NCBI GenBank assembly: GCA_029573235.1
Contig: JAKQGX010000001.1
Coordinates: 1-64,000, forward strand
Length of the DNA: 64,000 nt
Direction: 5' to 3'
DNA from: Bacteroidota bacterium
Lineage (GTDB): Bacteria > Bacteroidota > Bacteroidia > Chitinophagales > Chitinophagaceae
In this document: piece after piece, positions 1 through 64,000 of the stretch
Layout: every line of letters begins with the position of its first letter
How positions within the stretch are numbered: position 1 is the stretch's first letter
Position numbers and translations under genes: made by a program
The notes under the pieces: generated by a model
Seen by the model: the letters and a program-made list of their open reading frames with translations, nothing else
Database searches by the model: none
Told to the model about the DNA's origin: nothing

Positions 1-1
1 T

Positions 2-75
<74 letters not shown>

Positions 76-79
76 AAAA

Positions 80-116
80 ACAAAAGCGCAGATCATGTCA
101 TGATTTGCGCTTTTGT
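80..116 (+). terminator. Hairpin terminator downstream of tRNA-fMet
   Basis: acaaaagcgcagatca-tgtca-tgatttgcgcttttgt, 16 bp stem with one G-T wobble, T-rich 3' side. Confidence 0.8.
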
Positions 117-153
117 TTTATGGCTACTGGCGGTACACTATCGTTTCGTGGTA

Positions 154-1956
154 CTACATTTTTTCCGGCAGCGAGATGCCCAATAGGCGCATACTGTGTC
201 TTAATATACTTGCCGTCATAATGATCAACATCAGGCGTAAGTGTTTCTTTTCTGTGTTTTCAGCATGCGAAATACTGTGTTGGTCGTAGAAAGAGTTGAA
301 GAGTTGCGCCAGTTGAAAACTGTAATTACAAATGGTTCCCGGGTTTAATTCGCGTGCTGCATCATCCACGATACTACAATATTGCTCTAGCATTACGGCT
401 AATTTTTTCTCTGCCGGCAGCAAAACTTCAGTTAATTGAAAGGTTTGAAAGCGAATGTTCTTAGGCATTTTTTCATAACCTTCTTTTCGTAAGATAGAAC
501 AAATACGGGCGTGTGCATATTGGATGAAGGTAGCGGTATATCCATGCAGATCGATACTTTCCTTCGGATTAAAAATCATTTTCTTTTTGGGATCTACACG
601 CAACAGGTAAAACTTCAATGCGCCCAATCCAATCATTTCATAGAGCGCTTGTAGTTCGTCTTGCGAAAACCCATCGGTTTTACCGGCTTCCTCGGTTTGG
701 GTACGAGCCAGCGATACCATTTCTGCAATCATATCATCAGCATCTACCACCGTGCCTTCGCGACTTTTCATCTTACCGGAAGGCAATTCTACCATACCAT
801 AAGATAAGTGGTGAATACCGGGTGCACTGGGTTCTTTCAGCTTTTGCATGATGAGCTTCAAAACTTGCATATGATAGTTTTGTTCGTCTCCTATCACATA
901 GATGCTTTGGTCTAGTTTGTATTCATCATATTTTAATTTTGCGGTGCCTAAATCTTGCGTGATGTACACCGAAGTACCGTCCCCACGTAACAATAGTTTT
1001 TGGTCTAGTCCATCTTCCGTAAGGTCTATCCATACAGAACCATCTTCCTTTTTAAACAAAACGTGTTTTTGCAACCCCTCTTCAATAATGGATTTGCCGA
1101 GCAAATATGTTTGACTTTCGTAGTAAAATTTATCGAAGTCGATACCCATCTTTTTGTAGGTAACATTAAATCCTTTGTACACCCATACATTCATTTGTTT
1201 CCAAAGGTTGCGTGTATCCGTGTCGCCGGCTTCCCATTTGCGCAGCAGCTCTTGTGCAGCCAGCATGATGGGGGCTTCTTTCTCCGCTTGCTTCTCGTCT
1301 TTGCCTGCAGCTACTTGTTCTTTTATTTGTTGTTTATATACCTCGTTAAAACGCACATAATAATCGCCAACTAAATGGTCTCCTTTAATGCCGGTGCTAT
1401 CCGGGGTTGCACCCTCTGCATAATCCATCCACGCAATCATGGACTTGCAGATATGAATGCCACGGTCGTTGATGAGGTTGGCTTTGATGACTTGGTTTCC
1501 GGTTGCTTTCAGTATTTCGGAAACGGCATATCCTAAAAAGATATTTCTCATATGCCCGAAATGAAGGGGCTTGTTGGTGTTGGGCGAAGAGTACTCCACC
1601 ATCACACGCCGATCTTTTTTTGGCTTTTCGCCAAAGTGTGGGTCATTAAAGTGATTGAGCAGAAAAGATGCCCAAAATTTATCTTGAATGTTTAAATTGA
1701 GAAACCCGCTGACAATATCATAAGAGGCAAACAAATCGCTATTGTCTTGAAGCAATTGTTGTCCTAAAAGAGTGCCGATTTCATCCGGTTTTTTACGCAA
1801 AATTTTCACCATCGAAAAAAGTACCACCGTATAATCACCGGTAAATTCCGGTTTGGTTTGGTTGACGGTTACTATATTTCCCGGGAAGTCTGTATCTGGG
1901 AAAAGACTCTTTAATGCCGCTTCTGTAGCCGTTTTTATTTGTGCTATGAGTGTCAT
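154..1956 (-). CDS. argS: Arginyl-tRNA synthetase
   Basis: 600 aa ORF; class I aaRS HIGH-type motif HFGHMRN in VEYSSPNTNKPLHFGHMRN, and ArgRS C-terminal region. Confidence 0.96.
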   Translation of the reverse strand: MTLIAQIKTATEAALKSLFPDTDFPGNIVTVNQTKPEFTGDYTVVLFSMVKILRKKPDEIGTLLGQQLLQDNSDLFASYDIVSGFLNLNIQDKFWASFLLNHFNDPHFGEKPKKDRRVMVEYSSPNTNKPLHFGHMRNIFLGYAVSEILKATGNQVIKANLINDRGIHICKSMIAWMDYAEGATPDSTGIKGDHLVGDYYVRFNEVYKQQIKEQVAAGKDEKQAEKEAPIMLAAQELLRKWEAGDTDTRNLWKQMNVWVYKGFNVTYKKMGIDFDKFYYESQTYLLGKSIIEEGLQKHVLFKKEDGSVWIDLTEDGLDQKLLLRGDGTSVYITQDLGTAKLKYDEYKLDQSIYVIGDEQNYHMQVLKLIMQKLKEPSAPGIHHLSYGMVELPSGKMKSREGTVVDADDMIAEMVSLARTQTEEAGKTDGFSQDELQALYEMIGLGALKFYLLRVDPKKKMIFNPKESIDLHGYTATFIQYAHARICSILRKEGYEKMPKNIRFQTFQLTEVLLPAEKKLAVMLEQYCSIVDDAARELNPGTICNYSFQLAQLFNSFYDQHSISHAENTEKKHLRLMLIIMTASILRHSMRLLGISLPEKM

Positions 1957-2159
1957 GATCTGCTGCAGGTTGAAGCTGCTAAGTTAATAGATTGCATGGA
2001 TTCTTGAGGAGATGATTTTCGGCTATTGCTGCTTATTGCAGCCAATTATTTGCGCTTTGGAGTTCAGTAAATAAAAAGGTTTTCCCCTTTTGACATAAAT
2101 GAATAGCACCCATTATTGGCATCCATTTCCTGCGTGGATGGACTTATGATAGGTGTGAT

Positions 2160-3275
2160 TTAGGGCTCCCATTTAAAAATCTTCGCAGTAATGCCATATA
2201 CCACTACACCCCAAAGCAGTAACACGATAATGTCGGTTCTCAACTCCCAAAAACCGGCACCGTCAAAAGCTATTTTGCGCAAGGCGTCGTTGAGGTACGT
2301 GAGGGGAAGCGCTTTGCAGAAAGGCTGCAGCCACGAAGGGAAATTGTCGATCGAGAAAAATGTACCTGCCAATAAAAATTGAGGTAATGTAATCAGGTTG
2401 GAAAAAGGAGGAATACTCGCTTCACTTTTCACCATACTGCTCACAAAAAAGCCAAAACCCATGAATACCATCATGGCCAGTGCACACATGAAAAGCATGT
2501 GCAGCACAGTAACCCAGCCGTTGATAAGGGTGAAATCAAAAACAAAATAACCCACAGCAATAATCACAATGGCACCGGTGAGTTGAAAAAACATGCGAGA
2601 GATACCTTCGCTAAGAACAATGGATGATTTGCGCACCGGAGTGGCAAAGAAGCGTTTTAATACCAATGTTTGCCGCAGGCTGAAAAATACGAAGGCTGTA
2701 CCAAATACACTGGATGCCAACAACGAAAAGCCCAACTGGCCGGGTAAGATAAAATCAATCATCTTAAACTCTCGCACTTGTTTCATTTGTAAATCTATCT
2801 TGGCTATTTCTTGCGACCGCTTTCTGATTTCCGGATCTTGCGATTGTATCACAGTAGTTAGTAGCGTTTGCAGTTGTTGTATCTTATCTATTTGAGACGA
2901 AGCACCGGTAATAAGTATGTTGTTTTCAGGAGTAGTACCATCTGTGTTTTTTTGAATATCGATGGTGGCAATGATGTCTCCATCACGCATCAGCTTTTCA
3001 ATGTCTGCAGGAGTGGATACCGACTTCCATTTCAACACCGGTATTTTCTCAAGTGCTTTATACAATGGACTTGTGGTATCGGTGTGAAGTCCCGTGGCAA
3101 CCGGCAGGCTATAGTTTCCTCCACCGCCCAAAAAGCCAAACACTAATATAAAAACCAAAGGGAAGGCTACACTAAAAAATACAGCAGAAGGACTTTTAAG
3201 AATCGATTGCAGGCTGGCAATAAACAGCGCACGTACTGCCCGAGCATTACTATAAGAGGATGCCATAAGTTGCAA
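2160..3275 (-). CDS. ABC-2 type transporter permease
   Basis: 371 aa; N-terminal TM helix, large extracytoplasmic loop, five C-terminal TM helices, typical ABC-2 membrane architecture. Confidence 0.8.
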   Translation of the reverse strand: MQLMASSYSNARAVRALFIASLQSILKSPSAVFFSVAFPLVFILVFGFLGGGGNYSLPVATGLHTDTTSPLYKALEKIPVLKWKSVSTPADIEKLMRDGDIIATIDIQKNTDGTTPENNILITGASSQIDKIQQLQTLLTTVIQSQDPEIRKRSQEIAKIDLQMKQVREFKMIDFILPGQLGFSLLASSVFGTAFVFFSLRQTLVLKRFFATPVRKSSIVLSEGISRMFFQLTGAIVIIAVGYFVFDFTLINGWVTVLHMLFMCALAMMVFMGFGFFVSSMVKSEASIPPFSNLITLPQFLLAGTFFSIDNFPSWLQPFCKALPLTYLNDALRKIAFDGAGFWELRTDIIVLLLWGVVVYGITAKIFKWEP

Positions 3276-3454
3276 AAGTAACGGCTGGCACCATTATGAT
3301 ATAGTTATTTTTTACAGCGTTGCAGAATCTTATCGTTATTTGGTTCTTTCCTCGCACCCTGGCAATACGGATTTTTATATAGAAGCATATCAAAAGCCAA
3401 AGAGGAGAAATGTCCTGTTGCTTTTGGTTTTTCGATAGGTTCTTTTATGAATAA

Positions 3455-3485
3455 TTTCATTTTGACCTTCATTTATTTATTTTTG
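3455..3485 (+). promoter_or_regulatory. Candidate Bacteroidota promoter (TTTC-N19-TATTTTTG)
   Basis: Matches the TTTG/TAnnTTTG consensus, 24 nt upstream of the E2 ATG at 3509. Confidence 0.5.
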
Positions 3486-3508
3486 CCCCAAACATTCAAA
3501 CGAAATTT

Positions 3509-4843
3509 ATGGCAATAGTAGATCTTGTAATGCCCAAGATGGGGGAAAGCATCATGGAAGCAACGGTGTTGAAGTGGCATAAGAAACCTGGCGATGCTGT
3601 GAAAATGGATGAGACGGTTTTGGAAATTGCGACCGATAAAGTAGATAGCGAAGTGCCCTCTACGGCTGAAGGTACCATCACCGAAGTGCTTTTTAAAGAA
3701 AACGACGTGGTGCCTGTAGGAACTGTTATTGCTCGTATAGATACTGCCGGTGGCAGCGCAGCGGTGGCAGCACCGGTAGCTGCAGCCCCTGCACCTACAC
3801 CACAGCCCGCTCCTGTTGCCCCTGCGCCTGTAGCGCCTGTGCCAGTCCCTGCGGCAGCAACTCCAAGTGGTGATGCCAATAAATTTTACAGCCCGTTGGT
3901 GCTCAATATTGCTGCCAAAGAAGGCATTGGAATGGCAGAGCTAGAGCGTATTCCAGGTACCGGCAATGAAGGTCGCGTAACGAAGAAAGATATATTACAG
4001 TATGTAGCACAACGTGCCAGCGGAGCACCAGCTCCCGCTCCTGTAGCTCCCGCAGCTGCCCCCACGCCGGCAGCAGCTCCTGCTCCACAACCAGCCGTAG
4101 TCGCAGAGCCTAAGCCGGCAGCGAACTATGGTAACAATGTAGAGATTGTAGAGATGGACCGGATGCGCAAGCTAATAGCCGACCATATGGTGCGCAGTAA
4201 AGCAACATCACCACACGTGACCAGCTTTACCGAATGTGATGTGACGAACATTGTGAATTGGAGAAACAAAGTGAAAAGCTCTTTTGAGAAAAAATATGGA
4301 GAGAAAATTACCTTCACACCAATCTTTATTGAAGCTATTGTCAACTGTATTCGTAAATACCCCATGATCAATAGTAGCGTGGATGGCGATAAGATTATTG
4401 TGAAGAAAGACATCAATATTGGTATGGCTACGGCATTGCCCAGCGGCAACCTAATCGTACCGGTGATAAAAAATGCTGATATCAAAAACTTGTTGGGCAT
4501 TACCAAAGATGTGAATGGACTGGCACAAGCAGCACGTTCTAATAAGTTGAAAGCAGATGATACCCAAGGCGGCACCTTCACCCTTACCAATGTGGGTACC
4601 TTTGGTAGCTTGATGGGAACCCCCATTATCAATCAGCCTCAGGTAGCTATATTGGCAGTGGGCAGCATCAAAAAACGCCCGATGGTTTTGGAAACAGAAC
4701 ATGGTGATGTAATAGCGGTTCGCCACATGATGTACCTATCATTAAGCTACGACCATAGAATCGTGGATGGCTCACTAGGTGCAAGTTTCCTTACTGCTGT
4801 TGCCAACGAACTGGAAGCATTTGATGCCAATAGAGAAGTATAA
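3509..4843 (+). CDS. 2-oxo acid dehydrogenase E2 component (dihydrolipoamide acyltransferase)
   Basis: Lipoyl domain (EIATDKVDSEVPS), Ala/Pro linkers, peripheral subunit binding domain, catalytic domain ending SYDHRIVDG. Confidence 0.93.
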   Translation: MAIVDLVMPKMGESIMEATVLKWHKKPGDAVKMDETVLEIATDKVDSEVPSTAEGTITEVLFKENDVVPVGTVIARIDTAGGSAAVAAPVAAAPAPTPQPAPVAPAPVAPVPVPAAATPSGDANKFYSPLVLNIAAKEGIGMAELERIPGTGNEGRVTKKDILQYVAQRASGAPAPAPVAPAAAPTPAAAPAPQPAVVAEPKPAANYGNNVEIVEMDRMRKLIADHMVRSKATSPHVTSFTECDVTNIVNWRNKVKSSFEKKYGEKITFTPIFIEAIVNCIRKYPMINSSVDGDKIIVKKDINIGMATALPSGNLIVPVIKNADIKNLLGITKDVNGLAQAARSNKLKADDTQGGTFTLTNVGTFGSLMGTPIINQPQVAILAVGSIKKRPMVLETEHGDVIAVRHMMYLSLSYDHRIVDGSLGASFLTAVANELEAFDANREV

Positions 4844-4868
4844 TAGCACTTCAAAAAACAATTATTAC

Positions 4869-4908
4869 AAAGGTTGTCCACTACAAATGGCAACCTTTAT
4901 TTTTTTTC
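4869..4908 (+). terminator. Rho-independent terminator after E2 gene
   Basis: aaaggttg...caaccttt followed by a T-rich tract. Confidence 0.75.
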
Positions 4909-5049
4909 TTGTTCCAAGTTTTCAAATGCCCAAAGAGTGGTGCGGAAACGTTAAAATAAGCATACCTTAAAACAATACTCGCAGCTCTTGTTGTAACTTG
5001 CAGGAAGCTGAATTAGACGGGAGCATTATCTTCCTCTGTACTTAATACC

Positions 5050-6312
5050 ATGAGAAAAATCATTACAGCACTATCCCTTCTCTGCATGAGTTCCACGGCT
5101 TTTGCAGCCCGTATATTTATTCCGATGGATGATGAAAGCCAGTCGCAACATTTGAAAGCGTATGGTGTAGCCTACTTCGCCTTAACACAAGGTATCGAAG
5201 TGGATTGGATGCTCAATTTTCGGGGGGGTAGTTTTGCCATGCCATCGGTAGAAAGTATCGAACGGATATGTAGGTTGAGAGGCGTAGATTTTGAAGTAAT
5301 CAGTGATGCACAATATGCCGGCATGGTGAGTAAGATTGCCGATCCGGACTATAACGGCGATTTCATAAAGCTGGAGAAGCCCCCCAAGATAGCGGTATAT
5401 ACACCGGGTGATAAGCAGCCTTGGGATGATGCTGTAACACTGGTATTAAACTATGCACAGATACCCTATGATAAAGTATATGATGATGAGTTGTTGGAAG
5501 GAAAGCTACCGGAATATGATTGGCTGCACTTACACCACGAAGATTTTACGGGTCAATACGGAAAGTTTTGGGCGGGCTATCGCGGAGCAAGCTGGTATAT
5601 CGATGATGTGAAAAAAAACGAAGCAACAGCAGCGCGTCACGGGTTTAAGAAAGTATCGCAACTGAAACTGGCGGTAGCACTAAAGATTCGTGAGTTTGTT
5701 GCCGGTGGTGGATATCTCTTTGCTATGTGCTCGGCTACGGATACTTACGATATGGCATTAGATGCACAGCAAACGGATATCTGTGATGCCGTTTTTGATG
5801 GCGACCCTCCTGCTCCGGATGCACCACAACGATTGGATTTTACACAAGGCTTTGCGTTTAAAGATTACACCATTTTTTTTAGTCCGTATGAATTAGAATA
5901 CGCCACTATTGATAATACGAATTATCGAGGTTCGGTGCCTCCCGAATCGGATTACTTTACCCTCTTTACGTTCTCGGCAAAATTTGACCCGGTACCGACC
6001 ATGCTGTGTCAAAACCATACCACCACCATAAAAGGTTTTATGGGGCAGACTACTGCGTTTAGAAAAGAAACATTGAAGACAAGTGTATTGGTAATGGGCG
6101 AATACAAACCCAAGAATGAAGTGCGCTATATACATGGCGAATATGGCAAAGGCACCTGGACCTTTTATGGTGGGCACGACCCGGAAGATTATCAACACTT
6201 GGTGGGCGACCCTCCGACAGATTTGAGCCTTCACCCAAAATCGCCGGGATACCGACTGATATTGAACAATGTTTTGTTTCCTGCGGCAAAGAAGAAACCA
6301 CGGAAGACATAA
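5050..6312 (+). CDS. Exported protein of the family often named 'asparagine synthetase B' in Bacteroidota; function unclear
   Basis: 420 aa with signal peptide (MRKIITALSLLCMSSTAFAA) and no recognisable AsnB motifs; family name from memory. Confidence 0.55.
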   Translation: MRKIITALSLLCMSSTAFAARIFIPMDDESQSQHLKAYGVAYFALTQGIEVDWMLNFRGGSFAMPSVESIERICRLRGVDFEVISDAQYAGMVSKIADPDYNGDFIKLEKPPKIAVYTPGDKQPWDDAVTLVLNYAQIPYDKVYDDELLEGKLPEYDWLHLHHEDFTGQYGKFWAGYRGASWYIDDVKKNEATAARHGFKKVSQLKLAVALKIREFVAGGGYLFAMCSATDTYDMALDAQQTDICDAVFDGDPPAPDAPQRLDFTQGFAFKDYTIFFSPYELEYATIDNTNYRGSVPPESDYFTLFTFSAKFDPVPTMLCQNHTTTIKGFMGQTTAFRKETLKTSVLVMGEYKPKNEVRYIHGEYGKGTWTFYGGHDPEDYQHLVGDPPTDLSLHPKSPGYRLILNNVLFPAAKKKPRKT

Positions 6313-6469
6313 ATGGCAGCGGCTTGTGTCGTATCCGTTGGTGGGTAGTGATGCTACATCGTGAAATGTAGATGAACGGAGCGTCGCAAATCAAGCTTCA
6401 GCAGGGCGATACAGCTGACTTACAAAAAAATATCATATCCATTGAATCATAAAAACACATCAAGATAAC

Positions 6470-7240
6470 ATGTCTAAAACAGTTCTTATTACCGGGAGCA
6501 CCAGCGGCATTGGTTTGGGAATGGCAAATGCTTTTGCAGCACAAGGGTACAACATTATTTTTAACGGTTTGGAAGCGGATGGCGCTGTCATTGCCCAAGA
6601 GGTGGCGACAAAACATGGGGTGAAGCATTTGTTTTCGCCGGCGAATATGTTGGAGCCTGAAGCTATACGTGAGATGATAGCGGCAGCAGAAGCACAATTT
6701 GGTAGCGTGGATGTATTAATAAACAACGCGGGGATTCAGTACGTGTCGCCGATAGATGCGTTTCCGGAAGACAAGTGGAATGCTATCATCGGTATCAATC
6801 TATCATCGGCATTTCACACCACCAAGGCTGTATGGGCGAAGATGAAAGCGAATGGCTATGGACGTATCATCAATATATCATCGGCACATGGATTGGTGGC
6901 ATCTGAGTATAAAAGTGCCTATGTAGCAGCGAAGCACGGCATCATTGGGCTAACGAAGGTGCTAGCATTAGAAGGGGCTACGGTGGGGATAACGGCAAAT
7001 GCTATTTGTCCGGGTTATGTACATACACCCATAGTGGATAAACAAATTACCGATCAAATGGTGGCGCATCAAATGACTCGGGAAGAAGTGATTCAACATG
7101 TGATGCTGGGCAAGCAAGCGTTGAAGGAGTTTATTCCTGTGGAGGCTATTGCGCAAGCAGCATTGTACTTAGCATCCGATGCGGCGTCACAGATAACAGG
7201 TATCAGCCTGCCTATAGATGGCGGTTGGACTGCAGGATAA
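6470..7240 (+). CDS. Short-chain dehydrogenase, likely 3-hydroxybutyrate dehydrogenase
   Basis: TGSTSGIG cofactor motif, NNAG, catalytic S-YxxxK (YVAAKHG), NAICPGYVHTPIVDKQI typical of BdhA. Confidence 0.85.
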   Translation: MSKTVLITGSTSGIGLGMANAFAAQGYNIIFNGLEADGAVIAQEVATKHGVKHLFSPANMLEPEAIREMIAAAEAQFGSVDVLINNAGIQYVSPIDAFPEDKWNAIIGINLSSAFHTTKAVWAKMKANGYGRIINISSAHGLVASEYKSAYVAAKHGIIGLTKVLALEGATVGITANAICPGYVHTPIVDKQITDQMVAHQMTREEVIQHVMLGKQALKEFIPVEAIAQAALYLASDAASQITGISLPIDGGWTAG

Positions 7241-7257
7241 GTTAATGGAGAAAAAGA

Positions 7258-7292
7258 ACTGCGGCACTTTGTGAATATCAAAGTGCCGCAGT
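7258..7292. terminator. Bidirectional hairpin terminator between convergent genes
   Basis: Perfect 13 bp stem actgcggcacttt / aaagtgccgcagt, 9 nt loop. Confidence 0.8.
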
Positions 7293-7317
7293 ATTGAATA
7301 GGGTATGCAGTGGAAAT

Positions 7318-7605
7318 TTATTTTCTTTCTATGACGTACACGTCTTCATTGTCGCGCTTCATGCGGTATTTTTCGCGAGCGAATGTCTCTAAGGTGTGTG
7401 CATTAGAAGTTAAGTTTTTTAGATAGATTTCTTCTGCAGCAATTTCGTTTTTTAAGTAGGCAATATTGCTCTTGGTATTTCTCAGCTCTTCTTTGCGTTC
7501 TCGTTGCAGCATCCAATTGTTTTCATCAAAGAAATACATCCAAACAATGAATGCCACTCCGGTAACTAAAAACTTGTTGGTGAAAAAACGAAATAAGGGC
7601 TTCAT
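7318..7605 (-). CDS. FtsB/DivIC-family septum formation initiator
   Basis: 95 aa, one N-terminal TM helix followed by coiled coil; immediately downstream of eno. Confidence 0.8.
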   Translation of the reverse strand: MKPLFRFFTNKFLVTGVAFIVWMYFFDENNWMLQRERKEELRNTKSNIAYLKNEIAAEEIYLKNLTSNAHTLETFAREKYRMKRDNEDVYVIERK

Positions 7606-7617
7606 CTGAAAAAAATA

Positions 7618-8916
<1,299 letters not shown>

Positions 8917-9097
8917 TTATTTGGTTTGATGTTAGAAATTTTTCGCAAAGGTAATGTGTGTGTACGAGTACAGAAAATAAAAAAATGGGATACCGTCTTA
9001 GGAATGATGAAAATAGTGGTATTCAATAATCGTAATACCTACTTTGTAGAAGCTTACTTCCCAAGAATAATTTATTATCTTTAGAAAAAACAGTACC

Positions 9098-10903
9098 ATG
9101 ACACAGGCATACCGTTTGTTTGATTGTATGGAAGCGCAGGCGGCAGCACCCTTACCGGATTTGCTAGCCGGCAAAAAAGAAGGTGTTTATGTACCCTTGT
9201 CAACTGCGACCGTTCACCTTCAGATTAATCAATTAGCTGCTGGGCTAATAGCCAAAGGGGTGTCGCCGCAAGATGGCACCATAGAGGGACGCGATAAAAT
9301 TGGTATCATTAGCAACAGCCGTCCGGAGTGGCTCATTACGGACTTAGCCGTGCAAAGTACTGGCGCCATATTAGTACCCTTGTATCCTAATATTGCCTTG
9401 CAAGACCTTGTGCAGGTTTTTCAAGAGTCAGAGGTGAAGGGATGTTTTGTAAGCACCAAAGAATTGTATCAATCCCTCCAATCGGTACGAGCACAATTGC
9501 CCTCGTTGCAATGGGTTTATACATTCGAAAAGCAAGAGGGTGTACCACATTGGGAAGAGTGTAAAAAACAGACCCTTTCTTCAGAGGACGAGCAAAAAAT
9601 TCAACAAATAAAAAAACAAACAAAAGAAGAGGATATTGCCACCATCATTTATACCTCCGGAACCACGGGCAAGCCCAAAGGCGTTATGCTCAGTCATAAA
9701 AATATTGTGAGCAATTTGATGGATGTACGTGAGGTAATAGAAGGTGTTGGATTTGTGGAAAGAAAAGCATTGAGTTTCTTACCGCTCAATCACATTTTGG
9801 AGAAGATGGTGTCGTATGTGTATCTGTTTTATGGCTTCTCTATCTACTATGCAGAAAGTATGGAAACGATTGCTGCCAACTTAAAAGAAGCACGTCCTAC
9901 TATTTTCATTACAGTTCCACGATTGTTAGAAAAAGTGTATGAAAAAATAATGGCGACAGGCTCCCAGTTGAAAGGCGTCAAAAAAGCTTTATTCTTTTGG
10001 GCAGTGGGCTTGGGAAAACGTTTTGAAATAGGCAAAGACATGGGTTGGTGGTATAATGCTCAATTGTCGTTAGCCAATAAATTAATATTTAGCAAGTGGA
10101 GAGCCGCATTAGGAGGCAATGTGAGAGCCATTGTAGTGGGTGGTGCAGCTTGTCAACCACGACTGGTAAAAATATTTACCGCCGCACAAATCACCATAAT
10201 GGAAGGCTATGGACTCACCGAAACATCGCCGGTAATAGCGGTGAATCATTATGACGAAAACAACCGTCGTGCCGGTACTGTGGGACCGTTGATACCTAAT
10301 GTAGAAGTGAAAATAGCTGCAGATGGAGAAATACTATGCAAAGGCAAAAACGTGATGGTGGGTTATTATAAGCAACCTGAAGCAACTGCCGAAACCTTTA
10401 TTGATGGATGGCTGGCCACCGGTGATATTGGCGAGTTCGTAGAAGGGAAATTTTTGAAAATAACGGATCGAAAAAAAGAGCTTTTCAAAACCAGTGGCGG
10501 TAAGTATGTGGCACCACAACAGGTAGAAAACAAGTTTAAAGAAAGTAAGTATATCGAGCAGATAATGATAGTGGGTGCCGGTAAAAAATTTGTGAGCGCC
10601 TTGATAGTGCCGGCTTTTGAAGCCTTAAAACAATATTTAACCGAGCATCATATTGCTTTCGAATCGCGTGCACAAGCCATACAACATCCGCAAACAAGAC
10701 ATTTGTTTCAAAATATCTTAGATTATTACAACCCCAATTTCGGACATGTAGAACAAGTGAAACAATTTGCTTTGTTGGAAAACGATTGGAGTGTGGAAGG
10801 GGGAGAACTTACCCCTAAACTCAGTTTGAAACGAAAGTTTATTTTGAGCAAATACGAACAAGAAATTGAAGATATTTACAAAGATTTTCAAGAAGAAATA
10901 TAG
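9098..10903 (+). CDS. Long-chain fatty acid-CoA ligase (AMP-forming)
   Basis: AMP-binding motif IIYTSGTTGKPKGVMLSH; GYGLTETSPV; TGDIGEF. Confidence 0.92.
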   Translation: MTQAYRLFDCMEAQAAAPLPDLLAGKKEGVYVPLSTATVHLQINQLAAGLIAKGVSPQDGTIEGRDKIGIISNSRPEWLITDLAVQSTGAILVPLYPNIALQDLVQVFQESEVKGCFVSTKELYQSLQSVRAQLPSLQWVYTFEKQEGVPHWEECKKQTLSSEDEQKIQQIKKQTKEEDIATIIYTSGTTGKPKGVMLSHKNIVSNLMDVREVIEGVGFVERKALSFLPLNHILEKMVSYVYLFYGFSIYYAESMETIAANLKEARPTIFITVPRLLEKVYEKIMATGSQLKGVKKALFFWAVGLGKRFEIGKDMGWWYNAQLSLANKLIFSKWRAALGGNVRAIVVGGAACQPRLVKIFTAAQITIMEGYGLTETSPVIAVNHYDENNRRAGTVGPLIPNVEVKIAADGEILCKGKNVMVGYYKQPEATAETFIDGWLATGDIGEFVEGKFLKITDRKKELFKTSGGKYVAPQQVENKFKESKYIEQIMIVGAGKKFVSALIVPAFEALKQYLTEHHIAFESRAQAIQHPQTRHLFQNILDYYNPNFGHVEQVKQFALLENDWSVEGGELTPKLSLKRKFILSKYEQEIEDIYKDFQEEI

Positions 10904-10936
10904 TCTTTGATTCATCTCCCTTAAAAGCAAAATACC

Positions 10937-11221
10937 ATGCCGAACGAGCATTTTAACTTGTCGAACGAGTTTTTGGAATCAGTAGCCAATAGCAAATTGT
11001 TGGCAACCCGTCCCGATAACGACACCCTATTGCAGTTATATGCCCTCTACAAACAAGCTACCGAGGGAGATGCTCCCGAAAAGGGAACTTATGGCATGTT
11101 TGACATAAAAGAAAAATTGAAACATGAAGCTTGGCTGAAACACAAAGGTATCAGTAGCGAAGAGGCACAAGCACAGTACATTTCATTGGTCAACCAGCTT
11201 AGCAACAACAACACTATTTAG
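10937..11221 (+). CDS. Acyl-CoA-binding protein (ACBP)
   Basis: 94 aa; LLQLYALYKQATEGD and KHEAWLKHKGISSEEAQAQYI match the ACBP core. Confidence 0.88.
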   Translation: MPNEHFNLSNEFLESVANSKLLATRPDNDTLLQLYALYKQATEGDAPEKGTYGMFDIKEKLKHEAWLKHKGISSEEAQAQYISLVNQLSNNNTI

Positions 11222-11242
11222 TAATATTAAAAACATATACAG

Positions 11243-11686
11243 ATGAAGAATTTTTTTGCCACTGCCACTTTGTGGTTCTTGTTTTCCGCATTCATTACAG
11301 TAGCGGCACAAGCAAAAGACAAGCTGGAAGGATTGTGGTACAATCAAGAAAAAACGGCTAAGATTAATATTTTCAAAGCCACTAACGGAAAGTTTTATGG
11401 TGAAATTGTTTGGCTAAAAGAACCGAATAAGAACGGTAAACCTAAAGTAGATGAAAACAATCCCGACAAAGCGAAACGCACACAGCCATTATTAAAATTG
11501 CAAGTCTTAAAAGGGTTTGAAAAAGACGGTGAAAACACCTACGACGAAGGTACCATCTACGACCCCAAAAATGGGAAAACCTACTCCTGCAAAATCACCT
11601 ACAATGGTAATACCATTAATGTGCGAGGGTATGTTGGCATTTCTTTAATAGGCAGAACCGCCGTTTGGGAACGAGTGGCAGAATAA
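11243..11686 (+). CDS. DUF2147 domain exported protein
   Basis: Signal peptide; LEGLWYNQEKTAKINIF...GTIYDPKNGKTYSCKI pattern. Confidence 0.8.
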   Translation: MKNFFATATLWFLFSAFITVAAQAKDKLEGLWYNQEKTAKINIFKATNGKFYGEIVWLKEPNKNGKPKVDENNPDKAKRTQPLLKLQVLKGFEKDGENTYDEGTIYDPKNGKTYSCKITYNGNTINVRGYVGISLIGRTAVWERVAE

Positions 11687-11732
11687 CGAACATCATCCGG
11701 TATCATCCTCTGTTTTACTATTTTTGCCCCGC

Positions 11733-12935
11733 ATGACCAACTATATTCTTTTTGACAGTGAGGTACGTCACACCTTGCTGCCATTCACACATACACGTCC
11801 CGTTGCAGATATTCGTTGTGGTATCATGACATTGCGCGAACGATGGGAGCATTTTCTGAAAATCCCTACCAGCACTGCAACTGAGGACTATCTTCAATCG
11901 GTATATCCATTGAAGATTTCCGTGGATAATGTGTATATCAATGGGTCTGTAATAGCTACGGCTGCATTAGCAGAAGCTGTACTGCGTTTACAGCCTGCAG
12001 AGGCTTTGCAATACGAAAATACCGTTATTGCCTTTAGAAGTGAAAGCCCTATTGCCTATGCTTCGATGCTCCAAACGATTGCAGGGTTTCAAAAACTAAC
12101 ATACACAGAACCCATAGTATTCTTAAAAAATATTTGGGACATTTTTTCACTCAATGAGCAAATACTGCAACAAGATTTTATCACGCTCACTGCCGGCAGA
12201 CAATCGCAACCCTTACCCGACCATATCACGGTTGTGGGCAGGGAGCAAGTGTTTCTAGAAGTAGGTGCTGAAATACATGTCGGGTGCATTATCAATGCAA
12301 CAACCGGCCCCGTTTATTTGGGACGTAATGCATCTATATTAGAAGGCTGTATGATACGTGGGGCACTGGCATTGGGAGAACAAGCAGTACTAAAGATGGG
12401 AGCAAAAGTATATGGTGCTACTACTATTGGTGCGGGTTGCAAAGTAGGTGGTGAAATGAGCAATGTGGTATTTTTTGCCAATAGCAATAAAGGGCACGAT
12501 GGGTATTTGGGCAATGCCGTCATTGGCGAATGGTGCAATCTGGGTGCTGATACCAATTGTTCTAATTTGAAAAACAACTACGACACTATAAAAATTTGGG
12601 ACGAGCACGCACAGAAATCCATACAAACCGGATTACAGTTTTGCGGATTAATGATGGGCGATCATTCTAAATGTGGCATCAACACGATGTTTAATACCGG
12701 TACTGTAGTGGGTGTCTCTGCCAATATTTTTGGTAGCGGCTTCCCTGAAAAATTCATTCCCTCTTTTTGTTGGGGAGGTGCTGATGGCATGACCACTTAT
12801 CAGTTTAAGCAAGCGATGGAAACAGCGAAAAGAATGATGGAACGACGACACAAAACCTTGTCAGAAGCAGATCTTGCACTCTATCAATATATATTTGAAC
12901 ACACCGCAGCACAAAGAGCTATTTTTGCGCGTTAA
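11733..12935 (+). CDS. GlmU-like putative sugar nucleotidyltransferase with left-handed beta-helix
   Basis: ATG at 11733 preferred over TTG at 11724; hexapeptide repeats in the C-terminal half; next to tpiA. Confidence 0.8.
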   Translation: MTNYILFDSEVRHTLLPFTHTRPVADIRCGIMTLRERWEHFLKIPTSTATEDYLQSVYPLKISVDNVYINGSVIATAALAEAVLRLQPAEALQYENTVIAFRSESPIAYASMLQTIAGFQKLTYTEPIVFLKNIWDIFSLNEQILQQDFITLTAGRQSQPLPDHITVVGREQVFLEVGAEIHVGCIINATTGPVYLGRNASILEGCMIRGALALGEQAVLKMGAKVYGATTIGAGCKVGGEMSNVVFFANSNKGHDGYLGNAVIGEWCNLGADTNCSNLKNNYDTIKIWDEHAQKSIQTGLQFCGLMMGDHSKCGINTMFNTGTVVGVSANIFGSGFPEKFIPSFCWGGADGMTTYQFKQAMETAKRMMERRHKTLSEADLALYQYIFEHTAAQRAIFAR

Positions 12936-12964
12936 ATAAAAAAACTAAACGACTAAAAATAATT

Positions 12965-13732
12965 ATGAGAAAGAAAATAGTTGCCGCTAACTGGAAAATG
13001 AACTTGACTATTGAGGAAGGAAAAACCTTGGTAGAAAACCTGTTGAACCAATTGCCGGAGCTTAATGAAAGCAAGCAAGTAGTAATTGCCCCATCGTATG
13101 TTCACTTGGCACAAACCACACAATTGCTTGATGAGTACGAGCACATTCATGTAGCAGCACAAAACGTTTCGTCTGAAGCCGCAGGTGCCTTCACCGGCGA
13201 GGTATCTGCTGCAATGTTGCGCAGTGCAGGCGTGCCGTATGCTATCATTGGACACTCTGAAAGAAGACAATACTTTAATGAGAGCGACAGCATGCTCGCT
13301 AAAAAAATTGACCTGGCTTTAGCTAACAATTTGCGCGTCATCTTTTGTTGTGGCGAGCCTTTGGAAGTGAGGGATGCGGAGCGCCAAAATGAATACGTGG
13401 CCAATCAAATAGCCGCTGCTTTATACCATTTGGATGCTACTCAATTGCAACAAATCATCGTTGCTTACGAACCTATTTGGGCTATCGGTACCGGACGTAC
13501 CGCTAGCTCGCAACAGGCGCAGGATATGCACGCACATATCCGTCATACACTGGCTGGCAAGTACGGAGCATCTGTGGCCGATAATATGACTATTTTATAC
13601 GGAGGTAGCTGCAATGATAAAAATGCACCAGAATTATTTGCTTGTCCAGATGTAGATGGTGGTTTAATTGGGGGCGCTTCCTTAAAAGCCGAAACCTTTT
13701 TGCCTATTATTCAAGCAATGTTGGCGAAATAA
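12965..13732 (+). CDS. tpiA: Triosephosphate isomerase
   Basis: AANWKMN, IGHSERR, AYEPIWAIGTG, YGGSC motifs. Confidence 0.98.
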   Translation: MRKKIVAANWKMNLTIEEGKTLVENLLNQLPELNESKQVVIAPSYVHLAQTTQLLDEYEHIHVAAQNVSSEAAGAFTGEVSAAMLRSAGVPYAIIGHSERRQYFNESDSMLAKKIDLALANNLRVIFCCGEPLEVRDAERQNEYVANQIAAALYHLDATQLQQIIVAYEPIWAIGTGRTASSQQAQDMHAHIRHTLAGKYGASVADNMTILYGGSCNDKNAPELFACPDVDGGLIGGASLKAETFLPIIQAMLAK

Positions 13733-13750
13733 AATATTTTTTCGAGCAAA

Positions 13751-13781
13751 TTTGGCAGACAAAAAATGTTTACTATCTTTG
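13751..13781 (+). promoter_or_regulatory. Bacteroidota consensus promoter TTTG-N19-TATCTTTG upstream of tRNA-Glu
   Basis: Full match to -33 TTTG and -7 TAnnTTTG with 19 nt spacing. Confidence 0.85.
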
Positions 13782-13799
13782 CAATCCCAAACGGGAAAT

Positions 13800-13874
13800 G
13801 GCGCGTTGGTCAATCGGCTAAGACGCCTCCCTTTCACGGAGGAATGACGGGTTCGACTCCCGTACGTGCTACCA
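13800..13874 (+). tRNA. tRNA-Glu (TTC), CCA encoded
   Basis: Acceptor ggcgcgt/acgtgct, anticodon loop ctttcac, T-arm acggg-ttcgact-cccgt. Confidence 0.95.
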
Positions 13875-13905
13875 AAAAGACCAGTCTCTGTGCTGGTCTT
13901 TTTTA
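13874..13905 (+). terminator. Terminator after tRNA-Glu
   Basis: aaaaagaccag-tctctgtg-ctggtctttttt. Confidence 0.85.
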
Positions 13906-13967
13906 GTTGAAACACTGTATGTTTTTTTACTTAGAGTAGTTGAATGCTAAGCGAAATGCTACTAGAA

Positions 13968-13975
13968 TAATTTTG
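13968..13975 (+). promoter_or_regulatory. -7 element (TAATTTTG) upstream of tRNA-Arg
   Basis: Matches TAnnTTTG, 7 nt before the tRNA 5' end; -33 element not clear. Confidence 0.5.
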
Positions 13976-13982
13976 CAATGCC

Positions 13983-14054
13983 GGCCTCGTAGTACAATGG
14001 ATAGTATAAGAGTTTCCGAAGCTCCAGATCCTGGTTCGATTCCAGGCGAGGCCA
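13983..14054 (+). tRNA. tRNA-Arg (CCG)
   Basis: Acceptor ggcctcg/cgaggcc, anticodon loop ttccgaa, T-arm cctgg-ttcgatt-ccagg. Confidence 0.92.
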
Positions 14055-14056
14055 CT

Positions 14057-14097
14057 AAACGAACAGACCGATTATATAACCGGTCTGTTCGTTTTTT
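14057..14097 (+). terminator. Terminator after tRNA-Arg
   Basis: aaacgaacagaccg / cggtctgttcgttt perfect 14 bp stem plus T run. Confidence 0.85.
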
Positions 14098-14107
14098 AGC
14101 ATCATAA

Positions 14108-14752
14108 TTAATTTCGTACACGCTGCTGTTGTATCTGATAGTGATATCGGTAACTATTGGTTTCTTCTAATTCTTGCACAATACGCTCAATGTCTTGATC
14201 ATCTCCTTGTGGGTCGTATTCCTTTTTAAGATTATTGCTAAATAATAAGGCAACCGATTGATACACGACAGCTGTGAATCCACCTTTCACTTCTTTGATG
14301 ATGCCAAAAACATTGCGTCCTGATTGGCGGTTAATCAGCTTTACCAATACTTGCCCTTGGCTGATGGTCATTTCTTCCAACTCCCCTTTGAAACGTAGCT
14401 TCAACTCTTTTTCTACAGACTTCATATATTCTTTTTGTGCTTTCTTTTCCGGTATCATTTTCAGGTTATCATCCACGTCTTTTAAAATGCCGGCGGCTAT
14501 TACAGCATAGGGGTATGTTTTATAAACATTATATCGCAACCGATTGTATGCTGCTTGCTTTTTAGCCCATTTTCTGGGTAGTTTGTCCAATACATACACA
14601 TCATCTAAGTACACCATGCCAATGGTATCGCCATTTTCAATTACAGCACCCAGCATTATTTTAGCACTATCATCGGCACGATACTGTGCTTGTGCAACTA
14701 CAGGCAATAGCATCAAAAGGGTACAAAAAATATTGAAGATGCGTCCGATCAT
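14108..14752 (-). CDS. DUF4294 domain exported protein
   Basis: Signal peptide; GDTIGMVYLDDVYVL...YNRLRYNVYKTYPYA pattern of DUF4294. Confidence 0.8.
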   Translation of the reverse strand: MIGRIFNIFCTLLMLLPVVAQAQYRADDSAKIMLGAVIENGDTIGMVYLDDVYVLDKLPRKWAKKQAAYNRLRYNVYKTYPYAVIAAGILKDVDDNLKMIPEKKAQKEYMKSVEKELKLRFKGELEEMTISQGQVLVKLINRQSGRNVFGIIKEVKGGFTAVVYQSVALLFSNNLKKEYDPQGDDQDIERIVQELEETNSYRYHYQIQQQRVRN

Positions 14753-14908
14753 AACATTATAGATATCGCAAGAGTTTATCTCTGATATAGCAAATAGTGA
14801 CCCAATTTTTTACCTTATGGCAACGTTAAAGTTACAAAGGGTTTCATGTACTTGGCGTCATACACAAGGTAATGTTTTTACCTTTGCAGCACTATATCTC
14901 ATCGAAAT

Positions 14909-15241
14909 ATGTCGCATAGATTTGGGCTATTGTTGTTTGGTGTATTATTCTTTTCCGCTTGTCAAAAGAAAAGTGAATTGTTGACCCGACAACAATTGGA
15001 GCATCGTTCGGATTCACTTACGGCTATTATGTTTGAGGTACTACAAAAGCAGGCAAAAGAAGATTTGGACAGTAGAATAGCGATAGAAGTAAAACCCAAG
15101 GTTGATTCTATATTGCAACATAGAATGTCTCCTTCTGTTCCGCCTCCTTCATCCATTGAACCGGTTGATCATCCACAACATTCAAGACCTACAACTATAT
15201 TGCAATCCTTAGTGGATACTTCACATCCATCCAATGAATAA
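14909..15241 (+). CDS. Small putative lipoprotein
   Basis: 110 aa, lipobox-like LFFSAC; preceded by TACCTTTG at 14879. Confidence 0.6.
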   Translation: MSHRFGLLLFGVLFFSACQKKSELLTRQQLEHRSDSLTAIMFEVLQKQAKEDLDSRIAIEVKPKVDSILQHRMSPSVPPPSSIEPVDHPQHSRPTTILQSLVDTSHPSNE

Positions 15242-15620
15242 AACAAAAGGGATATTGTATTATGATGGCGAATGCTCACTTTGCAATAGATGGGTGCAGT
15301 GGACATTAGCACGCGACAAAAAAGGTGTTTTATCATACGCTCCGTTGCAAGACCATGCCGTCTTTGCCGATGTGGATTCGGTTGTATTACAGATAGGGGA
15401 TAGGTACTATTTTAAGTCGGATGCTGTAATAAGATTGTTGACACTAATTGGAGGAGGATGGCAATGGGCAAGGGTTGCCACCTTGATTCCTACATTTTTG
15501 AGAAATAGCATCTATGATTTTGTAGCCAAGCGAAGAAAGAAATGGAGCCATCCTCTACCTGCTTGTAAAATACCTAACTTGGGTGCACCTATCAACCATC
15601 ACAACCAAAACGACAGATGA
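15234..15620 (+). CDS. DCC-family thiol-disulfide oxidoreductase (DUF393)
   Basis: YYDGECSLCNRWVQW (DxxCxxC) motif. Confidence 0.88.
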   Translation: MNKTKGILYYDGECSLCNRWVQWTLARDKKGVLSYAPLQDHAVFADVDSVVLQIGDRYYFKSDAVIRLLTLIGGGWQWARVATLIPTFLRNSIYDFVAKRRKKWSHPLPACKIPNLGAPINHHNQNDR

Positions 15621-17077
15621 AAAAAACAATTTTTATTATTGGGCTTCTACTCAGCATGGCTGGTAATTACGTGCTGGCACAAGAGGTAAAGTATTCTTCT
15701 TTCGATAAGTTTGATTTGCGTACCGGTGATTTTTCTGTTGTGGGAAAAGTAGGAGACAAAATCTATGTGTACCGTGCAGGTAACGAAGGTTATTTCCTGG
15801 ATGCTTATGATGATACTATGCAGAAAGCAGCTACGGTCTTATTAGACTTCTTCCCTAAAAAATTATATGAAACAAGGTTCATTAATTACCCAGACAAAAT
15901 AGTGATATTGTATCAATCCGTTGAAAGCAATAAAGTGATACAATATGCAGCCCTATTGGATGCTCAAGGAAGATTGCAAAAAAATCCTATGAAACTTATT
16001 GAGTTCAAAACCGGCATTTTTGGTCCCAATAAAAACTACTTTACTACTACCATAAGCGATGATAAATCACAAATATTGATAACCGGCATAGAAGCCAAAA
16101 GCAACAACTTGCAACTTTCAGGCGTTTGGTTGGATGAACATTTGACTATTGCCGGAAGAAGTGTGGCTCGCTTTGCTGCCGATAATACGATAGCATATGG
16201 CGAAGCTGTCTTAGATGATAAAGGAAACTTCTATCTACCGGTATTTACACCCTATGGTTCTAAAAACTATGCCGACCAATATTGGCTCCTCCGACTTCCT
16301 AAATTGTCAAACAAATTTTCGGTTACTCCGTTTGCATTGTCAGGAAAGTATGTTGCCAATAGTTTTCTCAAAATGGATAATGCAAACAATAGGCTGTACA
16401 TAGGAGGCTTTTACTCGGACAAAAAAAATGGAGGCTTCGATGGTGTAATGTATGGTAATTACAGCACCATAGATACGTTCTTTACACAACAAAAATTGTT
16501 ATCGTTTAATGAAAAGCTTCGTATTGCCACCGGTGAGCGCAGCAGGAAAAGAGCTTTTGATAATTTTCAGGTGCGGCAGATGATTGTCAAAAAAGAAGGT
16601 GGGTTTGTATTGTTAGCTGAAGATGTATCTATCGTATATCGTCAAAGCAATCCGGGATGGGGAGGTTATTATTCATACTATTACTACACCCCTATGATGT
16701 CGCAAACGATTAAAGAATATTATTACGATGATATTCTTGCACTATCGTACGATGCGGAAGGACAAAACGAATGGTATTCCTTTATCCGCAAAAGCCAATA
16801 TTCGCAAGAAGATGGTGGTGTCTTTTCGTCGTATGCCCTGCTAAACACAGGAGGTGCCTTGGGGTTTCTATTTAACGACTTTAATACCCGACGCTCTCAA
16901 ATACAATTAGCCACATTAGATGGCAGTGGTAAGACCGAAATGCGTTCACTGGCTGCCGGCACGTCTTCTGACCCGGACTGGCTACCTCGATCTGCGAAAC
17001 AAACCGGTATCAGAGAAATTATTGTGCCTTGTTTGAAAAGAAAACAAATAGGTTTTGCCAAACTCGTGTTTCATTAA
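15617..17077 (+). CDS. Hypothetical exported protein
   Basis: 486 aa with signal peptide (AxA-type MAGNYVLAQ); overlaps the previous gene by 4 nt. Confidence 0.75.
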   Translation: MKKTIFIIGLLLSMAGNYVLAQEVKYSSFDKFDLRTGDFSVVGKVGDKIYVYRAGNEGYFLDAYDDTMQKAATVLLDFFPKKLYETRFINYPDKIVILYQSVESNKVIQYAALLDAQGRLQKNPMKLIEFKTGIFGPNKNYFTTTISDDKSQILITGIEAKSNNLQLSGVWLDEHLTIAGRSVARFAADNTIAYGEAVLDDKGNFYLPVFTPYGSKNYADQYWLLRLPKLSNKFSVTPFALSGKYVANSFLKMDNANNRLYIGGFYSDKKNGGFDGVMYGNYSTIDTFFTQQKLLSFNEKLRIATGERSRKRAFDNFQVRQMIVKKEGGFVLLAEDVSIVYRQSNPGWGGYYSYYYYTPMMSQTIKEYYYDDILALSYDAEGQNEWYSFIRKSQYSQEDGGVFSSYALLNTGGALGFLFNDFNTRRSQIQLATLDGSGKTEMRSLAAGTSSDPDWLPRSAKQTGIREIIVPCLKRKQIGFAKLVFH

Positions 17078-17213
17078 TGACACAACTGATTGGGACAATT
17101 TGATGTAAACCAGTACATCATTTATGTTTTTAATAAAAAAATAAAAAAAACTTCTTGAATAAATTCCCCAATATATCTTTATACCCGAATTATTCAACAT
17201 TTTTACGATAGCT

Positions 17214-18056
17214 ATGCCCTACAATAAGCTGATAATAGACTTGGGAGCACACAAAGGAGAGGACAGCGATTTTTATCTTCAAAAAGGATTTAGGGTAATT
17301 GCTATTGATGCTTCTGATAAGATGTGCCAATGGATCAATAAGCGCTTCGAAAGTCATCCCCAAAAACAACAGTTCACTATTTTTAACTATGCCATTACCG
17401 AAACCGATAATGAAACCGTAACCTTCTATGAGAATACGGAAAAATCGGTATGGGGTACCATATTTGAAGATTGGGATAAACGCAATAAACGTTTGGGTAC
17501 GTCATCGATAGAAACCAAAGTTCAAACCATTCGTTTGGACACCTTAATTCAGCGTGAATTAAAAGAGGGTGAGCAAGTGCATTATGTGAAGATTGATATT
17601 GAGGGAGCCGATATGATGGCTTTACGTTCTTTATCAAATGTGAAACAATTGCCACAATACATCTCTATTGAATCCGAGAAAGTATCGTGGCAACAATTGC
17701 TCCATGAATTTGAAGTGATGAAGCGTTTGGGATACACCAAATTTAAAATTGTGGATCAAGCTCTCATTCATCAGCAAAAATGCCCCCAGCCGGCTCGAGA
17801 AGGAAACTATGTCGATTACCATTTTGAGTTTGGAAGCACCGGATTATTTGGCGAAGAATTGCCCGGTGAGTGGCTGACCGAACAAGAGGCATTGGAAACA
17901 TACAAAAGCATTTTTAAGCGCTATAAATATTACGGCGACGATGGCATTTTCAACAATAAACTCGTTATGAAAAACCGCATATTGCTTAAAGTGATGAAAT
18001 TGTTCGGGCTGAAATTTCCTTACGTAGGCTGGTACGATACTCATGCTAGTTTATAG
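17214..18056 (+). CDS. FkbM-family methyltransferase
   Basis: IIDLGAHKGEDSDFYLQKGFRVIAIDAS and VHYVKIDIEGADMMAL motifs. Confidence 0.85.
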   Translation: MPYNKLIIDLGAHKGEDSDFYLQKGFRVIAIDASDKMCQWINKRFESHPQKQQFTIFNYAITETDNETVTFYENTEKSVWGTIFEDWDKRNKRLGTSSIETKVQTIRLDTLIQRELKEGEQVHYVKIDIEGADMMALRSLSNVKQLPQYISIESEKVSWQQLLHEFEVMKRLGYTKFKIVDQALIHQQKCPQPAREGNYVDYHFEFGSTGLFGEELPGEWLTEQEALETYKSIFKRYKYYGDDGIFNNKLVMKNRILLKVMKLFGLKFPYVGWYDTHASL

Positions 18057-18176
18057 AAATAGCTTTTCTCTTTTTTGAATAATGTGCCCTTCCTTTTTCT
18101 TGCATAATCAGGGCATTCGATTACTTTATTAGTAGCATTCTTATCTTATCTTTATCCCTTCGTAAAAGAATCATAG

Positions 18177-19253
18177 ATGTGGAATCAATTGCAGCAAACC
18201 TTTTCCGGTAAACGAGTGTTCTTAACCGGACATACTGGTTTCAAAGGTGCTTGGTTATTGCAGTTGTTGCATGCGTTAGGCGCCCATGTAAAAGGCTATT
18301 CACTGGCTCCCGAAAAGAACGTTGACCTTTATCAACAAATACAAGGCGAACACTTTTGTTATGCATCTGTCATTGCTGATGTCTGTGACCTGAAAACCTT
18401 GCAGGGAGAGCTTATCCGCTTTGAACCGGATTTTGTTTTTCACTTGGCGGCACAATCATTAGTACGGCGTAGTTACGACCTTCCTGTCGAAAGTTTTAAG
18501 ACCAATGCTATGGGCACGGTAAATGTGTTGGAAGCTATGCGAGCACTTTCGCATCCTTGCATAGGCATTATGATTACTACGGATAAGGTTTATGAAAACC
18601 CCGAGAGAGGAATACCATTTACAGAAGCTGATGCCTTAGGCGGCTACGACCCTTATGCGGCTAGCAAGGCGGCTGCCGAAATCGCTATCAGTTCTTACCG
18701 CCGTTCCTTTTTTCATCCGGATAAATACCCGCAGCATCAAAAATCCATAGCCTCTGTGCGTGCCGGCAATGTTATTGGAGGAGGCGATTTTTCAGATGAC
18801 CGTATCATCCCCGATATTGTAAGAGCAATTGAGCGAAATGAACCGGTGGTATTGCGCAACCCGCAATCGGTGCGCCCATGGCAACATGTGTTGGAGCCCT
18901 TGGTTGCATACTTGTTGCTAGCTGCCAAAATGCTACAACAGCCACAGCAGTTGGCTACTGCTTTCAATATTGGCCCGGCGAAGGAAGATGAACTAAGTGT
19001 AGCAACATTGACCCAAATATTTTTTGAAGCATACGGAATGCAGCCCACTTTTCAAGTACAACAACAAACCACACAACCCCACGAAGCCAATTTACTGTTG
19101 TTAGATAGTTCCAAAGCGTACCAAGCCTTAGCATGGAAGCCCAAACTCAATGCCATAGAAGCTATCCGTTGGACCTCGCAATGGTATGCAGACAAAGCTA
19201 CTCCGGCGGCTCAGAAATGTTTGCAACAGATACAACACTATTTTGAATTATAA
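18177..19253 (+). CDS. rfbG: CDP-glucose 4,6-dehydratase
   Basis: Extended SDR: TGHTGFKGAWL, HLAAQSLVRRSY, YDPYAASKAAAE, RAGNVIGGGDF. Confidence 0.92.
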   Translation: MWNQLQQTFSGKRVFLTGHTGFKGAWLLQLLHALGAHVKGYSLAPEKNVDLYQQIQGEHFCYASVIADVCDLKTLQGELIRFEPDFVFHLAAQSLVRRSYDLPVESFKTNAMGTVNVLEAMRALSHPCIGIMITTDKVYENPERGIPFTEADALGGYDPYAASKAAAEIAISSYRRSFFHPDKYPQHQKSIASVRAGNVIGGGDFSDDRIIPDIVRAIERNEPVVLRNPQSVRPWQHVLEPLVAYLLLAAKMLQQPQQLATAFNIGPAKEDELSVATLTQIFFEAYGMQPTFQVQQQTTQPHEANLLLLDSSKAYQALAWKPKLNAIEAIRWTSQWYADKATPAAQKCLQQIQHYFEL

Positions 19254-19283
19254 TCTTGTTTTAGAAAAACAATTCTTTCTGTT

Positions 19284-19823
19284 TTGTTTCAATTCGCCGA
19301 CATAGCACTACCACCCGCACAGTTGATTACCCTCCCGTCTTTTGACGATGCACGCGGTAATTTTACCAAGACCTTTCACGATACGTTGTTGAAAGAAAAG
19401 GATATTCACTTTTGTTTGAAGGAAAGCTATTTTTCTATTTCAAAGAAGGATGTGATACGTGGTATGCATTTTCAAACACCTCCGCACCAACATGCTAAAA
19501 TTGTTTTTTGCCCCAAGGGAGCTATACTTGATGTGATAATAGACTTGCGAAAAGGCTCCTCTACATATGGTAGTTATGCCGCTACTGTTTTATCGGAAAC
19601 CAATCACCTAGCATATTATATACCTGAAGGCTTTGCACATGGTTTTAAAGCCTTGACTGATGACGCCATCACCTATTATTTGGTGTCTTCCGAGTATAGC
19701 AAAGAGCACGACTGCGGCATTCTTTACAATAGTTTCGGGCTCGATTGGGAATTAAAAAATCCCATTCTTTCCGAACGGGATTTATCGTTTAGTCCACTTG
19801 CTGATTTTGTTAGTCCTTTTTAA
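19284..19823 (+). CDS. dTDP-4-dehydrorhamnose 3,5-epimerase family protein
   Basis: DARGNFTKTFH, RGMHFQTPPHQHAKIVFCPKGAILDVIIDLRKGSSTYG, YIPEGFAHGF. Confidence 0.88.
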   Translation: MFQFADIALPPAQLITLPSFDDARGNFTKTFHDTLLKEKDIHFCLKESYFSISKKDVIRGMHFQTPPHQHAKIVFCPKGAILDVIIDLRKGSSTYGSYAATVLSETNHLAYYIPEGFAHGFKALTDDAITYYLVSSEYSKEHDCGILYNSFGLDWELKNPILSERDLSFSPLADFVSPF

Positions 19824-20016
19824 TTTTCTTAGAACCTATTGAAGATGTGTCAGCCACTTGTTTAGCAGCTGGCGTTCTTTTATGTTCTTTGAGCGCTTTA
19901 TCGATGAGCCATTCTAATTGCCCATTCACACTGCGAAATTCGTCAGCAGCCCATTTTTCAATGGCTTTATAACTGTCCTCGTCCAGTCGTAGTACAAATG
20001 TTTTTTTCGTTGCCAC
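19810..20016 (-). CDS. Arc-like ribbon-helix-helix DNA-binding protein
   Basis: FVLRLDEDSYKAIEKWAADEFRSVNGQLEWLIDKAL fits RHH; directly downstream of the SPFH gene. Confidence 0.75.
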   Translation of the reverse strand: MATKKTFVLRLDEDSYKAIEKWAADEFRSVNGQLEWLIDKALKEHKRTPAAKQVADTSSIGSKKIKKD

Positions 20017-20024
20017 AACAAATA

Positions 20025-20888
20025 TTATTGATAGAGTGAACCCGTATTCAATACCGGTTGTGCTCCTTTCTCACCACAAAGTACAACCATTAGATTACTC
20101 ACCATCGTTGCTTTCTTTTCTTCATCAAAATCGACAATTTGTTTTTTCCCAAGTTGCTCCAACGCCATTTCTACCATGCCCACAGCCCCTTCCACAATCT
20201 TATAACGGGCAGCTACGATAGCCGTTGCTTGTTGACGTTGCAGCATGGCGCCTGCTATTTCTTGTGCATAGGCCAAGTGGCTGATGCGGGCTTCCCATAT
20301 TGTAATGCCTGCTGTGGAAAGGCGCTCCAGTAGTTCTTTTTCCAGCAATTCGTTTACTTTTTGTCCGCCGTCTCTTAGGGTGATGGTTGCTGTTTCGTCT
20401 TCAATATTATCATAGGCAAAACTGGAGGCTAAGTTGCGCAGCGCAGCTTCGCTTTGGGTACGCACATAACCCAAGTAATCGGCTACATCATACGATGCTT
20501 TGTAAGTGTCTTTCACTTGCCACACTATTACGGCACCTATTTCTATAGGGTTGCCCATTTTGTCATTTACCTTGAGGGTAGGAGTGGCTAAGTTTTGTGC
20601 CCGAAGGGTAATCTTATGTGCTACATAAAATGGGTTGACAAAGAAGAGCCCATTTTCTTTTACACTACCCACATACTTGCCAAATAGGTTTAGTATCCGT
20701 GCATGATTGGGTTGTATAATCAAGATGCCTTTCCAAATGATGAACGTGAGCAGCAGACAGGGTATTGCCATCCACAATAGGCTGATGTTTTGCTCTACCA
20801 TACTGAATCCGTATATCGACAATGCCATTGAAAGGATGGATATAACAAGGGCTAAATACCCATTCACCGGTTTGATAATTTTTTCCAT
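20025..20888 (-). CDS. SPFH/Band 7 domain protein
   Basis: N-terminal TM region, RILNLFGKYVGSVKENGLFFVNPF...RISHLAYAQEIAGAMLQRQQATAIVAAR. Confidence 0.9.
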   Translation of the reverse strand: MEKIIKPVNGYLALVISILSMALSIYGFSMVEQNISLLWMAIPCLLLTFIIWKGILIIQPNHARILNLFGKYVGSVKENGLFFVNPFYVAHKITLRAQNLATPTLKVNDKMGNPIEIGAVIVWQVKDTYKASYDVADYLGYVRTQSEAALRNLASSFAYDNIEDETATITLRDGGQKVNELLEKELLERLSTAGITIWEARISHLAYAQEIAGAMLQRQQATAIVAARYKIVEGAVGMVEMALEQLGKKQIVDFDEEKKATMVSNLMVVLCGEKGAQPVLNTGSLYQ

Positions 20889-20993
20889 AATTATGTTGTT
20901 TTGATATTAAAATGATATCAAAAATACAAAACAATTTGAAACCACCCAATTTTCTTTAGATGGCATATCGTACATACGAAGGGTATAAAAGAA

Positions 20994-21025
20994 AACCACC
21001 CATACGGTTGGGGGTATGGGCGGTT
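20994..21025 (-). terminator. Terminator downstream of trhO
   Basis: aaccacccata...tatgggcggtt stem; minus-strand RNA tolerates the single wobble and is followed by UUUU. Confidence 0.65.
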
Positions 21026-21055
21026 CAAGAGTAAGGAGTCTTTATTCGAAATGAG

Positions 21056-22114
21056 TTATGGTTGGTGCGAAGGCCATTCACTACGATGCTTTCGCAAAGG
21101 ATGTTCTTTTGATTTGTTGAATATTTTGATGCCGTTTTCCCTGCCGGCACGGTTTTGTCGTTGTTGTTCTTCGGGAAGGTTTTTCTCCTCCTTACAGTAT
21201 TCGCTACAACATCCCTCAAAACTAGCAGCGCACTGCGGGCATTGAATGAAAAGCAAGTGGCAGCCGTCGTTGCTACAATTGGTATGGGTGTCGCAGGGGG
21301 TGCCGCATTGATGACAATGTGCTATGATATCCGGTGTGATGCGTTCTCCCAAGCGGTCGTCAAACACAAAGTTTTTACCGATAAACTTAATAGGTAGATT
21401 TTGCTCTTTGGCTTTACGGGTATATTCGATGATGCCGCCTTCTACATGAAAGACTTTTTGAAATCCTTTATAACGCAGGTAGGCACTGGCTTTTTCGCAA
21501 CGAATACCTCCGGTGCAGTACATGATGATGTTTTTGTCTTTTTGCCCTTCCAGCATGTTTACTGCCATGGGTAATTGGTCTCGAAAAGTGTCGGATGGTA
21601 TCTCGATGGCGTTTTCAAAATGCCCCACTTCATATTCATAGTGGTTGCGCATGTCCACTATAACGGTGTTTTCATCTTCTGCAAGAGCATTAAATTCATG
21701 GGCTTTCAGGTACACTCCGGTTTGTGATGGGTCGAAAAGTGGGTCGTCGATGCCGTCTGCTACTATCTTATCTCGCACTTTCATTTTCAATACCCAAAAC
21801 GATTTTCCATCATCTTCCACAGCAATGTTCATACGAATTTGGTTCAACTCCGGAGCAGCGGCATACAAGGTAGCTACCATCGTTTCATAGTGGGTGGCTG
21901 GTACGCTCACTTGAGCATTGATACCTTCGTGGGCAATGTATATTCTTCCGAATACTTGCAGGTCAAACAGCTTGGTGTATAGGCTGTCTCGAAAGGCTTG
22001 CGGGTCAGCAATGGTAAAATACTTGTAAAAGGAAACCGTTGTACGCGGCGTTGTTTCTTCATACAAACGACGCTTCAGTTCCTCGTTGGAGATGCGGTTG
22101 TGTAACACTGGCAT
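21056..22114 (-). CDS. trhO: tRNA uridine hydroxylase, rhodanese family
   Basis: Rhodanese active site [17 protein letters not shown]-terminal Cys-rich [14 protein letters not shown]. Confidence 0.92.
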
Positions 22115-22240
22115 GGTGTACTTGCTTCTTTTATTGAGGTGAATAAATGAGGTGCAAAGGTATTACAAATACTTGAGTTGCATTTATCCACCGCTATTTA
22201 CTTATTTTTATTGACCCAAAAATTGCACACCGATACTGTC

Positions 22241-22711
22241 ATGAAATCCGTTATGGGCTTTTGTTTGATGTTGCTGATGGCTGTTTGCTGCAAGGCACAA
22301 CCCCAAAAAATTCCGTTGCGTATGTTGCAAGGGTATCATGCCAATGCAAAACTTCGTTTGGACAAAGGAGTTCAGTATTTAGTCTTTAGTAAGGAGGCTG
22401 ATTTTGAGCGTTATTTTGGTAAAAGCTTTGAAAAAGACAAACCCCGATTTGAGTTTGAGCATGTAGTTGTAATGCTGACAGCACCCACCAAAGAACAATA
22501 TTTCTTGAGCTTCGAATCTGAAGCATACAAAGCCGGCGGCACTATTGAGGTGTATTGTACGGTGCGCAAAGAGCCACATTTACTCACGTACAATGATCAT
22601 CCCATTGCTATTGCGGCTATCCCCAAGTACTTTGCCGTGCACACGATTAAGTTTTATTCTACTGCCAAAAAACGAAAGCTGCTCCGAACCATTGCGGTAA
22701 GCCCCAGGTAA
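22241..22711 (+). CDS. Hypothetical exported protein
   Basis: Start at MKSVMGFCLMLLMAVCCKAQ gives a signal peptide; longer ORF from 22178 less likely. Confidence 0.65.
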   Translation: MKSVMGFCLMLLMAVCCKAQPQKIPLRMLQGYHANAKLRLDKGVQYLVFSKEADFERYFGKSFEKDKPRFEFEHVVVMLTAPTKEQYFLSFESEAYKAGGTIEVYCTVRKEPHLLTYNDHPIAIAAIPKYFAVHTIKFYSTAKKRKLLRTIAVSPR

Positions 22712-22808
22712 TACTCCATTCCATTTTGTTGTTGGGTTGCAGCAATGAACGTTGAATTGGATTCAAAAGGAGTGAGCTTAGCGGCACAATGGGTTATTGA
22801 ATACTCGA

Positions 22809-22845
22809 GAAAAAAAATAACCCGACAGCATTGCTATCGAGTTAT
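22809..22845 (-). terminator. Strand-specific terminator for the TlpA-like gene
   Basis: On minus: ataactcgatagca...tgctgtcgggttat, fully paired only with G-U wobbles, then a U-rich run. Confidence 0.7.
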
Positions 22846-22872
22846 AAAAAAAGGGTTGTTAATGCTTTGCTG

Positions 22873-24006
22873 TTACTTTAAAGCCTCTCCCAAAGCGGCA
22901 TCCAGCGAGCTACCTCTCAAATTGGTGGCAATGATTTTACCATCCGGATCTACCAAAAAGTTGGAAGGAATAGATTGTACACCGTAAGTGCGGGCTGCAG
23001 CCGACTCCCAACCTTGCAGGTCGCTCACTTGGTGCCACATCAAGTTGTCGTCTTTGATAGCTTGCTGCCATTTGGCTTTATCATTATCCAGCGAAACGCC
23101 GAGTATCGTAAAGTTTTTTGCTTTATATTTTTGAAAAGCAGCCACCACGTTAGGGTTTTCGGCACGGCATGGCCCACACCAAGAAGCCCAAAAATCTACC
23201 AATACATATTTACCTTTTAGCGAACTCAATGAGATGTTTTTGCCGGAAGGAGTAGGCAGGTCAATTTCGGGAGCTGGTGAGCCAATGATATTGCTGCCAC
23301 CGGCATTGCTATTGCTGCTCGGTGCGGCTACTTCGTTTATCTTCGCAACAAATTCCTTAGCAACGGCGCTATTGGGGAATCTTGTCAATAATGATTGGGT
23401 AAATGTTTTGAGGTACTCTGTTTCGGTAGCCGCATTCAGCATTGATACGGCAAAGATGGCATTCGGAAGATAAGCTGTCGTGTCGGAATATTGTTCTACA
23501 AAGCGTGTCAGTTTAAAGTTCATCGTTTCGAGGTCGGCATTGGCTTTTTGTAGCATGCTGTCATTACCACGAGCACGCATCGAGTCGATAACGATGGAAA
23601 GGGTATTAAAGTCTTTAAGGCTGCTTCTGATATGTCCTAAAAATCCTTGCAAACTGGCTGATGACGCAGAGCCAATCACTTTATAATCTGTTAAGTTATT
23701 CCAATCGCCGGTGATTTTTGTTGTGCCTTTATCCATAGAAAGTAGGATGAACTGATCGCCCTGAAAACGGATACGATACAGCCCGGGTTCGGTGCTATGA
23801 CCGCTCATTTCAAAACTTCCGTTGGCATCACTATGGGCAGAGTCAACGGTAACAATATTATTGTTGATGCTCAACTCCTCTAAGTACACAATATGCTTGG
23901 GCATGTGCTCTATAGTGCCTCGTAACGTGAAATTTTTATCACGAGAGCTACACCCCCCAGCGAGTAAAGCCGCTACAATAAAAAAGAATAGGTAATGTTG
24001 CCTCAT
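22873..24006 (-). CDS. TlpA-like thioredoxin-fold lipoprotein with DUF4369-type N-terminus
   Basis: FWASWCGPCRAENP active site; lipobox LLAGGC; N-terminal FTLRGTIEHMPKHIVYLEEL. Confidence 0.9.
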   Translation of the reverse strand: MRQHYLFFFIVAALLAGGCSSRDKNFTLRGTIEHMPKHIVYLEELSINNNIVTVDSAHSDANGSFEMSGHSTEPGLYRIRFQGDQFILLSMDKGTTKITGDWNNLTDYKVIGSASSASLQGFLGHIRSSLKDFNTLSIVIDSMRARGNDSMLQKANADLETMNFKLTRFVEQYSDTTAYLPNAIFAVSMLNAATETEYLKTFTQSLLTRFPNSAVAKEFVAKINEVAAPSSNSNAGGSNIIGSPAPEIDLPTPSGKNISLSSLKGKYVLVDFWASWCGPCRAENPNVVAAFQKYKAKNFTILGVSLDNDKAKWQQAIKDDNLMWHQVSDLQGWESAAARTYGVQSIPSNFLVDPDGKIIATNLRGSSLDAALGEALK

Positions 24007-24139
24007 TCAGAAATGTAATTTTTTTCGGCTGCAAACCTAAATAAATATTCGCTCCAAAAAAGTTAAGTTTCTTCCGCCTTGGCAAAGATTATTACAGTTT
24101 TCTGACAAAAAAAATAGACACGGATAAGATATTTGCATC

Positions 24140-25147
24140 ATGCTACAAAAGTTGCGCATCGCTGCTACAGTCCTTGTTTCTGCCTTCTTGCTATCGGCTT
24201 GCGAAAAAGCAGAAAAACCGTTCCAATTACCTTCTTTAGGTACGTCACAATTTGCAACTGTTAAAATGGGACAGGATTATACCGATCAAGTCTATTTTAA
24301 TTTTGAAACCGGCACCATAGCCAAAACCAGTTTAGTAGCCTCTTGGGACTTGGCTTTTGAAAGTAGTAAAGAGGGGTTTCATGTTTTTATGAATGGGGCA
24401 AAAAATATTTTTGTATTCAACACCCGACAAAAAGATGGCGCATCGGTTCTGAACAACTATATCTCGAAAATAAAAGACAGCACTTTCGCTTTTGACGCAC
24501 CCTGTGCCATGCCCGACTCTACCGGTGTGGGTGATTGGCGGCAGCCAGACGGCAGCTCCAAGGGAGATGTTTATATTGTAAAAATGAGTACCACCAAGTA
24601 CAAAAAAATTATTATCAATAGTGTTTCAGACGCCGCGTATTCATTGTCTTATGGCGACCTCGCCAGCAATAGTTTGACCACTATCAGCATCCCCAAAAAT
24701 CCGGATTACAACTACGCTTATTTCACCTTTGATGATGGCGGCAGCATCGTGTATCCCGAGCCTCCCAAAGCAACTTGGGATATCGTGTTTACCCGCTATC
24801 GCTACATCTATTACGATATGGGCAACTTCCCTTATCAAGTATCGGGAGTATTATTAAACCCTACCGGCACCTCGGCTGTAAAGGATTCAACAGTAGGATA
24901 TGCCAAAATTACTTATCAAGATATTGCGAACAAATCCTTTTCTCATTTCAGAGATGTCATTGGCTTCGATTGGAAAAGCGCCAACATCAACGAAGAATCC
25001 AACACCGCTATCTACACCGTGCAATCGCAAAAAACCTATGTTGTAAAGACCCAGCGCAACCAATATTGGAAATTACACTTCACCAATTTCTATGATGCAA
25101 ATGGGGTAAAAGGTAGCCCTTCTTTTGAGTTTGAACGGATACAATAA
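24140..25147 (+). CDS. HmuY-like lipoprotein
   Basis: Lipobox AFLLSAC; GQDYTDQVYFNFETG...SWDLAFES and TWDIVFTRY resemble the HmuY fold family. Confidence 0.65.
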   Translation: MLQKLRIAATVLVSAFLLSACEKAEKPFQLPSLGTSQFATVKMGQDYTDQVYFNFETGTIAKTSLVASWDLAFESSKEGFHVFMNGAKNIFVFNTRQKDGASVLNNYISKIKDSTFAFDAPCAMPDSTGVGDWRQPDGSSKGDVYIVKMSTTKYKKIIINSVSDAAYSLSYGDLASNSLTTISIPKNPDYNYAYFTFDDGGSIVYPEPPKATWDIVFTRYRYIYYDMGNFPYQVSGVLLNPTGTSAVKDSTVGYAKITYQDIANKSFSHFRDVIGFDWKSANINEESNTAIYTVQSQKTYVVKTQRNQYWKLHFTNFYDANGVKGSPSFEFERIQ

Positions 25148-25157
25148 GGGTTGCTTA

Positions 25158-27224
25158 TTATTTTGCAGAACCGCTTGGGGCTTGTCTTTCCGCTTCCGGC
25201 TGTGTACCGCCACCTATCCCAAATAGTCTATACGCCAATTCGGTAGCCGTTGTTTCAAGTTGCTTATAGGGCATTGTCTGTGGTGCTATGATTGCTTTTC
25301 CATTGCTATCGGTAACGGAAAAAGCAATTCGTAAGGATTGCCCACTGCCTACAAACTGAATGTGGGCTATCGGTGCATTTTGAGAGTTACTTTCCCAATC
25401 AATATGCAGCTTTTTTAAAGCAGCTATAAAGCCTTCGGGTGCATTGCCCATGCGGAGTTGCAGACTCATGCGCAAGCCGGAGTAGGGTATGAGCTGCGGG
25501 TATTGGCAATAGGCATCATATAGGTATTGGCGGTAGCCCCTGTCATCGTCTAATGCTTGGGCACAGGTGGCTTTCGCCAACAGGGTTCTGGCAAGGAGTA
25601 GTTTTTCGTAATCCTTGTCCAGTTGAGGGTCGGCGAGTACCTTGTTGAAATACTGCATCGCTTGTGGGTAATCACCTTTTTTCATCAGCAGGTTGCCCAG
25701 CATATACTCGTAGTATTTATGTATAGCGGTTCGCTTATCATCGGCTAATTGTTTTTTAAATCGTTCGTAAAAAAAGGAAGTGCTAAAGTCGCGTATCAGT
25801 ATCCATACTTCGTCCCAGGTTACGGTGCTCTCCGTCGAAAAGAGTTTATAAATCACCCGGTCGCGCTCGGGGTTTTGTGCAAACTGTTGAATGATTAAAA
25901 ACTGTTGCACGTATTTTTCCGTAGTGAGTTGTGCTATTTTGGCCCATACCATGGGGTGATACCACCAGTTGGCATGTTCCCATTTTTGGGCTTCTATCTC
26001 TTGTATTTTTTGTTGTAGTTTCAGCAGTTGAATGCTGAAGCTGTAATGTGTTTGCCCCAGGGTAGTGCCGATATGGGTTTCCTTAAACTGTGCCGCTTTT
26101 TCGGTGTAGCGCGCTGCTTCTTTCCGTTGCCCATCGTATAGGAGACAGCGGGCTAACGCAATATTATACCAGCCAAATCCCGGGGTGCTGCCATTGGCTT
26201 TTATCATGTCTTTGGTGAGTTGAATGCCGGTTTTGGGTTGTCCTTTGTAGATATCCAGTATAGACGAGTAATACACCCATTCTTGCAATCGCTTGTCATA
26301 GCCATCTTGTTCGCTGGCTTTTTGGTAAGCTGCATCTGCCGCTCTGAAATCGCCACAGATGACCCGAAAGGTGGCAAAGTTATTGTAGGGTAGCCTGCCC
26401 GCATCGCGCATCAGTTGGTAGTAACGTGCGGCACTGTCTATTTGAAACGAATAACTGTAAAGAATGGCTTTGTAATGGTACACTGCCAGCTTATCGGCTT
26501 GCTCATATCCGGGTTGAAAGAGGTGGCTATTCAGGGGGTAATCACGTTGAATTTTTTGCATCCCACTATCGAGGTAACGCATTGCCAGGGCTTCGTTGGC
26601 ATCAATAGAATTTTTTAAAAAGGGATATTGTGCCGTTGTAAAAAAACGATTTCGGTGCACCGTCCAACTCAGGTAGTTGTAGGCATCCATATAGTAGTCG
26701 CGCTGAAGATGAAACTGCAATACCCGCCGCAGCAACGCATACACTTTGTCGGGTTCTTCCATATTGCTATAGCAATTCATCAGGTAGTTGGCGATGAGGG
26801 TATAGTCTAATTGATACGAAAATACCGGGTAATATACCATCACATCGGCTGTTCGGGTACGCAGTTCTTTGCGGTAGTCGCGCTCCAAAGTATATAAGGC
26901 TCGCTCAAGGGGAAGCGCCGCATTTTTATAACCAATATAATCGGCGGCATGTTGGTATTTATATGCCCCTTCAAACATCCATCCCACATAATAGGTACTG
27001 TCTATACGGATAAACTCTCGGGAGCGTGGCAAGGCATCTTCGCTGTTGACATCTACTCCTATGCGTTTGGCATCGATCTCATACCGCAGTGTGGAGCGTT
27101 GCCCAACAGGGGCTTGCGCCAAGGCATGGAGGGCAGAAATAAAAAACATTCCCCCCAACAAGAGCCATGCCTTGCCAGTGCATCGAAGGGCGTTTTTTGC
27201 CGACATTTCTTGAGTTATACGCAT
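25158..27224 (-). CDS. TPR-rich hypothetical exported protein
   Basis: 688 aa, signal peptide and multiple helical repeats (e.g. GNLLMKKGDYPQAMQYFNKVL). Confidence 0.75.
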   Translation of the reverse strand: MRITQEMSAKNALRCTGKAWLLLGGMFFISALHALAQAPVGQRSTLRYEIDAKRIGVDVNSEDALPRSREFIRIDSTYYVGWMFEGAYKYQHAADYIGYKNAALPLERALYTLERDYRKELRTRTADVMVYYPVFSYQLDYTLIANYLMNCYSNMEEPDKVYALLRRVLQFHLQRDYYMDAYNYLSWTVHRNRFFTTAQYPFLKNSIDANEALAMRYLDSGMQKIQRDYPLNSHLFQPGYEQADKLAVYHYKAILYSYSFQIDSAARYYQLMRDAGRLPYNNFATFRVICGDFRAADAAYQKASEQDGYDKRLQEWVYYSSILDIYKGQPKTGIQLTKDMIKANGSTPGFGWYNIALARCLLYDGQRKEAARYTEKAAQFKETHIGTTLGQTHYSFSIQLLKLQQKIQEIEAQKWEHANWWYHPMVWAKIAQLTTEKYVQQFLIIQQFAQNPERDRVIYKLFSTESTVTWDEVWILIRDFSTSFFYERFKKQLADDKRTAIHKYYEYMLGNLLMKKGDYPQAMQYFNKVLADPQLDKDYEKLLLARTLLAKATCAQALDDDRGYRQYLYDAYCQYPQLIPYSGLRMSLQLRMGNAPEGFIAALKKLHIDWESNSQNAPIAHIQFVGSGQSLRIAFSVTDSNGKAIIAPQTMPYKQLETTATELAYRLFGIGGGTQPEAERQAPSGSAK

Positions 27225-27360
27225 ACCATTAGCCGATGGTTTATCATACTATTTTGAGCAAGATACCGCAATAAAATTTTTTGCTTTGTTAATTGATGAT
27301 TGGTACCTTCCTTGTATCTCGAATTTCTTTTTCTTTTTTCTAAATTATCTCCTTACATAT

Positions 27361-27393
27361 TTTGTTTTTTTGGTGGAATAGTGTTTATCTTTA
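27361..27393 (+). promoter_or_regulatory. Candidate promoter TTTG-N21-TATCTTTA upstream of the T9SS mini-ORF
   Basis: Matches -33/-7 consensus except the last -7 base; 33 nt before the ATG at 27426. Confidence 0.5.
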
Positions 27394-27425
27394 ACCTATT
27401 CTTAACCTTTTAAACTTTCTCAAAC

Positions 27426-27706
27426 ATGCTACAAAAGCACACATTTAGAAAAATGTTATGGGGGGGGTAATTTTTAATATGTTATCCCTATCCACCCTCG
27501 CACAAGTACCTGCCACCCTGCCGGATGTATGGGTGGACCAAGTTACAACACCGGCACCTTACCACTACACCATTATGGATATGACCGGGCGGGTAATGCT
27601 GCAGGGCAGCACCCCGAGCAAGGAGATAGACATCCGCTCGCTGGGCAGTGGTACGTATTGGTTGCAAATACCCGGCACCCCCAGTCAAAAATTTTTGAAA
27701 CGCTAA
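27426..27706 (+). pseudogene. T9SS mini-protein locus interrupted by a G8 tract (leader 27426-27470 out of frame with CTD ORF 27458-27706)
   Basis: ATG 27426 reads MLQKHTFRKMLWGG-stop; the other frame carries VIFNMLSLSTLAQ...a T9SS sorting domain. +1 or -2 G restores one ORF. Confidence 0.7.
27549..27657 (+). repeat. Direct repeat copy 1 (T9SS CTD segment)
   Basis: 105/109 nt identical to 28494-28602 by manual alignment, constant offset 945. Confidence 0.95.
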
Positions 27707-27718
27707 ATAGAAGGCATC

Positions 27719-28645
27719 ATGAGAACATATATAACCATAATAGCCTTTATGCTGGCAGCCGCCGTGGCGGCTGCCCAGAGCACCCCCCTCTACAAATGCG
27801 ATACCTTCCCCCCCAGTTCCAGACTGTACGGTGGAGGGGCCATGTTAGCCTACTACCAGTTTGGCGGTTATCAGGTATTGTACCACCGTTCCGATTTTCC
27901 GAACATGCCCGCCCAGGGGGTCATCACCGACTTGTACATCCGAAATGCCTGGATGACCCCCAAGGGTGCCTACCTGCCCGGGCTGATGGTGCGGATGGGG
28001 TCGAGCCATTACTCTATGTTTCCCGCTTCTATTCCAAAGGGAGCTATGGTGCATCCCCAGTTAGATACGGTATATTACGACAGCCTCTTTGTGCTGCCGG
28101 ATACGATATGGAAGGACAGTTGGCTGCGGCTGCCGCTGCAAAAGCCCTATGCTTACAGCTTTGGCAACCCGGGTGGCGATAGTGTGCTGAGCCTGGTGGT
28201 AGAGATTACCCACGATTCGTTGGAGTATATCGACCCGGGCCAGGGATATTCTAAATGGTTTGCTACCTATAATATAGATAATCAACATGATCCGTTTAGC
28301 CTTAGCCAACGAATATTGCCTCTGAACCACCAAAAGGGAGCCTTTGGAGGTGGTCCACTGCAACTTGGTTTGTTAGTAATAGGTTTCAATCCCAAACCCG
28401 ATCCGGTGGGGGTGGCACCCTTGCCGGCTCCGGCATCGGGTGGGCAGCTCTACCCCAATCCCGCAAACGATTGGCTGCACCTTACTACCTCTGCACCGGC
28501 ACCTTACCACTATACCATTATGGATATGACCGGGCGGGTAATGCTGCAAGGCAGCACCCCGAGCAAGGCGATAGACATCCGCTCGCTGAGCAGTGGTACG
28601 TACCTCTTGCAATGCGGCAACGAAACCCACCGTTTTGTGAAGTGA
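27719..28645 (+). CDS. T9SS type A sorting domain exported protein
   Basis: Signal peptide MRTYITIIAFMLAAAVAAAQ; C-terminal LYPNPANDWLHL...GRVMLQG...SGTYLLQ...FVK. Confidence 0.85.
   Translation: MRTYITIIAFMLAAAVAAAQSTPLYKCDTFPPSSRLYGGGAMLAYYQFGGYQVLYHRSDFPNMPAQGVITDLYIRNAWMTPKGAYLPGLMVRMGSSHYSMFPASIPKGAMVHPQLDTVYYDSLFVLPDTIWKDSWLRLPLQKPYAYSFGNPGGDSVLSLVVEITHDSLEYIDPGQGYSKWFATYNIDNQHDPFSLSQRILPLNHQKGAFGGGPLQLGLLVIGFNPKPDPVGVAPLPAPASGGQLYPNPANDWLHLTTSAPAPYHYTIMDMTGRVMLQGSTPSKAIDIRSLSSGTYLLQCGNETHRFVK
28494..28602 (+). repeat. Direct repeat copy 2 (T9SS CTD segment)
   Basis: See copy 1 at 27549-27657. Confidence 0.95.
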
Positions 28646-28783
28646 GTAGAATAAAACCAAGCCCAAGATTTCAAGAAGTTTTTTTCCGCATCGCCACTGC
28701 CTCCATAAAAGAGCGGTGGCGATGGTTTTTGGGGTGAGGAGGAGCAATAGGCGGTAGATTTCCTATTGCTGCTTACAAGCACA

Positions 28784-31423
28784 TCAATACACCGTATCCC
28801 TATAATCTCGTCTTCTGATAAGGCGCAAATCTTGCAAGACAGATGCTTTGGCATTGAGGGTAAAATTAAAGCTCTTTCGAGCCCCAAAGGGAAACGCCTG
28901 CAAATGCATTTCAAAACAATGAAGGTCACGATAGATATCAATGGAGGTGAATTGCAATTGTTTGGTGGTGAAATTATAGCCACTGCTGAGTACAAGTTTC
29001 CAGCGTGCGGTAATGTTAACATCGCCGCTAAAAACAGTATTTTGGGTTAACAACAAAGTGTCTGCGGCGCGGGTGGTCAGTGGGTTTTTACTCAGGTCTA
29101 AGCTATAGCTGATATTTACATTCCAAGGGATATTAAAATCTACATACTCACTATATCCTACCGGCTGCATAGGCGACAAGGGATTCCTGTCGTTGGGCAC
29201 TCCGGGTGGCTTGTTGGTAGAGCGCAAGCTGGCCGTAAGGGATAACCGCGCATTTCTGAATCGCACTAATCCCTTTCCATTTTCATATAATAATTTTTTG
29301 GAGCGGCGGTGGAGGGTATAGTCGTAGTCGTAAGGGTCGAAGCTGGCGCCGGCAGAGAGGCTCAGGTTGTTGGCTATAGTCGTACGGAAGTCCATATTGA
29401 GCATTTGCCAGTTAAACGAATCGGCGGCGATGTTATATGCAGAGGTAATCGAAAACCCATCAATGAGGGTGATGTTTTTGCCCATGCCGGTGGTGTCTTT
29501 TTTAGAGCGGGCTTTGAGTTGCAGGTTGTTATTAAGTCCAAAGTTGATATTGCTGGCATAGCGCCCATACTGCCCTTGTCCGGGTATGCCTATCACAGAG
29601 CCTTCGTAGGGAGAAAGATATACCGGCACGCCATTGCCGTCCAACTGTGTTTGGTAGTAATAACCAAATGGGCGAGCGGCAAAATCCGGTACGTACGTAA
29701 ACCCGATATTGGGTGTCAGCACATGGCGTATGCCCATTATCTTGCTGCCTTTCTTAAACATCTTTTGCCCATAGATACGCGTGCTCATATTCACTGAAAC
29801 ATTAAAATCTCGAGCGGTGTAAAAGCCCCTTTGCTTGACGGTATCTACTTTGTCGTCAAAAATATTATAGTGCCTGTAGTTTCTTTGGGTAAACCAATAC
29901 TCGGTATAAGGTGCGCTAAAAGACAGGTTGAGGTATCGCCATACATTGTACGAAGCAGATAGGGGAATAGCGTGCTTAAAACCATTTTTAAAATTTTGAA
30001 AGGCAAAGCCACGGAAGCTAAAATTACTATCCAGATAAGTTACTTCATTAATGGCGCTAAAGCTATAGCTGGCGGTTATTTTTTCATACCATTTAGGGGT
30101 GCCGATTGCCGCTTTGCGTTGGAGGGGGTTAAACTGCGCTACATAGAAGTTGACCTCCGGCAATCGGAAGTTGACTTGGTTGGTTGCGGTGTTTTGGTTG
30201 TAAGAGGCATTGACCGTGAGGGAGTAGGGTTTGCCTATCCAGTTTTTGGCAAAGCTGATGGTGGACAAGTAGTTGTTCTGTAAAATCTGATTGGGGTTAT
30301 AGCTGTTGTTGCTGTAATAAGAATTGGTACCCAGGTCCACCGTAGCGCTAAAGTTGATACCCGGGCGCGCTTTGGCATCGGTAGCATGGCGCCAGTTGAT
30401 GCGAAAGTCCTTTTGCTGCGAGCTGCCTGGTTCATAGCTTTCGCCGGTTTTATTATTGGCATAAGACAAAGACAAGCCACCATTGTATCGATACCGCTTG
30501 GTGTAATTGCTGATGCCGCTCACACTATAACTTCCTTTGGTGAAAATATTGGCTTGCACCAACAAATCCACATAATCGTTGAGGTACAAATAATACCCGC
30601 CATTGACCAAGCCGATACCACGTCGCTCTTCGAGGGTGTAAGTGGGCAGTACAAATCCGGAACGTTGCCGTTCGGTAATAGGGAAGATACCAAAGGGAAG
30701 CACCAGAGGGGTGGGTACGTCTTCTATGACAAAATTGGCACTGCCCGAGGCAATAATGCGGTTGGGAATAATCTTTATTCTTTTGGCACGAATGCCGAAA
30801 TGCGGTTTCTCTAAAGCACAAGTGGTATATATATTTTTCCAGCCATAGATGGATTGGTCGGGATTGCGTTTTATCTGCTCGCTATATACATACCCCTCGC
30901 CATGTTGTGCACGGGCATTGCGTACTATGGCTCTTTTGCTCAGAAAATTGTATTGTAAGGTATCGTAGGTAAAGGTCTCGCTGCCTTGCTTGAAACTGGG
31001 CAACTTGATGGCTTTACCGGCAGAGTCATAAGTAGGTGCAGCTGATACCGAGTTGGTGCTTTGGTAATAGGTAACTTCACCGGCATCCAATTGCATGTCG
31101 TCATATTGGATTTTTGCATCGCCGAAGAGATGAAATTTTTTATGTTTAATATCCATTACCGAAGAGTCGGTAGCCTCTGCTGTCACTACAGCCGTTAAGG
31201 CATCCGGCGACAACGGAATATCAGCTGCCGATTGGGTGGTAGAGTCGTGTGCGGTACTATCGTAGGGGCGAAAGGATGTAGGAAGTTTTTGTGTTGTATC
31301 AGCAGTGGTGATTCCTTGTGCCCATCCGACCAATGGTAAAAGGAATGTGAAAATAAAAAAGGAAAGGTGGGCGAAATAGCGCAACCATCGTTTTTTTAAA
31401 ATAATTTTACGCCCTGAGTACAT
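28784..31423 (-). CDS. lptD: LptD-like LPS-assembly outer membrane protein
   Basis: Start at MYSGRKIILKK preferred; OstA-like N-terminus (DIKHKKFHLFGDAKIQYDDMQLDAGEVTYYQ) and a large beta-barrel; opposite an amidase gene. Confidence 0.8.
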   Translation of the reverse strand: MYSGRKIILKKRWLRYFAHLSFFIFTFLLPLVGWAQGITTADTTQKLPTSFRPYDSTAHDSTTQSAADIPLSPDALTAVVTAEATDSSVMDIKHKKFHLFGDAKIQYDDMQLDAGEVTYYQSTNSVSAAPTYDSAGKAIKLPSFKQGSETFTYDTLQYNFLSKRAIVRNARAQHGEGYVYSEQIKRNPDQSIYGWKNIYTTCALEKPHFGIRAKRIKIIPNRIIASGSANFVIEDVPTPLVLPFGIFPITERQRSGFVLPTYTLEERRGIGLVNGGYYLYLNDYVDLLVQANIFTKGSYSVSGISNYTKRYRYNGGLSLSYANNKTGESYEPGSSQQKDFRINWRHATDAKARPGINFSATVDLGTNSYYSNNSYNPNQILQNNYLSTISFAKNWIGKPYSLTVNASYNQNTATNQVNFRLPEVNFYVAQFNPLQRKAAIGTPKWYEKITASYSFSAINEVTYLDSNFSFRGFAFQNFKNGFKHAIPLSASYNVWRYLNLSFSAPYTEYWFTQRNYRHYNIFDDKVDTVKQRGFYTARDFNVSVNMSTRIYGQKMFKKGSKIMGIRHVLTPNIGFTYVPDFAARPFGYYYQTQLDGNGVPVYLSPYEGSVIGIPGQGQYGRYASNINFGLNNNLQLKARSKKDTTGMGKNITLIDGFSITSAYNIAADSFNWQMLNMDFRTTIANNLSLSAGASFDPYDYDYTLHRRSKKLLYENGKGLVRFRNARLSLTASLRSTNKPPGVPNDRNPLSPMQPVGYSEYVDFNIPWNVNISYSLDLSKNPLTTRAADTLLLTQNTVFSGDVNITARWKLVLSSGYNFTTKQLQFTSIDIYRDLHCFEMHLQAFPFGARKSFNFTLNAKASVLQDLRLIRRRDYRDTVY

Positions 31424-31502
31424 GTGCCGCAAAAATAATTGATTCACGGCTATCTTTACTCCCCATACCCATTTTAACCATATTTTTTGAATAAAAGAGT
31501 AC

Positions 31503-32339
31503 ATGCGTATTATCTTATTTGCCCTCTTACTGCTTGGAATTACACCGCTACATGCTGACGCAAAAGGGAAAAAAATCAGCAAAATAGTTTTGGATGCCGG
31601 ACATGGTGGTCGTGATGGGGGTGCCCGCGGACAATTTTCTTATGAAAAAGACCTGACCCTTGCCGTAGCCTTGCGCGTAGGCAAGATGATACAAGACAGT
31701 ATGAAAGATGTGAAGGTGTATTATACCCGCACATCCGATGTGTATCCTTCTTTAGTGGAGCGCCATGAAGTTGCCAACCGTGCCGAAGCTGATTTATTTG
31801 TTTCGATACATGTGAATGCTACTGCCGGACGTACCGAGCGCTATCAGGCAGGTACACGCCGCGTAAAAAAAGGGAAGCGATATGTAACCGTGCCGGTGTA
31901 TAAAACCGTGCATCACAAAGAAACTTCTACCAGTGGCACCGAAACCTATGTATTGGGGCTGCATCGCAATTCGCAAAAAGAAAATGCCATTGGCGAATAC
32001 GGAGACAACATTACCGAAGAGCAAGGAATGCTCAACGAAAACGACCCGCAAACTGCCATTATCATCTCACAATATTCACAAGCATTCTTGGGTCGCAGCG
32101 TATCCTTGGCCGGTAAGATTCAAGAGCAGTTTGCTTTGCAAGGACGTCGCGATTTGGGGGTAAAACAAAAAGGATTGGAAGTACTAGCCGGTAGTGTGAT
32201 GCCCGGTGTACTGGTAGAAATAGGCTTTATCAACAATCCTTCCGAAGAAGCTTACCTCAACTCCGAAACGGGGCAAGCAGCCGTAGCCACTGCCATCTTC
32301 AAAGGCATCCAAGCCTACAAATGGGATTCAGAACGATAA
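31503..32339 (+). CDS. N-acetylmuramoyl-L-alanine amidase (Amidase_3)
   Basis: IVLDAGHGGRDGGARG, VSIHVNA, VLVEIGFINNPSE motifs. Confidence 0.95.
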   Translation: MRIILFALLLLGITPLHADAKGKKISKIVLDAGHGGRDGGARGQFSYEKDLTLAVALRVGKMIQDSMKDVKVYYTRTSDVYPSLVERHEVANRAEADLFVSIHVNATAGRTERYQAGTRRVKKGKRYVTVPVYKTVHHKETSTSGTETYVLGLHRNSQKENAIGEYGDNITEEQGMLNENDPQTAIIISQYSQAFLGRSVSLAGKIQEQFALQGRRDLGVKQKGLEVLAGSVMPGVLVEIGFINNPSEEAYLNSETGQAAVATAIFKGIQAYKWDSER

Positions 32340-32484
32340 TAGAAAGAAAGATATTTACAATGTTTGGCTAAAAGAGAATTTTTTTTATACTTTAGCCGAA
32401 CCAATATTTTATTAATAAAATAGGGGTTGTAATTTAAAATTGTAACAATTATCTTTAAGCACTAAATTAAAACATCACGCGCGA

Positions 32485-33024
32485 ATGAAAGCACGTATAA
32501 AATCTGTAATTCTCTCAGCGATAGGCGTTATTGGGGCTTTTTCCATGGCCACATATTCTTCTTGCAACTCCGACAAATGTAAAACCATTACCTGCGCCTA
32601 CCAAGGTGTATGTAATGAAGGAAAATGCATCTGCCAAAGTGGTTATGAAGGTCCGCAGTGCGAAACCGTAACCCGCAAAAAATATATGGGTACTTGGGTA
32701 GTAACCGAAAATGGCTCGATTACCGATGCCTCCCAATATACCGTTGCGGTAGTAGCCGGTCCTAATATGACGGAAGTGCGCATCAAAAATTTTAGAAACT
32801 TCATTATCGACGATGTGAATGCCTTTGTAAAAAAGGATAGTATTTATATTCCCCAACAATCGATGCAAGGGCACACCATCATCGGTTACGGATGGGTAGA
32901 AGATGAAAAATACTATGGCGACAATGGTAGAATCGTATTGAAGTACAAAGTAACCGATGAAGCCACCGGTGCCTCCGATGATTTTGGCTACGATGGCGGC
33001 GATCCTTCTCTTTGGAACAAATAA
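32485..33024 (+). CDS. Lipoprotein-like protein with a single EGF-like domain
   Basis: CNSDKCKTITCAYQGVCNEGKCICQSGYEGPQC contains CxCxxGYxGxxC-type EGF signature. Confidence 0.75.
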   Translation: MKARIKSVILSAIGVIGAFSMATYSSCNSDKCKTITCAYQGVCNEGKCICQSGYEGPQCETVTRKKYMGTWVVTENGSITDASQYTVAVVAGPNMTEVRIKNFRNFIIDDVNAFVKKDSIYIPQQSMQGHTIIGYGWVEDEKYYGDNGRIVLKYKVTDEATGASDDFGYDGGDPSLWNK

Positions 33025-33045
33025 TATCAACTATATCCTTGGTAT

Positions 33046-33076
33046 AAAAATCTCCTTTCATCGAGGAGATTTTTTT
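33046..33076 (+). terminator. Rho-independent terminator after EGF-like gene
   Basis: aaaaatctcct-ttcatcg-aggagattttttt. Confidence 0.85.
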
Positions 33077-33122
33077 CGTTTTTAATACACTTTTCTGGTA
33101 AACATTGGTATAAATTAGCAAC

Positions 33123-35066
33123 GTGATAAGCGCCGCCTCCATTAATGAAGTAAACAACCGTGCCGATATTGTAGAGATTATCGGGCAGTTTGTACGATTG
33201 AAAAAAAGAGGCTCCAATTATATTGGCAACTGTCCTTTTCATGTTGAAAAAACTCCTTCATTCAGTGTCTCGGCTACCAAAGGAATTTATAAATGCTTTG
33301 GCTGTGGGAAGGCAGGCAATACGGTCACTTTTGTTCAGGAGCATGAGAAACTCACCTATCCGGAGGCTATTCGGTGGCTGGCAGATTATTATAAAATAAC
33401 GCTGGAGGAAACCGTTCAAAGCCCGGAGAAAATACAGCAACATCAAGCAGAAGAGAGCCTGCGCATCATCAACGAAACGGCGGCCAAATATTTTCATGCG
33501 GCACTTACTGAAACTGAAGAGGGTAGGGCAATAGGGCTTTCTTACTTTAAGCATCGCGGTTTCCGAAATGAAATCATAGAACGTTTTTTACTGGGGTACA
33601 ATAGCGAAAACGAATCCGATTTTTACCATTATGCACAGCAACAAGGATATCAAACTGAATTGTTGGAGAAAGCGGGATTGATAAAATTTAGAAACGAAAA
33701 ATATTACGATACCTATCGTGGTCGTGTCATCTTCCCAATTCAAAACATGACGGGACGGGTATTGGGATTTGGCGCTCGCATCCTCAAAAAAAATGATAAG
33801 GCACCCAAATACATCAATACGTCGGAGAATGAGTTGTACATTAAGAGTCGTGTGCTGTATGGCATGTACCAATCGCGGAAGGCTATTGCCAAAGAAGATG
33901 AATGTTTTTTGGTAGAAGGTTATACGGATGTCATCTCACTGCATCAGGGAGGTGTAGAAAATGTATTGGCGAGCAGCGGTACCTCCTTGACCGAAGACCA
34001 ACTACGACTGATAGGACAGCTTACCAAAAACCTCACCATCCTTTATGATGGCGATGCTGCGGGCATCAAAGCGGCATTACGAGGGCTGGATATGGCATTG
34101 TCGCAGAGCTTCAATGTAAAACTGGTATTATTACCGGTGGGTGAAGACCCGGATAGTTTTATACAAAACAAAGGCGCTACCGCATTTCACGAATATGTAA
34201 AAGCCAACAAACAAGACATCATCAATTTTCGTTTGGAAGTAGGCTTGCGAGATGTAGGCAACGACCCCATTGCCAAATCGAAATTGATAAACGAAATAGC
34301 CGAAAGCATTTCTAAAATTGACAAAGCAGAGGATTTTTCGTTGCAACATTACTACATTAAAGAAACCACCCGACGACTCGATTTGGATGAAGCGGCAATG
34401 GTCAATTTGGTAAACAAATACATCAGAGAACGACTGGCGCAAGAGCAACGCCAACAACAAAAAACTCCTATTCCCCCACCCGAAACAATAGCTACGGATG
34501 ACGCTCTGCTTCCATCTTTAGATAACAAACGAAAAGAAGAAGAACAAGAATGGGAGTTAATAAGAGTACTCATTTTGCACGGCACCAAACCGATGGAGGG
34601 ATATGATTCGGTGGCGGCATTTTTGTATGACCATACCGACCCAGAGTTATTTGAAAACAAGATGGCAAAAAACTTGTTTGATGATTATTTCATCACCCTT
34701 CATACGAACAGAAGTCATTTGGATACCGCATATTTTGCCCATCATCATGACAAGGCAGTACAGTCTGTAATGATTTCACTGCTGTACAAAAACGATGAGA
34801 TAAGCCCCAATTGGAAAAACAATTATGGTATCGACACCTTGCATGGCGAAGACCAGTACATCAACGAAGTAGAAAGCGCTTTGTCGTATTTTGAATTGAA
34901 ACAACTCATCAAAATGCAGGAGGAACTGACCCAACACTTGGTTCGCGAAACTGACGTCAAAAAAATTGCCCTTTTGCAAAGCACTTTTTTGGAGCTGCGA
35001 AAGAAGGAAAAAGAAATCGTAAAAAAACACGGAACCACGGTATATAAAATCTTGAAGAAACAATAA
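33123..35066 (+). CDS. dnaG: DNA primase
   Basis: GTG start; CHC2 zinc finger (CPFHVEKTPSFSV...KCFGCGKAGN) and TOPRIM (VEGYTDVISLHQ). Confidence 0.97.
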   Translation: MISAASINEVNNRADIVEIIGQFVRLKKRGSNYIGNCPFHVEKTPSFSVSATKGIYKCFGCGKAGNTVTFVQEHEKLTYPEAIRWLADYYKITLEETVQSPEKIQQHQAEESLRIINETAAKYFHAALTETEEGRAIGLSYFKHRGFRNEIIERFLLGYNSENESDFYHYAQQQGYQTELLEKAGLIKFRNEKYYDTYRGRVIFPIQNMTGRVLGFGARILKKNDKAPKYINTSENELYIKSRVLYGMYQSRKAIAKEDECFLVEGYTDVISLHQGGVENVLASSGTSLTEDQLRLIGQLTKNLTILYDGDAAGIKAALRGLDMALSQSFNVKLVLLPVGEDPDSFIQNKGATAFHEYVKANKQDIINFRLEVGLRDVGNDPIAKSKLINEIAESISKIDKAEDFSLQHYYIKETTRRLDLDEAAMVNLVNKYIRERLAQEQRQQQKTPIPPPETIATDDALLPSLDNKRKEEEQEWELIRVLILHGTKPMEGYDSVAAFLYDHTDPELFENKMAKNLFDDYFITLHTNRSHLDTAYFAHHHDKAVQSVMISLLYKNDEISPNWKNNYGIDTLHGEDQYINEVESALSYFELKQLIKMQEELTQHLVRETDVKKIALLQSTFLELRKKEKEIVKKHGTTVYKILKKQ

Positions 35067-35068
35067 GC

Positions 35069-35488
35069 ATGGCTCGCATACTGGCATTGGACTATGGTAA
35101 AAAGCGCACCGGCATTGCCGTTACAGACCCCTTGAAAATCATAGCTACCGCATTAGACACCGTTGCTACCGACCAGCTTATTGGGTATTTGAAAAAATAT
35201 TTTTCTACGGAGACGGTAGAGTTGGTGGTTATTGGCTATCCGTTGAACTTTGATGATACGTCCACACATGCTACACCCTTAGTGGATAAGTTTATTCCTA
35301 AATTCAAGCATGTATTCCCGCATATTCCTATTGTAACCTGGGATGAACGGATGACCTCGCAGATGGCAGCCCAAACTATTGCACAATTGGGGCTGCGTAA
35401 AAAAGACCGAGAGCAAAAAGAAAGATTGGATGCTGTGAGTGCAGCCATTATTTTACAAGAATATTTGGCGGCGCATCCCACACCATAA
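35069..35488 (+). CDS. ruvX: Holliday junction resolvase-like YqgF/RuvX
   Basis: LALDYGKKRTGIAVTDP; WDERMTSQMA; DAVSAAIILQEYL. Confidence 0.93.
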   Translation: MARILALDYGKKRTGIAVTDPLKIIATALDTVATDQLIGYLKKYFSTETVELVVIGYPLNFDDTSTHATPLVDKFIPKFKHVFPHIPIVTWDERMTSQMAAQTIAQLGLRKKDREQKERLDAVSAAIILQEYLAAHPTP

Positions 35489-35509
35489 TCATACTTCTGT
35501 TTACTACCC

Positions 35510-35517
35510 TATCTTTG
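35510..35517 (+). promoter_or_regulatory. -7 element TATCTTTG upstream of def
   Basis: Exact TAnnTTTG, 18 nt before the def ATG; -33 weak. Confidence 0.5.
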
Positions 35518-35534
35518 TCACCTAATTTTTTGAA

Positions 35535-36113
35535 ATGATATTACCTGTAGTTGCTTACGGTCATCCGATGCTCCGAAAAGTTTGTGACGAAATCACTCCC
35601 GATTATCCCGAATTGAAACCACTCATTGCCAATATGTGGGAAACCATGTATCATACCAATGGTGTGGGTATTGCTGCTCCGCAGATTAACAAAAACATTC
35701 GTCTTTTTGTAGTAGATACGATACAGATAGTAGAGGGATTTGATGAAGAAGACAAGCGTCAATATCCCAATGAAAAACCTATAAAAGAAGTCTTCATCAA
35801 CGCGCAAATAATAGCAGAAGGCGGCACTCCTTGGAGCTACAATGAAGGATGCCTGAGCATACCTAAAGTGCGTGAAGATATACGCCGAAATGAAACCATT
35901 ACCATCCAATATGTAGATGAACATTTTCAGCCCCAAACAAAAGAGTTTAGTGGCATTACTGCTAGAGTTATTTTGCACGAATACGACCATATTGAAGGGA
36001 AGCTATTCATAGACTATCTCTCTCCTCTGAAAAAGAGATTGCTCAAGAAAAAATTAGACGATATCAGTAAGGGAAAAGTACGGGTAGAATACCGCATGGT
36101 ATTACCTAAATAG
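35535..36113 (+). CDS. def: Peptide deformylase
   Basis: GVGIAAPQI, EGCLSIP, HEYDHIEG. Confidence 0.98.
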   Translation: MILPVVAYGHPMLRKVCDEITPDYPELKPLIANMWETMYHTNGVGIAAPQINKNIRLFVVDTIQIVEGFDEEDKRQYPNEKPIKEVFINAQIIAEGGTPWSYNEGCLSIPKVREDIRRNETITIQYVDEHFQPQTKEFSGITARVILHEYDHIEGKLFIDYLSPLKKRLLKKKLDDISKGKVRVEYRMVLPK

Positions 36114-36132
36114 CGTATCGTTTTAGCTCATA

Positions 36133-37110
36133 TTATACTGCCATTAAGCTGCAACCGCGCAAGGCACTGTGGTCCATACGTCCCAATACTTCAAAGCTGC
36201 CATCGGGGAAAACCCTTCCGATATCTTCTGTTGCAATAAAAGAACAAGAATGAATATTGGCAAGGTCAACAATGTTCAACAAGCCATTGCCTGCAGCATA
36301 CATAGATAAGGGGTCGTTAATATCACGCGCCCAAACCTTCATTGTGGCTGTAGGTACAAATAGCCCGTTGGCTTTGGCGTATGCCTGCGATAACAATTCC
36401 GTCATGCCGTATTCTGAGTGTATTGCCTCCAATTTCCATTGCTTTTTCAAAAAATCATGTACTGCTGTTCGGGTTATTTCTTTTTTGCGCCCTTTCATAC
36501 CACCGGTTTCCATCACGATGGTGTGTTGCAATGGTATGGGATATTGCTCGGCAAAGTCCAATAAAGCAAAGGTGACACCTATCAATATTGTTGGCTGCTG
36601 CTGCTCTTCCAGCGATTGCAACGTATGAGCCAGAGCTTCCCATTCGTTCAGGTAAAAACCATTTTTCGGATGCCCACTGGCAGCCATCCATTCCTTTGCC
36701 ATATGCACCAACGAAGCATTGCCCCGCTCCAGATATGAAGGCAGCAAGGCGACAACAGCATAATTTTTTAAAGTGCCATAAAACGATTCGAAGCCTGCTA
36801 ATAAGGATTGTTGGTAGAGCAAGGGGTCGAGTACATAATGCCTGGAATGAGTATCGCCGGTAGTGCCGCTGCTTTCAAAGTATAGGGATGGCTGATGATT
36901 GCCACATAGCACCGTATGTGATTTGAAAAAGGATATCGGAAGAAAGGGGATTTGTACAATGCTCTTGATGTTGTTTGTACGAATATTTAGGGCTTGTACG
37001 TATTGCCGGTAAAGGGAATTGTGCTCGTATTGATATTGAAAAAAAGATAAGGCAATATCGTTAAAACGTTGCTCGTTAATAGAGGAGAGGTAAGATTGAT
37101 CAATTTTCAT
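36133..37110 (-). CDS. LuxE-like acyl-protein synthetase
   Basis: IPFLPISFFKSH, YFESSGTTGDTHSRHYV, SEYGMTELLSQAY. Confidence 0.82.
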   Translation of the reverse strand: MKIDQSYLSSINEQRFNDIALSFFQYQYEHNSLYRQYVQALNIRTNNIKSIVQIPFLPISFFKSHTVLCGNHQPSLYFESSGTTGDTHSRHYVLDPLLYQQSLLAGFESFYGTLKNYAVVALLPSYLERGNASLVHMAKEWMAASGHPKNGFYLNEWEALAHTLQSLEEQQQPTILIGVTFALLDFAEQYPIPLQHTIVMETGGMKGRKKEITRTAVHDFLKKQWKLEAIHSEYGMTELLSQAYAKANGLFVPTATMKVWARDINDPLSMYAAGNGLLNIVDLANIHSCSFIATEDIGRVFPDGSFEVLGRMDHSALRGCSLMAV

Positions 37111-37254
37111 TTGGAGTATGGATAGGAAGAACGACAGAAAATAATAGTTACAATTGGGCAGGGTTTGAAAGCGAAACTGAACGATAGAAGCACAGCATAA
37201 TATTGAAATGGAATAGGATCGTATTTCCTTACATTGGATTAACTTTGAAGACGT

Positions 37255-37713
37255 ATGAATACTCGAATTTCCCTTTGGGTCATAGTTGCATTATGGGGGC
37301 TTTGGGCAGCTTGCAAAAAAGAAAACAAGATGTCAAAAATACCATTTATAAAATTGATGACCACTACCGACAGTGTGAGAGCGGGCAATAGCAAAGATAC
37401 AGTTCGCATCAACTTTCAATTTGAAGATGGCGATGCCGACATTAAAACCGACGGACAAACGGTGAATATTTTTGTAAGCAACACCCGCGATACCACCCAT
37501 TTTAATTATCCTTTTCCTTACATTGATGAGGCATACAAAGGCAATGGTACCGGTTTTAAAGGCACTGCCACAATAAAAATTCCGGCTGCTTTTTTATTGC
37601 TACGTGACCCCTTCATGCCGATAGATTCTGTTGGCTTTAGTGTGCAGATACAAGATGCTGCGGGCAACAAAAGCAATGAACTGCACACCCCATTGGTATA
37701 TTTGTTAAAATAA
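37255..37713 (+). CDS. Small hypothetical lipoprotein
   Basis: Lipobox-like ALWGLWAAC at N-terminus. Confidence 0.65.
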   Translation: MNTRISLWVIVALWGLWAACKKENKMSKIPFIKLMTTTDSVRAGNSKDTVRINFQFEDGDADIKTDGQTVNIFVSNTRDTTHFNYPFPYIDEAYKGNGTGFKGTATIKIPAAFLLLRDPFMPIDSVGFSVQIQDAAGNKSNELHTPLVYLLK

Positions 37714-37779
37714 TTTTTAGCGACCTTCCTTTATTTGGCATTCCCACTTAAATAGTACAACTTTACTTGCTTTTTTTAT

Positions 37780-40767
37780 TTGATAATCACGCTTGTTGAT
37801 AAAAAATCAATGAGCAAAAAAACACCACGATATAAAATGAAATTTACAGCATGGCTGTTTGCATTGGCTACGCTTGCCATACCTTCCATGGCTCATGAGC
37901 ATCATGGCGGAGATTACGATGTTTCTGTGTATAGAAACTACAAAGACATGCCAACTTCAAAGCGGTTGAATATGCACAACCTCAAAAAAGAAGTGGAGGC
38001 GGTCTTTCCGCAATCTTATGTTACGTTTGATAAGTTGAATGGAATGTTTACGTCCATTTATGGCAAGAGTTATTCCATACCCGGTACCACACTGGAGGCT
38101 AAAATAAATTATTGCTTTCAACATCAATTGAAGGCATTGGGTGTGCAGCAAGCAGACTGGATTAAGACCGGTGAAACTCATCCGGGGTTTGCTCAGTTTG
38201 TAAATTATAAACAACAGTTGCACGGTCGTGAAGTAGTTTTTTCTAGATTAAGTTTTCGATTTACTCAAAATGGAGCCATTGAAAAAATTCAAATGAAAAA
38301 CTTTGGTACGCCCCAAACAATGGCACCCACGGTATCTGCTGCAGCTGCCCAAACAACTGCCACCCAAAACCTGAGCGGAGTGTCTATCGAAAAAACTACT
38401 ATTAGCAATGATTGGGTGTGGTTTCCGGTTCCACAAAAAGAGGGATACGACGTAGTGCCCGCATGGGAGTTCGAAGTAATGGGACACAGCGATTACCTAC
38501 CTGTGTTATTACATGGATACGTTAATGCCTTGACCGGTGAACTGCTATACCGCGAAAACCAAGTGAAAGAAACGGTGGACCTTACGGTAAAAGGAGTAGT
38601 GTATAAAAAGGACTATCTATCACCCGCTACAGTAGAGCCATTGGCTGATATGCTTATTAACATTAACAGCAACAATTACTATACCGATAGTGTAGGTTAT
38701 TTTAGTAATGCCAGTCTATCGGCTCCTATCAATGCTACCTTAAACCTGAATGGAAGATGGGCCAATGTTTACAACCATTTAGTATCTGTCAACAAGCAAC
38801 CTTCTTATACCGTATCCGTAAATACAACTGGAACTACGGTTATCTTTGATACCACAGCACCATTGAATGAACGATTGGTAAACGCTTATTATCATGTGAC
38901 ACGAGTACATGATTTCATGAAAACCAAATTCCCCAGTTTTACCGGAATGGATTTTTCTTTAAGAACCAATGTAGATACTATCGGTGGTACTTGTAATGCC
39001 TATTATACACCGGCAAATGGCAACTCCATTAACTTCTACCGTGAGAGTGCCGGATGCAATTCTTTTGTGTATTGCGGCGATATTATTTATCATGAATACG
39101 GGCATGGAATTAATAACAATTTCTATAAAGATGCTGGTGCTACACGCATGTTCAATAGTGCGTTGAATGAAGGTACAGCGGATATTTGGGGAATTGGCAT
39201 TACGGCTGACCCACAATTAGGCAAGGGCTCTTTTAAAAATGGAGCTGTTATTAGAAGGTATGACCTAGCCCCCAAAGTATATCCCCGCGATATACAAGGA
39301 GAAAGCCATGCTGATGGTGAAATCATTGCCGGTGCTTGGTGGGATTTATCGGTAAATCTTGGCTCGGTTGACAGCATGTCTGAATTGTTTTCCAAAACCT
39401 ATTATGATGTGCCTGATGGAGCTTCCGGAACAGAAGGAGATGTGTACCATCAAGTATTGATATCAGCATTGCAGAACGATGATAACGACAACAATTTGTC
39501 GAACGGAACTCCTCATTTTTTGCAAATCATACAAGCCTTTGCCAGACATGGTATCTACTTGTTGATGGATGCCACCATTGACCATACCGATATTAGCAAC
39601 CCGCCCGCTAATACGCCTGTGGCAATCCAAGCGACTGTAACCGTTAGCGAGCCACAATTTTTAGGAGGCTTAAAATTATTTTACAAAGAACGCACGTCAA
39701 ATAATTGGGATAGCTTGGTGATGACACAGGGAACCGTACCTTCTCAATTTTCTGCAACTCTTCCGGGTTTTAACAAAGGAGCCATCGTAGAATATTACTT
39801 CGCTTTGATGGACTATATGAACGTTGCCAATAAATATGCTCCGGCACATTACGCTCCGGATACTACTTTTACCTACAATAATATTTTATATCAATTCGGT
39901 GTTGGATTAAATAAGGTTTGGGGCGAAGACTTTGAAGGCACGATAGACAGTACTTGGCAAATAGGATTACCTTCGGATGATGCTACTACAGGCAACTGGA
40001 TCGTAGCTAGCCCGATTCCTTCAAGCAGTAATGGGCGTCCGGTGCAAACAGGAACCGACCATACAACCGGCACCGCCAGTGGTAAGTGCTTGGTAACCGA
40101 AAATGCTCTTAGTGCTATTGCCGGAGCTAATCAGGCAGATGTAGATAATGGTGTTACTACCGTTATTACTCCGGTGATTAGCGTAGCCGGATTAACTGAC
40201 CCTATAATCGAATACTTCAGATGGTACGGCAATGACAGAGGTTCTAATGTAGAAAACGATATGTGGGAAGTAAGCATTAAACCTTACAATGCAAGCAATT
40301 GGTTGCGCAAAGTAGATTACACCAATAAATCTGATTACAGTTGGAGAAGACGCATCTTCAGGGTGAGTGAATACTATGCGAATATGACAGGAATACAATT
40401 GCGCTTTATTGCCGCCGATAAGAAAGACAGCAACTATCCTAACAATGGACAAAGCACCGTAGAAGCAGCTGTGGACGATATCGTATTGTATGATAATGGC
40501 ACTACCGGTATCAACCCAGCACAGATGGTAAGAGCCAGAATTTATCCGAACCCTGCTCAACAAGAAGTAAACATTGTACTGAACCAACGAGCCAAAGGAA
40601 CGATAACCTTTAATGATATGACCGGTAAAGAATTGATGCGTATTGAAATGACGGATGCAAACACACACTACTCATTCCTCACTGCATCCCTTCCGAACGG
40701 AATATACATGGTAATGATTAAGTCAGAACATGGTACCCAACTATCTAAGGTGAATGTGGCACATTAG
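37780..40767 (+). CDS. Secreted zinc metallopeptidase (M36/fungalysin-like) with T9SS sorting domain
   Basis: HEYGHGINNNF and NEGTADIWG metalloprotease motifs; IYPNPAQQEVNIVL...NGIYMVMI CTD. Start codon uncertain (37780/37810/37837). Confidence 0.85.
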   Translation: MIITLVDKKSMSKKTPRYKMKFTAWLFALATLAIPSMAHEHHGGDYDVSVYRNYKDMPTSKRLNMHNLKKEVEAVFPQSYVTFDKLNGMFTSIYGKSYSIPGTTLEAKINYCFQHQLKALGVQQADWIKTGETHPGFAQFVNYKQQLHGREVVFSRLSFRFTQNGAIEKIQMKNFGTPQTMAPTVSAAAAQTTATQNLSGVSIEKTTISNDWVWFPVPQKEGYDVVPAWEFEVMGHSDYLPVLLHGYVNALTGELLYRENQVKETVDLTVKGVVYKKDYLSPATVEPLADMLININSNNYYTDSVGYFSNASLSAPINATLNLNGRWANVYNHLVSVNKQPSYTVSVNTTGTTVIFDTTAPLNERLVNAYYHVTRVHDFMKTKFPSFTGMDFSLRTNVDTIGGTCNAYYTPANGNSINFYRESAGCNSFVYCGDIIYHEYGHGINNNFYKDAGATRMFNSALNEGTADIWGIGITADPQLGKGSFKNGAVIRRYDLAPKVYPRDIQGESHADGEIIAGAWWDLSVNLGSVDSMSELFSKTYYDVPDGASGTEGDVYHQVLISALQNDDNDNNLSNGTPHFLQIIQAFARHGIYLLMDATIDHTDISNPPANTPVAIQATVTVSEPQFLGGLKLFYKERTSNNWDSLVMTQGTVPSQFSATLPGFNKGAIVEYYFALMDYMNVANKYAPAHYAPDTTFTYNNILYQFGVGLNKVWGEDFEGTIDSTWQIGLPSDDATTGNWIVASPIPSSSNGRPVQTGTDHTTGTASGKCLVTENALSAIAGANQADVDNGVTTVITPVISVAGLTDPIIEYFRWYGNDRGSNVENDMWEVSIKPYNASNWLRKVDYTNKSDYSWRRRIFRVSEYYANMTGIQLRFIAADKKDSNYPNNGQSTVEAAVDDIVLYDNGTTGINPAQMVRARIYPNPAQQEVNIVLNQRAKGTITFNDMTGKELMRIEMTDANTHYSFLTASLPNGIYMVMIKSEHGTQLSKVNVAH

Positions 40768-40786
40768 TAGAAGTAGCATAGAATAA

Positions 40787-40825
40787 AACGATGAAGGTCG
40801 CGGCGAAGCCGCGACCTTCATCGTT
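40787..40825. terminator. Perfect 18 bp hairpin between convergent genes
   Basis: aacgatgaaggtcgcggc-gaa-gccgcgaccttcatcgtt. Confidence 0.75.
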
Positions 40826-40867
40826 AATAACACATACCTATGCAAAATGGAAATTGGCAGAAGGGAT

Positions 40868-41845
40868 TTAATAGTCGAAAGGTTTTTGAGCAATCGCACA
40901 AAAGGATTCCCAAATCTCTTCAACTACAGCAGCAGCCGGTTGGATACTTTTAATGGTCGCGCTTACCTGTCCGATTTCTAACTCTCCTTCCACCATATCA
41001 CCTTCAAACATCCCTTTTTTGGCTCTGGCTCTACCCAACAAGGTTGTCAATGTTGCTTCATCTGCTCCAGCATTTTCGGCAGCCATTACTTGTTGGCAAA
41101 AGTTGTTTTTTATGAGACGTACAGGAGTAAGTTTTTTCAAAGCGAGTACCGTATCCCCTTCATTCGCTTTGATAATTGCTTGCTTAAAATTTTCGTGACT
41201 GGATGCTTCCGGAGTACAAACGAAGCGACTGCCTATTTGAACGGCTTCTGCACCCAACGCCATTGCTGCATACATAGAGCGCCCACTACTAATGCCACCC
41301 GCAGCTATCAAGGGAATTTGTATGGCTTCCCTTACGGCAGGTATCAAACAGAGGGTAGTGGTTTCTTCCCGACCATTGTGCCCGCCTGCTTCAAAACCCT
41401 CTGCTACTACGGCATCTACACCGGCAGCTTCGCTTTTCTGTGCAAACTTGGCACTGCTTACCACATGCACAACCGTAATGCCGGCTTGTTTTAAAGTGGG
41501 AGTATAAGTTTTGGGATTACCGGCAGAGGTAAAGACAATGGGTACTTTTTCCTCAATGATGGTTTGAATATGCTTATCCGCATCCGGATATAGCAAGGGA
41601 AGATTTACAGCAAAAGGCTTATTGCTGACTTGCTTATACTTCTGAATATGCTCGCGCAGCACCTCCGGATACATACTGCCTGCACCAATGATACCTAACC
41701 CTCCGGCATTGCTAACAGCAGCTGCTAATCGCCACCCTGATGCCCATATCATACCGGCTTGTATGATGGGGTATTTGATTTGAAACAATGAGGTAATGCG
41801 GTTTTCGAAATGCGAACGGTCGGCGGATATTTTTCCTGAATACAT
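40868..41845 (-). CDS. Nitronate monooxygenase / FabK-like flavoprotein
   Basis: YPIIQAGMIWASGWRLAAAVSNAGGLGIIGAG; AGGHNGREETTTL; AAGGISSGRSMYAAMALGAEAVQIGSRF. Confidence 0.9.
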   Translation of the reverse strand: MYSGKISADRSHFENRITSLFQIKYPIIQAGMIWASGWRLAAAVSNAGGLGIIGAGSMYPEVLREHIQKYKQVSNKPFAVNLPLLYPDADKHIQTIIEEKVPIVFTSAGNPKTYTPTLKQAGITVVHVVSSAKFAQKSEAAGVDAVVAEGFEAGGHNGREETTTLCLIPAVREAIQIPLIAAGGISSGRSMYAAMALGAEAVQIGSRFVCTPEASSHENFKQAIIKANEGDTVLALKKLTPVRLIKNNFCQQVMAAENAGADEATLTTLLGRARAKKGMFEGDMVEGELEIGQVSATIKSIQPAAAVVEEIWESFCAIAQKPFDY

Positions 41846-41961
41846 GATTTATGAGTGTGAAAAGTTGTTAGGTTATGATGAAAAAAAGGGAGTGAAATAG
41901 GGAAAAGAGAAAAGTCATTATGCCAACAGTTTCCTTACTAGTCGAAAAAAAATATGAACAA

Positions 41962-42969
41962 TTATCCTAAATCTATTTCGGTATTATCACCGATATTCAG
42001 GCTTTGGGTGACACCATGCACAAAGGCGTCATTCCCAATAATAGAGGAATGCAACACGACCTCTTCTAACTTGGTGTAAGATCCAATAATGCTGTCTTTG
42101 ATAATAGAATCAGCTATAATGGCATATTCTCCAATGGTGGCATTGGGGCCGATGATGGAGTTCGTAATCGTGCAACCTTCGGCTATGCTAACCGGGGGAA
42201 TTACTACAGAGTTTTGGTATTGCTCAATGAAATGTTGATTGCTGCCTGCTTCTTCCAGCTCTTTGAGAAGAATAGCGTTGGTGGTTAGTAGGTTCTCTTT
42301 TTTTCCGCAGTCAAACCAATTGGCTACTCTAAAGGCATTAAAAAATACTCCTTTATTTATCATTTGTTGCAATACACTGGTGAGTTGATATTCCCCTTCA
42401 TGATCGGTACGCTGTTGTGATAATTGCTCGTCTAAAGACTCAAACAAGGTAGCTACCTCTTTGATGAAATATATGCCCACCATCGCCATGTTGGACTTGG
42501 GTATCAGCGGTTTTTCCACCACACGAATGACTTGGTCTTTATCGTTCAATTCGGCTACGCCAAAGTCGCGAGGGTCATCTACTTTTTTTACACCTATTTG
42601 CGATTGAGGACTATTGAGAACCCATTTTAAGTCATGGTCGCAAATGGTATCACCTAATACGATGATGACTTCTTGTGCCGTGCCTACCGAAGCTTTTGTA
42701 AGCCATAAGGCATGTCCGGTACCATGTCTTTCTTTTTGTGTTACGAATGTAGCATGAAGTGAAGGGTACGTTTTTGAAATATAATCTTGGATTTTGTCTC
42801 CTAAATATCCAATGACAAAAATAAATTCAGTTACACCAGCGTCTAATAATTGGTCCACAATAACACTCAATATGGTTTTGCCTGCAATAGGTATTAAAGC
42901 CTTGGGCTGCGTATAGGTAAGTGGACGAAGTTTGGTGCCGGCACCTGCTACTAATATGATTGCTTTCAC
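41962..42969 (-). CDS. Sugar nucleotidyltransferase with C-terminal left-handed beta-helix
   Basis: AIILVAGAGTKLRPLTYTQPKALIPIAGK; hexapeptide repeats at C-terminus. Confidence 0.88.
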   Translation of the reverse strand: MKAIILVAGAGTKLRPLTYTQPKALIPIAGKTILSVIVDQLLDAGVTEFIFVIGYLGDKIQDYISKTYPSLHATFVTQKERHGTGHALWLTKASVGTAQEVIIVLGDTICDHDLKWVLNSPQSQIGVKKVDDPRDFGVAELNDKDQVIRVVEKPLIPKSNMAMVGIYFIKEVATLFESLDEQLSQQRTDHEGEYQLTSVLQQMINKGVFFNAFRVANWFDCGKKENLLTTNAILLKELEEAGSNQHFIEQYQNSVVIPPVSIAEGCTITNSIIGPNATIGEYAIIADSIIKDSIIGSYTKLEEVVLHSSIIGNDAFVHGVTQSLNIGDNTEIDLG

Positions 42970-43329
42970 GAAAAAGTATAGTTTGAAAATATAAACGATG
43001 GTGTGATATTCAACGTGTGAAAATACGCATAATCGCTAGAACTATCACGGCGGTGCTGAATTTTATAACGGTATTTTATTTGCACAAATACTTGTTGAAA
43101 TATAGTTTTTTTAGCTAAATTTTTATTTTGAATAAACACAATATAGTTGAACGGGAGGCGTTTTGAATGGTGCTTTTCTGAACAGCAAGGGTACGAAAAC
43201 ATTTATTTCGTAATGGCATCAATACATTTATGTGCAATTTGAAAACGACCTATAGAAATTAATAACAGAAAAAAACTATTTTAAAAGAAAAACTACTTAC
43301 CTTCGCACACTTCAAAAAAAGTAATTAAC

Positions 43330-43515
43330 ATGTCAAAGATCAAAATCACACAAGTGAAAAGTGGTATTGACCGCCCTGAAAATCAGAAGCGTACCTTAAC
43401 TGCTTTAGGATTGCGTAAAATCAATTCTACTGTAGAAGTAGAAGCTACACCACAAATACAGGGAATGGTAAGAACCGTTAATCATCTTGTGAAAGTAGAA
43501 GAAGTAAAAAGCTAA
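43330..43515 (+). CDS. rpmD: 50S ribosomal protein L30
   Basis: KITQVKSGIDRPENQKRTLTALGLRKINSTVE. Confidence 0.96.
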   Translation: MSKIKITQVKSGIDRPENQKRTLTALGLRKINSTVEVEATPQIQGMVRTVNHLVKVEEVKS

Positions 43516-43578
43516 TTAATTATTCACTAACAATTTGCGAGCGGTTTTCATTTCCGCGCAAGTTAAAAAAATGTAACT

Positions 43579-44022
43579 ATGCAATTACACAATTTAAAAC
43601 CCGCTAAAGGCGCGGTAACATCCAGAAAAAGAGTAGGTCGCGGTGAAGGTGGTGGTGGCACCACTGCCGGAAAAGGTAACAAAGGACAACAATCCCGCAC
43701 CGGTTATCAATCTAAAAACGGTCACGAAGGTGGTCAGATGCCCATTCAACGCCGCATGCCAAAACGTGGCTTTATCAGCCCCAACCGTGTTTCTTACAAG
43801 GTTTTCAATTTAGGACAATTGGATTTCTTCATTGAAAAATATAATCTTACTGAGTTTACACCAGATAATCTATATATCAACGGTCTTATCAATCGCACGG
43901 ATTTAGTAAAAATCCTTGGAAAAGGAGAGTGCACTGCAAAAATTACCTTCAAAGTAAATGCAGTAAGTGCAAGTGCTAAAGCAGCTATTGAAGCTGCCGG
44001 TGGTACTGTAGAGATTATCTAA
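43579..44022 (+). CDS. rplO: 50S ribosomal protein L15
   Basis: HNLKPAKGAVTSRKRVGRGEGGGGTTAGKGNKGQQSR; EGGQMPIQRRMPKRGF. Confidence 0.98.
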   Translation: MQLHNLKPAKGAVTSRKRVGRGEGGGGTTAGKGNKGQQSRTGYQSKNGHEGGQMPIQRRMPKRGFISPNRVSYKVFNLGQLDFFIEKYNLTEFTPDNLYINGLINRTDLVKILGKGECTAKITFKVNAVSASAKAAIEAAGGTVEII

Positions 44023-44113
44023 TTCAAATATTACAAAAGCCTCTTTTGGTAAAATGTCGCTTTTGTTGTTTATTCGCAATCTATTTTTATCGGATCTTAC
44101 TTAAAATTCACAA

Positions 44114-45460
44114 GTGAAGAAACTTATTGAAACGCTGAAAAATATCTGGAGCATCGAAGAATTGCGCAAACGCATTACGCTTACCTTGCTGTTGATATTA
44201 GTATATCGCGTAGGTTGTTATATTACGTTACCCGGTATTGACCCTAATCAACTAGCCCTTACAGGTAGTCAAGAAGGGTTGTTAGGTATCCTAAACATGT
44301 TTGCCGGAGGAGCATTTAGCCGCGCATCCATATTTGCTTTAGGAGTTATGCCCTACATCTCTGCTTCTATCTTTATGCAATTAGCAGGTATCGTTGTACC
44401 TCAAATTGCGAAATTGCAAAAAGAAGAAAGTGGTAGAAAGAAAATAAACCAATACACACGCTATCTAACGGTATTAGTTACGGCATTTCAAGCAAGTGCA
44501 TATGTTGCATATTTACGCACCCAAACTGGCGGAGCAGTGGTTCAAGACTTCAGTCCGTTGTTGTTTTGGTTATCAACAGTGGTAGTGCTTACCGCCGGTA
44601 CATTGTTTGTAATGTGGTTGGGAGAGAAGATTACCGATAAAGGTATTGGAAATGGCGTTTCACTATTGATTATGATTGGTATCATTGCACGTTTACCACA
44701 TTCACTCATTCAAGAGTTTGATGCAAGAAACTTGGGTGGTGGTGGCGGATTGCTTATCTTCTTAATTGAGATAGCTATTTTCATCGCTGTAGTGGTAGGT
44801 TTGATATTGTTAACGCAAGGAGTACGTAAGATACCATTAAACTATGCTCGTCGTATCATTGGTAGTACAAATGCAGCTAAAGAAGTAGTGGGTAAAAGAG
44901 ATTTTATCCCATTGAAAGTGAATAGTGCCGGTGTAATGCCTATCATCTTTGCACAAGCTATTATGTTTATCCCGGCTACCATTGTGGGCTTTGCAGAAAG
45001 CGAAAGCTCTGCCGGAATAGTTCGTGCTTTGTCTGATTACACTTCTTTATATTACAATCTCATTTATGCAGTATTAGTGATAGCGTTTACTTATTTCTAT
45101 ACCGCACTTATCTTTAACCCTACCGAAATGGCTGACAACCTGAAACGTAATAATAGTTTCATCCCAGGTGTTAAGCCAGGAGAACCAACTGCTAATTACA
45201 TTGCCACCATTATGGATCGCATTACTTTGCCGGGTTCTATTTTCTTAGCCTTGGCAGGTGTACTTCCAGGTATTGCTGCATTAATGGGTGTTACTAGTAG
45301 TTTTGCTACCTTCTATGGTGGTACTTCTATGTTGATTGGTGTTGGTGTAATCTTGGATACACTTCAGCAGATAGAAAGTCATCTTTTGATGCGCCAATAT
45401 GATGGGTTGATGAAAACCGGTCGTATCTCTGGTCGCCAAGCGGTATCTTCTTCAATGTAA
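44114..45460 (+). CDS. secY: Protein translocase subunit SecY
   Basis: GTG start; 10-TM SecY with GIDPNQLA, LGVMPYISASIFMQL, YARRIIG. Confidence 0.98.
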   Translation: MKKLIETLKNIWSIEELRKRITLTLLLILVYRVGCYITLPGIDPNQLALTGSQEGLLGILNMFAGGAFSRASIFALGVMPYISASIFMQLAGIVVPQIAKLQKEESGRKKINQYTRYLTVLVTAFQASAYVAYLRTQTGGAVVQDFSPLLFWLSTVVVLTAGTLFVMWLGEKITDKGIGNGVSLLIMIGIIARLPHSLIQEFDARNLGGGGGLLIFLIEIAIFIAVVVGLILLTQGVRKIPLNYARRIIGSTNAAKEVVGKRDFIPLKVNSAGVMPIIFAQAIMFIPATIVGFAESESSAGIVRALSDYTSLYYNLIYAVLVIAFTYFYTALIFNPTEMADNLKRNNSFIPGVKPGEPTANYIATIMDRITLPGSIFLALAGVLPGIAALMGVTSSFATFYGGTSMLIGVGVILDTLQQIESHLLMRQYDGLMKTGRISGRQAVSSSM

Positions 45461-45481
45461 GATTGTAATTATTAATAATAA

Positions 45482-45515
45482 ACAGAAGTCAAAACAGCAA
45501 TGTTTTGACTTCTGT
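45482..45515 (+). terminator. Terminator between secY and map
   Basis: acagaagtcaaaac-agcaat-gttttgacttctgt, perfect 14 bp stem. Confidence 0.85.
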
Positions 45516-45686
45516 ATTTAGTGTCCATCTTGTTTTGACTGAAGAGTAGTAACTGCTTCGCATTTAAAGATACTTGTGTATGGATGACATATTTTACCTT
45601 CAAATTTTTTATAGAAGCCCTTACCTTTGCAACTCTCATTTAGGCACATAGCCTTTACATTCTCCTATTTTTAGCACACACTCATT

Positions 45687-46502
45687 ATGATTCACATAAG
45701 AACGAAAAGCGAAATTGAAATTATCAGAAGAAATGCACTAATGGTAACAGCTACACTAACAGAAGTAGCAAAGATGTTGCAACCGGGCATTACCACACGT
45801 TCTTTAGACGAAAGGGCAGAGCAATTTATACGCGACAATGGTGGCATTCCTTCTTTTAAAGGATATGGTCCCAGAAACAATGCGTTTCCAGCTTCGCTAT
45901 GTATATCGGTGAATGATGTTGTGGTACACGGCTTTCCATCAGACTATGTACTCAAAGAAGGAGATGTAGTGAGTGTAGATTGTGGTTTTTATAAAGATGG
46001 GTATCATGGTGATCATGCTTATACTTTTGCCTTGGGTGAAGTACCCGATGCCGTTGCCAAACTAATGCGAGTTACGAAAGAATCTTTAGCCCTTGCTGTA
46101 GAAGCCGCCCGTGAGAACAACAGAGTAGGGGATATCTCTTTTTCAGTAGAAAACCACACGTTCAAACAGCATGGTTATGGCGTTGTAAGAGAATTGGTAG
46201 GGCATGGCGTTGGCAAAAACTTGCACGAAGACCCACAAGTGCCTAACTATGGTCGTAGAGGAGATGGCAAACGATTGAAAGCGGGAATGGTATTAGCTAT
46301 CGAGCCGATGATAAATCTTGGCACACATCGCGTGAATACTTTAGAAGACGGATGGACTATTGTAACCGCAGATGGGATGGTGTCGGTACACTATGAGCAT
46401 ACCACGTTGGTTGGTATTACTGCCGGTGAAGCCTTATCTAGCTTTGCTCCGATAGAAGAAGCCGAAAGAAATAATCCCAATTTGAGCAAGGCGCATTTGT
46501 AA
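45687..46502 (+). CDS. map: Methionine aminopeptidase type I
   Basis: VSVDCGFYKDGYHGDHAYTF, GHGVGKNLHEDPQVPNYG, LAIEPMI. Confidence 0.96.
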   Translation: MIHIRTKSEIEIIRRNALMVTATLTEVAKMLQPGITTRSLDERAEQFIRDNGGIPSFKGYGPRNNAFPASLCISVNDVVVHGFPSDYVLKEGDVVSVDCGFYKDGYHGDHAYTFALGEVPDAVAKLMRVTKESLALAVEAARENNRVGDISFSVENHTFKQHGYGVVRELVGHGVGKNLHEDPQVPNYGRRGDGKRLKAGMVLAIEPMINLGTHRVNTLEDGWTIVTADGMVSVHYEHTTLVGITAGEALSSFAPIEEAERNNPNLSKAHL

Positions 46503-46531
46503 TAACAGCCTTTCCGTTATATACCTTGCTA

Positions 46532-47110
46532 TTATAGTAGAATATTACTCTTGAATATTTTTACTGAAATAGCCAATAGAATCACACCAAAAAACTTTCG
46601 CAACATGGAAATACCGGAAGGTCCGAAGACGCGCTCTAATAGGTTAATAGAGCGGAGTGTGATGAATACAAATAGCAAGTTGATAAGAATGGCAATAAGT
46701 ATGTTGTTGGCATGATATTCGGCTTTTAGAGACATGATGGTAGTAAGTGTACCGGAGCCGGCAATCAATGGAAAGGCAATTGGAACAATATTGCCGGAGC
46801 GTGCATCCTGTTCGCCTCTAAACAATTCTATCCCCAACACCATTTCCAACCCTAAAATAAATATTACGATAGACCCCGCAATAGCAAAGGAGTGTACATC
46901 CAACCCCATAAAATTCAGCACCGACTCTCCAATAAAAAAGAACAATAACATTAACGAGCCGGACACGACAGTAGCTTGCACCGCACTGATTTCACCCATT
47001 TTCTTTTTTAATGAAATAAGGATTGGAAGTGAACCTAAAATATCAATAACAGCAAACAATGTAAAAGAGATGGTGAGTATTTGCGCTAGGTCAAATTGAA
47101 AAGTATCCAT
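46532..47110 (-). CDS. MarC-family integral membrane protein
   Basis: Six-TM pattern; FAVIDILGSLPILISL and AFPLIAGSGTLTTIM. Confidence 0.88.
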   Translation of the reverse strand: MDTFQFDLAQILTISFTLFAVIDILGSLPILISLKKKMGEISAVQATVVSGSLMLLFFFIGESVLNFMGLDVHSFAIAGSIVIFILGLEMVLGIELFRGEQDARSGNIVPIAFPLIAGSGTLTTIMSLKAEYHANNILIAILINLLFVFITLRSINLLERVFGPSGISMLRKFFGVILLAISVKIFKSNILL

Positions 47111-47216
47111 GCTGCAAAATTAGGTAGTGCCTCATAAATTTCATTTTCTGCTTCGATCTATTTTGGAAAATAGCACCACACTATAGATTTTTACAGCAGT
47201 TACTTAACGATTGGCA

Positions 47217-48227
47217 ATGAACAAAGATTTTCAAGCGATACTACAGTCTGTAAAAGAAAAGAAGTTTGCCCCGGTATATTTGATTGACGGAGAAGAAGTG
47301 TATTATACCGATATCCTTACCAAGTGCTTCGAAGAACAGATATTAACCGAAGCGGAGCGCGATTTTAATTTATTAGTCTTATACGGAAAAGATGTTTCTA
47401 GTGTTGATGTAATCAATACCTGTCACCGGCTTCCTATGTTTGCACCCAAGCAAGTAGTAATTATTAAGGATGCCACTCAAATGAAAGATTTGAAGGAGTT
47501 GGCTGCTTATGTGGAACATGCCAACCCATCCACTATATTACTCATCGAACATCGCTTTAAAAAAGTAGATGGTAAGTTGAAGTTGGTGAAATTGGTAAAG
47601 GATAAGGGGTATTATTTTACAGCAGATAAAATAAAAGAAGAAGATATGCCCGGTTGGATTGAACGCTATGGAACAAGTATCGGCTTTCATGTGGCAATGC
47701 CTGAAGCGCAGCTACTAGCCGGCTATTTGGGCGATGATCTTCAGAAAATAGTAAACGAAATAGATAAAGTACGCATCAACGTTCCTGAGGAAAAACAACT
47801 CACAAGCAAAATGATTCAAACGTACATCGGTATCAATCGTGAGTACAATCTTTTTGAATTTCCAGTGATGCTGACGACCAAAAACAAAGATAAACTTTAC
47901 AAAATGTTGACGCATTTTGTGGACAATCCCAAAGCGGCGCCGATGCCACTCATTGTAGGTGCCCTGTATGCACATTTGAATACCGTATATCAGGCACAAG
48001 CATTAGGCAACAACGAAAAAGAATTGATGTCGGTTTTGCGATTGTATAAAGATAGATTGCGCGACACGGTGATAGCCGCCAGAAATTTACCTTCACCTAA
48101 AATAGAAATGTGCTTTGATATTCTTGCAGACTATAGTGCTAAAATGGTAGGCGTAAACAGTACTGCAGATGACCGGGCATTATTAAAAGAGTTGGTTGCC
48201 AAAATGGAACTGACTATTGGTGCGTAA
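47217..48227 (+). CDS. holA: DNA polymerase III subunit delta
   Basis: PVYLIDGEEVYYTD...FNLLVLYGKD; LAGYLGDDLQKIVNEIDK. Confidence 0.88.
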   Translation: MNKDFQAILQSVKEKKFAPVYLIDGEEVYYTDILTKCFEEQILTEAERDFNLLVLYGKDVSSVDVINTCHRLPMFAPKQVVIIKDATQMKDLKELAAYVEHANPSTILLIEHRFKKVDGKLKLVKLVKDKGYYFTADKIKEEDMPGWIERYGTSIGFHVAMPEAQLLAGYLGDDLQKIVNEIDKVRINVPEEKQLTSKMIQTYIGINREYNLFEFPVMLTTKNKDKLYKMLTHFVDNPKAAPMPLIVGALYAHLNTVYQAQALGNNEKELMSVLRLYKDRLRDTVIAARNLPSPKIEMCFDILADYSAKMVGVNSTADDRALLKELVAKMELTIGA

Positions 48228-48270
48228 CAAGAATGGTACTTCCGACACAAAAGTGCTACAAGGAAGCTTA

Positions 48271-49002
48271 TTAAGCTCCTATCCCCAACACGTCTTTCAT
48301 AGTAAAAATACCTTGCTTCTTTTCTATAAACTCAGCCGCTAATACGGCTCCTTTGGCAAAGCCCTCTCTGTTGTGTGCAATATGAGTAATTGTGATATCA
48401 TCCACAGCTGACGAGTAGGATACCGTATGAGTGCCGGGTACTGCATCTTGGCGAAGGGCAGTAATGGGTAGCTTTTCAGATGCGGTACCGGGATGCTGTG
48501 GAACCAACGCCCATTGTTGGAGGCGCGAAATACCTGCAATGATTTGCTCTGCAAGGCTGATAGCCGTTCCGCTGGGAGCATCTTTTTTCTCCGTATGGTG
48601 TATCTCTTCGATAGCTACTTGATAATCGGTTTGTTGATTCATCAAGCTTGCCAATTGTTTGTTTATTTCAAAGAATAGATTAACCCCAATACTAAAATTG
48701 GAGGCATGTAAAAATGCGGTGTTGTTTTCAGTAGCAATTGCTTGTGCTTCGGGCAAATCTTGATTCCAACCCGTGCTACCACTGACCACCGGCAATCCCA
48801 ACTGAAGGCAACGAATAACATTCTCTTTGGCACTATGCGGTCCACTGAATTCGATTACCACATCCGCACGCTGCAGGTTTTCAGTAGTCAAGTCTTCCAG
48901 ATTTTCTTTTCTAATTTTCAAGACAATGGTATGCCCTCTTTCAACAGCAATCTTTTCGATAGCCTTGCCCATTTTGCCGTAACCTACTAATGCAATGTTC
49001 AT
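48271..49002 (-). CDS. dapB: 4-hydroxy-tetrahydrodipicolinate reductase
   Basis: Start MNIALVGYGKMGKAIE; VVSGSTGW; EEIHHTEKKDAPSGTA. Confidence 0.95.
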   Translation of the reverse strand: MNIALVGYGKMGKAIEKIAVERGHTIVLKIRKENLEDLTTENLQRADVVIEFSGPHSAKENVIRCLQLGLPVVSGSTGWNQDLPEAQAIATENNTAFLHASNFSIGVNLFFEINKQLASLMNQQTDYQVAIEEIHHTEKKDAPSGTAISLAEQIIAGISRLQQWALVPQHPGTASEKLPITALRQDAVPGTHTVSYSSAVDDITITHIAHNREGFAKGAVLAAEFIEKKQGIFTMKDVLGIGA

Positions 49003-49009
49003 AGAAATG

Positions 49010-49903
49010 TTATTGTGTAATAAATGATAGAATGGAGAAACAAGAAAATAAGATACTGGCAATACCGTTGGTGTTGGCAAATGCCATGTTTACCTTGCTC
49101 AAGTCATGAGGTTTTACCAGTAAATGTTGGTGCAACAAAAGATAAGAAAAGATGCCGGCACCCACCCAAAACAAACTATGAAACCCACCCACATAACCTA
49201 CCGTTACGACCAGAAGAAAGCAAGCCAAATGCAATATGTTTGAAACCATCAAGGCATTTTTGGCTCCTATTGCAGCCGGTATCGAATGTAATTTTTGTGC
49301 ACGGTCAAATGCTTCATCTTGCAAGGCATAAATAATATCAAAGCCGGAAACCCAAGTGAATACTACGATGGATAACAATATCGGCAACAACTTGAAAGTG
49401 CCCGTAACGGCAAGAAAAGCGCCGATGGGAGATAGCGACAAACCCAAACCCAATACCAGATGGCATAAAGAAGTAAATCGCTTGGTGTAACTATAAAACA
49501 ATATTACCAACAAGGCTACCGGAGATAAAAGCAATACCGTGGTATTGATAAAGTAGGTAGTGGCAATAAAAAGAAAACAATTGACAAGGGTAAAAACGAG
49601 TGCCTGGGTAGGGCTAATGATACCTGCCGGTACTTCGCGCTGTGCTGTGCGAGGGTTGAGCGCATCAAACTTTCGATCAAGATAACGATTGAAAGCCATA
49701 GCAGCACTGCGAGCAAAGACCATGCACAAAAGCACTTTGATAAACAAACTACCATTGTTGAGGAACCAGTCCAGCGAAAAGACGCCATTATTTACTTCCA
49801 ATACTCCCAATACAAAACCCATCAATGCAAAAGGCAAGGCAAAAACAGTGTGACTGAATTTGATGAGTGATAAATAATGATTGATGTTTTTCAGTATTCC
49901 CAC
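49010..49903 (-). CDS. ubiA: UbiA-family prenyltransferase (4-hydroxybenzoate polyprenyltransferase-like)
   Basis: NRYLDRKFDALNPRTAQREVPAG; DIIYALQDEAFDRAQKLHSIPAAIG. Confidence 0.9.
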   Translation of the reverse strand: MGILKNINHYLSLIKFSHTVFALPFALMGFVLGVLEVNNGVFSLDWFLNNGSLFIKVLLCMVFARSAAMAFNRYLDRKFDALNPRTAQREVPAGIISPTQALVFTLVNCFLFIATTYFINTTVLLLSPVALLVILFYSYTKRFTSLCHLVLGLGLSLSPIGAFLAVTGTFKLLPILLSIVVFTWVSGFDIIYALQDEAFDRAQKLHSIPAAIGAKNALMVSNILHLACFLLVVTVGYVGGFHSLFWVGAGIFSYLLLHQHLLVKPHDLSKVNMAFANTNGIASILFSCFSILSFITQ

Positions 49904-49907
49904 GATG

Positions 49908-50384
49908 TTATTTTTTTTCTACTTCTGCATCAAAGGTTATTTGCATGGCTGATTCTTGCGCATTAGAGTATATCATGACCCCTTTATGTTGGTGTCCGGG
50001 CTTACCATTGCTGTTAAATTCTACGACTATCTCACCTCCCGTTTCCGGCAATATAGGTTCTTTGGGATAAGAAGGAACAGTGCAGCCACAAGCCGCTTTC
50101 GCATCTGTAATCACCAAGGGTTTGTTACCTATGTTCTTAAATTTATAGGCATAAGAAACCACATCTCCTTCTTTGATAGTGCCAAAGTTGTGGTTCATTG
50201 TTTCAAACTCTATAATGGTTTTCGGCAAATAGCTGGTGCTTTTTATTGCCGCTTCTGCTGATTCGGAAGCATTGAATTTATTGAAGAAAGCTGTCTTGCT
50301 AATACCGCTTAATTCTACTAAGGCTATCACAAAACAAGACAAAGTAAGCACCGTGAGCAGTATTGCTTTTAATTGTTGGTTCAT
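49908..50384 (-). CDS. DUF1573 domain protein
   Basis: FETMNHNFGTIKEGDVVSYAYKFKNIGNKPLVITDAKAACGCTVPSYPKEPILP. Confidence 0.9.
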   Translation of the reverse strand: MNQQLKAILLTVLTLSCFVIALVELSGISKTAFFNKFNASESAEAAIKSTSYLPKTIIEFETMNHNFGTIKEGDVVSYAYKFKNIGNKPLVITDAKAACGCTVPSYPKEPILPETGGEIVVEFNSNGKPGHQHKGVMIYSNAQESAMQITFDAEVEKK

Positions 50385-50454
50385 CTGATTAGGTTGTTTA
50401 TTTCTATTGTAATGTTTTTCTTTTTCTTTTGATGTGGCTGTTTTTGTGGTGGAA

Positions 50455-51714
50455 TTATTGTGCTGTATTTCCTTTCTCTTCCCATATCTGTGCTAAATGC
50501 ACCAACACTTCTACCGCCTTTTCCATGTCTTGCACACTCACATATTCTTGTTTGCTGTGAATGCCCATTTCGCCGGTAAACAAGTTCGGACAAGGTAATC
50601 CCATAAAGGATAAACGAGAACCATCCGTTCCGCCACGCACATTCATACGAACCGTTTTTAGTCCACTTCTAGTATATGCTTCATCGGCAAAGTCCATTAC
50701 CTGTGGGTGCAGTTGTAGGATCTCATTCATATTCCGGTATTGCTCCGTTACCTGAAAGTCGGTAGTGATTCCGGGGAAATCTGCCACCGTTTCCGCCACT
50801 AGTGCTATTAACCTATTTTCATGCTCTGCCAGTTTTGAGGTTTCAAAGTCGCGAACAATAAACGATACACTGGCTTTTTCTAATGTGCCTTCTATTTGGG
50901 TGGGGTGCACAAAACCTTCATAGCCTTCTGTTGTTTCAGGACTCCATTCTTGGCGTGGCAATTTGGCTACAAAAGCAGATGCAGCTTTGATAGCATTCAC
51001 CATTTTCCCTTTTGCATATCCGGGGTGGGCACTGATACCATGAAAGACAACTGTTACAGCATCCGCAGAAAAGTTTTCGCCTTCTAAATGTCCACGTTCA
51101 CCACCATCCAATGTATAACCATATTGTGCTCCCAGTTTTTTCATATCCACTTTGGCTACGCCTCTGCCTACTTCTTCATCCGGAGTGAAAAGAATACGAA
51201 TTGTTCCGTGCTTTATCTCGGGATGTTGCAATAAGTAGTTTACGGTATCCATAATAATGGCAACGCCGGCTTTATCATCGGCACCTAATAAGGTCTTTCC
51301 GGATGCAGTGATGATATCGTCGCCAATGCGTTCTTTCAAATATGGGTGTTGTTGGGTGCTGATGATCACTGATGGGTCGTCGGGCAATACAATGTCACTA
51401 CCATCCCATGCTTGATGCAATAGGGGCTTCACGTCTTTGCCACTACAATCGGGTGCTGTATCTACATGAGAACAATAACATAGTACCGGTACGGACTTGT
51501 CAGTAGTGGCGTGCAGCGTGGCATACACATAGCCATACTCGTCCAATTCGGCATCTGCAATACCCATTTGCTTCAGCTCTTCCACCAACAATCGGCTGAG
51601 GTCTTTTTGTTTTTCGGTAGAAGGTTGTGATGGCGATGATGGGTCGCTTTGGGTGTCTATTTGTACATAGCGCATGAAGCGCTCGGCAGTTGTATGTTGA
51701 TAATTGGAAAGCAT
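50455..51714 (-). CDS. pepT: Peptidase T
   Basis: YVQIDTQSDPSSPSQPSTEKQ, LLGADDKAGVAIIMD, FTPDEEVGRG. Confidence 0.96.
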   Translation of the reverse strand: MLSNYQHTTAERFMRYVQIDTQSDPSSPSQPSTEKQKDLSRLLVEELKQMGIADAELDEYGYVYATLHATTDKSVPVLCYCSHVDTAPDCSGKDVKPLLHQAWDGSDIVLPDDPSVIISTQQHPYLKERIGDDIITASGKTLLGADDKAGVAIIMDTVNYLLQHPEIKHGTIRILFTPDEEVGRGVAKVDMKKLGAQYGYTLDGGERGHLEGENFSADAVTVVFHGISAHPGYAKGKMVNAIKAASAFVAKLPRQEWSPETTEGYEGFVHPTQIEGTLEKASVSFIVRDFETSKLAEHENRLIALVAETVADFPGITTDFQVTEQYRNMNEILQLHPQVMDFADEAYTRSGLKTVRMNVRGGTDGSRLSFMGLPCPNLFTGEMGIHSKQEYVSVQDMEKAVEVLVHLAQIWEEKGNTAQ

Positions 51715-51799
51715 ATCAGATGGGTATTAATAAAGCGCAAATGTAGCGAAGGAAGTGCAGCAATACACTATACATTTTCATAAAAGAAACAAATGAAAA

Positions 51800-51820
51800 C
51801 GACGCTCATTAAGAGCGTCG
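51800..51820 (-). terminator. Hairpin downstream of beta-barrel gene
   Basis: cgacgctc-attaa-gagcgtcg. Confidence 0.55.
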
Positions 51821-51896
51821 GTAACAAAGAAAAAAAAGGATTGTTCATACGTCAGTTGATTGCCTGCTCAGTAGATGCCCTATTTGATTTGTTATT

Positions 51897-52691
51897 TTAA
51901 AACAATAATCCCAGTCGGAAAGCTACGTTGTTTAAACGAACATTGCCATCAGAAAATGAGCCGAGAGTGGGGGAGTATTTAAAGTTGTACCGAGCAGGGT
52001 TGGTAGCATCCGGAGCAAAACCATTATTGAAGAAGACGCCCACATACGCCGATAAGTTGCCACCCAGTGGGTAAGTAGCTCCGGCACCAATGTTCAATTG
52101 TATATTGAGGGGTGCCACACTTAAGGTGCCGGCAATTTTTACATTGTTTTCAGAAATGGGTGTGGAGCCTGCATCGGTAGCCGTAACAGTATAATCTGCT
52201 TTCTTACTAATATTCATGCCAGGGGTTAGCCCAATTTGCCCAAAGAATCCGATGCCACTTGCAAGCGGATTGGTTTTCATTTTCAAGTTGAGAGGGAGCT
52301 CTAAATATTGAAACTTATAATTGAAGTCGGCATTGGCAATAGTGCTGGTAGGGATGGGTGTGCCGGGGTCAGTAATCAGTGTGGCACGCACTTTCCCACC
52401 ACAACCATTTAGTTGCAATCCGGTGGCAAAAGCATAGTTGTCAGCAAACCAATAATCGACCATCAAGCCCCAACTGAAACCCACTTTACTACCATTGTTG
52501 ACAACGGCAAATCGTCCATCATTACTTTTGTTATTCGCCGGTTTCATCCAGCTGATGGTGGGTGCTAAGTAGGCTCCAAAACGTAGCTTTTGTTGCTTCA
52601 CCGGTTCAGTAGATGAAATATACGTGTCTTGTGCATGAAGGGTTGCGGAGGCGCAGCAAAGTGCGAGGGAAAATGAGAGGATTTTTTTCAT
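51897..52691 (-). CDS. Outer membrane beta-barrel protein
   Basis: Signal peptide; alternating strands, C-terminal VAFRLGLLF. Confidence 0.82.
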   Translation of the reverse strand: MKKILSFSLALCCASATLHAQDTYISSTEPVKQQKLRFGAYLAPTISWMKPANNKSNDGRFAVVNNGSKVGFSWGLMVDYWFADNYAFATGLQLNGCGGKVRATLITDPGTPIPTSTIANADFNYKFQYLELPLNLKMKTNPLASGIGFFGQIGLTPGMNISKKADYTVTATDAGSTPISENNVKIAGTLSVAPLNIQLNIGAGATYPLGGNLSAYVGVFFNNGFAPDATNPARYNFKYSPTLGSFSDGNVRLNNVAFRLGLLF

Positions 52692-52760
52692 TTTGATCTA
52701 ATTGTTTTATGAAATAATTCTTTCGCTGTAACATTGCAGCGATAATTACCAACAAATATA

Positions 52761-53813
52761 ATGGGCTTTACCAAAATGAAATGTTTTTTGAAATGGCGCA
52801 CGGCGTATGTTATCGGATTGCTGGCAGTGACTACCATGTTTTCTTGCCAAAACAGCGAAACCGACAGCCGCCTTTCGACACCGCTAAAGACTTATCGATT
52901 GGATAGAGACATAGCAGCTATCGATACACTTCATATAGCAGAAGGACTGGCAAAGCTAAAGTTCAAGTACCCTACATTTTTAGACTTTTATTTGGATACA
53001 TTGATGGGGTTGGGCATACAAGGGAATTACAACGACTCGAACCCCGGAATCAAATTGGGAATGCATGATTTCTTAACCCATCCGGATTTCAGAGGTCTGT
53101 TTGATACCATCGCGCAACACTTTCCCAACACTACGTCTATTGATGAGGATTTGAACAAAGGCTTTAGTTTACTCAAAAAATATTATCCCAAGTACCCCAT
53201 CCCTGAGATTGTGTATTTGAATTCGAACTTGAATAATTATGCAGCTTTCACCTACGATACATTGGCTATTGGCATAGGCTTGGACATGTATTTGGGTGCC
53301 GATTATCCTTACTATGCATCTGTGGGGATTCCACAATACTTATCCCAAAGGCTGACCCCGGATTATGTTCCGGTGAATGTGTTCCAATCCGTCTATCGTG
53401 CCATGCATCCTTTTGTAATGGACAATAAAACCTTGCTGGATATGATGCTTCAAAAAGGGAAAGAACAATATTTTTTAAGCAAGGTAATTCCTTTTGTGGA
53501 TGAGCATAAACGTATGGGCTATACGCCGGAGCAGCTTGCTTGGTGCGAAGCCAGTGAAGCTGCCATCTATCATTTCTTTATTGAAAAACAATTGTTGTAT
53601 TCCACCCATATGCAATCCATCATTCGTTATGTAATGGATGGGCCAACGGCTGCCGGAATGCCTCCCGAAAGCCCAGGGAATATTAGTAATTGGTTGGGAT
53701 ATCGTATGGTGAAAGCCTATGCCGACAAACACTCGGAGATGAGCTTAGCGCAAATAGTAGCCCCAATGGATGCGCAAAAATTCTTACAAGAATCGAAATA
53801 CAAACCCAAATAG
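52761..53813 (+). CDS. gldB: GldB-like gliding motility lipoprotein
   Basis: YLNSNLNNYAAFTYDTLAIGIGLDMYLGADYPYY; AMHPFVMDNKTLLDMM; GPTAAGMPPESPGNISNWLGYRMV. Start may be the internal M at MKCFLKW. Confidence 0.78.
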   Translation: MGFTKMKCFLKWRTAYVIGLLAVTTMFSCQNSETDSRLSTPLKTYRLDRDIAAIDTLHIAEGLAKLKFKYPTFLDFYLDTLMGLGIQGNYNDSNPGIKLGMHDFLTHPDFRGLFDTIAQHFPNTTSIDEDLNKGFSLLKKYYPKYPIPEIVYLNSNLNNYAAFTYDTLAIGIGLDMYLGADYPYYASVGIPQYLSQRLTPDYVPVNVFQSVYRAMHPFVMDNKTLLDMMLQKGKEQYFLSKVIPFVDEHKRMGYTPEQLAWCEASEAAIYHFFIEKQLLYSTHMQSIIRYVMDGPTAAGMPPESPGNISNWLGYRMVKAYADKHSEMSLAQIVAPMDAQKFLQESKYKPK

Positions 53814-53854
53814 ACTTGGATGATACCGGCAACATCTCAAGTGGTAGCATGGGT

Positions 53855-54511
53855 CTATCCTTGAATGCGGGACATGTATTTGTTCATTTCATTGAGCTGA
53901 CCGATTACATCTTTGTTTTTCGGTTTGCACATTTTAGCCTTGTTGAAATACATTTTAGCTGCTCTGAAATCACGACGCTGCATGCAGATGCCGGATAGTT
54001 GTAAAAAGGCAGTGGCTTCACTGTCTTTGTCGGGCAATCCGATACTCAATGATTTGCGAATATGCTCATACGCTTCTTTGGTATTTCCTTTTTTGTAAGC
54101 AATAGAGCCTAATTGCAAGTAGGCTGTTCCTTCATATTCTTTTTCCGGCATACCGGCTGCCAGCCCTTTGCGCAGGTCTTCTTCGGCTTTATCTAGATTG
54201 TCGCCCATGCTGGATAAATTGGCGCGTAGCATATAGTACGATGAGCGTATCGGTTTGTAAAGCAAGTTGGGGTATTTCACTTTGTCCATCAGTCGTTGCG
54301 CACCTTCCATGTCGCCGTTCTCTACATAGGTTTGGATTAATGTCATGGGGCCTACCAATAGCCCTGCCACTATCATTAATATGGCTATCAAAAATGGAAT
54401 CCAGGCAATCCACCATGTTGCGGCAAAGCCTACCCAAAAGCCAATAGCAATAAGGGCAAGGGCAATCCAAATACGATTGAAAACAATAAAACGACGCAAT
54501 GTGGGATTCAT
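53855..54511 (-). CDS. TPR-repeat membrane protein
   Basis: Two N-terminal TM helices, then TPR repeats (AYLQLGSIAYKKGNTKEAYEHIRKSL). Confidence 0.8.
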   Translation of the reverse strand: MNPTLRRFIVFNRIWIALALIAIGFWVGFAATWWIAWIPFLIAILMIVAGLLVGPMTLIQTYVENGDMEGAQRLMDKVKYPNLLYKPIRSSYYMLRANLSSMGDNLDKAEEDLRKGLAAGMPEKEYEGTAYLQLGSIAYKKGNTKEAYEHIRKSLSIGLPDKDSEATAFLQLSGICMQRRDFRAAKMYFNKAKMCKPKNKDVIGQLNEMNKYMSRIQG

Positions 54512-54627
54512 AAACTATGAGTTGATGGTAAATGCAAATTTCAGGGCGCAAATATAACCGAATTGCCCCACTAATGCGCTTTTACCTAATAGTAATATTC
54601 ATGGGGGCTAGGCCTTGCATCGTACTC

Positions 54628-54664
54628 AACAAAAAAGCTGTCTTAATCGACAGCTTTTTTTGTT
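54628..54664 (-). terminator. Terminator downstream of tRNA-Ser
   Basis: aacaaaaaagctgtc-ttaatc-gacagctttttttgtt. Confidence 0.8.
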
Positions 54665-54667
54665 AGG

Positions 54668-54752
54668 CGGAGAGAGAGGGATTCGAACCCCCGGAGCTGT
54701 TACACTCAACGGTTTTCAAGACCGCCGCATTCGACCACTCTGCCATCTCTCC
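54668..54752 (-). tRNA. tRNA-Ser (TGA)
   Basis: Minus strand: ggagaga...cggtcttgaaaaccg, long variable arm, tctctcc acceptor. Confidence 0.95.
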
Positions 54753-54998
54753 GCGTGCAAAATAATAGCAAGGGTTTCGATTTTCAAAATTGTTTTTTCA
54801 TCTGGCTCATATATTTTTTATACGCTTGTCAGATTGCCTGTAAGCAGCATATTCTACAACTGCTTTTTGATGCGCTATTGATAAGGGTACGTGGGTAATA
54901 TGCAATTCAAATTCTTAAGCAAAGATGCCGTAATGTATATTTGTGATGCCTTGTAATGGATAAATCGACAGAAGGGAAACAAGGTTATCTTCGTTACA

Positions 54999-55700
54999 AT
55001 GCATATCACTATCAAAAAACAATTGAGCATGTTTAGAATGCTTTGGATGCTATGGGGCGTGGTGGGGTGTAGCCTTAGTTATGCAGCTTGCACCAACACT
55101 TCGCAAAAGACATCTTTATACACCACTGACACCGTTTATCAATCAAATAACCATATGGATAATAGCAAGACGCTGGATACAGCCACTTTTGGTGCCGGTT
55201 GCTTTTGGTGCACTGAGGCACAGTTTCAACAATTGAAAGGGGTAATAAAAGTAATATCCGGCTACAGTGGCGGACATATCGCAAACCCAACCTACAAAGC
55301 CGTATGCTCGGGTACTACCGGACATGCCGAAGTAACACAAATACTATTTGACCCAACCGAAATCAGTTATGATGCCTTGCTTGAAGCCTTTTGGGTATCG
55401 CACGACCCAACCCAACTAAACCGACAAGGAAATGACGTGGGAACCCAATACCGTAGTGTGATTTTTTACCATAACGAATTGCAAAAACAATTGGCAGAAA
55501 CCTATAAGCGGCGGCTCAATGAGGAGAAAGCGTTTGCTCACGATGTTGTGACAGAGATTACACCGTTTACGATTTTTTACAAAGCGGAAGATTACCACCA
55601 AAACTATTATAACCAAAACGCCAATCAACCCTACTGCATGATGGTAGTGCGCCCTAAATTGGAGAAGTTTAAAAAGGTTTTTAAAAGCCAATTGAAATAA
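54999..55700 (+). CDS. msrA: Peptide-methionine (S)-S-oxide reductase, exported
   Basis: FGAGCFWCTEAQFQQLKGV; GHAEVTQI; N-terminal hydrophobic leader and YAACTNT. Confidence 0.95.
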   Translation: MHITIKKQLSMFRMLWMLWGVVGCSLSYAACTNTSQKTSLYTTDTVYQSNNHMDNSKTLDTATFGAGCFWCTEAQFQQLKGVIKVISGYSGGHIANPTYKAVCSGTTGHAEVTQILFDPTEISYDALLEAFWVSHDPTQLNRQGNDVGTQYRSVIFYHNELQKQLAETYKRRLNEEKAFAHDVVTEITPFTIFYKAEDYHQNYYNQNANQPYCMMVVRPKLEKFKKVFKSQLK

Positions 55701-55784
55701 CACAATGTTTGGCAAAAGACTTATTCAAAATATTTAATATAACGGATGATGCTAAAAAAACAGTTGTCGATTCAGGTGCAATCA

Positions 55785-56054
55785 ATGAAGCTAAAAGCCT
55801 TTATGGTAGCAATATGCATGGTTATTACAGTGGCGCTTTCCTCCTGTCAATCCGGTTGGGATGCCGAAAGTAAAAAGATGTTTTATGATACTTGCTCAGA
55901 AGACCTTCAACAAAAAGGAGTACCACAAGACAAAGCTCAAACGGTTTGTCAATGCCGCTTAGATGCCGTTATGGAAAAATATCCTTCACTTGCTGATGTT
56001 ATGGGGCATATTGAAGAGGTCATTGCAGACACTTCCTTGCAACGATGTGAATAA
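55785..56054 (+). CDS. Small Cys-containing lipoprotein
   Basis: Start MKLKAFMVA; lipobox ALSSC; conserved-looking C-x(n)-CxC spacing. Confidence 0.65.
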   Translation: MKLKAFMVAICMVITVALSSCQSGWDAESKKMFYDTCSEDLQQKGVPQDKAQTVCQCRLDAVMEKYPSLADVMGHIEEVIADTSLQRCE

Positions 56055-56090
56055 GGCTCTATGCATAGACGATAGAAGACAAACTCCTTC

Positions 56091-57245
56091 TTATGAATGT
56101 GCCGCAGCCATTCGACGTAATAATACACTGGCACGGTATCGGTCTTCGCCGTATTGTTCATAAAGGTTGTCCAATACATCCAATACAGCTTGGGCACCCC
56201 ATTCTTCGCACCATTGCAACAATCCTTTCGGGTAGTTCACACCTTTGGTCATGGCAAGGTCTAAATCTTCGTGTGTGGCTATTTGCAAATGCGCTGCATC
56301 TACTGCTTCGTTAATCAACATAGCCAAAACACGCGCTACGATTTCTTTTCCTTTTGCTTCATCCGTATTGGGCAATTCGGGTGTAGCCTGTTCGGAATAA
56401 TCATAAAAACCTTTACCGGATTTTCTTCCCAACCAACCGGCTTCCAACAATCGCTTTTGAGCAAAGGAAGGTTTGTATCTTGGGTCGTAAAAGAAAGATT
56501 GGAACACGGTTTCGGTGACTACATAGTTTACATCATGACCAATATAATCCATCAAAGTAAAGGGGCCCATTTTGAACCCTCCAATTGTGGTCATTGCCCA
56601 GTCGATGGTTGCTTTGTCGGCTATGTTTTCTTCATAAATGCGCAAGGCTTCTCCATAAAATGGGCGTGCAATACGGTTCACAATAAAGCCCGGCGTGTCT
56701 TTTGCCACTACTGGTATCTTCTTCCATTGTAGCATCAATTGCTTCATCTCGTCAGCCAACGTAGGCTTTGTTTGTATCGCTGGAATCACTTCTACCAATG
56801 CCATCAACGGGGCTGGATTGAAAAAATGCAATCCAATCATGCGCTCGGGGAGGGTGCATGCGGCAGCAATAGAAGTTACCGATAGCGAAGACGTATTGGT
56901 AGCTAAGATGCAATCACTACTTACGATGGTACAGAGTTCGGCAAATACGTTCTTTTTGATTTCTAAGTGCTCTACAATGGCTTCAATAACGAGGTTGCAT
57001 GGCGAAAGTGCTTGTAATGAATCTACAAATTTGAATTGAGCCAACAGGGCAGCAGCGTCTGCAATCTTTCCTTTTTCTTGAAGGCTGTGTAACGTTTTAC
57101 TGAGGCTTGCTTTGGATTTCTCTAAAGAAGTTGCATTGTTATCGTACACCAATACGGAATGACCAGCCATAGCGGCTACTTGAGCAATGCCGGTACCCAT
57201 GGCTCCGGAGCCAATAATGCCCACGGTATGAATAGTAAGAGACAT
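56091..57245 (-). CDS. 3-hydroxyacyl-CoA dehydrogenase
   Basis: [52 protein letters not shown]. Confidence 0.93.
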
Positions 57246-57294
57246 GATAAATCGTTAAGCGGATAAAGATAAGGGATGGAAATTGAATGCTAAA

Positions 57295-57330
57295 ACAATA
57301 GGCTGCTCGCGGATAGCGGCAGCCTATTGT
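57295..57330 (-). terminator. Terminator downstream of DUF2723 gene
   Basis: acaataggctgc...gcagcctattgt perfect 12 bp stem with inner cgc/gcg pairing. Confidence 0.65.
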
Positions 57331-57410
57331 AGGGTTATTTTCTGGTGAGATGTGCTTAGTAGATTTTTATATTTTCATAAAAAGACTTCACAAGCACTTA
57401 TTGCTTCTGT

Positions 57411-60400
57411 TTATTGTCGTTGGAAATACTCTTGTCCTATTCTGTCGAAAGCCAGTTTTGACAAGGCATCTACTCTGCCGGATATTTCTTTGCTGGTAGC
57501 AGTATCGCCGGCTTGTGCTGCAAAGGATCCTAGTATATTGATGACGCTAATGTCGCGTTGCACATCTGTGGCAAGGCTGGCTCTAGCATTTTCATTGCTT
57601 AATGAAGCAACGTATTTAACATCATCCTCTAAGTTTTTGGCAAGCTTTGTCAACAGATCTTTGGCTTTATCTTTTGCATCGGCACGGTAATAGGCATTCA
57701 CCATTAAGTAGCATTGGAAATCGTATGCGTATGCTTCGGGAGTGATGCCCTTCATTACTTTGTCTAATATTTGCACAGCTTCTGCTTTTCTTCCGCGTGC
57801 ACTCAGCTCATCAGCAATACGAGAAACGGTAATACGATATGGAGCTAGTGCCATTCTGTTTTTCTCATCAAAATATACATCCTTTCTTTCAGCACCACCA
57901 TACGTATATTGTTTCATGTATAAGTCGTACGATTTATCGACATCTACAAAACCATATTCACCCGGAGCTGTTTGACGCAATGGTGTTTGCGAATATGGCA
58001 TCAGGCGATATACATTTCCTTCTAAGCGCAAGTAATTATTAAGCCCTACATAGTTATCGCCACCACCTCCAAAATAGATGGGGCGTTTCCAACCATCTTT
58101 TGCAGCAGCGGCTACAATGTTTAATATGGCCAGTTGGTCTTTAGTAGCAGCATCATTAGGCAGGCTAAACTTAATATCCATATTGATGGGGAAGGAATCG
58201 TTTTCTTTCAACAGTCCTGATGCTACCAATTGCTCTCTGGTAAGGGAAGGTAAAAAGAAGTTACGAGTAGGGAGGTAGTTGGTCATATCTCCGTTTTGAG
58301 TACGGAGTTGATTGGTGGCATTGTTGCTAATGATAAAATTGCAAATTTCTTCTAAACTAAAATAACGGTCTTTGGGTATTTGCGGTGTTTCTACATAGCG
58401 CAAATAACTTCTTCTGTCACCGGCATAGTCTGCCGGTTTCCAAATCATTGGTACCGCATCAGCATCATTTATTTTATAGTTCAGTTGGTCAATATACCAG
58501 CTGATACCTAACAAACTGGTGTTGATAATACGCACATCTCTGCGCACACCTTCTACTTCTTGGGCATACCAAAGGGGGTAGGTGTCGTTATCGCCATACG
58601 TAAATAATATGGCATTGGGGGCGCATGAGTTCAACGTATTTACAGCAGACTCTCTGGCAAATGTTTTTCCGGAGCGGTCGTGGTCATCCCATTCTTCTGA
58701 AGCCATTAATACCGGCACCGCCAACATGCAAATGATGATCCCTAAAATGATGGCAGGCTTCCCCTTTATTGCTTTTTGCAACCACTCATTTACCATCAAT
58801 AGCCCAATACCTATCCATATCGCAAATACATACGCCGACATGTATTGGTAGTCACGTTCCCTAGGTTGTACCGGCGTATTGTTGATGTATAACTGTACGG
58901 CTATGCCGGTAAAGAAGAATAAAGAAAAGACAATAAAACCATTGCGCTTGTCTCTATTAAACTGATATACCAAGCCCAATACACCCAGTATAAACGGTAG
59001 AAAATATAACTGGTTTCGAGCTCTGTTGTTTCGATATCCTTCCGGCATTTTGTCGATATCGCCGACTTTCATGTTGTCAACAAACTTAATGCCTGAAATC
59101 CAGTTGCCTTCTTTGGGACCACCTTGTCCTTCAAAGTCATTTTGTCTTCCGGCAAAGTTCCACATAAAATAGCGCCACCACATCCAGTTGATTTGATAGC
59201 TGAAGAAGAAACGGTAATTATCTGCCGTAGTAGGAGATTCACCTTCTTCCAAGCCAAGATATTGACGGTAAAAAGCAGGATGGTTTTGCCCTGCATCCCA
59301 GATACGAGGGAAGAAGCGAGTGCTGGCATACTCGTATTCTAATTTGGTGCCTACTTCTTCGTAATAGTCTTTTCCATCTTTTTTAGATTGTGTGTACCAT
59401 TTCCCTTTTTCGATAATGCCGGTAGGTTGCGAATTGAAATCGGGACCAAAAAGTAACGGTTGTGAGCCAAATTGCTCGCGGTTTACATACGATAAAAAGG
59501 TGTTGGCATTGTCCGGATTGGTCATGTCAATAGGTACATCGGCACGAGAGCGCAACAATGGAATCATGTAAGATGAATAGCCGATTAATACGAAAATCAT
59601 TCCTAAGGTAGCCGTGTGTAGCAGATAGTTGTTTTTCTTTTTGGCATACATTAATAATGCTACCAACAAAGCAACAAACAACAACAAGAACACGATGGCC
59701 CCGGTATCAAATGGCATTTTCATGCTATTGACAAAGAAATAATCAAACTTGAAGGCTAAGTATGGAAGCCCTTGTACCACGCCGATTTGTATCAATCCCA
59801 ATACCACACATCCAATAATGAAGGCAATAAACGTACCCATTTTGGTTACTTCATAGCGTTTGAAATAATAGATTAACGCAATAGTTGGAATAGCCAACAA
59901 ACTGAGCAAGTGCGTGGCAATGGTAAGTCCCATCATAAAGAAGATGAATACCAACCAACGGTCGGCATAAGGCTTGTCGGCTACATGCTCCCACTTGAGC
60001 ATTGCCCAAAATACAACAGCCATCAGCAAGGAAGAGGTGGCATACACCTCAGCCTCTACTGCCGAAAACCAAAACGTATCAGAAAAGGTATAAGCTAAAG
60101 CCCCTATCGCGCCGGCACCCATTATCAACAATAGTTGCTGTCCGTTGGGTTCTTCGCTTTCGGAGGGTGCTATCAGGCGTTTGGCAAAATGTGTAATAGT
60201 CCAAAAAAGGAATAAAATCGTTAAGCTACTGGCTAGTGCCGACCATGTATTGATCATCAATGCCACCTTGCTCACATCACCACCGGCAAGGATACCAAAC
60301 ATACGCTGAATGAGCATGAAAAAAGGTGCTCCGGGCGAGTGCCCCACTTCCAGTTTGTACCCACAAGAAATAAACTCACCACAGTCCCAAAAACTCACGG

Positions 60401-60485
60401 TTCGTTCCATGGTCATCAGGTAAACAATGGTAGCAATGGCAAACACAGCCCATCCAACAAGGTTGTTGATTTTACGATAATTCAT
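57411..60485 (-). CDS. DUF2723 membrane protein (glycosyltransferase-like, O-mannosyltransferase fold)
   Basis: Start MNYRKINNLVGW; TVSFWDCGEFISCGYKLEVGHSPGAPFFMLIQRMFG motif; multi-TM N-half. Confidence 0.9.
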   Translation of the reverse strand: MNYRKINNLVGWAVFAIATIVYLMTMERTVSFWDCGEFISCGYKLEVGHSPGAPFFMLIQRMFGILAGGDVSKVALMINTWSALASSLTILFLFWTITHFAKRLIAPSESEEPNGQQLLLIMGAGAIGALAYTFSDTFWFSAVEAEVYATSSLLMAVVFWAMLKWEHVADKPYADRWLVFIFFMMGLTIATHLLSLLAIPTIALIYYFKRYEVTKMGTFIAFIIGCVVLGLIQIGVVQGLPYLAFKFDYFFVNSMKMPFDTGAIVFLLLFVALLVALLMYAKKKNNYLLHTATLGMIFVLIGYSSYMIPLLRSRADVPIDMTNPDNANTFLSYVNREQFGSQPLLFGPDFNSQPTGIIEKGKWYTQSKKDGKDYYEEVGTKLEYEYASTRFFPRIWDAGQNHPAFYRQYLGLEEGESPTTADNYRFFFSYQINWMWWRYFMWNFAGRQNDFEGQGGPKEGNWISGIKFVDNMKVGDIDKMPEGYRNNRARNQLYFLPFILGVLGLVYQFNRDKRNGFIVFSLFFFTGIAVQLYINNTPVQPRERDYQYMSAYVFAIWIGIGLLMVNEWLQKAIKGKPAIILGIIICMLAVPVLMASEEWDDHDRSGKTFARESAVNTLNSCAPNAILFTYGDNDTYPLWYAQEVEGVRRDVRIINTSLLGISWYIDQLNYKINDADAVPMIWKPADYAGDRRSYLRYVETPQIPKDRYFSLEEICNFIISNNATNQLRTQNGDMTNYLPTRNFFLPSLTREQLVASGLLKENDSFPINMDIKFSLPNDAATKDQLAILNIVAAAAKDGWKRPIYFGGGGDNYVGLNNYLRLEGNVYRLMPYSQTPLRQTAPGEYGFVDVDKSYDLYMKQYTYGGAERKDVYFDEKNRMALAPYRITVSRIADELSARGRKAEAVQILDKVMKGITPEAYAYDFQCYLMVNAYYRADAKDKAKDLLTKLAKNLEDDVKYVASLSNENARASLATDVQRDISVINILGSFAAQAGDTATSKEISGRVDALSKLAFDRIGQEYFQRQ

Positions 60486-60644
60486 TCGATTCTTAGTTTG
60501 GAATAAATAGCAATTCTGTCCTAAAAGCAAGTCTTGCTTTTTAGACGGCAACAAAAATAGAAAAATAGGTTAATGCACAAAGTCGATTGTGGCATTTAAC
60601 AAAAATTAATAGCCTACAAAACAAGCAGCTATACCTTGAGTGAA

Positions 60645-61082
60645 TTATGTAAGCAGATAGTCAATGTTTTTTATTTGATGCGGAAAAACCTCCTGTGCTA
60701 ATTGTACATCGCTAAGCGTTCGTAACGATTGCAAAAAACGGGATTTGAGTTCGGTAGCGATGGGCCCCTGTAAAAGTAATAAGTAGTCGATATTTTTGAG
60801 GTCAGCCAACAAGGTATGATTGCCATTTTTTAATTGGTACAAAGTATAGCTATCACTGCTATTAGGCACTTCGTATCGGTACAAGGTATAGTAGTGTTGC
60901 ACATCAGGGGTGGTATGCACACAGATATCTAGCTCCGGAGAAAGCCGTTTCAAATCAATATTAAATGATTGATTCAGCAACCAACAAAGCCGATAGATGG
61001 GCAACGAACAACCTATAGATATCAAGGAAGAATCCGAAAAGAAATCTTCGTGCATGGCTTCGGTATCCAGTATCAGTTTCAT
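60645..61082 (-). CDS. IPExxxVDY-type small protein
   Basis: 145 aa; C-terminal FPHQIKNIDYLL near-match to the family tail; family from memory. Confidence 0.65.
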   Translation of the reverse strand: MKLILDTEAMHEDFFSDSSLISIGCSLPIYRLCWLLNQSFNIDLKRLSPELDICVHTTPDVQHYYTLYRYEVPNSSDSYTLYQLKNGNHTLLADLKNIDYLLLLQGPIATELKSRFLQSLRTLSDVQLAQEVFPHQIKNIDYLLT

Positions 61083-61155
61083 TTATAGAGTAAAGTAGAA
61101 AGTATGAAACACAAATTTTACGTTTCTTTCAATAACTTGCAAGAAATATAAAATT

Positions 61156-62100
61156 ATGACCACTACAATAGTTGTTATTTCTATTATCCTATTATTAATC
61201 TTGACAGGGGTAGCCACTGTACAGCAAGGAACCGTAGCTGTTATCACCATTTTTGGTAAGTATCAACGAATACTACGCCCCGGTCTCAATTTTCGAATTC
61301 CCTTTATTGAAAAAATTTTCAGACGTATCTCTATTCAAAATCGTTCGATAGAATTGAAGTTTCAAGCCATTACCCAGGACCAGGCAAATGTGAACTTCGC
61401 CGCAATGCTTTTGTATTCGGTGCTTAACAACGACAGCCAAACGATACAGAATGTAGCGTTCAAATTTATGGACGACCGCAACTTTATGCAAGCCTTGATA
61501 CGCAGTGTGGAAGGGTCTGTACGGGCTTTTGTGGCAACCAAAAAACAATCTGAAATCCTACAATTGCGCAGCGAAATCATTTTTCATGTAAAAGACCAAC
61601 TGGACAAACAGCTGGAAGATTGGGGATACCATTTATTAGACCTGCAGCTGAACGATATTGCTTTCGACGAAACCATTATGCGCTCTATGGCGCAGGTGGT
61701 AGCTTCCAACAACCTGAAAGCTGCTGCCGAAAACGAAGGTCAGGCACTATTAATTACCAAAACCAAAGCCGCAGAGGCAGATGGTAATGCTATTAAAATT
61801 TCGGCAGAAGCCGAACGTCAAGCGGCGCAACTTCGTGGGCAAGGGGTAGCACTCTTTAGAGAAGAAGTAGCCAAAGGGATGGCAATGGCAGCCAAAGAAA
61901 TGGAAAATGCCAATCTGGATGCTTCTTTCATTTTATTCTCGATGTGGACAGACGCCATCAAACACTTTGCTGAATATGGTAAAGACAATACTATTTTCTT
62001 AGATGGATCCAACGATAATCTACAGCGCACCATGCAACAAATGATGTCATTAATCAAATCGCCGAAAGACATGAAAGGATTCCGCTCGGATGAGAATTAG
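61156..62100 (+). CDS. SPFH/Band 7 domain membrane protein
   Basis: TVQQGTVAVITIFGKYQRILRPGLNFRIPFIEKIFRRI; Ala/Glu-rich coiled coil. Confidence 0.92.
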   Translation: MTTTIVVISIILLLILTGVATVQQGTVAVITIFGKYQRILRPGLNFRIPFIEKIFRRISIQNRSIELKFQAITQDQANVNFAAMLLYSVLNNDSQTIQNVAFKFMDDRNFMQALIRSVEGSVRAFVATKKQSEILQLRSEIIFHVKDQLDKQLEDWGYHLLDLQLNDIAFDETIMRSMAQVVASNNLKAAAENEGQALLITKTKAAEADGNAIKISAEAERQAAQLRGQGVALFREEVAKGMAMAAKEMENANLDASFILFSMWTDAIKHFAEYGKDNTIFLDGSNDNLQRTMQQMMSLIKSPKDMKGFRSDEN

Positions 62101-62136
62101 TTCTTGGAGATAGATTAATGGATTACTTTTCGATAG

Positions 62137-63477
62137 ATGAAAACCACCTCCACCAAAAAATGGCATAGGGCATGGGCAATGTATGATTGGGCTAATAGTG
62201 CATATAGCCTTGTCATAACATCCACTATTTTTCCGGCATATTACATGGCTGTAACCGCTACTAAAGATGCCACCGGCGCTATTACTAACAATGAAGTATC
62301 ACTTTGGGGCTTCACTTTCAATAATGGGGCTTTATTCGATTATTCGATAGCTACTGCTTATCTATTGATAGCTATCTTATCTCCCATCTTATCCTCTATA
62401 GCCGATTACAAAGGCAACAAAAAAAACTTCATGCAGTTCTTTTGTACGATGGGTGCCTTGGCTTGTATGGGCTTGTTTTTCTTTAGAAAAGAGACTGTAG
62501 GGTGGGGGCTATTGTGCTCTACAATGGCAGCAGTGGGCTACTGTGGTAGTTTGGTTTTTTACAACGCATTTCTTCCGGAAATTGCTACGGTGAACGAACG
62601 CGACAAGCTCAGTGCAAAGGGCTACTCATACGGGTACATTGGCAGCGTATTATTACAACTTGTTTGTTTGGTACTGGTGCTCAATGCGGCACATTTTGCA
62701 GATGAAAGTTTGCCGGTAAGACTATCATTTTTATTGGTAGGCATTTGGTGGCTGGGTTTTGGGTTGATTCCCTTCTTTGTATTACCGAAAGGAAAGCCTG
62801 CAGAGCAACACCCCGAATACAATATCTTGATTAATGGATTTTACGAACTCAGAAAAGTGTATGCCCAGGTAAAAAAGATGCCGGTATTGCGTTCGTATTT
62901 AGGGGCGTTTTTTTTATATAGCATGGGAGTGCAAACGGTTATGCTGGCAGCAACTATTTTTGGAAGTACTGAAATAAAAAAACAAGATGGTAGTTTGTTG
63001 GGTATGCAAGAGCTCATCACCACCATTCTCATCATTCAATTGGTAGCCATATTGGGTGCTTTTTTGATGGCAAAAGTTTCCTCTTGGTTGGGCAACCTAA
63101 AAGCCTTACTGATTGTGGTTTTGATATGGATAGGTATCTGTGTAGCGGCTTATTTTACTACTTCAGACGGGGAGTTTTATATCTTGGCTGCTGTGGTGGG
63201 GTTGGTCATGGGAGGCATACAATCTCTCAGTCGTTCCACCTATTCCAAGCTGATGCCGGAGACCAGCGATACTACTTCCTTTTTCAGTTTTTATGATGTA
63301 ACGGAGAAAGTGGCGATTGTTTTTGGTATGTTTTCTTTTGGATTAATACATGAAATGACAGGCGCCATGCGCAATAGTATTTTGGCACTGATAGTGTTTT
63401 TTGCATTAGGCGGAATAGCACTTTACATGACCATCATAAGGCAGCGCTCCTATGCCCTCAAAGAGAATAAAGCATAG
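62137..63477 (+). CDS. MFS transporter, UMF1/Atg22-like
   Basis: WAMYDWANSAYSLVITSTIFPAYY; 12-TM pattern; GGIQSLSRSTYSKLMP. Confidence 0.88.
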   Translation: MKTTSTKKWHRAWAMYDWANSAYSLVITSTIFPAYYMAVTATKDATGAITNNEVSLWGFTFNNGALFDYSIATAYLLIAILSPILSSIADYKGNKKNFMQFFCTMGALACMGLFFFRKETVGWGLLCSTMAAVGYCGSLVFYNAFLPEIATVNERDKLSAKGYSYGYIGSVLLQLVCLVLVLNAAHFADESLPVRLSFLLVGIWWLGFGLIPFFVLPKGKPAEQHPEYNILINGFYELRKVYAQVKKMPVLRSYLGAFFLYSMGVQTVMLAATIFGSTEIKKQDGSLLGMQELITTILIIQLVAILGAFLMAKVSSWLGNLKALLIVVLIWIGICVAAYFTTSDGEFYILAAVVGLVMGGIQSLSRSTYSKLMPETSDTTSFFSFYDVTEKVAIVFGMFSFGLIHEMTGAMRNSILALIVFFALGGIALYMTIIRQRSYALKENKA

Positions 63478-63552
63478 CTTTGCATTATCAATAACAATCT
63501 TTTTTATCAAATTATTCATTGTCTGAACTGACAATAAAACCAAAACCAATAG

Positions 63553-64000
63553 ATGAAACTATATACCATTAATGCTGGATATTTTAAATTGGATGGCGGT
63601 GCCATGCATGGCGTAGTACCCAAAAGCATGTGGCATAAACAAAACCCCGCCGACGAAAATAATATGTGTACTTGGGCAATGCGCTGCCTATTAATGGTTA
63701 CCGATACGGAAAAAATATTGATTGATACCGGAATGGGAACCAAACAAGATGAAAAATTCTTCAGTCATTTTCATCCACATGGTGATGATCGTATCGAAAA
63801 GAATCTGGCAAAACACGGTTATTCTACAGCTGATATTACGGATGTGTTTTTGACGCACCTCCATTTCGACCATTGTGGTGGCGCTATTAAGAAGGAAGGA
63901 GACCGGCTATTGCCAGCATTTGAAAACGCTACCTTTTGGGTTGACGAAACACATTTACAAGCAGCGTTACAGCCCAATGAAAGAGAGAAAGCTTCTTTTT
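63553..64000 (+). CDS. MBL-fold metallo-hydrolase (partial, runs off window)
   Basis: From ATG 63553: ILIDTGMG and VFLTHLHFDHCGGA (HxHxDH). Confidence 0.88.
   Translation, partial: MKLYTINAGYFKLDGGAMHGVVPKSMWHKQNPADENNMCTWAMRCLLMVTDTEKILIDTGMGTKQDEKFFSHFHPHGDDRIEKNLAKHGYSTADITDVFLTHLHFDHCGGAIKKEGDRLLPAFENATFWVDETHLQAALQPNEREKASF

Follow-up and report, generated by a model that had tools for sequence, protein, structure and literature searches.

The CTTCT repeats of the opa genes sit in leader codons. Each strain of Neisseria gonorrhoeae carries 11 Opa genes, each with its own CTTCT tract and an independent state (PMC5320596), and the AutB and AutA autotransporters of Neisseria meningitidis have AAGC repeats, which in AutB fall inside the signal-sequence codons; AutB is OFF in most cases, and 28-45% of isolates have AutA in phase, close to the expectation of 33% (PMC5118866). 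The poly-G contingency loci of Campylobacter have tracts on the coding strand that are mostly of 9 and 10, and tracts of at least 8 have been shown to switch (PMC6321876). For Bacteroides, a 2025 review describes phase variation through invertible DNA that affects capsules, glycan use and restriction-modification, and cites the genus mainly for switching of the inversion type (PMC11868660).

The subject of this report is a run of eight G in the window (the whole stretch of 64,000 nucleotides that was analysed), and we assign a probability of about 0.86 to the reading that it is a slipped-strand contingency tract, set in the signal-peptide codons of the genes for one family of surface proteins exported by T9SS (family A). 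Such a switch would be like that of AutB, in that a repeat in signal-sequence codons frameshifts a surface protein ON or OFF, but AutB and AutA are tetranucleotide-repeat genes of a pathogen whose products use type V secretion, whereas family A is predicted T9SS cargo of environmental Bacteroidota, with poly-G or CA repeats and many paralogues per genome. The likeness to Opa lies in a multigene surface-protein family with one tract per copy, although the proteins are unrelated, the repeat unit is another and so is the phylum; a Pfam search detected no homology of family A to the outer-membrane beta-barrels or autotransporters of the Opa and Aut families. Campylobacter likewise has poly-G on the coding strand, but shares no family with these genes, and family A tracts cluster in the signal peptides of secreted proteins. 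Bacteroides has the phylum and the outcome of surface diversity in common with family A, but switches by site-specific inversion, where family A would switch by repeat slippage. No report of repeat-slippage switching of T9SS cargo was found in the literature searched, and the papers examined there that treat T9SS together with phase variation do not describe repeat switching of T9SS cargo.

The features of the locus are collected in Table 1. The start codon of mini-gene A (27426-27428) opens a leader that meets an in-frame TAA (27468-27470) directly after the G-tract, just where the initial annotation of this DNA had placed start, tract and stop, and the frame of the body terminates at TAA 27704-27706. 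The sequence also bears out the claim that a tract of nine or six G would fuse the leader to the downstream T9SS frame, and a tract of 12 would do the same. The promoter-like pair that had been noted before the ATG was found again as TTTG (27361-27364), a spacer of 21 nt and TATCTTTA (27386-27393), followed by 32 nt and the ATG; a box of the TAnnTTTA type lies 5' of the ATG in most of the putatively phase-variable leaders. The tract is the sole G/C run of at least 8 within the window, and an Rfam scan of the window returned tRNAs only. The T9SS sorting domain that had been read in the restored fusion holds in part: mini-gene A passes TIGR04183 with 24.9 bits (cut-off 23), but its match to PF18962 covers profile positions 22-66 of 75 at 23.5 bits, under the cut-off of 27, so that the domain is incomplete; against PF18962, full-length A on contig C17 of the same genome reaches 35.8 bits, and the score of gene B is 40.9 bits. 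By a simple rule of charge and hydrophobicity, a Sec signal peptide is predicted to be well formed only with the tract in frame. Gene B begins 12 nt after mini-gene A, with which it makes up an operon-like pair, and near the start of its mature protein it has a C7 (27808-27814) that is of the same length in the C17 copy.

Table 1. Features of the mini-gene A locus (positions in the window)
Feature	Position	Strand	Basis
5' block (promoter, leader, first mature-protein codons), in common with the C17 paralogue	27336..27546	+	alignment
Bacteroidota-type promoter-like pair TTTG-N21-TATCTTTA	27361..27393	+	sequence
Leader reading frame MLQKHTFRKMLWGG, stops at TAA as assembled (OFF)	27426..27470	+	sequence
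G8 putative switch tract; G10 in C17 copy, G8-G13 in relatives	27460..27467	+	sequence comparison
Mini-gene A body: remaining signal peptide, ~18 mature N-terminal residues, second part of T9SS type A sorting domain	27468..27706	+	PF18962/TIGR04183, C17 counterpart
Deletion junction, ~1.4 kb absent relative to full-length C17 gene	27546..27549	+	ends of alignment blocks
Gene B (308 aa), free of repeat tracts; has a signal peptide and a T9SS sorting domain of its own	27719..28645	+	PF18962, 40.9 bits

The window's own genome comprises 2.15 Mb in 43 contigs and is 81% complete, and is therefore presumably a metagenome bin. A search of it recovered, besides the window copy on contig C29, one further copy of the leader, which on contig C17 precedes a full-length gene with 542 aa after the tract. 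Positions 27336-27546 are identical to C17 in 210 of 213 columns, and the other 3 are gap columns that all fall in homopolymers (G8 against G10, T7 against T6). Both copies are out of frame, flanking the length of nine on either side. The T-run (27365-27371) lies in the promoter spacer, which is thus 21 long in the window and 20 in the C17 copy, and it is a possible second, transcriptional layer of variation. Past the junction, the rest of the sorting domain and gene B are 96% identical to C17, up to the end of that contig. Because the window gene is some 1.4 kb shorter than its C17 counterpart, and relatives have the gene at full length, it is by comparison a deletion derivative, that is, an internally deleted 'mini' of a family A member of ~545 aa, currently OFF. 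As this copy is without most of its protein, its own switching may matter little. The window gene is not the best example of the phase-variation reading.

Similar minis were found in three more species (L119, L138 and L052), making four species in total; in each of the four minis the leader and the final portion of the sorting domain are retained, and three of them are in frame through the join. These minis bear on the reading that the window gene is a plain pseudogene, the deletion remnant of a duplicated gene in which the frameshift is incidental. The missing 1.4 kb, which takes the first part of the sorting domain with it, the full-length state of the C17 paralogue, the stop codon contained in the L052 mini and the second frameshift of a full-length relative (L034) all speak for decay, but the leader and promoter of the window copy are unmutated outside homopolymers, the frame is kept through the sorting domain in those three minis of different species, and the tract is a feature of the whole family and not of local decay. 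We consider this reading unlikely, though deserving of real weight: it is true in part for the window copy, and not for family A.

Runs of at least 7 G are about as frequent as in shuffled sequence, so a G-run of such size is unremarkable alone, and its position was tested instead. As a guard against picking, all distinct runs of at least 9 G in seven genomes of the genus were scored by one fixed rule. By this rule, 20 of 50 occupy the hydrophobic beginning of a signal peptide; the count is 0 of 50 for the complementary strand, and among ordinary GG or GGG sites 53 of 1993 qualify (P = 1.6e-17, or 1e-5 with related leaders collapsed to 8 types); four more (L119, L125, L127, L150) fit the position by eye and stand outside the 20. 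Pure chance was rejected as an account of the G-run, the size of which alone fits chance while the signal-peptide position does not. Nor is a pure G-run a by-product of codon use, since in the long genes of the window GGG has the lowest share among glycine codons (12.5%), and one of 79 Gly-Gly pairs is encoded by GGG-GGG. The motif GGGGGGGGTAAT, counted 29 times in 120 genomes against about 5 in the control, was rejected as one spread across the bacterial family: its matches outside the genus are mid-gene or non-coding, with none in signal peptides. G-runs were also noted in other settings, namely two runs that keep their assembled frames, a G10 deep in an ORF exceeding 700 codons, which is a possible further slippage locus of the window's genome (L025, G000:C42:36087-36096), and a G8 that provides the Gly-Gly of a long protein of secreted type (L021, G000:C26:69288-69295), and a G18 followed by TATTTC outside a signal peptide (L132, G006:C140:30487-30504), the same tail following a G15 (L115, G004:C2).

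Homologues of family A occur in five more species of the genus. A single-protein scan of genome contigs gave no relative, but an alignment scan did recover an uncultured Taibaiella sp. (two bins), Flavipsychrobacter sp. HJP_bin8, and Bacteroidetes bacterium SZAS-27 and SZAS-28. Tracts of G8-G13 are found at codons ~9-12 of the signal peptide in G000, G001, G002, G004, G005 and G006, and six of the seven species of the genus (Chitinophagaceae-type MAGs) carry such tracts in family A and in an unrelated lipoprotein family. Nearly every family A copy with a known start has G8-G13, usually as TGG GGG GGG GTA AT (W-G-G-V), within the hydrophobic stretch of the signal peptide. Compared across relatives, as the initial annotation had suggested, the tracts are neither all G9 nor G8 with decaying flanks, and this holds family-wide. 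Near-identical leaders in one genome differ in tract (10/11/8 and 10/11/12 in G004, 10/8/9 in G006, 10/8 in the window genome), with the reservation that the genus genomes seem to be metagenome assemblies, in which near-identical copies may be mixed, a consensus tract length is reported and individual lengths may be exchanged between such copies. Family copies cluster at contig ends, and copy numbers are therefore underestimated. The three lipoprotein genes (L117, L126, L145) are 39-80% identical to one another, have no match to the family A profile, and carry a G9 in the lipoprotein signal peptide that is out of frame in all three. On this genomic evidence, the putative switch is shared by multigene family A and one or more unrelated families of lipoproteins.

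Another genus of the same bacterial family (G018, 3.0 Mb) has family A leaders with (CA)9, (CA)9, (CA)10, (CA)14 or C14. CA repeats of 15 nt or longer number eight in this genome, and every one lies in a family A leader, three of them in leader fragments at contig ends; repeats of this kind were absent from three congeners. Because the CA copies share ancestry, they count as one further origin and not as eight. G099 has a C9 in the n-region, the homologues in genera g2 and g119 are without a repeat and have an intact signal peptide, and most homologues in other genera are repeat-free with an uninterrupted signal peptide. In a different genus, a G10 lies ~40 codons into a signal-peptide gene and is out of frame as assembled (L078, G029:C236). 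That homologous genes have differing repeats at one place in the leader speaks against a bias in codon use, against a requirement for glycine, and likewise against errors of assembly and programmed frameshifting. The second of these would have the runs kept for a useful Gly-Gly in the hydrophobic core and slippery by accident, as the recurrence of W-G-G-V in the leaders might suggest, but GGG is the rarest glycine codon, homologues in other genera are without Gly-Gly there, and the CA or C repeats of another genus encode His-Thr or Pro; we hold it to be extremely improbable.

Of 32 tracts tabulated, one with a second frameshift (L034) and one with no gene body (L127) were excluded, and the remaining 30 are ON in 8 cases and OFF in 22, which is not different from one in three; lengths from 8 to 13 cover all three frames, ON included. 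Full-length OFF genes are still open for 529-580 codons, and the orthologous OFF/OFF pair L030/L031 has dN 0.014, dS 0.054 and dN/dS 0.26. The open bodies of OFF genes, together with the low dN against dS of this pair, argue that purifying selection continues to act on the bodies. A site of programmed frameshifting, ribosomal or transcriptional, that yields a constant fraction of full-length protein would account for OFF genes staying under selection, and a long G-run can make RNA polymerase or the ribosome slip; such a site needs a fixed frame relation, however, which is at odds with lengths that span all three classes, and the type of repeat differs between genera, which leaves this reading with scant probability. 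Just as improbable is that the differences in length are sequencing or assembly errors in genes that are really in frame. The assemblies are metagenomic, many tracts lie a few hundred bases from contig ends, where repeats confuse assembly, and lengths might become jumbled where two near-identical copies are mixed, but the same tract appears in assemblies by different submitters, the lengths take in all three frames, a dinucleotide repeat stands at the same place in another genus, and even if the lengths of C17 and C29 were swapped, G8 and G10 must both exist.

The slippage of a homopolymer, put forward as the mechanism in the initial annotation, is supported by the C17 paralogue, the shared block of which differs only in homopolymer length, by five related species that have the tract at these codons too, by another genus in which a CA or C repeat takes its place, and by the intact frames 3' of OFF tracts. 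As in slipped-strand loci, there is a repeat in the leader (G8-G13, C14 or (CA)9-14), its length differs from copy to copy, and both ON and OFF states occur with intact bodies. Replication slippage would alter the length of the G-tract; in one length class of three, the basic n-region, the hydrophobic core and the mature protein could be read in succession (ON), and in the remaining classes translation would end after a few codons or a few tens of them (OFF). Genes of this kind are numerous in several genomes, each with a tract of its own that would vary independently, and cells would thus show differing mixtures of surface proteins. The possible benefit of this diversity is escape from phage, predators or competitors, or a change of attachment. 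We infer from the comparison of genomes that slippage causes the differences in length, that it is reversible in living cells and that diversity is of benefit.

Gene B follows four of four minis (for L119 only the start of B is seen), and the A-B pair also occurs with full-length A, in most relatives with downstream sequence and in G018. The presence of B after every mini, together with the retained leader and sorting-domain end and, in three of the four, the frame, lends some support to another role for the minis, which may be not debris but upstream phase-variable frames, with promoter, tract, frame and stop kept in order to gate the translation of gene B, a reading that we think distinctly doubtful. 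If it were true, ribosomes on an in-frame tract would run on to a stop codon 6-12 nt ahead of B, coupling the translation of B to that of the mini, ribosomes on an out-of-frame tract would leave early and the translation of B would fall, and the slippage switch would be a two-gene control in which the first product is dispensable.

The products of the putatively switched genes are predicted to be at the surface from their sorting-domain and lipoprotein-type signals. In Pfam, family A has no domain above cut-off besides the sorting domain. AlphaFold2 on 10 sequences gave an all-beta model of low confidence (pLDDT 59.5), and many of its PDB matches are beta-propellers, but with TM-scores (by query length) of at most 0.31, so the fold is only 'perhaps propeller-like'. 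Adhesion or glycan binding is a guess at the function of the protein.

Because most copies read OFF, gene callers will miss or truncate such genes in most assemblies. Repeat-driven phase variation has been studied mostly in host-adapted pathogens, and here it would operate in environmental Bacteroidota, where it would serve T9SS cargo family-wide and also an unrelated family of lipoproteins; the phase variation known from this phylum consists mainly of DNA inversion. Homologous genes of two genera have repeats of different kinds at one and the same place, which points to selection for switchability; such selection would act outside the setting of host immunity.
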